From assembly GCA_023267215.1 (NCBI GenBank), contig JAHFNS010000002.1:96149-128891 (forward strand): a stretch of DNA of 32,743 nucleotides. The letters are read 5' to 3'. The position numbers and the translations under genes are program-made. Within the stretch, counting starts at the first letter, position 1. Each line of letters opens with the position of its first letter. Positions 1-32,743 of the stretch are shown here, piece by piece. The stretch comes from Candidatus Nomurabacteria bacterium (GTDB lineage: Bacteria > Patescibacteriota > Minisyncoccia > Phycocordibacterales > UBA9973). The notes beneath the pieces were generated by a model that searched no databases, had not been told where the DNA came from, and worked only from the letters and a program-made list of their open reading frames with translations.

Positions 1-557
1 TTCAATGTCCTTTCTGTGCAGCAGTTGGAGGCTCATTAAAAAATGATTCACCTGTGATTCAATATTTAAAAAAAGGTGACCCAAGTTGGACTCCTTTTAT
101 GCCAGATATTACTAAAAATTATATAGATAGCGGAAAAGTTTCATTTGTTTTTAGAGATTGGGCCTTTTTAGGAGATGAAGCAAAAAATAGAGGCAAAGAA
201 GATGAATCTACAAAATCTGCCGAAGCTGCTAGATGTGCAGGAGATCAAGGCAAGTTCTGGGAATTTCATGATTATCTTTACTCACATCAAAATGGAGAGA
301 ATCAAGGAGGATTTTCTAATTCAAACTTAAAAACTTTTGCTAAAAATATAGGGTTAGACACTGCAACTTTCGATCAATGTTTGGATAGTAACAAATATGA
401 ACAAGCTGTCAATGATTCTAAAATTGAAGGTACTAAAGCCGGAGTGACAGGAACACCCAAAGGATTTATTTTAAGAGATGGAAAAGTTGTCAGTACCATC
501 GATGGAGCAGAACCACTTTCTAGTGTAAAATCAAAAATTGATGCAGCTCTAAAATAG
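1..557 (+). CDS. DsbA-like thiol:disulfide oxidoreductase, 5' truncated
   Basis: The reading frame is open from the first bases and starts inside the active site: a CPFC motif is encoded at 6-17, so the N-terminus (and any signal peptide or membrane anchor) lies outside the window. The GTG at 54 is internal, not a start. Downstream residues fit the DsbA thioredoxin fold with a helical insertion: an AEAARCAGDQGKFWEFHDYLY stretch split around 210-280, then VTGTPKGF near 440-470, where the Pro after Thr is the expected cis-proline loop. The family forms or isomerises disulfides in exported proteins. The stop at 555-557 is followed after 3 bases by the DedA gene, so the two are probably co-transcribed. 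The exact subfamily (DsbA, DsbG/BdbD-like) cannot be decided without the N-terminus. Confidence 0.85.
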   Translation, partial: QCPFCAAVGGSLKNDSPVIQYLKKGDPSWTPFMPDITKNYIDSGKVSFVFRDWAFLGDEAKNRGKEDESTKSAEAARCAGDQGKFWEFHDYLYSHQNGENQGGFSNSNLKTFAKNIGLDTATFDQCLDSNKYEQAVNDSKIEGTKAGVTGTPKGFILRDGKVVSTIDGAEPLSSVKSKIDAALK

Positions 558-560
558 ATT

Positions 561-1157
561 ATGGATTCGATTATTCATTTTGATTTGTCTTTGTTGATAA
601 AAACTATCGGTTATTTAGGAATTTTCTTTTTTATCTTTGCTGAATCTGGATTATTTTTCGGTTTTTTCTTGCCAGGTGATTCTTTACTCTTCACTGCTGG
701 ATTACTTGCTTCGCAGGGGTATTTTAATATCTCTATATTAATTTTATTGACTACGTTAGGAGCTATTTTAGGTGATCAAGTTGGTTACCTTTTTGGTAAA
801 AAAATAGGACCAAAAATTTTCAATCGTGATGATTCATTTTTTTTCAGAAAAAAACATATCACTGAAGCAGAAATTTTTTATCAAAATTATGGCAAAAAGA
901 CAATCATTCTTGCTCGTTTTATACCCATCGTTCGTACTTTCGTTCCGATATTGGCAGGGGTAGGAAAAATGCATTACAAAAAATTCTTCACTTACAATAT
1001 TATCGGAGGGATATTATGGGGTTTAGGCATTCCCCTACTCGGATATTTCTTAGGAGAAAACATCCCAAATATCGATAAATATTTGTTGCCAATAATTTTA
1101 TTGATAATATTTCTTTCAATCTTACCGACAATATTATCTTTCTTCAAAAAGAAATAA
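561..1157 (+). CDS. DedA-family membrane protein (SNARE-associated/VTT domain)
   Basis: 198 residues, the normal DedA length. The N-terminal half has hydrophobic segments (about residues 10-35 and 55-75) around the PGDSLLFTAG element. The family signature is clear near residues 118-132: ARFIPIVRTFVPILAG, matching the conserved (F/Y)xxR(F/Y)xPxxR block with its two functional arginines. Two further membrane segments follow (about 145-165 and 172-192), and the protein ends in a short Lys tail. DedA proteins act in the inner membrane. Known members flip undecaprenyl phosphate or phosphatidylethanolamine and support membrane homeostasis; the substrate here is unknown. The ATG lies 3 bases after the stop of the DsbA-like gene, suggesting an envelope-related operon. 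Confidence 0.9.
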   Translation: MDSIIHFDLSLLIKTIGYLGIFFFIFAESGLFFGFFLPGDSLLFTAGLLASQGYFNISILILLTTLGAILGDQVGYLFGKKIGPKIFNRDDSFFFRKKHITEAEIFYQNYGKKTIILARFIPIVRTFVPILAGVGKMHYKKFFTYNIIGGILWGLGIPLLGYFLGENIPNIDKYLLPIILLIIFLSILPTILSFFKKK

Positions 1158-1163
1158 TGCTTG

Positions 1164-1252
1164 CGGAGCCGGACGGATTCGAACCGTCGAAGGGTTTTGA
1201 AGCCCTTGCCTCTTTAGCAAAGAGGTACGTTAGACCACTCTGACACGGCTCC
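1164..1252 (-). tRNA. tRNA-Ser(GCU)
   Basis: On the minus strand the sequence folds as a class II tRNA: a 7-bp acceptor (GGAGCCG with CGGCTCC), an anticodon stem CCTCT/AGAGG around loop TTGCTAA, a long variable arm (AAGGGC..ACCCTT region) and a T arm with TTCGAAT. The anticodon GCT is at 1216-1218. The discriminator is G, as expected for serine. CCA is not encoded (GCA follows). It reads AGU/AGC and lies head-to-head with a second AGY-reading serine tRNA at 1322. Confidence 0.95.
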
Positions 1253-1302
1253 TTTCGACTTAATTACTCTAACATATTCTTAGCTTTTTTCCATTTTTCT
1301 GT

Positions 1303-1308
1303 TATACT
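1303..1308 (+). promoter_or_regulatory. -10 box for tRNA-Ser(ACU)
   Basis: TATACT ends 13 bases before the tRNA 5' end, a good sigma70-type -10. The -35 position (TTAGCT, about 1280-1285) is a weak match. The hypothetical gene at 1423 lies downstream without an obvious promoter of its own. Confidence 0.5.
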
Positions 1309-1321
1309 TTCTCCATAAATT

Positions 1322-1411
1322 GGAGAGATGGGTGAGTGGTTTAAACCAACAGTTTACTAAACTGTCGTCCCTTTAAAAGGACCGCGAGTTCGAATCTCGC
1401 TCTCTCCGCCA
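1322..1411 (+). tRNA. tRNA-Ser(ACU), unusual A34 isoacceptor
   Basis: A complete class II tRNA: acceptor GGAGAGA/TCTCTCC, D arm with GGT/ACC, anticodon stem ACAGT/ACTGT around loop TTACTAA, variable arm stem GTCC/GGAC, T arm GCGAG-TTCGAAT-CTCGC, discriminator G and an encoded CCA at 1409-1411. The anticodon at 1356-1358 is ACT. The loop differs from that of the neighbouring tRNA-Ser(GCU) only at position 34 (A for G). Serine identity rests on the long variable arm and discriminator G. A34 is rare in bacterial tRNAs apart from Arg(ACG). If it is converted to inosine it could read AGU, AGC and perhaps AGA; unmodified it would favour AGU. Confidence 0.9.
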
Positions 1412-1422
1412 AGAAAAAAAAT

Positions 1423-2046
1423 ATGAATAAAAAAAATATAATGTTTGTTGGTATAATTATTTTAATACTTCTAATGCTTGGCGTAGGTTTTTATGAATTT
1501 AAAAATAAAAACCAACCTTTAGTTGATATAAATATCCAAAATACAACTTATGTCGACTCTGCAAAAACTTTTTCTTTTTCTTATCCAAGTCAATTTTCTA
1601 TTTCAGATAAAGAAACTGAAAATTCTCAAAATTGGAGGGTCGAAACTCCTGACCTTGGACTTCTTTTGGCAGTCATTCAAATTCCAAAATCATTTTTACC
1701 AAACACAAATTTCGGAGAAGCAAAGTTTACAGTAGGAGTAAGTTCTAACTCAAATGCAGTAAAAAATTGTGTATTTTCCGACAACAGGAACATGGAAACT
1801 GTAAATAAAGTTACAATAGGTTCTAGAGAATTCACAAAAGTTACATTTACAGACACTGGTGCTGGAAATTATTACGATACGACTAGTTATCGAACGATTT
1901 ATAATAATCAATGTTACGCTATAGAATATACAATACATTCAAGCAATATTTATAACTATCCTCCAGAGCGAGAAATCAAGGAATTTGATAAAATCAAAAT
2001 CAATTCTGTTCTCGAAAACATTGTACAAAGTTTCAAATTTATTTAG
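1423..2046 (+). CDS. hypothetical membrane-anchored protein
   Basis: 207 residues. Residues about 6-24 form one hydrophobic helix after a short Lys-rich start, followed by a polar, probably extracytoplasmic domain (N-in, C-out anchor or uncleaved signal). The outer domain begins with YVDSAKTFSFSYPSQFSIS, a pattern seen in small beta-rich PsbP/lipoprotein-like domains; that resemblance is only suggestive. It contains two Cys residues that might pair outside the cell, which would fit the DsbA-like gene upstream. The ATG lies 11 bases after the CCA of tRNA-Ser(ACU), so it is probably co-transcribed with that tRNA and with recG, which starts 5 bases after its stop. No function can be assigned. 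Confidence 0.75.
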   Translation: MNKKNIMFVGIIILILLMLGVGFYEFKNKNQPLVDINIQNTTYVDSAKTFSFSYPSQFSISDKETENSQNWRVETPDLGLLLAVIQIPKSFLPNTNFGEAKFTVGVSSNSNAVKNCVFSDNRNMETVNKVTIGSREFTKVTFTDTGAGNYYDTTSYRTIYNNQCYAIEYTIHSSNIYNYPPEREIKEFDKIKINSVLENIVQSFKFI

Positions 2047-2051
2047 TAAAT

Positions 2052-4274
2052 ATGGAATTATCTGATAAGCTCGAAGTAAAATTTCGATTAGATATAAATC
2101 AAAAAAAAGCTTTAAACAAGTTAAAACTTTTCTCTGTGGCTGATCTGCTTTTTCACTTCCCTGTCAGGTATAGCGACATAAGTGAAATAAAAAAAATATC
2201 TGAATTAGTTGCTGGAGAGACAACGACAGTCTGTGGAAGAATTTCAAACTTAAAAACAAAAAAAGGTTTTAAATCAAAAATCCCTATGGGTGAAGCACAA
2301 ATAGAAGATTTGTCTGGAAAAATAAAAATCACTTGGTTTCACCAAGCCTATCTAGCAAAAATGATTCACGAAGGAGACACTGTGAAATTAACTGGAAAAG
2401 TGACAGAAAGCAAATATGGCACCTATCTAGCAAATCCAGAATTTGAAAAAGCCCCCAATATGCCAATAGATTCGCATGATAGCCTTTTTAGACCCCCTCG
2501 CCCTTTGGGCACTCCTCCTGCGAAGGGGGAGAATAATTTGGAAGGATTTTCCTATCCTATCTACCACGAGACTAAAGGCATCACTTCTAAGTGGTTTTAT
2601 CATGCAATAGAAAAAATACTACGAGATAAGACTTTAGATAAAGTAAAAGATTATATTCCAGAAGATATTTTGAAAAAATATAGTTTACCAACATTAAAAA
2701 CATCTTTAATCTGGATTCATAAACCAAAAAATGCACGAGATAGAGAGTCGGCACGAAAAAGATTCTCTTTTGAAGAAGTTTTTTGTATTCAGCTTGAACG
2801 ACAACATGATAAATTTGAATATAGAAAAAATAAATCATTTCAAATAAAAGTGAACGAAAAAGAAAAAGAAGAATTCATAAAACGTTTTCCTTTCATCCCA
2901 ACCAATTCACAAAAAAAATCTATCCAAACAATTTTAGATGATATGGGAAGAAACTTTCCAATGTCTCGTTTACTTGAAGGTGATGTCGGAAGTGGAAAGA
3001 CAGCTGTGGCAGCCACAGCCGCTTATACGACAGTCAAACAAACTCCTAAAAACCAAGGATTCGGCAACTTGCAAGTCGCTTATATGGCTCCAACTGAAAT
3101 CCTAGCAGCTCAGCATTTTGAGTCTTTCATCCAGTATTTCAAACACTTACCAATCAATATAGGCCTTATTACAGGCTCTGGTTGTCGTAAATTCCCCTCT
3201 AAGGTAAATCCATCCGGATGGACAAATATCTCTCGCTCCCAGCTTTTAAAATGGACTGCTGAGGGAATAATACCCATCCTGATAGGCACTCATGCCCTCA
3301 TCCAAAAAACAGTTAAATTTAAAAATTTAGCATTAGTAGTGATAGACGAACAACATCGTTTCGGTACAGCCCAAAGAAGAAAACTTGTCAGAAAAGACAA
3401 CATCGCTCCCCACTTACTATCTATGACAGCGACACCAATTCCCCGCACCTTGGCTCTAACAATTTATGGAGATCTTGATTTATCCCTACTTGATGAAATG
3501 CCAGCTGGCAGAAAACAAATAATCACAGAAATTATCACACCCCTAAAACGTGATGAAACTTATGAAAAAGTGAGAGTAGAATTGAAAAATGGGAGACAGC
3601 TCTATGTGATTTGTCCTAGAATCAACGAACCTGATCGGACCCCGTCGCTCGCGAGCGACAGGGCGGGAAAAGAAATTAATGTATTAGAAATTAAAGCTGT
3701 TACTGCTGAAGCGAAACGTTTAAAGAAAGAAGTATTCAGAGAATATGAAATAGGAGTGCTCCATTCAAAAATGAGCAAAGAGAAAAAGGAGGATGTGATG
3801 AAAGACTTTACCGATGGGAAAATAAATATTTTGTGTGCAACGTCTGTCGTCGAAGTCGGCGTGAACGTACCTAATGCGACAATCATAATCATTGAGGGAG
3901 CAGAAAGATTTGGACTTGCCCAGCTTCATCAACTTCGTGGAAGAGTAATCAGAAGTAATTATCAAGCATATTGTTATGTATTTGCAGAAGCAAAATCAGA
4001 TAAAACAATTCAAAGATTGAAAGCTTTAAAAACTGCTAAGAATGGTTTTGAATTAGCAGAATTAGATTTAACTTTAAGAGGTGCTGGAGAATTGGGAGGT
4101 ACGAAACAATGGGGCATTTCTGATCTCGGAATGGAAGCAATTAAAAATTTGAAAATGGTAGAAGCCGCCCGCACCGAAGCCATTCGCCTTATATCTCTAG
4201 ATTCCGAACTCTCAAAATATCCCCTCTTAAAACAAAAAGTTCACGAGAAGGCTGGAGAATTCCACTTTGAATAA
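2052..4274 (+). CDS. recG: ATP-dependent DNA helicase RecG
   Basis: 740 residues, somewhat longer than usual RecG (about 680-700). RecG rewinds and regresses stalled replication forks and processes branched DNA. In order: an N-terminal helical part, the OB-fold wedge domain (about 50-140), helicase domain 1 with Walker A GDVGSGKT (about residue 313), the DEQHRFG box (DExH motif II) and TATPIPRT (motif III), then helicase domain 2 with the VVEVGVNVPNA and QLRGRVIRS motifs, and a C-terminal TRG-like region (LRGAGELGGTKQWG). The extra length comes partly from three in-frame, GC-rich palindromic stretches: residues about 147-160 (PRPLGTPPAKGEN), about 384-391 (NPSGWT region) and about 529-541 (DRTPSLASDRAGK). 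These interrupt otherwise conserved sequence but keep the frame and all motifs, so the enzyme is probably active. Confidence 0.97.
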   Translation: MELSDKLEVKFRLDINQKKALNKLKLFSVADLLFHFPVRYSDISEIKKISELVAGETTTVCGRISNLKTKKGFKSKIPMGEAQIEDLSGKIKITWFHQAYLAKMIHEGDTVKLTGKVTESKYGTYLANPEFEKAPNMPIDSHDSLFRPPRPLGTPPAKGENNLEGFSYPIYHETKGITSKWFYHAIEKILRDKTLDKVKDYIPEDILKKYSLPTLKTSLIWIHKPKNARDRESARKRFSFEEVFCIQLERQHDKFEYRKNKSFQIKVNEKEKEEFIKRFPFIPTNSQKKSIQTILDDMGRNFPMSRLLEGDVGSGKTAVAATAAYTTVKQTPKNQGFGNLQVAYMAPTEILAAQHFESFIQYFKHLPINIGLITGSGCRKFPSKVNPSGWTNISRSQLLKWTAEGIIPILIGTHALIQKTVKFKNLALVVIDEQHRFGTAQRRKLVRKDNIAPHLLSMTATPIPRTLALTIYGDLDLSLLDEMPAGRKQIITEIITPLKRDETYEKVRVELKNGRQLYVICPRINEPDRTPSLASDRAGKEINVLEIKAVTAEAKRLKKEVFREYEIGVLHSKMSKEKKEDVMKDFTDGKINILCATSVVEVGVNVPNATIIIIEGAERFGLAQLHQLRGRVIRSNYQAYCYVFAEAKSDKTIQRLKALKTAKNGFELAELDLTLRGAGELGGTKQWGISDLGMEAIKNLKMVEAARTEAIRLISLDSELSKYPLLKQKVHEKAGEFHFE
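2490..2532. repeat. GC-rich palindrome inside recG (first)
   Basis: An imperfect palindrome in an AT-rich gene. CCCCCTCG at 2493-2500 pairs with CGAAGGGGG at 2521-2529 (one bulge), and GCCC-TTT-GGGC forms an inner hairpin at 2500-2510. It is translated in frame as PRPLGTPPAKGEN between the RecG wedge domain and helicase core, where most RecG proteins have no such segment. Confidence 0.6.
3209..3222. repeat. 14-bp perfect palindrome inside recG (second)
   Basis: TCCATCCGGATGGA is a perfect palindrome, translated within a stretch (GCRKFPSKVNPSGWTNISRS) that lengthens the loop before the conserved IGTHALIQ strand. Canonical RecG has a shorter linker between the ITG and IGTHAL elements. Confidence 0.45.
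3640..3667. repeat. GC-rich palindrome inside recG (third)
   Basis: A 16-bp perfect palindrome at 3644-3659 (GTCGCTCG/CGAGCGAC), flanked by CCC and GGG that extend the stem after a one-base bulge. It is translated in frame as DRTPSLASDRAGK in the helicase domain 2 linker after YVICPRINE, a site where RecG length normally varies little. Confidence 0.6.
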
Positions 4275-4282
4275 AAATACTC

Positions 4283-4312
4283 AACACTTTTAGACGATCG
4301 TCTATAAGTGTT
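4283..4312. terminator. hairpin between convergent recG and Pif1-like genes
   Basis: AACACTT and AAGTGTT flank a perfect 14-bp palindrome (TAGACGATCGTCTA at 4291-4304), with single T/T mismatches. It sits in the 52-base gap between two convergent genes. There is no strong T-run on either side, so termination efficiency is uncertain. Confidence 0.5.
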
Positions 4313-4326
4313 AATACTTAAATAAT

Positions 4327-5931
4327 TTATTTTTCTTCTATTAATCCTAATTTAATTAATCTTGAACGAATACCACCGACTTGGCGACCGGATAGTTTTG
4401 AAATATTTTTTATTGCTTCACCTTTTTTAAAATGTGACACTACTTCTTCCTCTTCTTCTTTAGTCCACTTTTTGTAAGCATTTTGGTGTTTGGTACGGAT
4501 TTGTTCTAGGCGGCCCATAACCCCGCTTTGGAGCTCGGCTCTCAAGTGGGGCTCAGCTTTCTCTTTCTTTTCCTTCCATTCCCCTCCTAAAGCAATCACA
4601 AAATTTTTATGCATTCTTTTTATTTCTTCTTCACTAAGTGCATCAAAGGTTTTTTCTGCTTCTTCTGATTCTTTTTGAAAAAGACTATCTTGCTCTAATA
4701 TTTGTGGATGCACTTTGAGAGCATGTTCATTGCATCCCAAAAGATACAAACCATCAAGCCTTCTCACTCGTGAGAGCGCCACATAACCTTGTCCATATTC
4801 AAAAACAGACGATAAATCCATCACCGCTGCATCCATGCTCATTCCCTGACTTTTATGTACAGTCATAGCCCAAGCCAAACGAAGTGGTATTTGAGTAATC
4901 TTCGCCTTTATTTTTCCATTTTCCTCAACTACCCAATCCATGGGGGTAATTATAATATCTCTACCATTTTTGGTTTTAATAATTGGATTTTTAGAATATG
5001 AGTCAAAATCAACTACTGTGCCAAGTGTACCATTTACAAAATGTTCTTTTTGATTATTTTTTGTGCACATCACCACTGCTCCTTTTTTTAAAACCAAAAC
5101 TTCTGGAGATAAACACCCCTTTTTGAGTGCAGCTACGAGAGGTAGCGAACCAGTTGATTCCATCTCAAATTTAAAACTTTCTCCTTCTATCTTTGAAAGC
5201 ATTCCATCATTTACCCTATCGACGTCTAGGTTGTGAGAAAAAAGTTTTGTGATATTTTCTGGAAATTTTCCATTTTGTATATAACGTGATTTTATTTTCT
5301 CTTCATGTTCTTCATCAAAATTATTGTGTCGAATAGCAAGTAAAAGATCTAAAAACGAGGTATCATCTTGACGATGTTGCTCGCAAATATAGCAAACGAC
5401 TGGATGTAAACGCATCCAAGCATCAGACTCATAGGCAAAACGTGCTTGTTTTTCTTCCATTAGACTTTCTTGTTTCTGTTCTATTTTTCTCTTCTCAATC
5501 GGTGGAAGTTGAAAAAAATCTCCAACTAATATTACTTGAATTCCACCAAATGGTTCACTATTTTGTTTTATCTCTCGACACACGACATCTATCATCGATA
5601 GTGTCTCCGCTCGAAGCATAGATATTTCATCAATTATTAAAACTTTCGTCTTCCTTACTCGACGACAGATATATTCACTGCTAGAAATCCTATCTATGTC
5701 ATATTTATTTAAAGTTTCTTTAATACCAATACCACTCCAGGAATGTATGGTCATCCCTCCAATATGCGTCGCAGCGATACCTGTGCTCGCAGTAATAGCA
5801 TGATTTATTTCATGCTCCCGTAAATAATCCACATATTTATTTATAGTAAAAGTTTTCCCGGCCCCCGGTTCACCAGTAAGAAAAACATTCGCGCCGGTTT
5901 TCATTATCCTAAGCGCTTCATCTTGAGTCAT
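4327..5931 (-). CDS. Pif1-like DNA helicase (AAA/SF1B)
   Basis: 534 residues. The N-terminus carries Walker A GEPGAGKT (residues about 18-25) after ANVFLT. TASTGIAATHIGGMTIHSWSGIG is the classic Pif1/RRM3 motif Ia region (given here to residue about 66), VLIIDEISML is motif II, and VILVGDFFQLPP is motif III. The C-terminal helicase part has RLAWAMTVHKSQGMSMD and GQGYVALSRVRRLDGLYL (motifs V/VI). The last 50 residues (KKWTKEEEEEVVSHFKKG..GRQVGGIRSRLIKLG) look like a small helical DNA-binding tail. Pif1-family 5'-3' helicases resolve G-quadruplexes and replication obstacles. The ATG at 5929-5931 is preceded by TATAAT exactly six bases upstream, predicting a leaderless mRNA. A GC-rich palindrome lies in frame near residues 460-471. 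Confidence 0.9.
   Translation of the reverse strand: MTQDEALRIMKTGANVFLTGEPGAGKTFTINKYVDYLREHEINHAITASTGIAATHIGGMTIHSWSGIGIKETLNKYDIDRISSSEYICRRVRKTKVLIIDEISMLRAETLSMIDVVCREIKQNSEPFGGIQVILVGDFFQLPPIEKRKIEQKQESLMEEKQARFAYESDAWMRLHPVVCYICEQHRQDDTSFLDLLLAIRHNNFDEEHEEKIKSRYIQNGKFPENITKLFSHNLDVDRVNDGMLSKIEGESFKFEMESTGSLPLVAALKKGCLSPEVLVLKKGAVVMCTKNNQKEHFVNGTLGTVVDFDSYSKNPIIKTKNGRDIIITPMDWVVEENGKIKAKITQIPLRLAWAMTVHKSQGMSMDAAVMDLSSVFEYGQGYVALSRVRRLDGLYLLGCNEHALKVHPQILEQDSLFQKESEEAEKTFDALSEEEIKRMHKNFVIALGGEWKEKKEKAEPHLRAELQSGVMGRLEQIRTKHQNAYKKWTKEEEEEVVSHFKKGEAIKNISKLSGRQVGGIRSRLIKLGLIEEK
4521..4551. repeat. GC-rich palindrome inside the Pif1-like gene
   Basis: CCCCGCTTTGGAGC at 4521-4534 is the imperfect inverted complement of GCTCTCAAGTGGGG at 4538-4551. 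It is read in frame on the minus strand within EPHLRAELQSGVMG, between the helicase core and the C-terminal tail. Confidence 0.5.
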
Positions 5932-5937
5932 TAGTTG

Positions 5938-5943
5938 ATTATA
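5938..5943 (-). promoter_or_regulatory. -10 box, leaderless start of Pif1-like gene
   Basis: TATAAT on the minus strand, ending 6 bases before the ATG, so the expected transcription start coincides with the A of the start codon. A 4/6 -35 match (TTTAGA) lies 17 bases further upstream, next to the tRNA-Ile 3' end. Confidence 0.55.
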
Positions 5944-5971
5944 ATATATTTTTACTGTTTTCTAAAATTTG

Positions 5972-6045
5972 TCCGCCCTCTACGATTCGAACGTAGGACC
6001 CTCGAGGTATAAGCTCGATGCTCTAACCAACTGAGCTAAGGGCGG
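5972..6045 (-). tRNA. tRNA-Ile(UAU)
   Basis: 74 nt on the minus strand: acceptor CCGCCCT/AGGGCGG, D arm GCTC..GAGC, anticodon stem TCGAG/CTCGA around loop CTTATAC, T arm CTACG-TTCGAAT-CGTAG, discriminator A. The anticodon TAT (complement at 6009-6011) reads AUA. CCA is not encoded. Most bacteria read AUA with a CAU-anticodon tRNA whose C34 is turned into lysidine by TilS; a UAU isoacceptor is a less common alternative. Confidence 0.95.
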
Positions 6046-6094
6046 ATATAAACACACTATATTATTTCTTAAATAAAAACAATATATTTATATA

Positions 6095-8020
6095 TTAACT
6101 TTTTATTTCCAACTTCGCTTCTCCTTCCACTTTCTTCGGTATTATCCCATTGGCAATTATTATCTTGTTATATTCTTCCTGTTCCAATGTTTCTACCTCT
6201 ATGAGTTTGTTGGCTATAGCGTCTAGAGCTTTTTTGTGTTCTGTCAAAACTTTTTCCGCTGACTTTATTCCATCATTTATAATTCTCGAAACTTCAGAAT
6301 CAACTTTCGTGGAAACTGTTTCCGAATATCCATCTTCTCTTGTTTCTCCCCAACTCAATTTTCCACCATCATTTCCTAAGGTGACAGGTCCAATCAAATC
6401 TGACATTCCCCAACGAGTCACCATAGCCCGAGCTAAATTGGTAGCGACTTGCAGATCACTAGATGGGCCAGTCGTAATATCACCGAAAATCATTTTCTCT
6501 GCCACGTATCCACCGAGAGACATTGCAATGTCATCTATAAATTCTTTTTTAGATTGAAGTCTTCTTTCTTCTAACGGTAATTTCAAAGTATATCCTCCTG
6601 CATTTCCACGAGCAATGATAGATACTTTGTGCACAGGATCTGCATGTGGAAGCACGGAAGCAACTAGTGCATGCCCCGCCTCATGATATGCTGTTATTTC
6701 TTTTTCTTTTTTAGAAAGTAAATGACTTTTTCTTTCGGGCCCAAGCATCACTTTTTCAATAGCACGAATTAAATCAAATTGAAAAACTTTTTTACGGTTC
6801 TCGCGTGCAGCAAGTATCGCTCCTTCATTCATCAATGAGTATAAATCAGCACCAGAGAATCCAGGAGTTCTTTCAGCTATTAATTTCAAATTTATATCTT
6901 CAGCTAATGGTTTTAATTGTGCATGAATATTTAAAATTTCTTCACGGTCTATGCGGTCTGGTAGATCAAGCATCACCTTTCTATCAAATCTTCCTGGACG
7001 GACAAGAGCTGGATCAAGCACGTCTGGTCTGTTTGTGGCAGCCATAACTATCACTTTTTCATTTGGCTCAAAGCCATCCATCTCAACCAATATTTGGTTT
7101 AATGTTTGTTCACGTTCGTCATTCCCTCCTCCAAAGCCACCTCCACGAGTGCGTCCAATAGCATCTATTTCATCCATAAAAATAATAGCTGGAGCTGCTT
7201 TTTTGGCCATTTTAAAGAGATCTCGTACGCGAGATGCTCCAACACCCACAAACATTTCTACAAATTCCGAACCAGATAAATGAAAAAAAGGTACTCCTGC
7301 CTCTCCCGCCACAGCTCTTGCAAGCAATGTCTTTCCTGTGCCAGGTGCACCTGTTAAAATTACTCCTTTTGGAATTCTTGCGCCAATGTCTAAAAACTTT
7401 TTTGGGTTTTTCAAGAAATCAACAATTTCTTTTAGTTCTTCTTTAGCCTCCTTGCATCCGGCGACATCTTTAAATGTAACTTTATTATTTTTATCATTTG
7501 GATCAGTAATGCGAGCTTTGGATTGACCAAAAGAAAATGCTTGCATGCCTGCACCTTTAACTTGACGAGAAAGATACCAAAAGAAAAACAAAATAAAAAT
7601 TATTGGTATAAGGAAAGGCAATAAATTCATAAACCAATATCCAAAACCACTTTCATTTTTTACTTCTATATTTGTTGCATTTAATGCTTCAGATTTTACT
7701 CCATAATTAAAAAGAGTTTGCGAGAGAGAAGATTCTGTTTCTTTTTTAGAAGTTTTTACTGAATCATCTTTATAAGTAACCGTTAACTTTTCTCCTTCCA
7801 CTAATATCCCCTTCACCTCTCCTGCTGTCACACTTTTAGCTAAGTCTGAAATAGAAATTTCAGGTACATTTTTAGAGGTACCAGAAATCATTAAATAAAG
7901 GGCAGTGATGGTCATAAAAATCAAAATAGCTCCCAATAAGTTTCCAGAAAACTTGGGGTTTTCTTTCTTTTTTTTGCCCTTATTTTTAGGTTCTTTTTGA
8001 TTCAAAAAATTAAAATCCAT
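6095..8020 (-). CDS. ftsH: ATP-dependent zinc metalloprotease FtsH
   Basis: 641 residues, normal length. FtsH is a hexameric membrane protease that degrades misfolded membrane proteins and short-lived regulators. After a Lys-rich cytoplasmic start come TM1 (about residues 28-46), a periplasmic-type domain, and TM2 (about 130-150). The AAA+ module has Walker A GAPGTGKT (about 224-231), Walker B IIFMDEID and the second region of homology with RPGRFDRK. The protease domain has the zinc site HEAGH (about 443-447) and a downstream acidic ligand region ([11 protein letters not shown]). The -10-like TATTGT (complement at 8027-8032) ends six bases before the ATG, suggesting a leaderless transcript. 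The upstream small gene ends in its own terminator. Confidence 0.98.
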
Positions 8021-8026
8021 TCATAG

Positions 8027-8032
8027 ACAATA
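8027..8032 (-). promoter_or_regulatory. putative -10 box for ftsH
   Basis: TATTGT, five of six consensus bases, ends 6 bases before the ftsH ATG. No good -35 is visible at the right distance. It lies immediately after the terminator of the upstream gene, where a new promoter is needed. Confidence 0.4.
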
Positions 8033-8043
8033 GCACAAAAATG

Positions 8044-8072
8044 ACAAAAATAAAAGCCCACTTTCGTAGGCT
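8044..8072 (-). terminator. intrinsic terminator after the 80-aa gene
   Basis: On the minus strand a 7-bp stem AGCCTAC/GTGGGCT (one G-T pair) closes a GAAA tetraloop and is followed by TTTTATTTTTG. This is a strong classical terminator between the small gene and ftsH. Confidence 0.85.
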
Positions 8073-8085
8073 AATTTATACAAGA

Positions 8086-8328
8086 TTATGCAGCAAATTT
8101 ACTCTTGATTAAAGACAGAACAAATTTTCCTGTCATTTTCTTCGTAAAATTTACAAAATGCGAAGAAAATTTATATAATTCTACATCCGAAATTTCAGGA
8201 TGTCTTTTTGAAATCTTTTTAATTTCTTTTTCAAAAGAAGAGAGTAGAATCTCTCCTGTTTCATTAAATTCCAGACTTTTTAATAACTCATCTGAAATTT
8301 CTTTAAAAACTCCAAATTCAAGAGCCAT
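8086..8328 (-). CDS. hypothetical small protein, 80 aa
   Basis: Predicted mostly alpha-helical and soluble, with a mixed-charge middle (ILLSSFEKEIKKISKRHPEIS) and a basic C-terminus. It has no recognisable domain, signal peptide or cysteine. It is a convincing gene because it has its own complete transcription unit: a consensus promoter (TTGACA, 18-base spacer, TATACT), an AGAAGGAA ribosome-binding site about 11 bases before the ATG, and a strong intrinsic terminator after the stop. It lies between ftsH and the tmRNA/smpB genes, all protein quality-control genes, but a role there would be a guess. Confidence 0.7.
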   Translation of the reverse strand: MALEFGVFKEISDELLKSLEFNETGEILLSSFEKEIKKISKRHPEISDVELYKFSSHFVNFTKKMTGKFVLSLIKSKFAA

Positions 8329-8384
8329 AGACTTATTCCTTCTATTAAATTAAAAAATTAAAATGTACTTAAAGCTACTTTTAT

Positions 8385-8414
8385 AGTATAGCACAAAAAG
8401 AATAACTCTGTCAA
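8385..8414 (-). promoter_or_regulatory. sigma70-type promoter of the 80-aa gene
   Basis: Minus strand: -35 TTGACA (complement at 8409-8414), 18-base spacer, -10 TATACT (complement at 8385-8390). It lies just past the 3' end of the tmRNA gene and leaves a leader of about 50 nt that includes AGAAGGAA. Confidence 0.8.
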
Positions 8415-8421
8415 ACTTTTG

Positions 8422-8817
8422 TGGAACTGGCGGAAATCGAATCCGCGTGCAGAAGGTTTTTGTTAAGAAATCTACATATTTAGCATATTTTTGTTTTAAA
8501 TTAAAAAATTATTAAATGAGCAAAATATTTTTCAATCGATTCTCTTTATTTCGAAAGAAAGTCGAGACTTCTTTCCTCTATCCCGATAATATTATGCCCA
8601 TTCTCATATATCGGAAGTCTATGAGATAGACACGAGCTTACGCTAAAGCGGAAACTCGAGCAAAAGCAAAGTCGTTCATACCGAAGTATGGAGAAACTGC
8701 TGCCTTTACTTTATCAGTCAATTTTGCAATTAACATTTAGACGAATTTTAACGAGATTACGTCTATACTCGATATGCATCTTAAACAATAAGCCAACTGT
8801 CTATGCCTTGCAGTCCC
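8422..8817 (-). ncRNA. ssrA: transfer-messenger RNA (tmRNA)
   Basis: tmRNA rescues stalled ribosomes with SmpB. The minus-strand ends form the tRNA-like domain: 5' GGGACTG (complement of 8811-8817) pairs with 3' CAGTTCC next to the T arm (CGGA-TTCGAT-TTCCG region, 8429-8445), followed by discriminator A; CCA is not encoded. The tag reading frame starts at a GCA resume codon at 8727 and ends at TAA 8638-8640. It begins AKLTDKVKAA and ends FARVSALA, 29 residues in all, longer than the 8-15 usual in many bacteria but ending in a degron-like ALA. The gene follows smpB by 21 bases with no clear promoter of its own, so it may be processed from a yvcK-smpB transcript. About 396 nt is a normal length. 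Confidence 0.93.
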
Positions 8818-8838
8818 ATATTCGCCTTTCAATGTTCT

Positions 8839-9285
8839 TTAGTTTGTTTTTATTTCGCGTCTTATTTCACGATCTATTTCACGTCTTTTTATAGTTTCAC
8901 GTTTATCTAGTTTTCTCTTTCCTTTCACTAAAGCAATTTCTACTTTAATTTTTCTCCCTTTATTATACACTGAAACAGGAACTATTGTCAAACTTTTATT
9001 CTTTTCACTATCTGTAAGTTTTCCTATTTCTTTTTTAGTAAGCAAAAGTTTCTTATTTCGCAATGAATCATAATCTTTTGGCATATTATTCACTTGATAA
9101 GATTCCACGTTAGCATTTATCAAAAAAACTTCCCCACCTCTGACAATAATAAATGCACCCTCTAAAGACATCCTTCCGTTCCTGACAGATTTAACCTCCA
9201 CACCTAAAAGCTCAATACCTGCCTCGTACTTTTCTAAAATTTCATAATTAAAATATATTTTTTTGTTTTCTGCGTAATGAGCCAT
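8839..9285 (-). CDS. smpB: SsrA-binding protein SmpB
   Basis: 148 residues, typical SmpB. It has the N-terminal ENKKIYFNYEILEKYEAGIELLGVEVKSVR signature (read in two parts from residue 5), the GEVFLINANVESY beta-barrel strand, the basic VPVSVYNKGRKIKVEIALVKGKR(K) block, and a charged C-terminal tail (KRETIKRREIDREIRRE) that becomes helical in the empty mRNA channel. It binds the tRNA-like domain of tmRNA, whose gene follows directly. The ATG lies 12 bases after the stop of the YvcK-HAD gene, so both probably share a transcript. A weak AAAAGAAAT precedes the start. Confidence 0.97.
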   Translation of the reverse strand: MAHYAENKKIYFNYEILEKYEAGIELLGVEVKSVRNGRMSLEGAFIIVRGGEVFLINANVESYQVNNMPKDYDSLRNKKLLLTKKEIGKLTDSEKNKSLTIVPVSVYNKGRKIKVEIALVKGKRKLDKRETIKRREIDREIRREIKTN

Positions 9286-9297
9286 AAATTATTTCTT

Positions 9298-10848
9298 TTA
9301 TTTTATTTCTTTTTCTATATCTTCAAAATTATCTCCATTAAATAAAATAGTTTTTAGATTTTTGTATTTTTTTATATTTATATCTTTAAAAAATTCTACC
9401 CTATTATCAATGAAAATTACACGAGAATTCAAATTTTCTTCACAAATTTTTTCTATAATTTTCTTTTTACTTCCTGGTACTGAATAAATTGCATTAAACA
9501 ATGCACTAATTTTACTCATTTTAATCTTATCTAGTTGAAATTCTTCATCACCGTTTGTCGCAAGATAACAATTCTGCTTCCCTATTCTTTTTACTATCTT
9601 AAGTATTTCTTTATTTAAAAAATTAGGACATTGAGACATTATTTCCTCATATACTTTTTTGACTAAAGATTTTTTTATATTTTTTTGTTTAAATAAATAA
9701 TTCAAAAAATCTTTTAAAGAAAATTCTTTGGTCCTTACTTTTTTATAATATTCTTCTGCAAAATTTTGCTCTACACCAGCTTTTTTAATGGAAGAAAACA
9801 TATGTTTTTTAAATTGTTCTGTATTATTAAATACCACATCATCAAAGTCAAATATTAATTTAATACTCTCACTTTTTATGATATTCTCTACGCAATCTGC
9901 AATCTTTTGAGTATCGTGACGAATAAAACTTCTGACACTACTTATTGCATCAGCCTTATCATATTTAAAAAATAAATGTGACAACAAAGGTGCTCTGATT
10001 ACCCGTTCATCTTTTAAATCATCTTCTACTAAAACCCCACTCCCTTCTTCAAGTTTATAACTTTCAATTTGTTTTTTAGTTGGTCTCTCATTGTTTACAA
10101 GTATAAAATCAATCGATCTTCCTAAATATGTTTCTACATTCTTAACAAAATCACTTACTTTCCAATTCTTGGTATGTTCTTGTTTATTTGTCAGATTTAC
10201 AGGAAAAATTATCTTAGCTTTACTTTTTAATATAGTTTCTTTAAAACCAGCCACAATGAGATTGGGAACTACTGAACAAAAATAGTTTCCAGGACCAATA
10301 ATTATGTAATCTGCATTTAAAATAGCATCTTTTGCATTTTTGTTTAATTTTACATTTTCATTTTTATAAAAAATTTTCTTTAAACTAGATTTTTGAAAAT
10401 CCACACCATCAACTGCAACTTCACCTTCAAATAAGGTTCCATCTGAAAGCAAAATAGACAATTCTGCTTTATCATTTGTTATAGGGATAACATTGCCTTT
10501 AACTTTCAAAATTTCAGAAGCCACCTCAACCCCTTTAACAAAATCCCCTGTTACCTTTTCAAGTGCTGCAAGTAAAATATTACCAAAACTATGACCCTTA
10601 AGCCCTCCTTCACTAAAACGATAATTCATTAATTTTCTGACTACTTCACTATGCTCAGAGAGAGCAACAAGACACTGTCTGACATCTCCTGGCGGCAATA
10701 CACCTAATTCGTCTCGAAGAACCCCCGTAGAGCCTCCATTGTCTGCCATAGAGACTAAAGCAGAAAGAGAGACATTTTCAAGATTTTTTAAACCAGAAAG
10801 CATAGTATAACTACCCGTACCCCCACCTACGGTAACAATATTTTTCAT
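9298..10848 (-). CDS. YvcK/CofD-like protein fused to a HAD-type hydrolase domain
   Basis: 516 residues, against about 310-330 for a plain YvcK. Residues 1 to about 320 are YvcK-like: VTVGGGTGSYTML nucleotide-binding loop, MADNGGSTGVLRDELGVLPPGD, GHSFGNILLAAL and IIIGPGNYFCSVVPNL. YvcK proteins bind UDP-sugars and control carbon partitioning and cell-wall synthesis. From about residue 328 a second domain starts with LIFDFDDVVF (HAD motif I, DxDxV), continues with CYLATNGDEE (motif II Thr) and ends with RVIFIDNRVEF (motif IV region), so it is a complete HAD module of about 185 residues. The reading frame is uninterrupted across the junction. -10 TATAAT with a TG extension lies exactly six bases before the ATG, predicting a leaderless mRNA. 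smpB follows after 12 bases. Confidence 0.85.
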   Translation of the reverse strand: MKNIVTVGGGTGSYTMLSGLKNLENVSLSALVSMADNGGSTGVLRDELGVLPPGDVRQCLVALSEHSEVVRKLMNYRFSEGGLKGHSFGNILLAALEKVTGDFVKGVEVASEILKVKGNVIPITNDKAELSILLSDGTLFEGEVAVDGVDFQKSSLKKIFYKNENVKLNKNAKDAILNADYIIIGPGNYFCSVVPNLIVAGFKETILKSKAKIIFPVNLTNKQEHTKNWKVSDFVKNVETYLGRSIDFILVNNERPTKKQIESYKLEEGSGVLVEDDLKDERVIRAPLLSHLFFKYDKADAISSVRSFIRHDTQKIADCVENIIKSESIKLIFDFDDVVFNNTEQFKKHMFSSIKKAGVEQNFAEEYYKKVRTKEFSLKDFLNYLFKQKNIKKSLVKKVYEEIMSQCPNFLNKEILKIVKRIGKQNCYLATNGDEEFQLDKIKMSKISALFNAIYSVPGSKKKIIEKICEENLNSRVIFIDNRVEFFKDINIKKYKNLKTILFNGDNFEDIEKEIK

Positions 10849-10854
10849 AAAAGG

Positions 10855-10863
10855 ATTATATCA
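10855..10863 (-). promoter_or_regulatory. extended -10 promoter, leaderless start of YvcK-HAD gene
   Basis: Minus strand TGATATAAT, an extended -10 element whose last base is six bases from the ATG. No strong -35 is visible, consistent with an extended -10 promoter. The same nine bases at the same spacing precede the VirD4-like gene (18905-18913). Confidence 0.6.
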
Positions 10864-10896
10864 CTTTTATTTTTAAAAAGTAGTAATTTAAATAAG

Positions 10897-10925
10897 TTGA
10901 CTTTATAAGCAAAATAAGCTAAACT
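10897..10925 (+). promoter_or_regulatory. promoter of infC-rpmI-rplT
   Basis: -35 TTGACT at 10897-10902, 17-base spacer, -10 TAAACT at 10920-10925. The expected start near 10932 leaves a leader of about 23 nt before the TTG start of infC. Confidence 0.75.
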
Positions 10926-10954
10926 CTTCTTAGTTTTAAGTATTAAATTATCAA

Positions 10955-11461
10955 TTGCGAGAAAGAATAAACAACCAAATAAGAGTAAAAGAACTTCGTA
11001 TTATAGATAGTGAAGGTCAAAATCTCGGTGTTTTAAGTATAAAAGATGCCCTAGAATTGGCCCAAAGTAAGAATTTGGACTTGATTGAAGTATCTCCAAA
11101 TGCCAATCCACCTATCGGAAAGATAATGGATTTCGGTAAATACCAATACGAGGTAAGCAAAAAATTAAAGAAAGCAAAAGCTGGTTCTAAGCCAACAGAA
11201 ACAAAATCTATTCAGATAAAAATAGGTACTGGAGATCACGATTTAGAACTTAAAGCCAAAACTGCTTCAAAATGGTTAAAGGAAGGACATAGAATTAAAG
11301 TTGAACTTTTCTTGGCTGGGCGTACAAAGTATATGGATGAAAAGTTTTTGAAAGGAAGATTGGATAGAGTACTTCATTTTATAACAGAAGAATACAAAGT
11401 ATCAGATGCTTATAAAAGAGGACCAAAAGGTTTAATTACAACAATAGAAAAAGCAAAATAA
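10955..11461 (+). CDS. infC: translation initiation factor IF-3
   Basis: 168 residues. IF-3 binds the 30S subunit, prevents 50S joining and proofreads the start codon. The N-domain has RINNQIRVKELRIIDSEGQ and the DLIEVSPNANPPIGKIMDFGKYQYE core, and the C-domain runs from KSIQIKIGTGDHDLELKAK to the end. The likely start is TTG at 10955: an in-frame stop lies at 10937-10939, no ATG, GTG or ATT lies between, and the protein then begins directly at the conserved RINNQIR. A non-AUG start fits the well-known autoregulation of infC, where IF-3 discriminates against its own weak start codon. No clear Shine-Dalgarno sequence precedes it. It is first in the classical infC-rpmI-rplT operon. Confidence 0.95.
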   Translation: MRERINNQIRVKELRIIDSEGQNLGVLSIKDALELAQSKNLDLIEVSPNANPPIGKIMDFGKYQYEVSKKLKKAKAGSKPTETKSIQIKIGTGDHDLELKAKTASKWLKEGHRIKVELFLAGRTKYMDEKFLKGRLDRVLHFITEEYKVSDAYKRGPKGLITTIEKAK

Positions 11462-11462
11462 T

Positions 11463-11648
11463 ATGAAAACAAATAAGTCATACGCAAAAAGATTAAAGAT
11501 TACAAAAAATGGTAAAGTGATAGCCCGCAAATCAGGTTTCAACCATTTTAATGCCAAACAATCAAGAAATACTCAACTAGCTGGAAAAAAAGGCAGAAAT
11601 TTTATAATAAAAAATAAACCAAAAAGTCACTTATTACCATTTAGCTAA
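11463..11648 (+). CDS. rpmI: 50S ribosomal protein L35
   Basis: 61 residues, normal L35 length. It is strongly basic, with the family pattern MKTNKSYAKRLKITKNGKV and a GFNHFNAKQS core that corresponds to the usual HLLTKKS-type segment. It starts 1 base after the infC stop, so translation is probably coupled, and precedes rplT by 7 bases. L35 binds 23S rRNA. Confidence 0.93.
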   Translation: MKTNKSYAKRLKITKNGKVIARKSGFNHFNAKQSRNTQLAGKKGRNFIIKNKPKSHLLPFS

Positions 11649-11655
11649 ATTATCC

Positions 11656-12000
11656 ATGACCAGAGTAAAAAAAGGAGTACATGCATTAAAAAGAAGAAGA
11701 AGCGTCTTAAAACAGACCAAGGGTTTTAGACATGGTCGCAGTACTAAAGAACGTCAAGCCAAAGAAGCATTATTGCATTCGGGAAATTATTCTTTTGCTC
11801 ATAGAAAAGATAAAAAATCACATAATAGAAAACTTTGGAATATTAAAATCAATGCCGGTGCTCGAGAACTCGGAATGTCTTATTCAAAATTAATCGATGC
11901 TTTGAAGAAAAAAGGCATTCTTTTAGATAGAAAAATTCTTTCCGACTTGGCAGAAAATAACAGAGAAGTATTCTCAAGAATAATAGAAAGTATTAAATAA
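11656..12000 (+). CDS. rplT: 50S ribosomal protein L20
   Basis: 114 residues, normal L20. It shows the typical N-terminal basic arm (TRVKKGVHALKRRRSVLKQTKGFRHGR, read in two parts) and the globular domain with RKLWNIKINAGARELGMSYSK. L20 is essential for early 50S assembly and in other bacteria represses its own operon by binding the mRNA leader; no such RNA site is evident in the short leader here. It is the last gene of the operon, followed by a terminator hairpin. Confidence 0.97.
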   Translation: MTRVKKGVHALKRRRSVLKQTKGFRHGRSTKERQAKEALLHSGNYSFAHRKDKKSHNRKLWNIKINAGARELGMSYSKLIDALKKKGILLDRKILSDLAENNREVFSRIIESIK

Positions 12001-12008
12001 TAAGAGTT

Positions 12009-12028
12009 AGGTTATAAAACCTTTTTAT
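12009..12028 (+). terminator. terminator of infC-rpmI-rplT
   Basis: AGGTT-ATAA-AACCT followed by TTTTAT. The short 5-bp stem with a T run begins 8 bases after the rplT stop and overlaps the 3' end of the convergent LOG-type gene. Confidence 0.6.
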
Positions 12029-12611
12029 CGTCTATCTTATATTTTTTAACCATAGCGATTATATCTGCTACTAGTTTTTTCACATCACCACCAGAAATAA
12101 TCTTATCATTTGGACGATGACTTTTTTTAATTATATCTTCTAGCTCTTCTGCCATATCCCAAGGACCTTTCAAAATACCAATCGGTTTATAATCTTCAAA
12201 AGCAATAGTAAATTCGTGAATAGTACCGATACGTCCAGGACCACAAATGACAGCATCTGAAGAACGAGTCAAAAGAAGATCTCGTCCTGGATAACCAAAA
12301 CCAGTATAAATAATTAAGTCCATATAATCTACTGGAAGCTTGTAAACATCTACATGTTCTTTTTCGGAAGCAGCTGGAGAAAGGCCAATCGATATTCCAC
12401 CTTCTTCCTTAGCCCCCACAGCTGCCCAAAATGGAAAACCAGTGGTAGCTCCAGTCACTAAAACCGCTCCTTGACGTGCTATCTCACGACCTAATTCTTT
12501 AGATATTTCCATTGTATTTGTATCACAGTTACTGATATCGGCTGAGCCAGAAACACAAATTTTTATCTGATCGTGGCCATGTTTATTGTAAGGACTTGAA
12601 TTTATTTCCAT
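12012..12611 (-). CDS. LOG/SLOG-superfamily nucleotide-binding protein
   Basis: 199 residues with a Rossmann-type fold: IKICVSGSADIS start, GAVLVTGATTGFPFWAAVGAKEEG (the GxTTG-like nucleotide loop, read in two parts) and DAVICGPGRIGTIHEFTIAF, which aligns with the PGGxGTxxE motif of LOG/'lysine decarboxylase-like' proteins with an Arg-Ile variation. LOG enzymes cleave nucleoside 5'-monophosphates to base and ribose 5-phosphate, and other SLOG proteins only bind ligands. The altered motif (CGPGRIGTIHE) keeps Gly, Thr and Glu, so either role is possible. The ORF runs 10 bases after the metallo-hydrolase gene region in the opposite reading order and shares its strand, so the two may be co-transcribed. 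Confidence 0.75.
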   Translation of the reverse strand: MEINSSPYNKHGHDQIKICVSGSADISNCDTNTMEISKELGREIARQGAVLVTGATTGFPFWAAVGAKEEGGISIGLSPAASEKEHVDVYKLPVDYMDLIIYTGFGYPGRDLLLTRSSDAVICGPGRIGTIHEFTIAFEDYKPIGILKGPWDMAEELEDIIKKSHRPNDKIISGGDVKKLVADIIAMVKKYKIDDKKVL

Positions 12612-12621
12612 AAATTTGATA

Positions 12622-13992
12622 TTAATTCGTAAAATTTATAATAATACTATCTCCTTCCTTCGGTACAAGAGTATTGACTCCTAAATTATCTTTAATCTTT
12701 TGTGCTAAAAACATAGCTGATTTTGGTTCACCCATAACCACAAAAACTTTTTTGACTTTATCTTTCATATCTTCTACAAATTGTAAAAGTCCATCACTAT
12801 CTTTGTGTCCTGAATATCCTAAAATAGTTTCAACGTGTGCTTTTACATTCACTTCTTCTCCGGAAATATGGATTTTTTTTGCCCCCTCTTCTATCTGACG
12901 TCCCAAGGTTCCAAGAGATTGATAACCTGTAAGTAAGATGGTGTTGTTGGGATCTGGTAAAAAATGTTTTTCATGATGCACGATACGTCCGCCAGAAGAC
13001 ATCCCTGAACCAGCAATAATTATTTTGGGATTTGGTGCATCATTTATCATTTGTGACTCTTTAGTGTGAAGAGTCGAATGAAGTCCTGGAAAATCGAATA
13101 TATACTTGTCTTTTGAAAATGCTTTTTGTGCTCCATCATTAAAATAATTTCTAAACTGTTTAAATATTTCAGTTAAGCGAATAGCTAGTGGAGAATCAAA
13201 AAATATAGGCATCACTGGAATACGATTATTTTCTACTAAATTATCTAATTCAAATAAAAGTTCTTGAGAACGTTCAAGGGAAAAGGTGGGCATAATAAGT
13301 GTTCCCTTTCTTTTATAATTATCTTTTATTACTTTTTCTAAAAGAGATTTCCTGTCATTTCTAGACTCATGATTTCTATCTCCATATACAGACTCCATTA
13401 TCAAATAATCAGCATCAGTAATTTTTTCAGTATCAGGCAACAAGGGTGATGGAGAATTTCCCAAATCTCCCGTAAAAACAATCTTTTTCCCACTATAAAT
13501 AAACTCAATCATTGCCGAACCTAAAATATGTCCAGCATCTTTTAAAACTACATTCAAATTTGGAGTAATTGAGATAACTTCATGATAATCAAAAGAAGAC
13601 CATCGTTCAAAAGCTTTTTTTATGTTCTCCTCAGTATATATTTTATCTAAATTAAAATATTTATTTTTTGATAAAATACCAGCTGTATCTTCTAACATCG
13701 GAAGAGTAAGAGCTTGAGTTGGTTTTGTAGAATAAATTTTACCTTGAAAACCTTCATTGATTAATTTTGGTATCTTCCCGATATGATCTATATGAGAATG
13801 AGTAATGAAAAGGATATCTATATCTTTAGGATCATATAAAAAAGGATCCCAATTGGTATCCTCAGCTAATTCTAGACCTTGAGTGAGCCCACAATCTATT
13901 AATATCTTTTTGCCATCAATTTCAAGGAGAAAATTTGCTCCTGTTACTGTTTCTGTCCCTCCATAAAATGTTATTTTTGCTGTATCTTTCAT
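12622..13992 (-). CDS. beta-CASP metallo-beta-lactamase-fold RNA nuclease (CPSF73/Ysh1-like)
   Basis: 456 residues from ATG 13990-13992 (MKDTAKITFYGG). A longer reading frame reaches 14076 but runs into the RNA gene and its terminator, so it is rejected. Motifs: HSHIDHIGKIPKL (HxHxDH zinc site), DAGHILGSAMIEF, FTGDLGNS, then the beta-CASP part with PTFSLERSQELLFEL, GSGMSSGGRIVHHEKHFL and a C-terminal VKAHVETILGYSGHKD. The composition and length match stand-alone CPSF-like exoribonucleases (COG1236 type) involved in RNA processing or decay; the substrate is unknown. TATAAT ends seven bases before the ATG, so the mRNA is nearly leaderless. Confidence 0.88.
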   Translation of the reverse strand: MKDTAKITFYGGTETVTGANFLLEIDGKKILIDCGLTQGLELAEDTNWDPFLYDPKDIDILFITHSHIDHIGKIPKLINEGFQGKIYSTKPTQALTLPMLEDTAGILSKNKYFNLDKIYTEENIKKAFERWSSFDYHEVISITPNLNVVLKDAGHILGSAMIEFIYSGKKIVFTGDLGNSPSPLLPDTEKITDADYLIMESVYGDRNHESRNDRKSLLEKVIKDNYKRKGTLIMPTFSLERSQELLFELDNLVENNRIPVMPIFFDSPLAIRLTEIFKQFRNYFNDGAQKAFSKDKYIFDFPGLHSTLHTKESQMINDAPNPKIIIAGSGMSSGGRIVHHEKHFLPDPNNTILLTGYQSLGTLGRQIEEGAKKIHISGEEVNVKAHVETILGYSGHKDSDGLLQFVEDMKDKVKKVFVVMGEPKSAMFLAQKIKDNLGVNTLVPKEGDSIIINFTN

Positions 13993-13999
13993 TAGTTTT

Positions 14000-14005
14000 A
14001 TTATA
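14000..14005 (-). promoter_or_regulatory. -10 box of the beta-CASP gene
   Basis: TATAAT on the minus strand ends 7 bases before the ATG, after the RNA gene's terminator. It means the beta-CASP gene does not depend on read-through from the RNA gene. Confidence 0.55.
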
Positions 14006-14024
14006 GCAAGAAAATATTGATTTA

Positions 14025-14053
14025 AAAAGAAAAAATCCCCACACAAATGGAGA
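14025..14053 (-). terminator. intrinsic terminator of the 14063-14186 RNA gene
   Basis: Minus strand: TCTCCA/TGGGGA stem (one U-G pair) with loop TTTGTG, followed directly by TTTTTTCTTTTT. It lies 9 bases after the closing stem of the structured RNA. Confidence 0.75.
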
Positions 14054-14062
14054 ATTATTCTT

Positions 14063-14186
14063 AGGGTTATTTCCAATGTATTACCATAGCTTATAGCTAA
14101 GTGGATACTAGACGTGAAAGACCAAGGTCAAACACGATCGAAGTTTCCATAAAATATTGTTCTAGGTAATAATTGGAAATAACCCT
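14063..14186 (-). ncRNA. structured non-coding RNA, 6S-like candidate
   Basis: Minus-strand RNA of about 124 nt. Its ends form a 22-bp stem: 5' AGGGTTATTTCCAATTATTACC (14186-14165; given as one arm in pieces AGGGTTATTTCC and AATTATTACC) pairs with 14085-14063 with a single one-base indel. Inside, GGA..TCC and GATCGTG/CACGTC form an apical stem ending in GAC-CUUG-GUC, and the 3' side of the internal bubble carries a small hairpin UAGCU-AUA-AGCUA. A long closing stem, a central bubble with a small hairpin on its 3' side and an apical stem is the architecture of 6S RNA, though 6S is usually 150-200 nt. A promoter places the start exactly at 14186 and a terminator follows the stem, so this is an independent RNA gene. 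That it is an RNA gene is well supported; the 6S identity is tentative. Confidence 0.65.
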
Positions 14187-14192
14187 ACTAAA

Positions 14193-14220
14193 AGTATAGC
14201 AAAGTCTAAAGTGTTAGCAA
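14193..14220 (-). promoter_or_regulatory. promoter of the structured RNA
   Basis: Minus strand: -35 TTGCTA (complement at 14215-14220), 16-base spacer, -10 TATACT (complement at 14193-14198). Seven bases after the -10 is 14186, the first base of the RNA's closing stem. Confidence 0.7.
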
Positions 14221-14249
14221 CTAGACGAAACTTTTTTTTCGTTTCTGAA

Positions 14250-14846
14250 TTATTCTGCAAGATATTGCTTCATTTTTTCTTTAAAATTTTCAAAAGAAGT
14301 ATAAAGTTCTGCTTGAATTCCAAACTTTTTAGCTCCTTCCACATTTTCAGCCTTATCATCCCAAAATAGTATTTGATCTTTTTTAATATTTTGTAAATCT
14401 TCGTATATTCTTGCAAAAAATTCCTGATTCGGCTTTTTACATTTCATTAAAGCAGAACAATAATTCTTATCAAATATTTTATTAAAATTCATTTTGTCCA
14501 ACATATAAGCAAAACGATATTTTTCATTATTTGTAGCAAGTAGACACAGTATTCCTTTTTTTCTTAATTCATTTATATAAGAAATTAGTCCTGTGTCCAT
14601 CTTATGATCTCGTTCAAACCAATATTTTAAAATTTCATCTACCCCCTTCTCCCATCCCCATAAATCTAAATAAGGGAGAATAACTTCCTTAACATCAGCT
14701 TGACCTGCCACACAATCTTGCAACGGTCCCTTAAAGAATGGGAGAGATTTTTCCAAAGGTATTCCATAATCTCTCTCGAGGCCGATACTAAGTGGTTCTT
14801 GATATGTTATACAATTAACTCCGTCAAAAATAATTACTTTTATCAT
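14250..14846 (-). CDS. HAD-like protein with altered motif I
   Basis: 198 residues with a HAD (haloacid dehalogenase-like) Rossmann core and a helical cap. Motif II is CLLATNNE (Thr), motif III is the Lys of KCKKPNQEFF, and motif IV is ILFWDDKAENVEGAKKFG (DD). Motif I reads IIFDGVNCIT: compared with the usual DxDGV the segment is two residues shorter, so the nucleophile Asp remains but the second, acid-base Asp is missing. Many such proteins are weak phosphatases or have lost catalysis. It follows the CYTH gene by 5 bases and has an AGGGG stretch before its ATG, so the two are probably co-translated. Confidence 0.8.
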   Translation of the reverse strand: MIKVIIFDGVNCITYQEPLSIGLERDYGIPLEKSLPFFKGPLQDCVAGQADVKEVILPYLDLWGWEKGVDEILKYWFERDHKMDTGLISYINELRKKGILCLLATNNEKYRFAYMLDKMNFNKIFDKNYCSALMKCKKPNQEFFARIYEDLQNIKKDQILFWDDKAENVEGAKKFGIQAELYTSFENFKEKMKQYLAE

Positions 14847-14851
14847 AAAAT

Positions 14852-15403
14852 TTATTTCCCCTTTAATTTCTCAAAAAGCATAATATCGTACTTGGAATTC
14901 ATTAATAAATCTTCTTTGACCACACCCAATGTTTCCAAAAATTCACACAATTCTTTTTGAATATTTTTTCTAATTTCCATATCAGTATGAGTCACTATTT
15001 TTTCCACCTCAATAAATTCGCCCAAATCTTCAACTTTATCTAGCTCTATTACCATATCTCTATATTTTGTTTGAATTCTCTTTTTATCAACTTTTGAAAC
15101 TTCTTTATATCCTATAAATTTCATTATTTCAATCATCATTGAACTATCCATTATTTCTAATTCCCTCTCCATAGAATCTTGTCTCCCAGATTGGGAAATT
15201 TTTAAGGTAAAAAAATAACGCTTATTTTGCTCACGAACACGAAGTATAGGCGTATTAAGTGGTGGTGGAAAAAACACATCATTGGGAGCAAAAATATGGT
15301 CAATTTGATGCAACTCTTCCGAAAATTTACACCCAAAATCCTTAAGCTTTTTTATAATAGCTTGTCTATCTCTCAATTTAGCTTTTACTTCAACTTCATA
15401 CAT
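14852..15403 (-). CDS. CYTH-domain protein (class IV adenylate cyclase/ThTPase-like)
   Basis: 183 residues. The N-terminus has the defining ExExK motif (MYEVEVKAKL, Glu3/Glu5/Lys7). Later charged strands fit the triphosphate tunnel: ILRVREQNKRYFFTLK, MERELEI, DKKRIQTKYRDMVIELDKVEDLGEFIEVE. CYTH enzymes bind triphosphates with metal ions and act as CyaB-type adenylate cyclases, thiamine-triphosphatases or inorganic triphosphatases. The sequence alone does not say which; the paired EFIEVE and DxVxxLGxF region is common in the CyaB group. It starts after the ndk terminator and is followed by the HAD gene. Confidence 0.85.
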   Translation of the reverse strand: MYEVEVKAKLRDRQAIIKKLKDFGCKFSEELHQIDHIFAPNDVFFPPPLNTPILRVREQNKRYFFTLKISQSGRQDSMERELEIMDSSMMIEIMKFIGYKEVSKVDKKRIQTKYRDMVIELDKVEDLGEFIEVEKIVTHTDMEIRKNIQKELCEFLETLGVVKEDLLMNSKYDIMLFEKLKGK

Positions 15404-15420
15404 GTTGGTTATATTAACAT

Positions 15421-15442
15421 AAAATCCCCTTTCGGGGATTTT
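15421..15442 (-). terminator. intrinsic terminator of ndk
   Basis: A perfect 9-bp stem AAAATCCCC/GGGGATTTT with a TTTC/GAAA loop, 9 bases after the ndk stop. It is symmetrical and could act in both directions. Confidence 0.8.
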
Positions 15443-15450
15443 AATAGTGA

Positions 15451-16035
15451 TTATTCGTCTACTCCAAAACGTTTATAGGTATATGTAGGACTTGTTCCAA
15501 ACCAGTGCTTGATTTCGTGTTCTGCTTCTTCTGGTGTTTCTGAACAATGCATTATATTCATAACTGCACGCTTTTCTTTGTTTGCAAGTGCTGGAGAATC
15601 AATAGAAAAATCTCCTCTTATTGTTCCAACAGCAGCTCTATATGGCAAAGTGTCTCCGGCAATTTTACGAACTATATCAACAGCATGCACGCCTTGTACA
15701 ACCATTTTCACAAGAGGGGCACTTAGCATATAATCAACTAACCATTTTCTTATATCTGGACCAATCTTTGCAGGATCAGTAGTACCAAAATCTGCAACTA
15801 AATCATAGCCATATTTTTCATAAGTACTGACTGTTTTACCACCAAGTCTAGTAATCCATTCTTCGTTCTTTGGATAATGATTATCCATTTGATCATAGAC
15901 AGGCTGAAACATTTCAAGAGCAACAATCTTCAAATCGTGCTGTTCAAGACGTCTAATAACCTCACCTGTTAATCCTTTTCGGACGCCATCTGGCTTTATC
16001 ATCACATATGTTTGTTCTTCTTTTGGATGCTTCAT
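15451..16035 (-). CDS. ndk: nucleoside diphosphate kinase
   Basis: 194 residues. NDK transfers the gamma-phosphate between NTPs and NDPs through a phosphohistidine. YVMIKPDGVRKGL is the N-terminal ATP-site strand, YRAAVGTIRGDFS the nucleotide-binding loop and NIMHCSETPEEAEHEIKHWF the active-site segment with the catalytic His (HC instead of the common HG/HA). The protein is about 50 residues longer than the usual 140-150: extra sequence lies between residues about 52 and 100 (PKNEEWITRLGGKTVS...FGTTDPAKIGPDIRKW), where standard NDK has a short Kpn-loop region. TATAAT lies 22 bases before the ATG, giving a short leader. Confidence 0.95.
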   Translation of the reverse strand: MKHPKEEQTYVMIKPDGVRKGLTGEVIRRLEQHDLKIVALEMFQPVYDQMDNHYPKNEEWITRLGGKTVSTYEKYGYDLVADFGTTDPAKIGPDIRKWLVDYMLSAPLVKMVVQGVHAVDIVRKIAGDTLPYRAAVGTIRGDFSIDSPALANKEKRAVMNIMHCSETPEEAEHEIKHWFGTSPTYTYKRFGVDE

Positions 16036-16085
16036 AAAAACTTTTTATTAAAATTTAATTATAATACACCTATCCTAGCAGATTT

Positions 16086-16141
16086 TAGAGAATTACTCAA
16101 CAAAAATATAAAATAGTGCTTTTTTATATTTTTATTCTCTA
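16086..16141 (-). terminator. AT-rich hairpin after the VirD4-like gene
   Basis: TAGAGAAT at 16086-16093 pairs with ATTCTCTA at 16134-16141, and an inner AAAAATATAAAA/TTTTATATTTTT stem is closed by a short loop. It overlaps the stop codon of the VirD4-like gene and precedes ndk. It is a hairpin for certain, a terminator by position. Confidence 0.5.
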
Positions 16142-18898
16142 TTGCATGGAGGAATACCTTGCCATGATTTCAGTTTCGACTTCTTCTCTATCACGGCCGT
16201 ATTTTAGATATGAAAGTTGCTTCAAGCTATCGACAATATCTTTATTCCCCTCTTCTGGGGCTAGGGTTTTAATATTGAAAGGTTTTGTCGGCTGACCATT
16301 TACAAGCATACTCATGTAAGCATTGTAATTGTCGAGCTTGGTGATATCATTCGCATTAAAGATCGGTTTGAACTTTGGTTCTAGGAATGTTGCATCTTCT
16401 GTGCCGACACGGAACACTGCCATAGAACCGACGTTTCCAAAAACAGAATTTTTTATTTTTTCATCGAGCTGAGTGATGTACTGATGAGCGATATTTAATG
16501 ACAATCTGTATTTTCTAGCTTCAGATAAAATAGATGAGATAGAATCCGTCGTCACATTTTGAAACTCATCTATATAAAGATAAAAGTCATTCATGGGTTT
16601 ACCAAACATGTCCACCCTCGAGAGTGCTGCCATCTGAATCTTGCCCACCAAAACAAGACCGATAAGGTTCGCATTTATATCCCCTAGTCTACCCTTTGAA
16701 AGATTGACTAGTAGAATTTTTTTCTCGTCCATTATTTTTCTAAAATTAAATACGGAGTTTTGTTGAAGGACGACAGGACGCATGATGTCGTTTGAAATAA
16801 AGTTATCAAACTTTGAAGAGATGTAAGGCACGAAGTTCGCCAGAGATTGATCTCCGCTCGTTTGTTCAGCTGAAACCCAGAATTGTTTAATGATCGGATT
16901 CTTACATTTAGCAATTTTTTTATCGCGAAATTCTTTATCTGCCAAGACTCTGGTGATCTCAAGCAAGGTCGAGCCAGACTCTGGGTCTTCCATCACCAAG
17001 AAGGCACTATTTCTGAAATACTGTTCAAACATAGCCCCTCCTCCCACTTTCATGTCGAAAAGTTTATTGAAAATACCCATCATTTCATTCACTACGAATG
17101 TTTTCTGTTCAGGATAATTTGGGTCATATTCGAGCATATTTAAGCCCATTGGTCGTGCCGTATAAGCTGGGTCGAAATATATCACATCATCCACGCGCTC
17201 TTTCGGAATGCGAGACAATATGGTCTGGATATCTGTGCCGTGTGGGTCGATATAGCAACAACCATCACCATTTTTTATATCTTGAGTTATCATATTCAGC
17301 ATGATATTCGTCTTACCTGTACCCGTCTGACCGATGACATAGAAATGTCGCATACGGTCTTCACGAGACATGTGGATCATTGTATCTTTACCTCTATAAC
17401 TATTTACACCTAGTATAATACCCTCCTTCCCCATCTCAATAGGAGCTGGGGCAATACCAGCTTTTGCTTCTTTTAATTGAGGTTGGCTACCTATGCCAAT
17501 TGGAAAATGAAAGACCGATGAAAGCTCTTTCAAGTTCATTGGCAAAATTTTATTATTTGCAAATACACGATAAGAAAAATCATGAAAAAGTTCTTTTAAA
17601 GCAATTCCTTCTGCTTTTTCAAAAACAAAAGAATTGCTGGCTGGTTCTGAAAATTGATTAAAAGATGATTCTATTTCCGATAAAATATCTTCAGCTCTTT
17701 CCTTGGTCGGAGCAGAAGCAATGACTCGAATATTTGCTTTCATAATTGAACTTTTCATTTTATTGCCTATTTTTTCAGCAGCCCCTTCATCTACTGCTCT
17801 TCTTCCAGCTATATATTTTTCTTTTACCTCTTCTTTTTTCTTTTTTTCAAAAAATAATTCTTTGGTCGCTTTCAATAATGCATGATTAAATTTATATAAG
17901 TTATCATTTGCATGTTTCACTGACATTCCACTTTTTACATCATCTAATATCATATGAAATTCATTAATAAATTTTTCACCTGCAGGCGCCACTACAAGCT
18001 GAATAGCTGCTCCTTCTCCTTCTGTTTTCAATTTAGAAAAAACATTTAGAATGTTGTTCATTGGGTCATAGTCAATCTGATCATAAGTCTTTATCGGCAA
18101 TACCGAACGTTCAGAAAATATAGCATAAGCACCAGCTGAACTGCCTTGTTCATTGAAAACATTATAATCTTCCGCTACTTCTTTTATTTTTGCATCGTGG
18201 TAAAAAGAAAGAATTTGTTTTTCAAAAAGTGAAAGATGTTTATTCGGTATTCCAGCAAAAATAATCACCTCATCAGAGATATGATTAAGTGCTATCTCTA
18301 GTGTAAAATAATTTTCTCTTTCATTGTTTTTACCTTCCGAAATAGATTGCATCCCAGCATAAAACTGCTCCATGGCTCCAATAAATTCCTTAAAACCCTT
18401 TTGTTTATCTGTTTCTTCTTTGGGTGGAGGCAAGGTTATCTCAAAAAGAGTCATATTTAAAGCTTTATATAAAGAAGTGCCTTCCTTTAGATCTGGCACT
18501 TTGCCCGTTTTTAAATATTGAATCAATATTCGATGGAAGTCATTATCTATATGAGGATTGTTCATTGACTCTACGACAGACAAAGCATTGCGGATACCCT
18601 TACTGATCATAATTCCTAAAAGTTCTTCCATTATTTTATCGTGCTGTTCTGGTTTTAATTTTAAAACAATTTCTTCAGTTTCTTGTTTGTTTAAAACATT
18701 ATTTTTATGCACAACTTCCTCTACTGGTTTTTCTCTATAATTTTTAATGACTTCTTTTACAACATCTTCACTTCCGTGTTCAAAATGACCATTGTTTATG
18801 AGTTCTTGTTCTCTCTCGGCGACATGTGCACGCAAATAACTAAGCTCTTCTTCTGGAGTCTTAAATTTTGGAGCTTCATTTAAAAATGCTTCAGCCAT
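16139..18898 (-). CDS. VirD4/TraG-like ATPase (type IV secretion coupling-protein family), soluble
   Basis: 919 residues. A long N-terminal region (1 to about 500) of charged helices has no membrane segment. The C-terminal ATPase has HFYVIGQTGTGKTNIML (Walker A, about residue 522), CYIDPHGTDIQTIL, RPMGLNMLEYD and FYLYIDEFQNVTTDSI (Walker B with the DEFQN motif), then LNIAHQYITQLDEKI, as in TraG/VirD4/TraD DNA pumps. Classical coupling proteins carry N-terminal TM helices; here none is present, so it must be recruited or act in the cytoplasm. No relaxase, VirB or pilus gene lies nearby. Proteins of this kind are widespread in CPR genomes, where DNA uptake or pilus-linked roles have been proposed but not shown. 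An extended -10 (TGATATAAT) lies six bases before the ATG: leaderless mRNA. Confidence 0.8.
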   Translation of the reverse strand: MAEAFLNEAPKFKTPEEELSYLRAHVAEREQELINNGHFEHGSEDVVKEVIKNYREKPVEEVVHKNNVLNKQETEEIVLKLKPEQHDKIMEELLGIMISKGIRNALSVVESMNNPHIDNDFHRILIQYLKTGKVPDLKEGTSLYKALNMTLFEITLPPPKEETDKQKGFKEFIGAMEQFYAGMQSISEGKNNERENYFTLEIALNHISDEVIIFAGIPNKHLSLFEKQILSFYHDAKIKEVAEDYNVFNEQGSSAGAYAIFSERSVLPIKTYDQIDYDPMNNILNVFSKLKTEGEGAAIQLVVAPAGEKFINEFHMILDDVKSGMSVKHANDNLYKFNHALLKATKELFFEKKKKEEVKEKYIAGRRAVDEGAAEKIGNKMKSSIMKANIRVIASAPTKERAEDILSEIESSFNQFSEPASNSFVFEKAEGIALKELFHDFSYRVFANNKILPMNLKELSSVFHFPIGIGSQPQLKEAKAGIAPAPIEMGKEGIILGVNSYRGKDTMIHMSREDRMRHFYVIGQTGTGKTNIMLNMITQDIKNGDGCCYIDPHGTDIQTILSRIPKERVDDVIYFDPAYTARPMGLNMLEYDPNYPEQKTFVVNEMMGIFNKLFDMKVGGGAMFEQYFRNSAFLVMEDPESGSTLLEITRVLADKEFRDKKIAKCKNPIIKQFWVSAEQTSGDQSLANFVPYISSKFDNFISNDIMRPVVLQQNSVFNFRKIMDEKKILLVNLSKGRLGDINANLIGLVLVGKIQMAALSRVDMFGKPMNDFYLYIDEFQNVTTDSISSILSEARKYRLSLNIAHQYITQLDEKIKNSVFGNVGSMAVFRVGTEDATFLEPKFKPIFNANDITKLDNYNAYMSMLVNGQPTKPFNIKTLAPEEGNKDIVDSLKQLSYLKYGRDREEVETEIMARYSSMQ

Positions 18899-18904
18899 AG
18901 TTTA

Positions 18905-18913
18905 ATTATATCA
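18905..18913 (-). promoter_or_regulatory. extended -10 promoter, leaderless start of the VirD4-like gene
   Basis: TGATATAAT on the minus strand, six bases from the ATG. It is identical to the element before the YvcK-HAD gene and lies between the ATG and the large palindrome at 18925-19022. Confidence 0.6.
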
Positions 18914-18924
18914 CAAGCCGTTTT

Positions 18925-19022
18925 GAAAAAATCTAGAAAATTACTTTTTAGAATGGTCTGGCCGGGGTTCGGGGCCCCGGGGAACCGAGGACCTTATAAA
19001 AAGTATTTTTCTAGATTTTTTC
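18925..19022. repeat. 98-bp nested palindrome between map and the VirD4-like gene
   Basis: Outer AT-rich arms (GAAAAAATCTAGAAAA.. at 18925 and its near-complement ending at 19022) enclose a TACTTTTTA/TAAAAAGTA segment, then a GC-rich core centred on GGGGCCCC at 18971-18978. Almost the whole intergenic region can fold into one hairpin with few mismatches. It abuts the map stop codon. Function is unknown; it could terminate map transcription or be a mobile palindrome. Confidence 0.75.
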
Positions 19023-19792
19023 TAGACTTTCGTTAGTATTTCTGGTTCACCATCAGTTATTAAAATCGTATGTTCAAAATGAGCACTTTTTTTCGCGTCA
19101 GCCGTTCGAAAAGTCCATCCATCTCTATCTAGATCTACATGTTTTGTTCCATTATTTAACATTGGCTCTATGGCTATGACCATCCCTGGCACAAGCTTCG
19201 CACCAGTATTTGCTTTACCAAAATTAGGAATATAAGGATCTTCGTGAATATATTTGCCGACACCATGCCCAGCTAAAACCTCTACGATTCCATATTTATG
19301 TCTTTGAACAAAACCTTCGATAGCAGCACCTATATCTCCAACTCTATACCCTCCTCGTGCAGCATCTATACCTACCTCCAATGCCTTTTCTGTCGTATTT
19401 ATTAATTTTTGAGATCCACTACTCACCTCGCCCACAGGCACAGTGATAGCCATATCTGTAAAAAGTCCATTGTGTTTCAAACCCAAATCAAGAGATACTA
19501 TATCTCCTTCTTTTAAGATTTTCTTTTCACTAGGAATTCCATGCACCACTTCATTATTCACTGAGACGCAAAGTGAAGCTGGGTACGGAGTTTCTGCTCC
19601 TTCTGGAAGATAGTTCAAGAAGGCTGGTTCATCTCCCATTTCTTTTATGAGCTTATAAGCATAGGCATCCAAATCTTTCGTAGAAATACCAGGTTTCACT
19701 ATGCCTCTAACCTTATACAAAACAGTGGCGAGTCTTTTCCCGCCTTCTCTTAGTATTTCTATTTCTTTTGGTGTTTTAATTATTATTGCCAT
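19022..19792 (-). CDS. map: methionine aminopeptidase type I
   Basis: 256 residues, type Ia length. It removes the initiator Met from nascent proteins with a dinuclear metal site. The ligands are visible in order: SLDLGLKHNGLFTDMAITV (two Asp), LAGHGVGKYIHEDPYIPN (His), IAIEPML (Glu) and FEHTILIT (Glu), plus the conserved His of EVVHGIPS that contacts the substrate. It follows pyrH on the same strand with a palindrome in the 105-base gap. The adk-pyrH-map order recalls the secY-adk-map arrangement of the spc operon. Confidence 0.97.
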   Translation of the reverse strand: MAIIIKTPKEIEILREGGKRLATVLYKVRGIVKPGISTKDLDAYAYKLIKEMGDEPAFLNYLPEGAETPYPASLCVSVNNEVVHGIPSEKKILKEGDIVSLDLGLKHNGLFTDMAITVPVGEVSSGSQKLINTTEKALEVGIDAARGGYRVGDIGAAIEGFVQRHKYGIVEVLAGHGVGKYIHEDPYIPNFGKANTGAKLVPGMVIAIEPMLNNGTKHVDLDRDGWTFRTADAKKSAHFEHTILITDGEPEILTKV

Positions 19793-19804
19793 GTTTTATA
19801 CTTT

Positions 19805-19899
19805 AAGATTTTGAAAATAAAAATTTTAAGAGTCGTGTTGGTCCCCTGCCCTTATGCCCCCGAGGGCGAAGGCTCAAAAATTTTTGATTTTCAAAATTT
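19805..19899. repeat. 95-bp nested palindrome between pyrH and map
   Basis: AT-rich arms (AAGATTTTGAAAATAAAAAT at the left; the complement of AAATTTTGAAAATCAAAAAT at the right end) flank a GC-rich core with CCCTGCCC and GCCCCCGAGGGC (19856-19867). The layout matches the 18925-19022 palindrome: an AT-rich outer stem that includes the stop codon of the upstream gene, and a GC-rich inner stem. Confidence 0.65.
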
Positions 19900-20581
19900 A
19901 CGAAATAGTCGTCCCTAAAAATTCTTCCCCATTCAAATACTTTTCTAAATTACTTATCGGCTTGCCATTCATTATCACTACCTCCATCCCCTCCTTCTCT
20001 GCCATCTCTGACGCTATTGGATCAAAAGGAGAGTTTAATCCTGGGTGCCAATCTTTGGGAATCAATTTTCTATAATCTGCCCAAGAAATCTTCTCAATCT
20101 TTTTCGCATCTTTGTTTACTTTCGGATCAGAATCATAAACATAATCTGTGTTGGAAAGATTTATAACTTTTTTCGCACCAATCGTCTTTGCAGCTTGTAC
20201 AGCATTCCAATCTGAACTCCAACCAGGTTTATAAGCTGAACCTATAACTACCGGCTTTTCTAAATCAATAGGTTCTGTGGGATCTTTTATTATTTTAGGA
20301 TATGTATAGTCTCTAAAGACAACTCTTAAGAGTTGAGCATTTAATCGGAGAGATGCAATCCCTATCCAATCCAAGTCTTCATTTGAAGGATTAGATAATA
20401 ATTTAGCTGCTTCATTATAACGTCGACAAATTTTTCCACCTCCAGTTATTATTATAAATTTTTTACCTATCTTTATTTGAGAGATAACTAATTCTTTAAA
20501 GTCTTTCAAGAAATCAACATCAATTTCATTAGGAATAATTAGTGAACCACCTAGTGAAATGACAATAATTTCTTCTTTCAT
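19898..20581 (-). CDS. pyrH: UMP kinase, archaeal-like type
   Basis: 227 residues from ATG 20579-20581 (MKEEIIVISLGGSL). The longer frame would need a TTG at 20602 and overlap adk. UMP kinase makes UDP for pyrimidine nucleotides. Amino-acid-kinase family motifs: ISLGGSLI, IIITGGGKICRRYNEAA, DWIGIASLRLNAQLL, then VINLSNTDYVYDSDPKVNKDAKKIEK. The last block and the short overall length resemble archaeal UMP kinases more than the usual bacterial hexameric PyrH, judging from memory of the families. It starts 7 bases after the adk stop, so the two are an operon. Confidence 0.85.
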   Translation of the reverse strand: MKEEIIVISLGGSLIIPNEIDVDFLKDFKELVISQIKIGKKFIIITGGGKICRRYNEAAKLLSNPSNEDLDWIGIASLRLNAQLLRVVFRDYTYPKIIKDPTEPIDLEKPVVIGSAYKPGWSSDWNAVQAAKTIGAKKVINLSNTDYVYDSDPKVNKDAKKIEKISWADYRKLIPKDWHPGLNSPFDPIASEMAEKEGMEVVIMNGKPISNLEKYLNGEEFLGTTIS

Positions 20582-20588
20582 AAATAAA

Positions 20589-21194
20589 TTAGTTCGAAGC
20601 AAAACCTAATTTGCTAATAATCTCTTTATGAACTTCTTCAATAGTTTGCTCACCATTGATATCAATCATCTCATAATCTGATTTTCCTTTAAAATATTCC
20701 ATAGAAGGAACAACATCATCAAAAAACATTTTTATTCTTCGAGAAATTCCTTCTTCAGTATCGTCTTTACGTCCACGTGATAAATTTCTTTTTACAGCTT
20801 CTTCTTGTTTAACATTAATATAAATTATTTTTATATTATACCTTTTGTAAAATTTCATGAGATCCTCAAAATTTTTTGACTGAGCTACTGCTCTTGGATA
20901 CCCATCGACTACAAGATGCTTTTGGTCTGTCAAAGAAGAGATAAGAATATTAGTAAAAAGCGAGTTAGTTATAAAGTCGGGCACCAGTATCCCATTATCG
21001 TGAAATTCTTTTATAATATTTCCTGTATAATTCCCTGAATTTATAAGCTCTCTGAACCCTTCCCCTGGACCAGCATACACTACCTCTTTCCCATTTCTTA
21101 CTTTTAAAAAATCTGTTAAGAGCTTTATTTGAGTCCCTTTTCCGGAGCCCATTATTCCAAAAAACACAAATGTTTCAATAGTTTCGTTTGACAT
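20589..21194 (-). CDS. adk: adenylate kinase
   Basis: 201 residues. Adenylate kinase interconverts AMP+ATP and 2 ADP. P-loop FGIMGSGKGTQIKLL (about 13-27), AMP-site YAGPGEGFRELI, LVVDGYPRAVAQ (usual DGFPR) and SRGRKDDTEEGISRRI, where the lid is short and lacks the zinc-finger Cys, as in short-form Adk. The transcription start predicted from TTGATT, 17-base spacer and TATTCT lies at the ATG itself (leaderless). It heads adk-pyrH-map. The upstream gene on the other strand encodes a related P-loop kinase. Confidence 0.93.
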   Translation of the reverse strand: MSNETIETFVFFGIMGSGKGTQIKLLTDFLKVRNGKEVVYAGPGEGFRELINSGNYTGNIIKEFHDNGILVPDFITNSLFTNILISSLTDQKHLVVDGYPRAVAQSKNFEDLMKFYKRYNIKIIYINVKQEEAVKRNLSRGRKDDTEEGISRRIKMFFDDVVPSMEYFKGKSDYEMIDINGEQTIEEVHKEIISKLGFASN

Positions 21195-21200
21195 AATCTA

Positions 21201-21229
21201 AGAATACAAAATTTAAGTAGATAAATCAA
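21201..21229 (-). promoter_or_regulatory. promoter of adk (leaderless)
   Basis: -35 TTGATT (complement at 21224-21229), 17-base spacer, -10 TATTCT (complement at 21201-21206), then six bases to the ATG. The -35 is the outermost part of the palindrome at 21224-21303. Confidence 0.65.
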
Positions 21230-21303
21230 CCTCACCCCGTCTGCTACTGCATCCACCCCTCTCCATTTTAAGAAATGGAGAGGGGTCAGGGGTGAGGTGA
21301 ATT
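21224..21303. repeat. palindrome in the divergent adk promoter region
   Basis: An outer stem AATCAACCTCACCCC/GGGGTGAGGTGAATT (21224-21238 with 21289-21303, one mismatch) encloses an inner 13-bp perfect stem CCCCTCTCCATTT/AAATGGAGAGGGG (21256-21268 with 21273-21285). The GC-rich element sits between two divergent genes, and its ends provide or abut the -35 regions in both directions. Confidence 0.75.
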
Positions 21304-21331
21304 TTAGTGATAAATATGCTTTAATAGGTAC

Positions 21332-21934
21332 ATGAAAAAACTTGGATTCCACGTCATATTACTCGGGATGATTACCTCTGGTAAAGATACTCAGTCAAAA
21401 ATTCTAAAAGATAAATACCCTCTCAAGTCTGTCGAGTCTGGAATTTACTGGCGCAAACTGTTAAAAGAAAAAAGTGCTGACGGAGAATGGGTAAGACGCA
21501 CGACAGGACAAGGAAAGCCTGCTCCTGTGGCACTAATGAAGAAGTTTTTAATCAGAGAAATATCAAATAAACCTAAAAATAAAGATTTATTATTTTTAGG
21601 CAATCCAAGGTTAAAACCAGAAGCTCAACTATTAAAGAAAATATTCGCTTCGAACAAAGAAGACTTCTTGGCACTTTATATAAGCCTCCCCGACAGTGAA
21701 GTTTACAAACGTTCTATGAAACGTAAATCTGGAAATATGAAAAAGGATTATAAAATCCTTGATACAAATAATTTAATAAAAACTAGAATCAAATGGCACA
21801 AAGACCAAGTCGGTAAAACTGTAAAATATTTTCAAAGCCTAGGTAAACTAAAAATAATCAACGGCAATCAACCCATCCCAAAAGTCACAAAAGATATTCT
21901 AAAGGAAATAGAAAAATACTCTAAGACAAAATAA
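21332..21934 (+). CDS. adenylate-kinase-like P-loop kinase paralogue
   Basis: 200 residues. The N-terminus GFHVILLGMITSGKDTQSKIL has a P-loop (GxxxxGK-D-T) that aligns with Adk but has Asp where Adk has Gly after the Lys. ESGIYWRKLL replaces the Adk STGD/LR region, LFLGNPRLKPEAQLL stands for the DGFPR segment (GNPR), and the lid region (KRSMKRKSGNMKKDYKILD) is short and basic. It is therefore a nucleotide kinase relative of unknown substrate, divergent from and next to adk. A TTTAAT box six bases before the ATG could give a leaderless mRNA. It ends in a strong terminator. Confidence 0.75.
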   Translation: MKKLGFHVILLGMITSGKDTQSKILKDKYPLKSVESGIYWRKLLKEKSADGEWVRRTTGQGKPAPVALMKKFLIREISNKPKNKDLLFLGNPRLKPEAQLLKKIFASNKEDFLALYISLPDSEVYKRSMKRKSGNMKKDYKILDTNNLIKTRIKWHKDQVGKTVKYFQSLGKLKIINGNQPIPKVTKDILKEIEKYSKTK

Positions 21935-21960
21935 AATACCAAGGGGAACCCTTGGTATTT
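21934..21960. terminator. bidirectional terminator
   Basis: A perfect 12-bp stem AAATACCAAGGG/CCCTTGGTATTT with a GAA loop, between the kinase paralogue and the convergent asparaginase-like gene. It starts within the kinase stop codon region. Confidence 0.8.
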
Positions 21961-21972
21961 GTTAAACATTTA

Positions 21973-22434
21973 CTATTGGATACAACTTGTTGCTCCGTTA
22001 AGATACAAGTAAATTCCAGATTCCATTGATTCTACTTTACCTAAGATAAACCCTAAATTAAATAAAGCGTCAGTCATATTATCGTCCATATAATATTCAG
22101 AACCAACAAAATAAATTACCTTGCTTTTATTTCTTGAATCTCTGAGCAGTTTCTTTTTTATAAACTCTGCAGTCTCTCTCATGGTAATTGTCCCATGAGT
22201 CACAACAATATGTTCAGCTCCACTTCCCTTGATTTCTTGTAAAAGAAGTTTTCTTTCGTCATCTTTTAATTCCCTGCTATCTTTCATAGATATTTTAGAA
22301 AAGACCAGCCCAGGTTTTTTAGATGTCTTTTCGAGATAATTAGGAATGTCTTCGAAACCAGATTCTTTGCCTTCATTCTTCATAGTGGAACTTATATTCC
22401 CTCCCATAATCATGATATTAATGGGTTTTCTCAT
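21973..22434 (-). CDS. asparaginase N-domain-like protein
   Basis: 153 residues from ATG 22432-22434 (MRKPINIMIMGGNIS), chosen because GGGAG lies 8 bases upstream. A longer frame to 22494 would overlap the preceding gene. The sequence resembles the N-terminal domain of L-asparaginase: MIMGGNISST at the place of TGGTIA, and IVVTHGTITMRETAEFI at the place of the second motif HGTDTMEETA, where the catalytic Asp is replaced by Ile. There is no C-terminal domain. Asparaginase activity is therefore doubtful; a ligand-binding or other hydrolytic role is possible. It is co-transcribed with the small gene upstream. Confidence 0.65.
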   Translation of the reverse strand: MRKPINIMIMGGNISSTMKNEGKESGFEDIPNYLEKTSKKPGLVFSKISMKDSRELKDDERKLLLQEIKGSGAEHIVVTHGTITMRETAEFIKKKLLRDSRNKSKVIYFVGSEYYMDDNMTDALFNLGFILGKVESMESGIYLYLNGATSCIQ

Positions 22435-22453
22435 AACTAGTACTCCCTTTTTA

Positions 22454-22768
22454 TTATTTATTGGAATTAGAATATTTTTCAAGATATTCTTCAATTTTTT
22501 TAATTTTATTCTGAAAGTTATAAAGTAGACGAAGATCTATTCGAAGATTTTTTTCAAACTCTACTGCAGTTTGACCAACTTTTTCATCCTCACATTCATA
22601 ACAGTAATGTTCTTTTTTGTCTATTATCGTAGAACACACAATTATTGGTAATTTTATAAAGTCAAAAGTTTTTTGCCATGCCTTTATTCTCTCTTCATTA
22701 CTCAAGTCAGGGTCTTGAATCCCTGCTAAAAGTCCTAAAACTACTTCTTCTTTTATTATATCGTTCAT
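22454..22768 (-). CDS. hypothetical protein, 104 aa
   Basis: Start chosen at ATG 22766-22768, six bases after a strong GAGGAG; a TTG at 22774 would overlap that site. The protein is acidic and helical, with a central IVCSTIIDKKEHYCYECEDE segment whose CxxC pair could bind metal, and a coiled C-terminal part (LYNFQNKIKKIEEYLEKY). No family is recognised. It is first in a two-gene unit with the asparaginase-like gene, driven by a consensus promoter and divergent from the TrmB-type regulator. Confidence 0.7.
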   Translation of the reverse strand: MNDIIKEEVVLGLLAGIQDPDLSNEERIKAWQKTFDFIKLPIIVCSTIIDKKEHYCYECEDEKVGQTAVEFEKNLRIDLRLLYNFQNKIKKIEEYLEKYSNSNK

Positions 22769-22812
22769 TTTCAACTCCTCTATTAAATTGTGAATAACAT
22801 TTATTTAATCAG

Positions 22813-22841
22813 AGTATAGCATAATGAAATATGATTGTCAA
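22813..22841 (-). promoter_or_regulatory. consensus promoter of the 22768-21973 unit
   Basis: -35 TTGACA (complement at 22836-22841), 17-base spacer, -10 TATACT (complement at 22813-22818). The expected leader is about 40 nt and contains GAGGAG. Confidence 0.85.
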
Positions 22842-22897
22842 TAAAAATTACCATATTAGTTTTGTTTAAGTCATATAAAACAAACTTAAAAAGATAT

Positions 22898-22913
22898 TAA
22901 CAGAATTCTGTTA
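22898..22913. promoter_or_regulatory. 16-bp palindrome, candidate operator
   Basis: TAACAGAATTCTGTTA is a perfect palindrome located 7 bases upstream of the TrmB-gene -35 box, in the region between two divergent units. Position and symmetry suit a dimeric regulator such as the neighbouring TrmB-type protein; this is inferred. Confidence 0.45.
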
Positions 22914-22920
22914 TATTTTA

Positions 22921-22949
22921 TTGACATAAAATAAGCTTTTTGATACAAT
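22921..22949 (+). promoter_or_regulatory. promoter of the TrmB-type regulator (leaderless)
   Basis: -35 TTGACA at 22921-22926, 17-base spacer, -10 TACAAT at 22944-22949, then six bases to the ATG at 22956. Confidence 0.8.
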
Positions 22950-22955
22950 AGCAGA

Positions 22956-23729
22956 ATGGATAAAGAACAATTAATAAAAGTAGAGAAATTATTAAAGGAA
23001 AGTGGCTTTTTAGACAAGGAAATAGCCATATATTTGACTATTTTAGAGCTAGGAAGGGGTACAGTAGCAGAAATATCACGTAAGGCTGGTATTAATCGTT
23101 CAACTGGCTATGTAATTTTAGATAGTCTAGCTAGTAAGAATTTGGTTAGCGTATCTGGCAAAGAACCAAAACAAGAATATGTCGCCCTCTCCCCCACGAA
23201 CCTAGTTCAGTATTTGAAAAGCGAAGCTGAAAAGCAAAAAACTCTGGCAGAAACTGCAACAGATTTATTACCTGATCTTGTGGCTCTGCATAGAATCGGA
23301 GACAGACCACGAGTGAGCTTTTATGAAGGATTAGCTGGACTAGAACATGTATATGAGGATTCCCTTTCCTCTAAGGGAGATATTTACTCCACTTCTACTT
23401 ACGAGGAAATGCACGAGACGCTTCCAAAATACTTTTCAACTTATTACGAAAGACGAGCGAAAAAAAAAGTATTTGTGCATACTTTCGTTGCCGATACTCC
23501 CCTAGCCCGAGTAAGAAAAGCAAACGATGCTGTCGAATACCGAGATACCACTCTTGTTCCTCAAGAACAATTCCCTGTACCGACTGATATAGAAATTTAT
23601 AATAATAAAGTAATGATTGCTTCTTGGAAAGAAAAGTTGGGAGTAATAATAGAATCCCAAGAAATTGCCACTACTCTAAGAAGTGTCTTTAAACTTGCAC
23701 TAGCTGAGACGAAAAAATTACAAAAATAA
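22956..23729 (+). CDS. TrmB-family transcriptional regulator
   Basis: 257 residues. The N-terminal winged helix-turn-helix spans about residues 8-75 (LLKESGFLDKEIAIYLTILE, then GRGTVAEISRKAGINRSTGY and VILDSLASKNLVSVSGK). A linker (LKSEAEKQKTLAETATDLL) leads to a C-terminal effector-like domain beginning PRVSFYEGLAGLEHVYEDSL. TrmB regulators, first known from archaea and common in CPR, often sense sugars or other metabolites. The ligand here is unknown. Position suggests it controls the divergent asparaginase-like unit and itself through the palindrome at 22898. Confidence 0.88.
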   Translation: MDKEQLIKVEKLLKESGFLDKEIAIYLTILELGRGTVAEISRKAGINRSTGYVILDSLASKNLVSVSGKEPKQEYVALSPTNLVQYLKSEAEKQKTLAETATDLLPDLVALHRIGDRPRVSFYEGLAGLEHVYEDSLSSKGDIYSTSTYEEMHETLPKYFSTYYERRAKKKVFVHTFVADTPLARVRKANDAVEYRDTTLVPQEQFPVPTDIEIYNNKVMIASWKEKLGVIIESQEIATTLRSVFKLALAETKKLQK

Positions 23730-23754
23730 AAAACTCCCTTACAGGAGTTTTTTA
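23729..23754. terminator. bidirectional terminator between TrmB gene and secY
   Basis: AAACTCC/GGAGTTT with a CTTACA loop, with A and T runs on the two sides, overlapping the TrmB stop and lying about 40 bases beyond the convergent secY stop. Confidence 0.75.
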
Positions 23755-23795
23755 TTTTGATACTTTATATTAAGCTAAAACCTAAAAGCCTATAT

Positions 23796-25067
23796 CTAGT
23801 ATTCCCTCATTGAGACTTGGGCGTCGACTTTTTTGATCAAGTCTAGGACAACGGAGACGACGATGAGGAGGGCTGTACCACCCAAGGCAATGGCTGTGAT
23901 ACCAGTAGCAGCTCTTACGACTAACGGCAAGACTGCGATGAAACCAAGGAAGACTGCGCCGAGTAAAGTGATGCGACTTAAAACTTTTGAAATATAGGCA
24001 GATGTAGAGACTCCTGGACGAATACCCGGGATAAATGCACCGTTCTTTTGAAGGTTGGTAGCAAGTGCTTCAGGATCAAAAGTGACAGCTGTATAAAAAT
24101 ATGTGAAAAGAAATACCAATATAAAATAAAGTACAGCGTATAAAACACTAGTCTGAGAAAAAGACATCAATACTTTTGAAATTGAAAGCAAAATTGCATT
24201 TGAAGAACTAGCTAAAAAAGTACCAATCATTTGAGGAAAGAGTAAGAGAGAAAGTGCAAAAATGATCGGGATAACTCCCGCTTGATTCACTCGAAGTGGT
24301 AAATAAGTAGAACCTCCACCATACATTTTCATACCTCGAACTTGCTTGGCATAAGTAACTGGGATAGGGCGTTCTGCTTCTGTGACGACAACAACTCCAG
24401 CAATAACAAGAGCTCCAGCCACAATAAACATCAAAAATAAAGGAATTTGAGAAACATCAAAAGAAAAAATAAGTTGACTCACTTCCGTTGGCAATCGAGA
24501 AACAATACCAGCAAAAATTATTAAGGATACTCCATTTCCAATACCGAATTCAGACATAAGCTCCCCTATCCACATTAAAAGCACTGCACCAGCTACAACA
24601 ATAATAATGTTGGCCATGCGATCGAAGGTTGTTAAGTTTACTAAAATCTTTTGACTTTCAAGAATAGCTAAAAGACTGAAACCTTGGATAGCTGCGAGTG
24701 GAATAGTGAGTAATCTTGAATATTGAGTAAATCTTTTTCTACCTGCTTCTCCTTCCTCATGATAAATTCTTTTGAGAGCAGGAATCATGATAGTCAAAAG
24801 CTGCATTATGATGGAACTGGTAATATAGGGCCCAACACCTAACATTATGATAGAAAGATTGGAAAGCCCACCACCAGAAAATATATTTAAAATACCAAAA
24901 AATTGGTTGTTAGTGAGAAAACGATTGAGAGCCACTGTATCAATACCAGGAATAGGAATAGCAGAAAGTAATCTGAAAATAAACAAAGCAAAAATAACAA
25001 ACAAAACCCTTTTTCTTAAAATCGGATCTGTCCAAATCAATTTTATTTTATTCAGAAAATTTTGCAT
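23796..25067 (-). CDS. secY: preprotein translocase subunit SecY
   Basis: 423 residues with the expected ten membrane segments. SecY is the channel of the Sec translocon. The first TM (VLFVIFALFIFRLLSAIPIPGI) and plug region (FSGGGLSNLSIIMLGVGPYITSSII, in two parts) are typical, followed by EAGRKRFTQYSRLLTIPLA and the cytoplasmic loop VTEAERPIPVTYAKQVRGMKMYGGGSTYLPLRVNQAGVIPIIFA (read from residue about 230), and the C5 loop with NGAFIPGIRPG. It is last in the ribosomal spc cluster, 17 bases after rplO, and ends at a bidirectional hairpin shared with the TrmB gene. Confidence 0.98.
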   Translation of the reverse strand: MQNFLNKIKLIWTDPILRKRVLFVIFALFIFRLLSAIPIPGIDTVALNRFLTNNQFFGILNIFSGGGLSNLSIIMLGVGPYITSSIIMQLLTIMIPALKRIYHEEGEAGRKRFTQYSRLLTIPLAAIQGFSLLAILESQKILVNLTTFDRMANIIIVVAGAVLLMWIGELMSEFGIGNGVSLIIFAGIVSRLPTEVSQLIFSFDVSQIPLFLMFIVAGALVIAGVVVVTEAERPIPVTYAKQVRGMKMYGGGSTYLPLRVNQAGVIPIIFALSLLLFPQMIGTFLASSSNAILLSISKVLMSFSQTSVLYAVLYFILVFLFTYFYTAVTFDPEALATNLQKNGAFIPGIRPGVSTSAYISKVLSRITLLGAVFLGFIAVLPLVVRAATGITAIALGGTALLIVVSVVLDLIKKVDAQVSMREY

Positions 25068-25084
25068 TTTACTTTATAAACTTT

Positions 25085-25396
25085 CTACTTTATAACTATT
25101 TTACCACCTTTGATAGATAAACGCTTTCTAATCTCAGAAAAAGTCTCCATTTTGCCATCAGTCGAAAGAACTTTTTCTTTTGGAAGCAAAACTTGTTTAC
25201 GAATAGAATGAAACCTATAACCTCTGTTTTTAGGTAATTTTTTAATGATATCGCGAAGTTCTGGACGGCGTTTGTTACCAGCTCTAGCTGTCTGACCCTT
25301 ACCTCCACGGCCCGAAGTCTTGGCATGTTTACCTCCACGACCAACTATTCGGTCTTTTTTATTTTTATGTTCTCTTTTTAAATTATGTATTTGCAT
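25085..25396 (-). CDS. rplO: 50S ribosomal protein L15, short form
   Basis: 103 residues against about 145 normally. The N-terminal rRNA-binding half is intact: MQIHNLKREHKNKKDRIVGRGGKHAKTSGRGGKGQTAR (in two parts), with the GRGG and SGRGGKGQ motifs. The C-terminal L15/L18e-type domain is cut down to LSTDGKMETFSEIRKRLSIKG and lacks the final alpha-beta unit. The frame reads cleanly to a TAG and secY starts 17 bases later, so I see no frameshift. It directly follows rpsE by 13 bases, where rpmD (L30) would usually lie. Confidence 0.92.
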   Translation of the reverse strand: MQIHNLKREHKNKKDRIVGRGGKHAKTSGRGGKGQTARAGNKRRPELRDIIKKLPKNRGYRFHSIRKQVLLPKEKVLSTDGKMETFSEIRKRLSIKGGKIVIK

Positions 25397-25409
25397 AAAA
25401 TTATTTTAT

Positions 25410-25976
25410 TTATTTTTCAACTTCTGGAATTATTGTTTCTTTATTTGCAACCACAACAACTTCTGGAACAAATTTTGTATACTTTGTAGAAATTTGCGAA
25501 AGAGCTGCCATAACTGCTTTAGAATTGTTTAATTTATTTTTACTACCAGATAAAATCTTACCAGTAATATCTTTCATGCCAGCCAATTTTGCAATATCGC
25601 GAACGACTGTTCCCGTCACAAGTCCACGGCCTTTATTTGGCATGAGGACAACCCTGCAACTTGAAAACTTCGCAGAAACTTCATGCGGAATAGACATTGC
25701 CTTGGTAAGTTTTAAGGAAACCATATTTTTCTTAGCATTTCTCAAAGCTTTATTTATAGCTAAAGAAGTATCCCCTGCTTTTCCCAAACCTAATCCAATG
25801 GAACCTTTTTTATCTCCAGCTACTAATGCAACACTAAAGGAAAATCTGCGTCCCCCAGCGACAACACGAGTCACGCGACGAATACTCAAAATTTTCTGAT
25901 CAAATTCTGGTTTTGGTCGATTAAAAGATGAAGATCGGCGATTGTTATTCTTTTTTTTATTTTCTTCTTCTGACAT
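25410..25976 (-). CDS. rpsE: 30S ribosomal protein S5
   Basis: 188 residues, slightly long through a charged, Asn/Lys-rich N-terminal tail. The double-stranded RNA-binding domain (RRVTRVVAGGRRFSFSVALV and GDKKGSIGLGLGKAGDTSLAI) and the C-terminal S5 domain (IPHEVSAKFSSCRVVLMPNKGRGL, then GSKNKLNNSKAVMAAL) are clear. S5 takes part in decoding accuracy. It starts 2 bases after the rplR stop. Confidence 0.97.
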   Translation of the reverse strand: MSEEENKKKNNNRRSSSFNRPKPEFDQKILSIRRVTRVVAGGRRFSFSVALVAGDKKGSIGLGLGKAGDTSLAINKALRNAKKNMVSLKLTKAMSIPHEVSAKFSSCRVVLMPNKGRGLVTGTVVRDIAKLAGMKDITGKILSGSKNKLNNSKAVMAALSQISTKYTKFVPEVVVVANKETIIPEVEK

Positions 25977-25978
25977 AA

Positions 25979-26320
25979 TTAAAATTTAAGTCCAGCAGCT
26001 CTTGCTTCGTCTGCTACTAATTTTATGCGACCTGTATATTTGAATCCATTTCTATCAAAAATAACTTTTGTAACTTTTATTTCAAGAGAAGCAAGAGCGA
26101 TCATTTTGCCTACCTCTTTAGCTCTTTCTGTTTTTGTTCCTTTTGTTAACTTGACATCATTCGCTTGTGCCAAAGTTTTTCCATTTTCATCATCAATAAT
26201 CTGGGCATAGATAAACTTATTCGAACGAAAAACTGAAAGTCTTGGATGAGTAGCAACACCAAAAATCTTTGCTCTAATTTTTTTCTTCAATCTTATTCTC
26301 TTGTCATCTTTCTTTTTCAT
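25979..26320 (-). CDS. rplR: 50S ribosomal protein L18
   Basis: 113 residues. RLKKKIRAKIFGVATHPRLSV and FRSNKFIYAQIIDDENGKTLA match the L18 core that binds 5S rRNA, and VIFDRNGFKYTGRIKLVADEA with the terminal AAGLKF is the family C-terminus. It lies 27 bases after rplF and 2 before rpsE. Confidence 0.97.
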   Translation of the reverse strand: MKKKDDKRIRLKKKIRAKIFGVATHPRLSVFRSNKFIYAQIIDDENGKTLAQANDVKLTKGTKTERAKEVGKMIALASLEIKVTKVIFDRNGFKYTGRIKLVADEARAAGLKF

Positions 26321-26347
26321 ATCATTTTGTCCCTCTTAGGGGTCTAA

Positions 26348-26881
26348 TTATGCTGTTTTCTTACCTTGTTTTCGTCTAATAACTTCACCCTCATAACGCA
26401 TTCCTTTGCCTTTATATGGTTCTGGTTTTTTTAGGGCACGAATAGCAGCAGTAAAACTCCCAACCAATTCTTTGTCAATCCCTATAATCGTAATATTATT
26501 CTTTTCTGCTGTAGCCGTAATACCTTCTGGTATTTTTACAACAACTGGATGAGAAAACCCTAAAGCAAAAACAAATTCCTTACCTTTAACTTCAGATTTA
26601 AATCCAACTCCTTCTAATATTAATTTTTTCTGATACGGTGTCTCTACTCCTTTAATCATATTTTTTATATGGGAAGCATACGTACCCCAAAGAGCGCGAG
26701 AGAATTTATCATTTCTCTTTATATTCAAAGTAATTATCTTATCTCCAATTTTAATATCAATATCATCTCGGAAAGATTTTGTAAGTGTTCCTTTTGGTCC
26801 AACAACTTTTAAAAGATCACCACTTTTTGTGACATTAACTCCATTTGGTATTTGTATTTCTTGTTTGCCTATTCTTGACAT
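26348..26881 (-). CDS. rplF: 50S ribosomal protein L6
   Basis: 177 residues with the two L6 repeats: MSRIGKQEIQIPNGVNV start, LWGTYASHIKNMIKGVETPY, and the C-terminal motif KKPEPYKGKGMRYEGEVIRRK. The start lies 12 bases after a 17-bp hairpin that fills the gap to rpsH, so ribosome access may be influenced by that structure. Confidence 0.98.
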   Translation of the reverse strand: MSRIGKQEIQIPNGVNVTKSGDLLKVVGPKGTLTKSFRDDIDIKIGDKIITLNIKRNDKFSRALWGTYASHIKNMIKGVETPYQKKLILEGVGFKSEVKGKEFVFALGFSHPVVVKIPEGITATAEKNNITIIGIDKELVGSFTAAIRALKKPEPYKGKGMRYEGEVIRRKQGKKTA

Positions 26882-26893
26882 AAAATTTATTAT

Positions 26894-26936
26894 GACCCTA
26901 AGCTGGGCTTCTGTCCCCTAAGCCCAGCTTAGGGTC
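26894..26936. repeat. 17-bp stem palindrome between rpsH and rplF
   Basis: GACCCTAAGCTGGGCTT (26894-26910) is perfectly complementary to AAGCCCAGCTTAGGGTC (26920-26936) with a 9-base loop. The core GCTGGGCTT..CCCCTAAGCCCAGC is shared with the palindrome at 28478-28516. Confidence 0.85.
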
Positions 26937-26943
26937 TAATTAT

Positions 26944-27330
26944 TTACCATAATCTAAATAACGCTTCTCCTCCGACCTGTTCTTTTCTCGCTTCTTTGCC
27001 TGATAAAATACCCTTTGGGGTAGAAAGTACTAGAAGTCCAGAACTATTTCTAACTGAATGAATCTCTTTCATTTTGAAATAAACACGTCTAGACTGTTTG
27101 GAAATTCTTTCTACTTCAGAAATTTTTGGTTTTTTATCTTCATAAACTAATTCAACTTCTAATGTTGGAAAACCTTTTTTAATTTTTTTAGAAACTTGTT
27201 TTATATATCCCTCTTTTTTCAAACACTCTAAAATAGCGTCTTTCATTTTAGAGTAAGGAAAAGAGACAGACTCCTTACTTCGAAGACTTGCATTTTTTAA
27301 CATTATTATCATGTTTGAAATTGGATCCAT
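26944..27330 (-). CDS. rpsH: 30S ribosomal protein S8
   Basis: 128 residues. DPISNMIIMLKNASLRSKESVSFPYSKMKD is the typical N-terminus (in two parts), with KISEVERISKQSRRVYFK and the C-terminal SSGLLVLSTPKGILSGKEARKE (in two parts) that binds helix 21 of 16S rRNA. In E. coli S8 represses the spc operon by binding mRNA near rplE; no such site was identified here. It starts 12 bases after rpsN. Confidence 0.97.
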   Translation of the reverse strand: MDPISNMIIMLKNASLRSKESVSFPYSKMKDAILECLKKEGYIKQVSKKIKKGFPTLEVELVYEDKKPKISEVERISKQSRRVYFKMKEIHSVRNSSGLLVLSTPKGILSGKEARKEQVGGEALFRLW

Positions 27331-27342
27331 ATATTTATTTTT

Positions 27343-27528
27343 CTACCAAGAAGACTTCCTAACACCCGGAAGCATTCCCTCATTTGCTAATTCTCTAAAG
27401 CAGATACGACATATGCCGAAATCTCTCATAAAACCATTACCTCTTCCACAACGAAAACATCGATTTTTCTGTCGTGTAGAAAATTTAGGTGTTTTTTTAC
27501 TTCTTGCGATAACTGATGTTTTTGCCAT
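27343..27528 (-). CDS. rpsN: 30S ribosomal protein S14, zinc-binding type
   Basis: 61 residues, the short C+ type of S14. The zinc ribbon is CFRC..CRIC (Cys at about residues 24, 27, 40, 43), followed by the conserved ELANEGMLPGVRKSSW end. It has its own promoter about 110 bases upstream, which splits the spc genes into two transcription units. The immediate upstream sequence has no clear Shine-Dalgarno site. Confidence 0.96.
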   Translation of the reverse strand: MAKTSVIARSKKTPKFSTRQKNRCFRCGRGNGFMRDFGICRICFRELANEGMLPGVRKSSW

Positions 27529-27636
27529 AATTAAAAATAATGCCTATTTATATAGATGATATCGTGTATTTTTTCTTAAAATTTCATAAAAATCTTAAGG
27601 AGAAACACAGATCAGACCTATTTTTTAGACTCTTAT

Positions 27637-27665
27637 ATACTAACAAAAAAGAGCTAAAGAGTCAA
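27637..27665 (-). promoter_or_regulatory. internal promoter before rpsN
   Basis: -35 TTGACT (complement at 27660-27665, directly after the rplE stop), 17-base spacer, -10 TAGTAT (complement at 27637-27642). The expected start is near 27630, leaving a leader of about 100 nt. Confidence 0.7.
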
Positions 27666-27669
27666 ATTT

Positions 27670-28239
27670 TTATTTTTTCTTCTTGTCTTCTACTTTTTTG
27701 AAGGGTATTCCTATCAAACTAAAGAACATCTTCCCTTCCTCTCTGTCCTTTGATGTTGAAACTAATGTGATGGCAAGACCAAATACGTCTTTAATATCTT
27801 CATCAGCCGTCTCTGGGAAAATAGTGTGTTCTTTGATACCGATTGTTAGATTACCAATATTGTCCACTGCTCCAGGATTGATACCACGAAAGTCTTTGGT
27901 ACGAGGAAGAGCAACATTTATAAGTTTCTCCAAGAAAGCATACATTCTCTTTCCACGTAGTGTAACAACAATACCGATAGGGTCACCTTGACGAACCTTG
28001 AAAGAGGCAATGGATTGTTTTGCACCTCTTAAGGCTGCTTTTTGTCCTGTTATTTTTGCCAATCGCAAACTAATAGAATCATTTTTATTCTTATCTTTCT
28101 TTATAGCTGTGCCGGTACCAATATTTAATACAACTTTCACCATTTTCGGTGCAGCCATTTTATTTTTGTAATGAAAATCTCTTTTCATTTTTTCAAAACT
28201 TTCTCCTTCTTTTTCTTTGACAGTTAAATGTTTATTCAT
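27670..28239 (-). CDS. rplE: 50S ribosomal protein L5
   Basis: 189 residues. The core shows KMVKVVLNIGTGTA, RLAKITGQKAALRGAKQSIA and FKVRQGDPIGIVVTLRGKRMYAFLEKLIN (in two parts), then DFRGINPGAVDNIGNLTIGI. L5 binds 5S rRNA and contacts P-site tRNA. The N-terminus has about 20 extra charged residues. It is followed by a promoter rather than directly by rpsN. Confidence 0.97.
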   Translation of the reverse strand: MNKHLTVKEKEGESFEKMKRDFHYKNKMAAPKMVKVVLNIGTGTAIKKDKNKNDSISLRLAKITGQKAALRGAKQSIASFKVRQGDPIGIVVTLRGKRMYAFLEKLINVALPRTKDFRGINPGAVDNIGNLTIGIKEHTIFPETADEDIKDVFGLAITLVSTSKDREEGKMFFSLIGIPFKKVEDKKKK

Positions 28240-28247
28240 ATATATTT

Positions 28248-28466
28248 TTAATCTATTTTTTTAACATTAGAAACATGTATCGGCATAGCGACATCAATCT
28301 TTGTCCCTTTTTCTCCAGACTTCCTAGGACGTTGATGTTTCTTCATCATGTTTATTCCTTCCACAATAACTTTATTTTGAGAAATTAAAGCAGAGACAAC
28401 TTTGCCTTTCTTGCCTTTGTCTTTTCCCGTTATTACTTTTATATTGTCTCCTTTTTTTATTTTCAT
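28248..28466 (-). CDS. rplX: 50S ribosomal protein L24, short
   Basis: 72 residues from ATG 28464-28466 (MKIKKGDNIKVITGKDKGKKG). This start puts the KOW motif at the proper place; a longer frame to 28514 only translates the upstream palindrome and is rejected. The rest (VIVEGINMMKKHQRPRKSGE, then IDVAMPIHVSNVKKI) is typical L24, which starts 50S assembly. AGGGG at the foot of the palindrome, about 8 bases upstream, could serve as its ribosome-binding site. Confidence 0.95.
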   Translation of the reverse strand: MKIKKGDNIKVITGKDKGKKGKVVSALISQNKVIVEGINMMKKHQRPRKSGEKGTKIDVAMPIHVSNVKKID

Positions 28467-28477
28467 GTTTGTTGCCC

Positions 28478-28516
28478 CTATGCTGGGCTTAGGGGAATCC
28501 CCTAAGCCCAGCATAG
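28478..28516. repeat. 18-bp stem palindrome between rplN and rplX
   Basis: CTATGCTGGGCTTAGGGG (28478-28495) and CCCCTAAGCCCAGCATAG (28499-28516) are perfect complements with a 3-base AAT loop. The core is shared with the element at 26894-26936. Confidence 0.85.
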
Positions 28517-28524
28517 AGTCTTTA

Positions 28525-28896
28525 TTATATTACCTCTGGTGCTAAAGAAATTATCTTCTGGAACCCTTTTTCAGCTAGCTCTCTTGGAATAGGTCCGAAG
28601 ACGCGTCCGGCCTTTGGATCGAGCTTGCCTTTTTCTAATAAAACTACTGCGTTGTCATCAAAACGAATATATGATCCATCCTTTCTTCTATATGCATTTC
28701 TCGTGCGAACCACTACAGCCTGATGCACATCTTTCTTTTTTACTCCTTTTCTAGGACTTGCTATTTTAACAGAAATTATAACTTTTTCGCCAATAGAAGC
28801 ATATCTCTTCTTGGAGCTACCCAAAATCTTAAATACCTTTCCTACGGTACCTCCTGCATTGTCTGTTATTTTTACTAATGTTTCTGTTTGTATCAT
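28525..28896 (-). CDS. rplN: 50S ribosomal protein L14
   Basis: 123 residues, normal length. MIQTETLVKITDNAGGTVGK, VIISVKIASPRKGVKKKDVHQAVVVRTR (in two parts) and RVFGPIPRELAEKGFQKIISLAPEVI (in two parts) cover the whole family. L14 lies at the subunit interface. An AAGGAG site 12 bases upstream lies at the edge of a palindrome. Confidence 0.98.
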   Translation of the reverse strand: MIQTETLVKITDNAGGTVGKVFKILGSSKKRYASIGEKVIISVKIASPRKGVKKKDVHQAVVVRTRNAYRRKDGSYIRFDDNAVVLLEKGKLDPKAGRVFGPIPRELAEKGFQKIISLAPEVI

Positions 28897-28904
28897 ACAT
28901 TTAT

Positions 28905-28940
28905 CCGACTCCTTGCCCGCCTTTGGCGGATGAAGCGGGA
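28905..28940. repeat. GC-rich palindrome between rpsQ and rplN
   Basis: CCGCC-TTT-GGCGG at 28917-28929 with a partly matching outer arm (TTGCCCGC and GAAGCGGG). It supplies the AAGGAG-like sequence (complement at 28909-28914) upstream of rplN. Confidence 0.5.
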
Positions 28941-28945
28941 AATTA

Positions 28946-29218
28946 TTACTTATTAATTACTTTAAATTTCTTATCTTTCGAAATTGGCCTAGTTTCTGTT
29001 ATTTCTACCTTATCTCCTATCTTGTATTGGTTCCCTTCATCATGAGCTTTATATTTCTTGTTTATTTTATAAAACTTTCCATATTTAGGATGTTTAACAA
29101 ACCTAGAAACAGATACTACTATGGTTTTATCCATTTTATCTGAAACAACAACACCACTCAAGGTATTACCTTTTTGTGTATTTTTTTCTTCTATTGTTTT
29201 TGTCGTTTTTATTTTCAT
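28946..29218 (-). CDS. rpsQ: 30S ribosomal protein S17
   Basis: 90 residues: a charged N-terminal tail, then [20 protein letters not shown] (S17 motif), [19 protein letters not shown] and [21 protein letters not shown]17 is an early 16S-binding protein. It follows rpmC by 17 bases. Confidence 0.97.
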
Positions 29219-29235
29219 AAATTTGTAATTCGTAA

Positions 29236-29424
29236 TTATTTTTTATTTATTTTTGTTAAAATTCTAGCTATGTCTTTCCTTAAGTTCAAAGACTCTTTCA
29301 CATTTTTTGACTTTGAACCTTCTGCTTTGAATTTTAAAATTCTCAATTTTTCTTCTAAATCGATAAGTTCTTTTTTCAACTCTTCTGTCTTCATTCCTTT
29401 TAAATTTTCTTTTGATTTTACCAT
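29236..29424 (-). CDS. rpmC: 50S ribosomal protein L29
   Basis: 62 residues from ATG 29422-29424 ([20 protein letters not shown]). The longer frame to 29526 would overlap most of the rplP end and adds no family sequence. [20 protein letters not shown] and [12 protein letters not shown] are typical. It lies 4 bases after rplP. Confidence 0.93.
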
Positions 29425-29428
29425 ATGA

Positions 29429-29857
29429 TTATATGTTATGTATTCTTGAAACAATTTTTGTTTTAATTGGAAGTTTTGTTCCTGCTTTTCGAAGTGCCTC
29501 ATGAGCAACACTTTCTTCTGCTCCATCTACTTCAAATATAATACGTCCTGGTAAAACATCAAAACAATATCCTTGTGGATCTCCTTTACCCTTTCCCATG
29601 CCTACCTCTGCCGCTTTAGCAGTAAAAGGTCTATCAGGGAAAATGCGTACCCAATACTTACCAGCTTTTGTTAAAGTACGAGAAATAACTTTCCTGGCAG
29701 ATTCAATTTGGTTTGATTTAACTCGTGCTTGCGTTAAAGCTTTTAACCCATAAGAACCGAAGGAAAGCTTCGTTCCGCGAGTATCTGGAGTAGTTCCTTT
29801 TGGGTTACTACGTCCTGATTGCCATTTTCTAAATTTTACTTTTTTAGGTATTAACAT
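29429..29857 (-). CDS. rplP: 50S ribosomal protein L16
   Basis: 142 residues. MLIPKKVKFRKWQSGR start, GSYGLKALTQARVKSNQIES, then WVRIFPDRPFTAKAAEVGMGKGKGDPQG (in two parts) and IIFEVDGAEESVAHEALRKAGTKLPIKT (in two parts). L16 organises the A-site tRNA region. It lies 6 bases after rpsC. Confidence 0.98.
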   Translation of the reverse strand: MLIPKKVKFRKWQSGRSNPKGTTPDTRGTKLSFGSYGLKALTQARVKSNQIESARKVISRTLTKAGKYWVRIFPDRPFTAKAAEVGMGKGKGDPQGYCFDVLPGRIIFEVDGAEESVAHEALRKAGTKLPIKTKIVSRIHNI

Positions 29858-29863
29858 AATATT

Positions 29864-30535
29864 TTATTTATTTTCTTGTTTTTTAGAAAATATTTTACCA
29901 CGATAAATCCAAACTTTGATGCCTACAACACCGTATGGCAAGGTAGCACGTTCACGTTTGAAATCAATGTCCGCGCGGAAAGTTTGAAGCGGAATACTTC
30001 CTCGTTTCAATTCTTCCGTACGAGCAATTTCAGCACCACCTAAGCGACCAGAAAGTACCACTCTCACTCCTTCTACTCCGTGAGCCATCATTACTTTTTC
30101 AACAATTTGTTTTATTACTCTTCGATAAGGCATTCTTTTTTCCAATCCTTCAGCAATCATATAAGCAACAATTGTCGCATCTGCTTCTGGATTCCCTACC
30201 TCAACAATTTCCAATTTGAAATCTTCTGGCTTAGCAAGTTTCAATTTACTAATCTTCCTTAAAATATCTTCTTTCAATTTTATTACTCCTTCACCATTTC
30301 TACCAATAATCAAACCTGGACGAGAAGTTTTAATAATAAAACGAGTTGTTTTTTGATTCCTTTCAATTTCAATCAAAGAAACATACATACTACGTAATTT
30401 TTTCTCTAAATATTCACGTATTAAAACATCTCTTTTTAAATAATCACAATATTTTTTAGGATCAGCAAACCAATGAGATTTCCAGTCTCGGAGCATTACC
30501 AATCTATGTGCATATGGATGGACTATTTTTGACAT
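29864..30535 (-). CDS. rpsC: 30S ribosomal protein S3
   Basis: 223 residues. The KH domain is clear (TSRPGLIIGRNGEGVIKLKE), preceded by WFADPKKYCDYLKRDVLIREYLEK (in two parts) and followed by the C-terminal domain with VRVVLSGRLGGAEIARTE, GSIPLQTFRADIDF and YGVVGIKVWIYRG. S3 forms part of the mRNA entry site. It starts 2 bases after rplV. Confidence 0.98.
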   Translation of the reverse strand: MSKIVHPYAHRLVMLRDWKSHWFADPKKYCDYLKRDVLIREYLEKKLRSMYVSLIEIERNQKTTRFIIKTSRPGLIIGRNGEGVIKLKEDILRKISKLKLAKPEDFKLEIVEVGNPEADATIVAYMIAEGLEKRMPYRRVIKQIVEKVMMAHGVEGVRVVLSGRLGGAEIARTEELKRGSIPLQTFRADIDFKRERATLPYGVVGIKVWIYRGKIFSKKQENK

Positions 30536-30537
30536 AA

Positions 30538-30981
30538 TTATTTTTTAGCTTTTACTTTTACTGCTTTTGTTTTAACAACTTTTTTAACTTCTTTTTTTTC
30601 TACTTCAACAACCTTCTTTACTTCTTTTTTCGCCTTTTTAACTTTTTTTACTGGTTGTGCCTTTTCCGCTAAAACGAGAGTGATGTGGCTTGTACGTTTG
30701 TTTATTCTGTGTCCTGTACCCATAGCAGCTGGCATCATCCTTTTCATCACAATACCTTTATCTACTCTTAATTCTTTAATATATAAATTCTCTTTTTCTA
30801 CCCCCATTTGGGCTGCATTAGCCACAGCTGAAAGCAAAAGTTTCTTGATTGGAAAACCTGCACGCTTTGCTAAAAAATCTAGCATCGGTATAGCTTCATT
30901 AACACTCTTCCCTTTTACGAGTCCTGCCACTAAGCGAACTTTTCTTGGGGCTTGTCTGTAATTTTTTAAAAATGCTTTCAT
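30538..30981 (-). CDS. rplV: 50S ribosomal protein L22 with Lys/Val-rich tail
   Basis: 147 residues against about 110 in the family. The first 105 are a normal L22: NYRQAPRKVRLVAGLVKGK, the beta-hairpin MMPAAMGTGHRINKRTSHITLVL that reaches into the exit tunnel (in two parts). Residues about 106-147 form a repetitive Lys/Val/Glu tail (KKVKKAKKEVKKVVEVEKKE and similar), probably disordered and RNA-binding. It lies 25 bases after rpsS. Confidence 0.97.
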   Translation of the reverse strand: MKAFLKNYRQAPRKVRLVAGLVKGKSVNEAIPMLDFLAKRAGFPIKKLLLSAVANAAQMGVEKENLYIKELRVDKGIVMKRMMPAAMGTGHRINKRTSHITLVLAEKAQPVKKVKKAKKEVKKVVEVEKKEVKKVVKTKAVKVKAKK

Positions 30982-31006
30982 GATTTATTATGAGTTTGTT
31001 GAATAA

Positions 31007-31354
31007 TTATTTTTTCTTTACGTCAGCTGCAGCTGCTGTAGCGGATTTAGCTTGAGTAATTTCAGCTTCTTTCTTTTTCTGTTCAAGTTCTTTCTGCATT
31101 TTACCTCCGTGTTTCATAAACTTCTTAGTTGGAGAAAATTCACCGAGTCTGTGACCTACCATGTCTTCTGTCACCAAAACTTCAATGTGAGTCTTGCCAT
31201 TATGCACGCCGAAAGTGAAACCCACCATCTCTGGTGAAATCTGACAGGCACGTTTCCATGTCTTAATCATTGGAGTTTGAAGCGGATTTTTGCCAGCTAT
31301 CTTCCCTAATAGTTTTTCATCGATATTTAAGCCTTTTTTGATTGATCTTGTCAT
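31007..31354 (-). CDS. rpsS: 30S ribosomal protein S19 with C-terminal extension
   Basis: 115 residues against about 92. The core is normal (TRSIKKGLNIDEKLLGKI, MVGFTFGVHNGKTHIEVLVT, EDMVGHRLGEFSPTKKF), and the last 25 residues are a Gln/Lys/Ala-rich tail ending AAAADVKKK. It is the first gene of a transcription unit that starts from the promoter at 31384-31411. Its AGGAG ribosome-binding site is inside a small hairpin at the very 5' end of the transcript. Confidence 0.97.
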   Translation of the reverse strand: MTRSIKKGLNIDEKLLGKIAGKNPLQTPMIKTWKRACQISPEMVGFTFGVHNGKTHIEVLVTEDMVGHRLGEFSPTKKFMKHGGKMQKELEQKKKEAEITQAKSATAAAADVKKK

Positions 31355-31360
31355 AACAAA

Positions 31361-31377
31361 AAGCTCCTAACGAGCTT
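31361..31377 (-). promoter_or_regulatory. hairpin enclosing the rpsS Shine-Dalgarno site
   Basis: Minus strand AAGCTC-GTTAG-GAGCTT, a 6-bp perfect stem, followed by TTTTG. The AGGAG sequence lies in the loop and 3' arm, about 9 bases before the rpsS ATG. The predicted transcript starts at about 31377, so the hairpin forms the 5' end. It could limit translation or protect the 5' end. Confidence 0.6.
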
Positions 31378-31383
31378 CTAATC

Positions 31384-31411
31384 ATCATATCAAAATACAG
31401 AATAAAGTCAA
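31384..31411 (-). promoter_or_regulatory. promoter of rpsS and following genes
   Basis: -35 TTGACT (complement at 31406-31411), 16-base spacer, -10 TATGAT (complement at 31384-31389). It lies next to a large palindrome and downstream of the rplB terminator. Confidence 0.75.
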
Positions 31412-31480
31412 ACCCGCACACTTACTTTTCAATTGCACTAAAGTGCGTTTGAAAAACCATTAAAAAGTAAGTGTGCGGGT
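31412..31480. repeat. palindrome upstream of the rpsS promoter
   Basis: ACCCGCACACTTACTTTT (31412-31429) is perfectly complementary to AAAAGTAAGTGTGCGGGT (31463-31480), and an inner GCACT-AA-AGTGC hairpin lies at 31435-31446. It starts at the first base beyond the -35 box. It is intergenic, between the rplB terminator and the rpsS promoter. The rest of this gap (31481-31562) is AT-rich, with one weak hairpin near 31518-31543. Confidence 0.8.
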
Positions 31481-31562
31481 CGAATTTTAAAATGACCATT
31501 AAATTTGTTAACTCATTCAAAATCTAGTTGCAGAATTTTGAATATATTGTGTAATATTTAAT

Positions 31563-31594
31563 AAAAAAACGGACGCAGAAGCGTCCGTTTTTTT
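31563..31594 (-). terminator. strong intrinsic terminator after rplB
   Basis: A perfect 8-bp stem ACGGACGC/GCGTCCGT with a 4-base loop, flanked by seven A and seven T, starting 13 bases after the rplB stop. It could act in both directions. It ends transcription inside what is normally one S10 operon. Confidence 0.9.
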
Positions 31595-31606
31595 ATTTTA
31601 TTATTT

Positions 31607-32455
31607 TTATTGAGATTTTCTTGATTTACCAGTCTTCCTACGAGAAACGATAAATAGATTTGAGTATTTTTTAGGTGTGCGAGTCTTGCGTCCTCCTGTC
31701 ACTTTACCCCACATAGTCTTTGGACGTTTAGTTCCACGGCCTTGTCTGCCTTCACCTCCTCCGTATGGATGGTCTACAGGGTTCATGGCTGTACCTCTTA
31801 CTGTTGGCCTGATTCCCTTCCAACGACTTCGTCCTGCTTTACCATAATTTTCTAAATGATGTTCTTCGTTGGAAACAGTTCCGATAGATGCCCAACAATT
31901 TTCATCGATTTTGCGAACTTCGGAAGAAGGCATTTTCAAATTTGTATATCCATCTGCATTTGCAACCACTTGTGCAAAGATTCCTGCAGAACGTCCGATT
32001 TTAGCTCCGCCTCTTGGTTTGATTTCAATATTATAAACAAATGTTCCAACTGGAATATTTCGGAGTGGCAATCTATTACCAGCTGTAAGTTCTGCTTTTA
32101 GAGACACGATAAATGTCATCCCTGGCTTTACTGATTTTGGAATAACGACATATCTCTTTTCTCCATCTTTATAGACAGCAAGACCAATGAAGGCACTTCT
32201 GTTTGGATCGTATTCAATGGTCGTTATTTTTGCCGGAATATCTTTTTTGTTATATAGAAAATCAACATCACGATAAAGACGCTTGTGTCCTCCGCCTTTA
32301 TGCCTCATAGTGATACGTCCAGCACTATTTCTTCCGACAGAACGCTTGAAACCGTAAGTGAGAGATTTGGTTGGTTTTGTTTCAGTCAAAAACTCACGAT
32401 AGTTTATATTCGTCATCTGTCTCCTTGATTTACTTGTAGGTTTGTATGATTTCAT
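31607..32455 (-). CDS. rplB: 50S ribosomal protein L2
   Basis: 282 residues, normal length. KSLTYGFKRSVGRNSAGRIT, MRHKGGGHKRLYRDVDF, SAGIFAQVVANADGYTNLKMPS (in two parts), and the peptidyl-transferase-centre segment GTAMNPVDHPYGGGEGRQGR with the functionally important His. L2 is needed for peptidyl transfer and subunit joining. It starts 4 bases after rplW and is followed by a strong terminator. Confidence 0.98.
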   Translation of the reverse strand: MKSYKPTSKSRRQMTNINYREFLTETKPTKSLTYGFKRSVGRNSAGRITMRHKGGGHKRLYRDVDFLYNKKDIPAKITTIEYDPNRSAFIGLAVYKDGEKRYVVIPKSVKPGMTFIVSLKAELTAGNRLPLRNIPVGTFVYNIEIKPRGGAKIGRSAGIFAQVVANADGYTNLKMPSSEVRKIDENCWASIGTVSNEEHHLENYGKAGRSRWKGIRPTVRGTAMNPVDHPYGGGEGRQGRGTKRPKTMWGKVTGGRKTRTPKKYSNLFIVSRRKTGKSRKSQ

Positions 32456-32459
32456 CTTA

Positions 32460-32743
32460 TTATATGATTTCTATTTTATCTCCCTTTTTTAAATAAACGA
32501 TTGCCTTTTTGCCTCCCCCTCGTACTCCCTTTTTGCCTTTAGACATAACGTTTTTATAAGGAATAGGAAGAATATTTATTTTTACTGGTGTAACTTTGTA
32601 AAGTGCAAAAATAGCTTTCTTGATCTCTTTTTTATTTGCAGAAACATCAACATTAAAAGTATAAACGTTCTGCTCGAAAACGTTGCTGGCTTTTTCAGTT
32701 ACTCTGGGATTTTTTATTGGACTTTTCTTTGTTGTTTCTGACA
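32460..32743 (-). CDS. rplW: 50S ribosomal protein L23, truncated by the window edge
   Basis: The minus-strand frame reads SETTKKSPIKNPRVTEKASN, then FEQNVYTFNVDVSANKKEIK, FALYKVTPVKINILPIPYKN and ends KKGDKIEII with TAA at 32460-32462. The window's last two bases are TG, so an A at the next position would give ATG as the true start and only one base would be missing. L23 sits at the tunnel exit and docks trigger factor and SRP. It is too short for the ORF list threshold only because its start is off the window. Confidence 0.92.
   Translation of the reverse strand, partial: SETTKKSPIKNPRVTEKASNVFEQNVYTFNVDVSANKKEIKKAIFALYKVTPVKINILPIPYKNVMSKGKKGVRGGGKKAIVYLKKGDKIEII

Follow-up and report, generated by a model that had tools for sequence, protein, structure and literature searches.

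The window, a 32,743-nt stretch of a Candidatus Nomurabacteria genome, raises the question of what is encoded on the minus strand between its HAD and beta-CASP genes. An earlier note, made from the letters of this DNA, had read a complete gene for a structured RNA at this locus and had suggested that the RNA might be a compact 6S RNA.

Structure of the RNA gene

The promoter, closing stem, central bubble, CUUG-capped apical stem, UAGCU-AUA-AGCUA hairpin and T-tailed terminator were all present as the earlier note had described them (Table 1). The predicted RNA started at A14186 and formed a rod whose 22-bp closing stem extended to 14063. The core measured 124 nt from stem to stem in the window copy, and a length of 125-129 nt was found for every genus member. 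The length of about 124 nt given in the earlier note therefore held for the core but not for the primary transcript, which from reading of the sequence would be approximately 160 nt (core plus terminator hairpin) unless trimmed; core plus terminator spanned 145-183 nt across the genus. The promoter pattern by itself was unremarkable (3 found vs 2.5 expected). Of 68 genus members, 66 had a TANNNT-type -10 element whose end lay 5 nt ahead of the first model base, and 64 had a promoter spacer of 16-17 nt; a T-run lay no more than 75 nt downstream of the RNA in all 69 members inspected for it. The locus is a real, stand-alone gene, present in single copy and encoding a small structured RNA, and possession of its own promoter and terminator as a single autonomous gene is a feature shared with 6S RNA genes. 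The antisense strand also scored with R1, a covariance model built from genus sequences only, because the long stem is near-palindromic; its score was far lower (41.7 vs 142.2 bits), and the minus strand was fixed by the promoter, the terminator and the core letters. A later model, R3, matched the window copy at 14061-14187 with 103.8 bits.

Upstream of the promoter, a block on the minus strand at 14217-14250 (ATTCAGAAACAAAAAA..CGTCTA before GTTG) was kept in about half of the genus members, and other members carried a different TGTGTTTTT-type block. The conserved block is possibly a UP element or a factor-binding site.

Table 1. Features of the RNA gene, in positions of the window
Feature	Position	Strand	Basis
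-35-like hexamer TTGCTA	14215..14220	(-)	sequence; TTG kept in 57/68 genus members
-10 hexamer TATACT of the sigma-70-type promoter, spacer 16, upstream TG	14193..14198	(-)	sequence; same distance to the RNA in 66/68
6S-like RNA core (closing stem, central bubble, apical hairpin, 3'-bubble hairpin)	14063..14186	(-)	fold, homologs, covariation
Closing stem, 5' strand	14165..14186	(-)	near-invariant AGGGUUAUUU...UUACC in genus
Closing stem, 3' strand	14063..14085	(-)	fold and covariation
Central bubble, 5' strand, 16 nt, invariant UAG	14149..14164	(-)	alignment; pairing prediction
Apical (upstream) hairpin, 46 nt, cap C(CUUG)G, base formed by GGGAG..CACCC-type core	14103..14148	(-)	alignment
3'-central-bubble hairpin UAGCU-AUA-AGCUA	14087..14099	(-)	covariation and pairing prediction
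Intrinsic terminator, 7-bp hairpin then T-rich tail	14026..14053	(-)	sequence; T-run conserved

Fold and covariation

The window RNA folded at -46.2 kcal/mol, compared with -22.7 +/- 3.2 kcal/mol for shuffled sequences (z = -7.3; 0 of 200 shuffles as good), bearing out the claim of a structured RNA. When the genus sequences were aligned with plain MAFFT (A1), double changes were observed in 17 of the 43 pairs, with a covariation score of 0.267 against 0.134 after shuffling (0/500), and 94.4% of the cells were paired, compared with 87.6% in shuffled alignments and 34-45% when the partner was slid. Double changes affected 41 of 43 pairs at the level of the order (score 0.580 vs 0.196 shuffled, 0/500) and 40 of 43 in the phylum (0.746 vs 0.200, 0/500); because A3 and A5 were aligned by fitting to the structure of the model, they favour it. 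The element was conserved in relatives, and the compensatory changes that the earlier note had proposed to look for were abundant at all three levels. The apical arm provided the best covariation evidence, with one pair seen as CG, UA, AU, GC and GU. In the window copy, one of the pairs in the GGG-CCC core stem carried a compensated change from G-C to A-U (GGAAA..UAUCC). A two-arm rod with a large central bubble, a characteristic of 6S RNAs, was thus backed by covariation.

Distribution in Patescibacteria

Within the genus (Ca. Nomurabacteria, Paceibacteria), a DNA search found homologs in 79 of 80 genomes, including all 61 of good quality. In the order, R1 had matches in 89 of 247 genomes, representing 62 of 151 genera, and a matched genome almost always had a single site. 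The order model R2 matched 119 of 333 phylum genomes and R3 matched 147 of them (127 of 281 genera), leaving more than half of the Patescibacteria genomes with no model match at the thresholds used. A longer or differently built apical arm was observed in L082 and L088 (same family, sister genus), L141, L143, L146 and L147; arm length therefore varies within the order.

Relationship to 6S RNA

When the window and the locus were scanned against Rfam with E up to 10, no family matched the RNA locus, and the 6S/SsrS model RF00013 found neither the window copy at this limit nor any site across its own genome. The search of the window copy against 6S and all families, which the earlier note had named as a check, thus gave no support. 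The copy lies below the Rfam gathering cut-off for 6S, which is a criterion of detection and not a biological feature. Matches to NsiR1, CRISPR-DR42 and others in these scans were below their own cut-offs and were taken as chance matches.

The 6S identity was instead supported by the coincidence of sites found by different models. Across the same 247 order genomes, RF00013 passed its cut-off in none and produced seven weak matches (E 7e-4 to 0.05), five of which lay exactly at R1 sites on the same strand (G311, G201, G127, G116 and G169); the other two loci, when fetched, matched R1 locally with 31.4 and 20.9 bits. We estimate that, in a single genome of such size, the sites would coincide by chance about 1 time in 5,000. 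RF00013 matched 27 of the 333 phylum genomes, four of them above the Rfam cut-off and all four at R2 sites. Both R2 and RF00013 matched in 20 genomes, and site and strand agreed in every one; there was no genome with conflicting RF00013 and family-model sites, which argues for homology to recognised 6S RNAs. R3 recovered RF00013 loci outside its training (L203, L205, L208 and L210 and, from the order, L145 and L146). Only the R1 coincidence is wholly independent, because RF00013 loci were included in the training of R2 (4 of 73 sequences were first obtained as RF00013 matches) and made up part of that of R3. L146 was in the R2 training and was not matched genome-wide by R1 at its threshold. 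R2 and R3 had no direct match to E. coli ssrS, a result that again concerns detection; the 6S RNAs of E. coli and B. subtilis are 38-45% identical (PMC8876501).

The alignment of RF00013 to L141 revealed that the letters GGGAG...CACCCACCUGG are common to the consensus and the sequence; they show the highest conservation in the entire family and are near-invariant in A5. The Rfam 6S consensus has a 16-nt 5' bubble strand, as does the window family. From the coinciding RF00013 and family-model sites, the 16-nt bubble strand, the GGGAG/CACCCACCU core at the base of the apical arm that is typical of 6S RNA, and the 3'-bubble hairpin, sequence comparison indicates that the window RNA is a divergent, compact 6S RNA. 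What the earlier note had offered as a guess thus gained support from the Rfam 6S matches coinciding with those of models built from the window RNA family, the homology being traced through intermediates and not by a direct match of the window copy. The RNA is a divergent 6S member that Rfam leaves unannotated in its order. With high confidence we assign the locus as the ssrS (6S RNA) gene of this Nomurabacteria genome, for which the 6S mechanism would be expected.

The window RNA shares with 6S/SsrS the rod, the closing stem, the central bubble with its 16-nt 5' strand, the 3'-bubble hairpin, the GGGAG..CACCCACCU core at the apical-arm base and the single-copy autonomous gene. It differs in its AT-rich closing stem and in the lack of any RF00013 score for the window copy. 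The suggestion that it is shorter than known 6S RNAs was confirmed for the apical arm (46 nt in the window copy vs 73 in the Rfam consensus); the transcript as a whole is only modestly shorter (core 124 nt and transcript approximately 160 nt, vs about 180-200). The four Patescibacteria 6S RNAs that passed the RF00013 cut-off (L199-L202) resemble the window family in the core, the short apical arm, the apical cap C(CUUG)G or C(CGUG)G and a site found by both models, and differ in the sequence of the closing stem. In L199 and L202, the two that were inspected, the upstream neighbour was a site-2-protease-like gene, unlike that in the window.

These matches place 6S RNA widely within Patescibacteria, where only 4 of 333 sampled genomes contain a match above the Rfam cut-off, and an alignment is now available for building a proper 6S model. 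Global control of RNA polymerase by 6S RNA was probably retained in nearly every genome of the genus despite many other losses. A literature search on 6S RNA in the candidate phyla radiation, Patescibacteria or Parcubacteria retrieved no relevant paper; priority is uncertain because most subscription journals were outside the search.

Predicted refolding and mode of action

The bubble of 6S RNA mimics an open promoter. RNA polymerase transcribes a short pRNA, with the 5' bubble strand and then the closing stem (helix P2) as template, and refolding in the bubble frees the polymerase (PMC8876501). In the window RNA, the UAG/CUA pairs at the tip of the closing stem had a predicted probability of approximately 0.45 and competed with the 3'-bubble hairpin (approximately 0.5); the two sets of pairings were shown by the structure model to be mutually exclusive. 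A hairpin on the 3' side of the central bubble that can replace the stem tip is a further 6S trait, here as a prediction. When 14 nt were masked as if paired with a pRNA, the hairpin was predicted in 66 of 67 genus members, compared with 25 of 67 for the free RNA, and remained in 70 of 71 order sequences. Masking shows compatibility and not function, because the competitor is removed by construction. The small 3'-bubble hairpin of B. subtilis 6S-1 can likewise already form in the free RNA (PMC8876501); the arms of 6S-1 are longer than those of the window RNA.

By analogy with 6S RNA, we infer RNA polymerase binding, pRNA synthesis, expression and a growth-phase role for the window RNA. An RNA transcribed between its own sigma-70-type promoter and terminator would form a rod with an open-promoter-like central bubble, and the bubble and apical arm would then occupy RNA polymerase carrying the primary sigma factor. 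On resupply of nucleotides, the polymerase would begin a short pRNA (AGGUAAU...) on the 5' bubble strand, presumably near U14164 as judged from the position, and extend it into the closing stem. Melting of the stem tip would allow its UAG/CUA pairs to swap into the 3'-bubble hairpin, and the enzyme would be released.

The RNA might alternatively be another RNA-polymerase-binding RNA, derived from or similar to 6S, that binds or stores the core enzyme without blocking sigma-holoenzyme and without a pRNA cycle. Ms1 of Actinobacteria shows that such a switch is possible (PMC9130861); this polymerase-binding RNA has the same two-arm architecture with a 6S-like central bubble, and the -35-like contact could be weaker where the apical arm is short. 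However, Ms1 is approximately 300 nt long, has extra terminal hairpins and binds core RNAP (PMC9130861), whereas the window RNA keeps the 6S core signature, the 16-nt 5' bubble strand and the 3'-bubble hairpin. Two short arms are enough for a truncated B. subtilis 6S-1 to go through the cycle in vitro, albeit with approximately tenfold weaker binding (PMC8876501); 6S function is thus compatible with a short arm. We therefore regard an Ms1-like role as improbable and a 6S RNA as the preferred reading. The natural short-arm form of this 6S RNA offers a test of which 6S parts are essential. A more speculative proposal, which we hold to be doubtful, is a Patescibacteria-wide 6S subfamily in which the apical arm falls about 27 nt short of the Rfam consensus and the -35-like contact is lost or reshaped; such a subfamily would regulate polymerase differently. 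If true, sequestration would be weaker or faster-released, or directed at the core enzyme, in mostly host-attached cells with genomes of 0.5-1.5 Mb.

Other readings of the locus and its neighbourhood

A new class of structured RNA that resembles 6S by convergence would agree with the missing direct RF00013 match of the window copy and with models that fall short of E. coli 6S. This explanation is very hard to reconcile with the unbroken chain of homologs at single sites, free of conflicting sites, that leads from the window copy to RF00013-scoring 6S RNAs, and with the core letters common to both; we consider it most improbable.

The SRP RNA models RF00169 and RF01854 matched nothing in the window's own genome, which is rated 100% complete, and the RNA could in principle be the SRP RNA of this clade, too divergent for Rfam. 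The same genome had no SRP54/FtsY GTPase above the Pfam cut-off (only a 33-residue match below it), so no SRP RNA is needed; neither an SRP RNA model match nor the Ffh/FtsY GTPase that would accompany an SRP RNA was found. No SRP family was among the RNA matches at the locus, and the homologs score as 6S, four of them above cut-off. An SRP RNA is therefore extremely unlikely, and the results suggest that the signal recognition particle was lost in this genome.

The gene order in the window was NDK (15451-16035), a CYTH-like gene, HAD, the RNA and beta-CASP, and the surroundings were partly kept across the order as nucleoside diphosphate kinase, the RNA, usually a small membrane protein, and the beta-CASP metallo-hydrolase. 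In the window, the beta-CASP start codon lies approximately 75 nt downstream of the RNA, and a beta-CASP gene follows the RNA in many relatives, but assignment of the RNA to the HAD gene upstream or the beta-CASP gene downstream, as a cis-acting leader or 3'-UTR element, has next to no probability given a promoter and terminator conserved in place, an upstream gene that differs, a small membrane-protein gene that often intervenes and the homology to 6S.

The small membrane protein (approximately 130 aa) that usually separates the RNA from the beta-CASP gene in relatives (e.g., L003, 1733-2110) was absent from the window; Pfam scans of two stretches, L003 and L014, gave no match for it. The window also contains a tmRNA gene on the minus strand at 8419-8817 (RF00023, 113 bits, E 9.8e-44).
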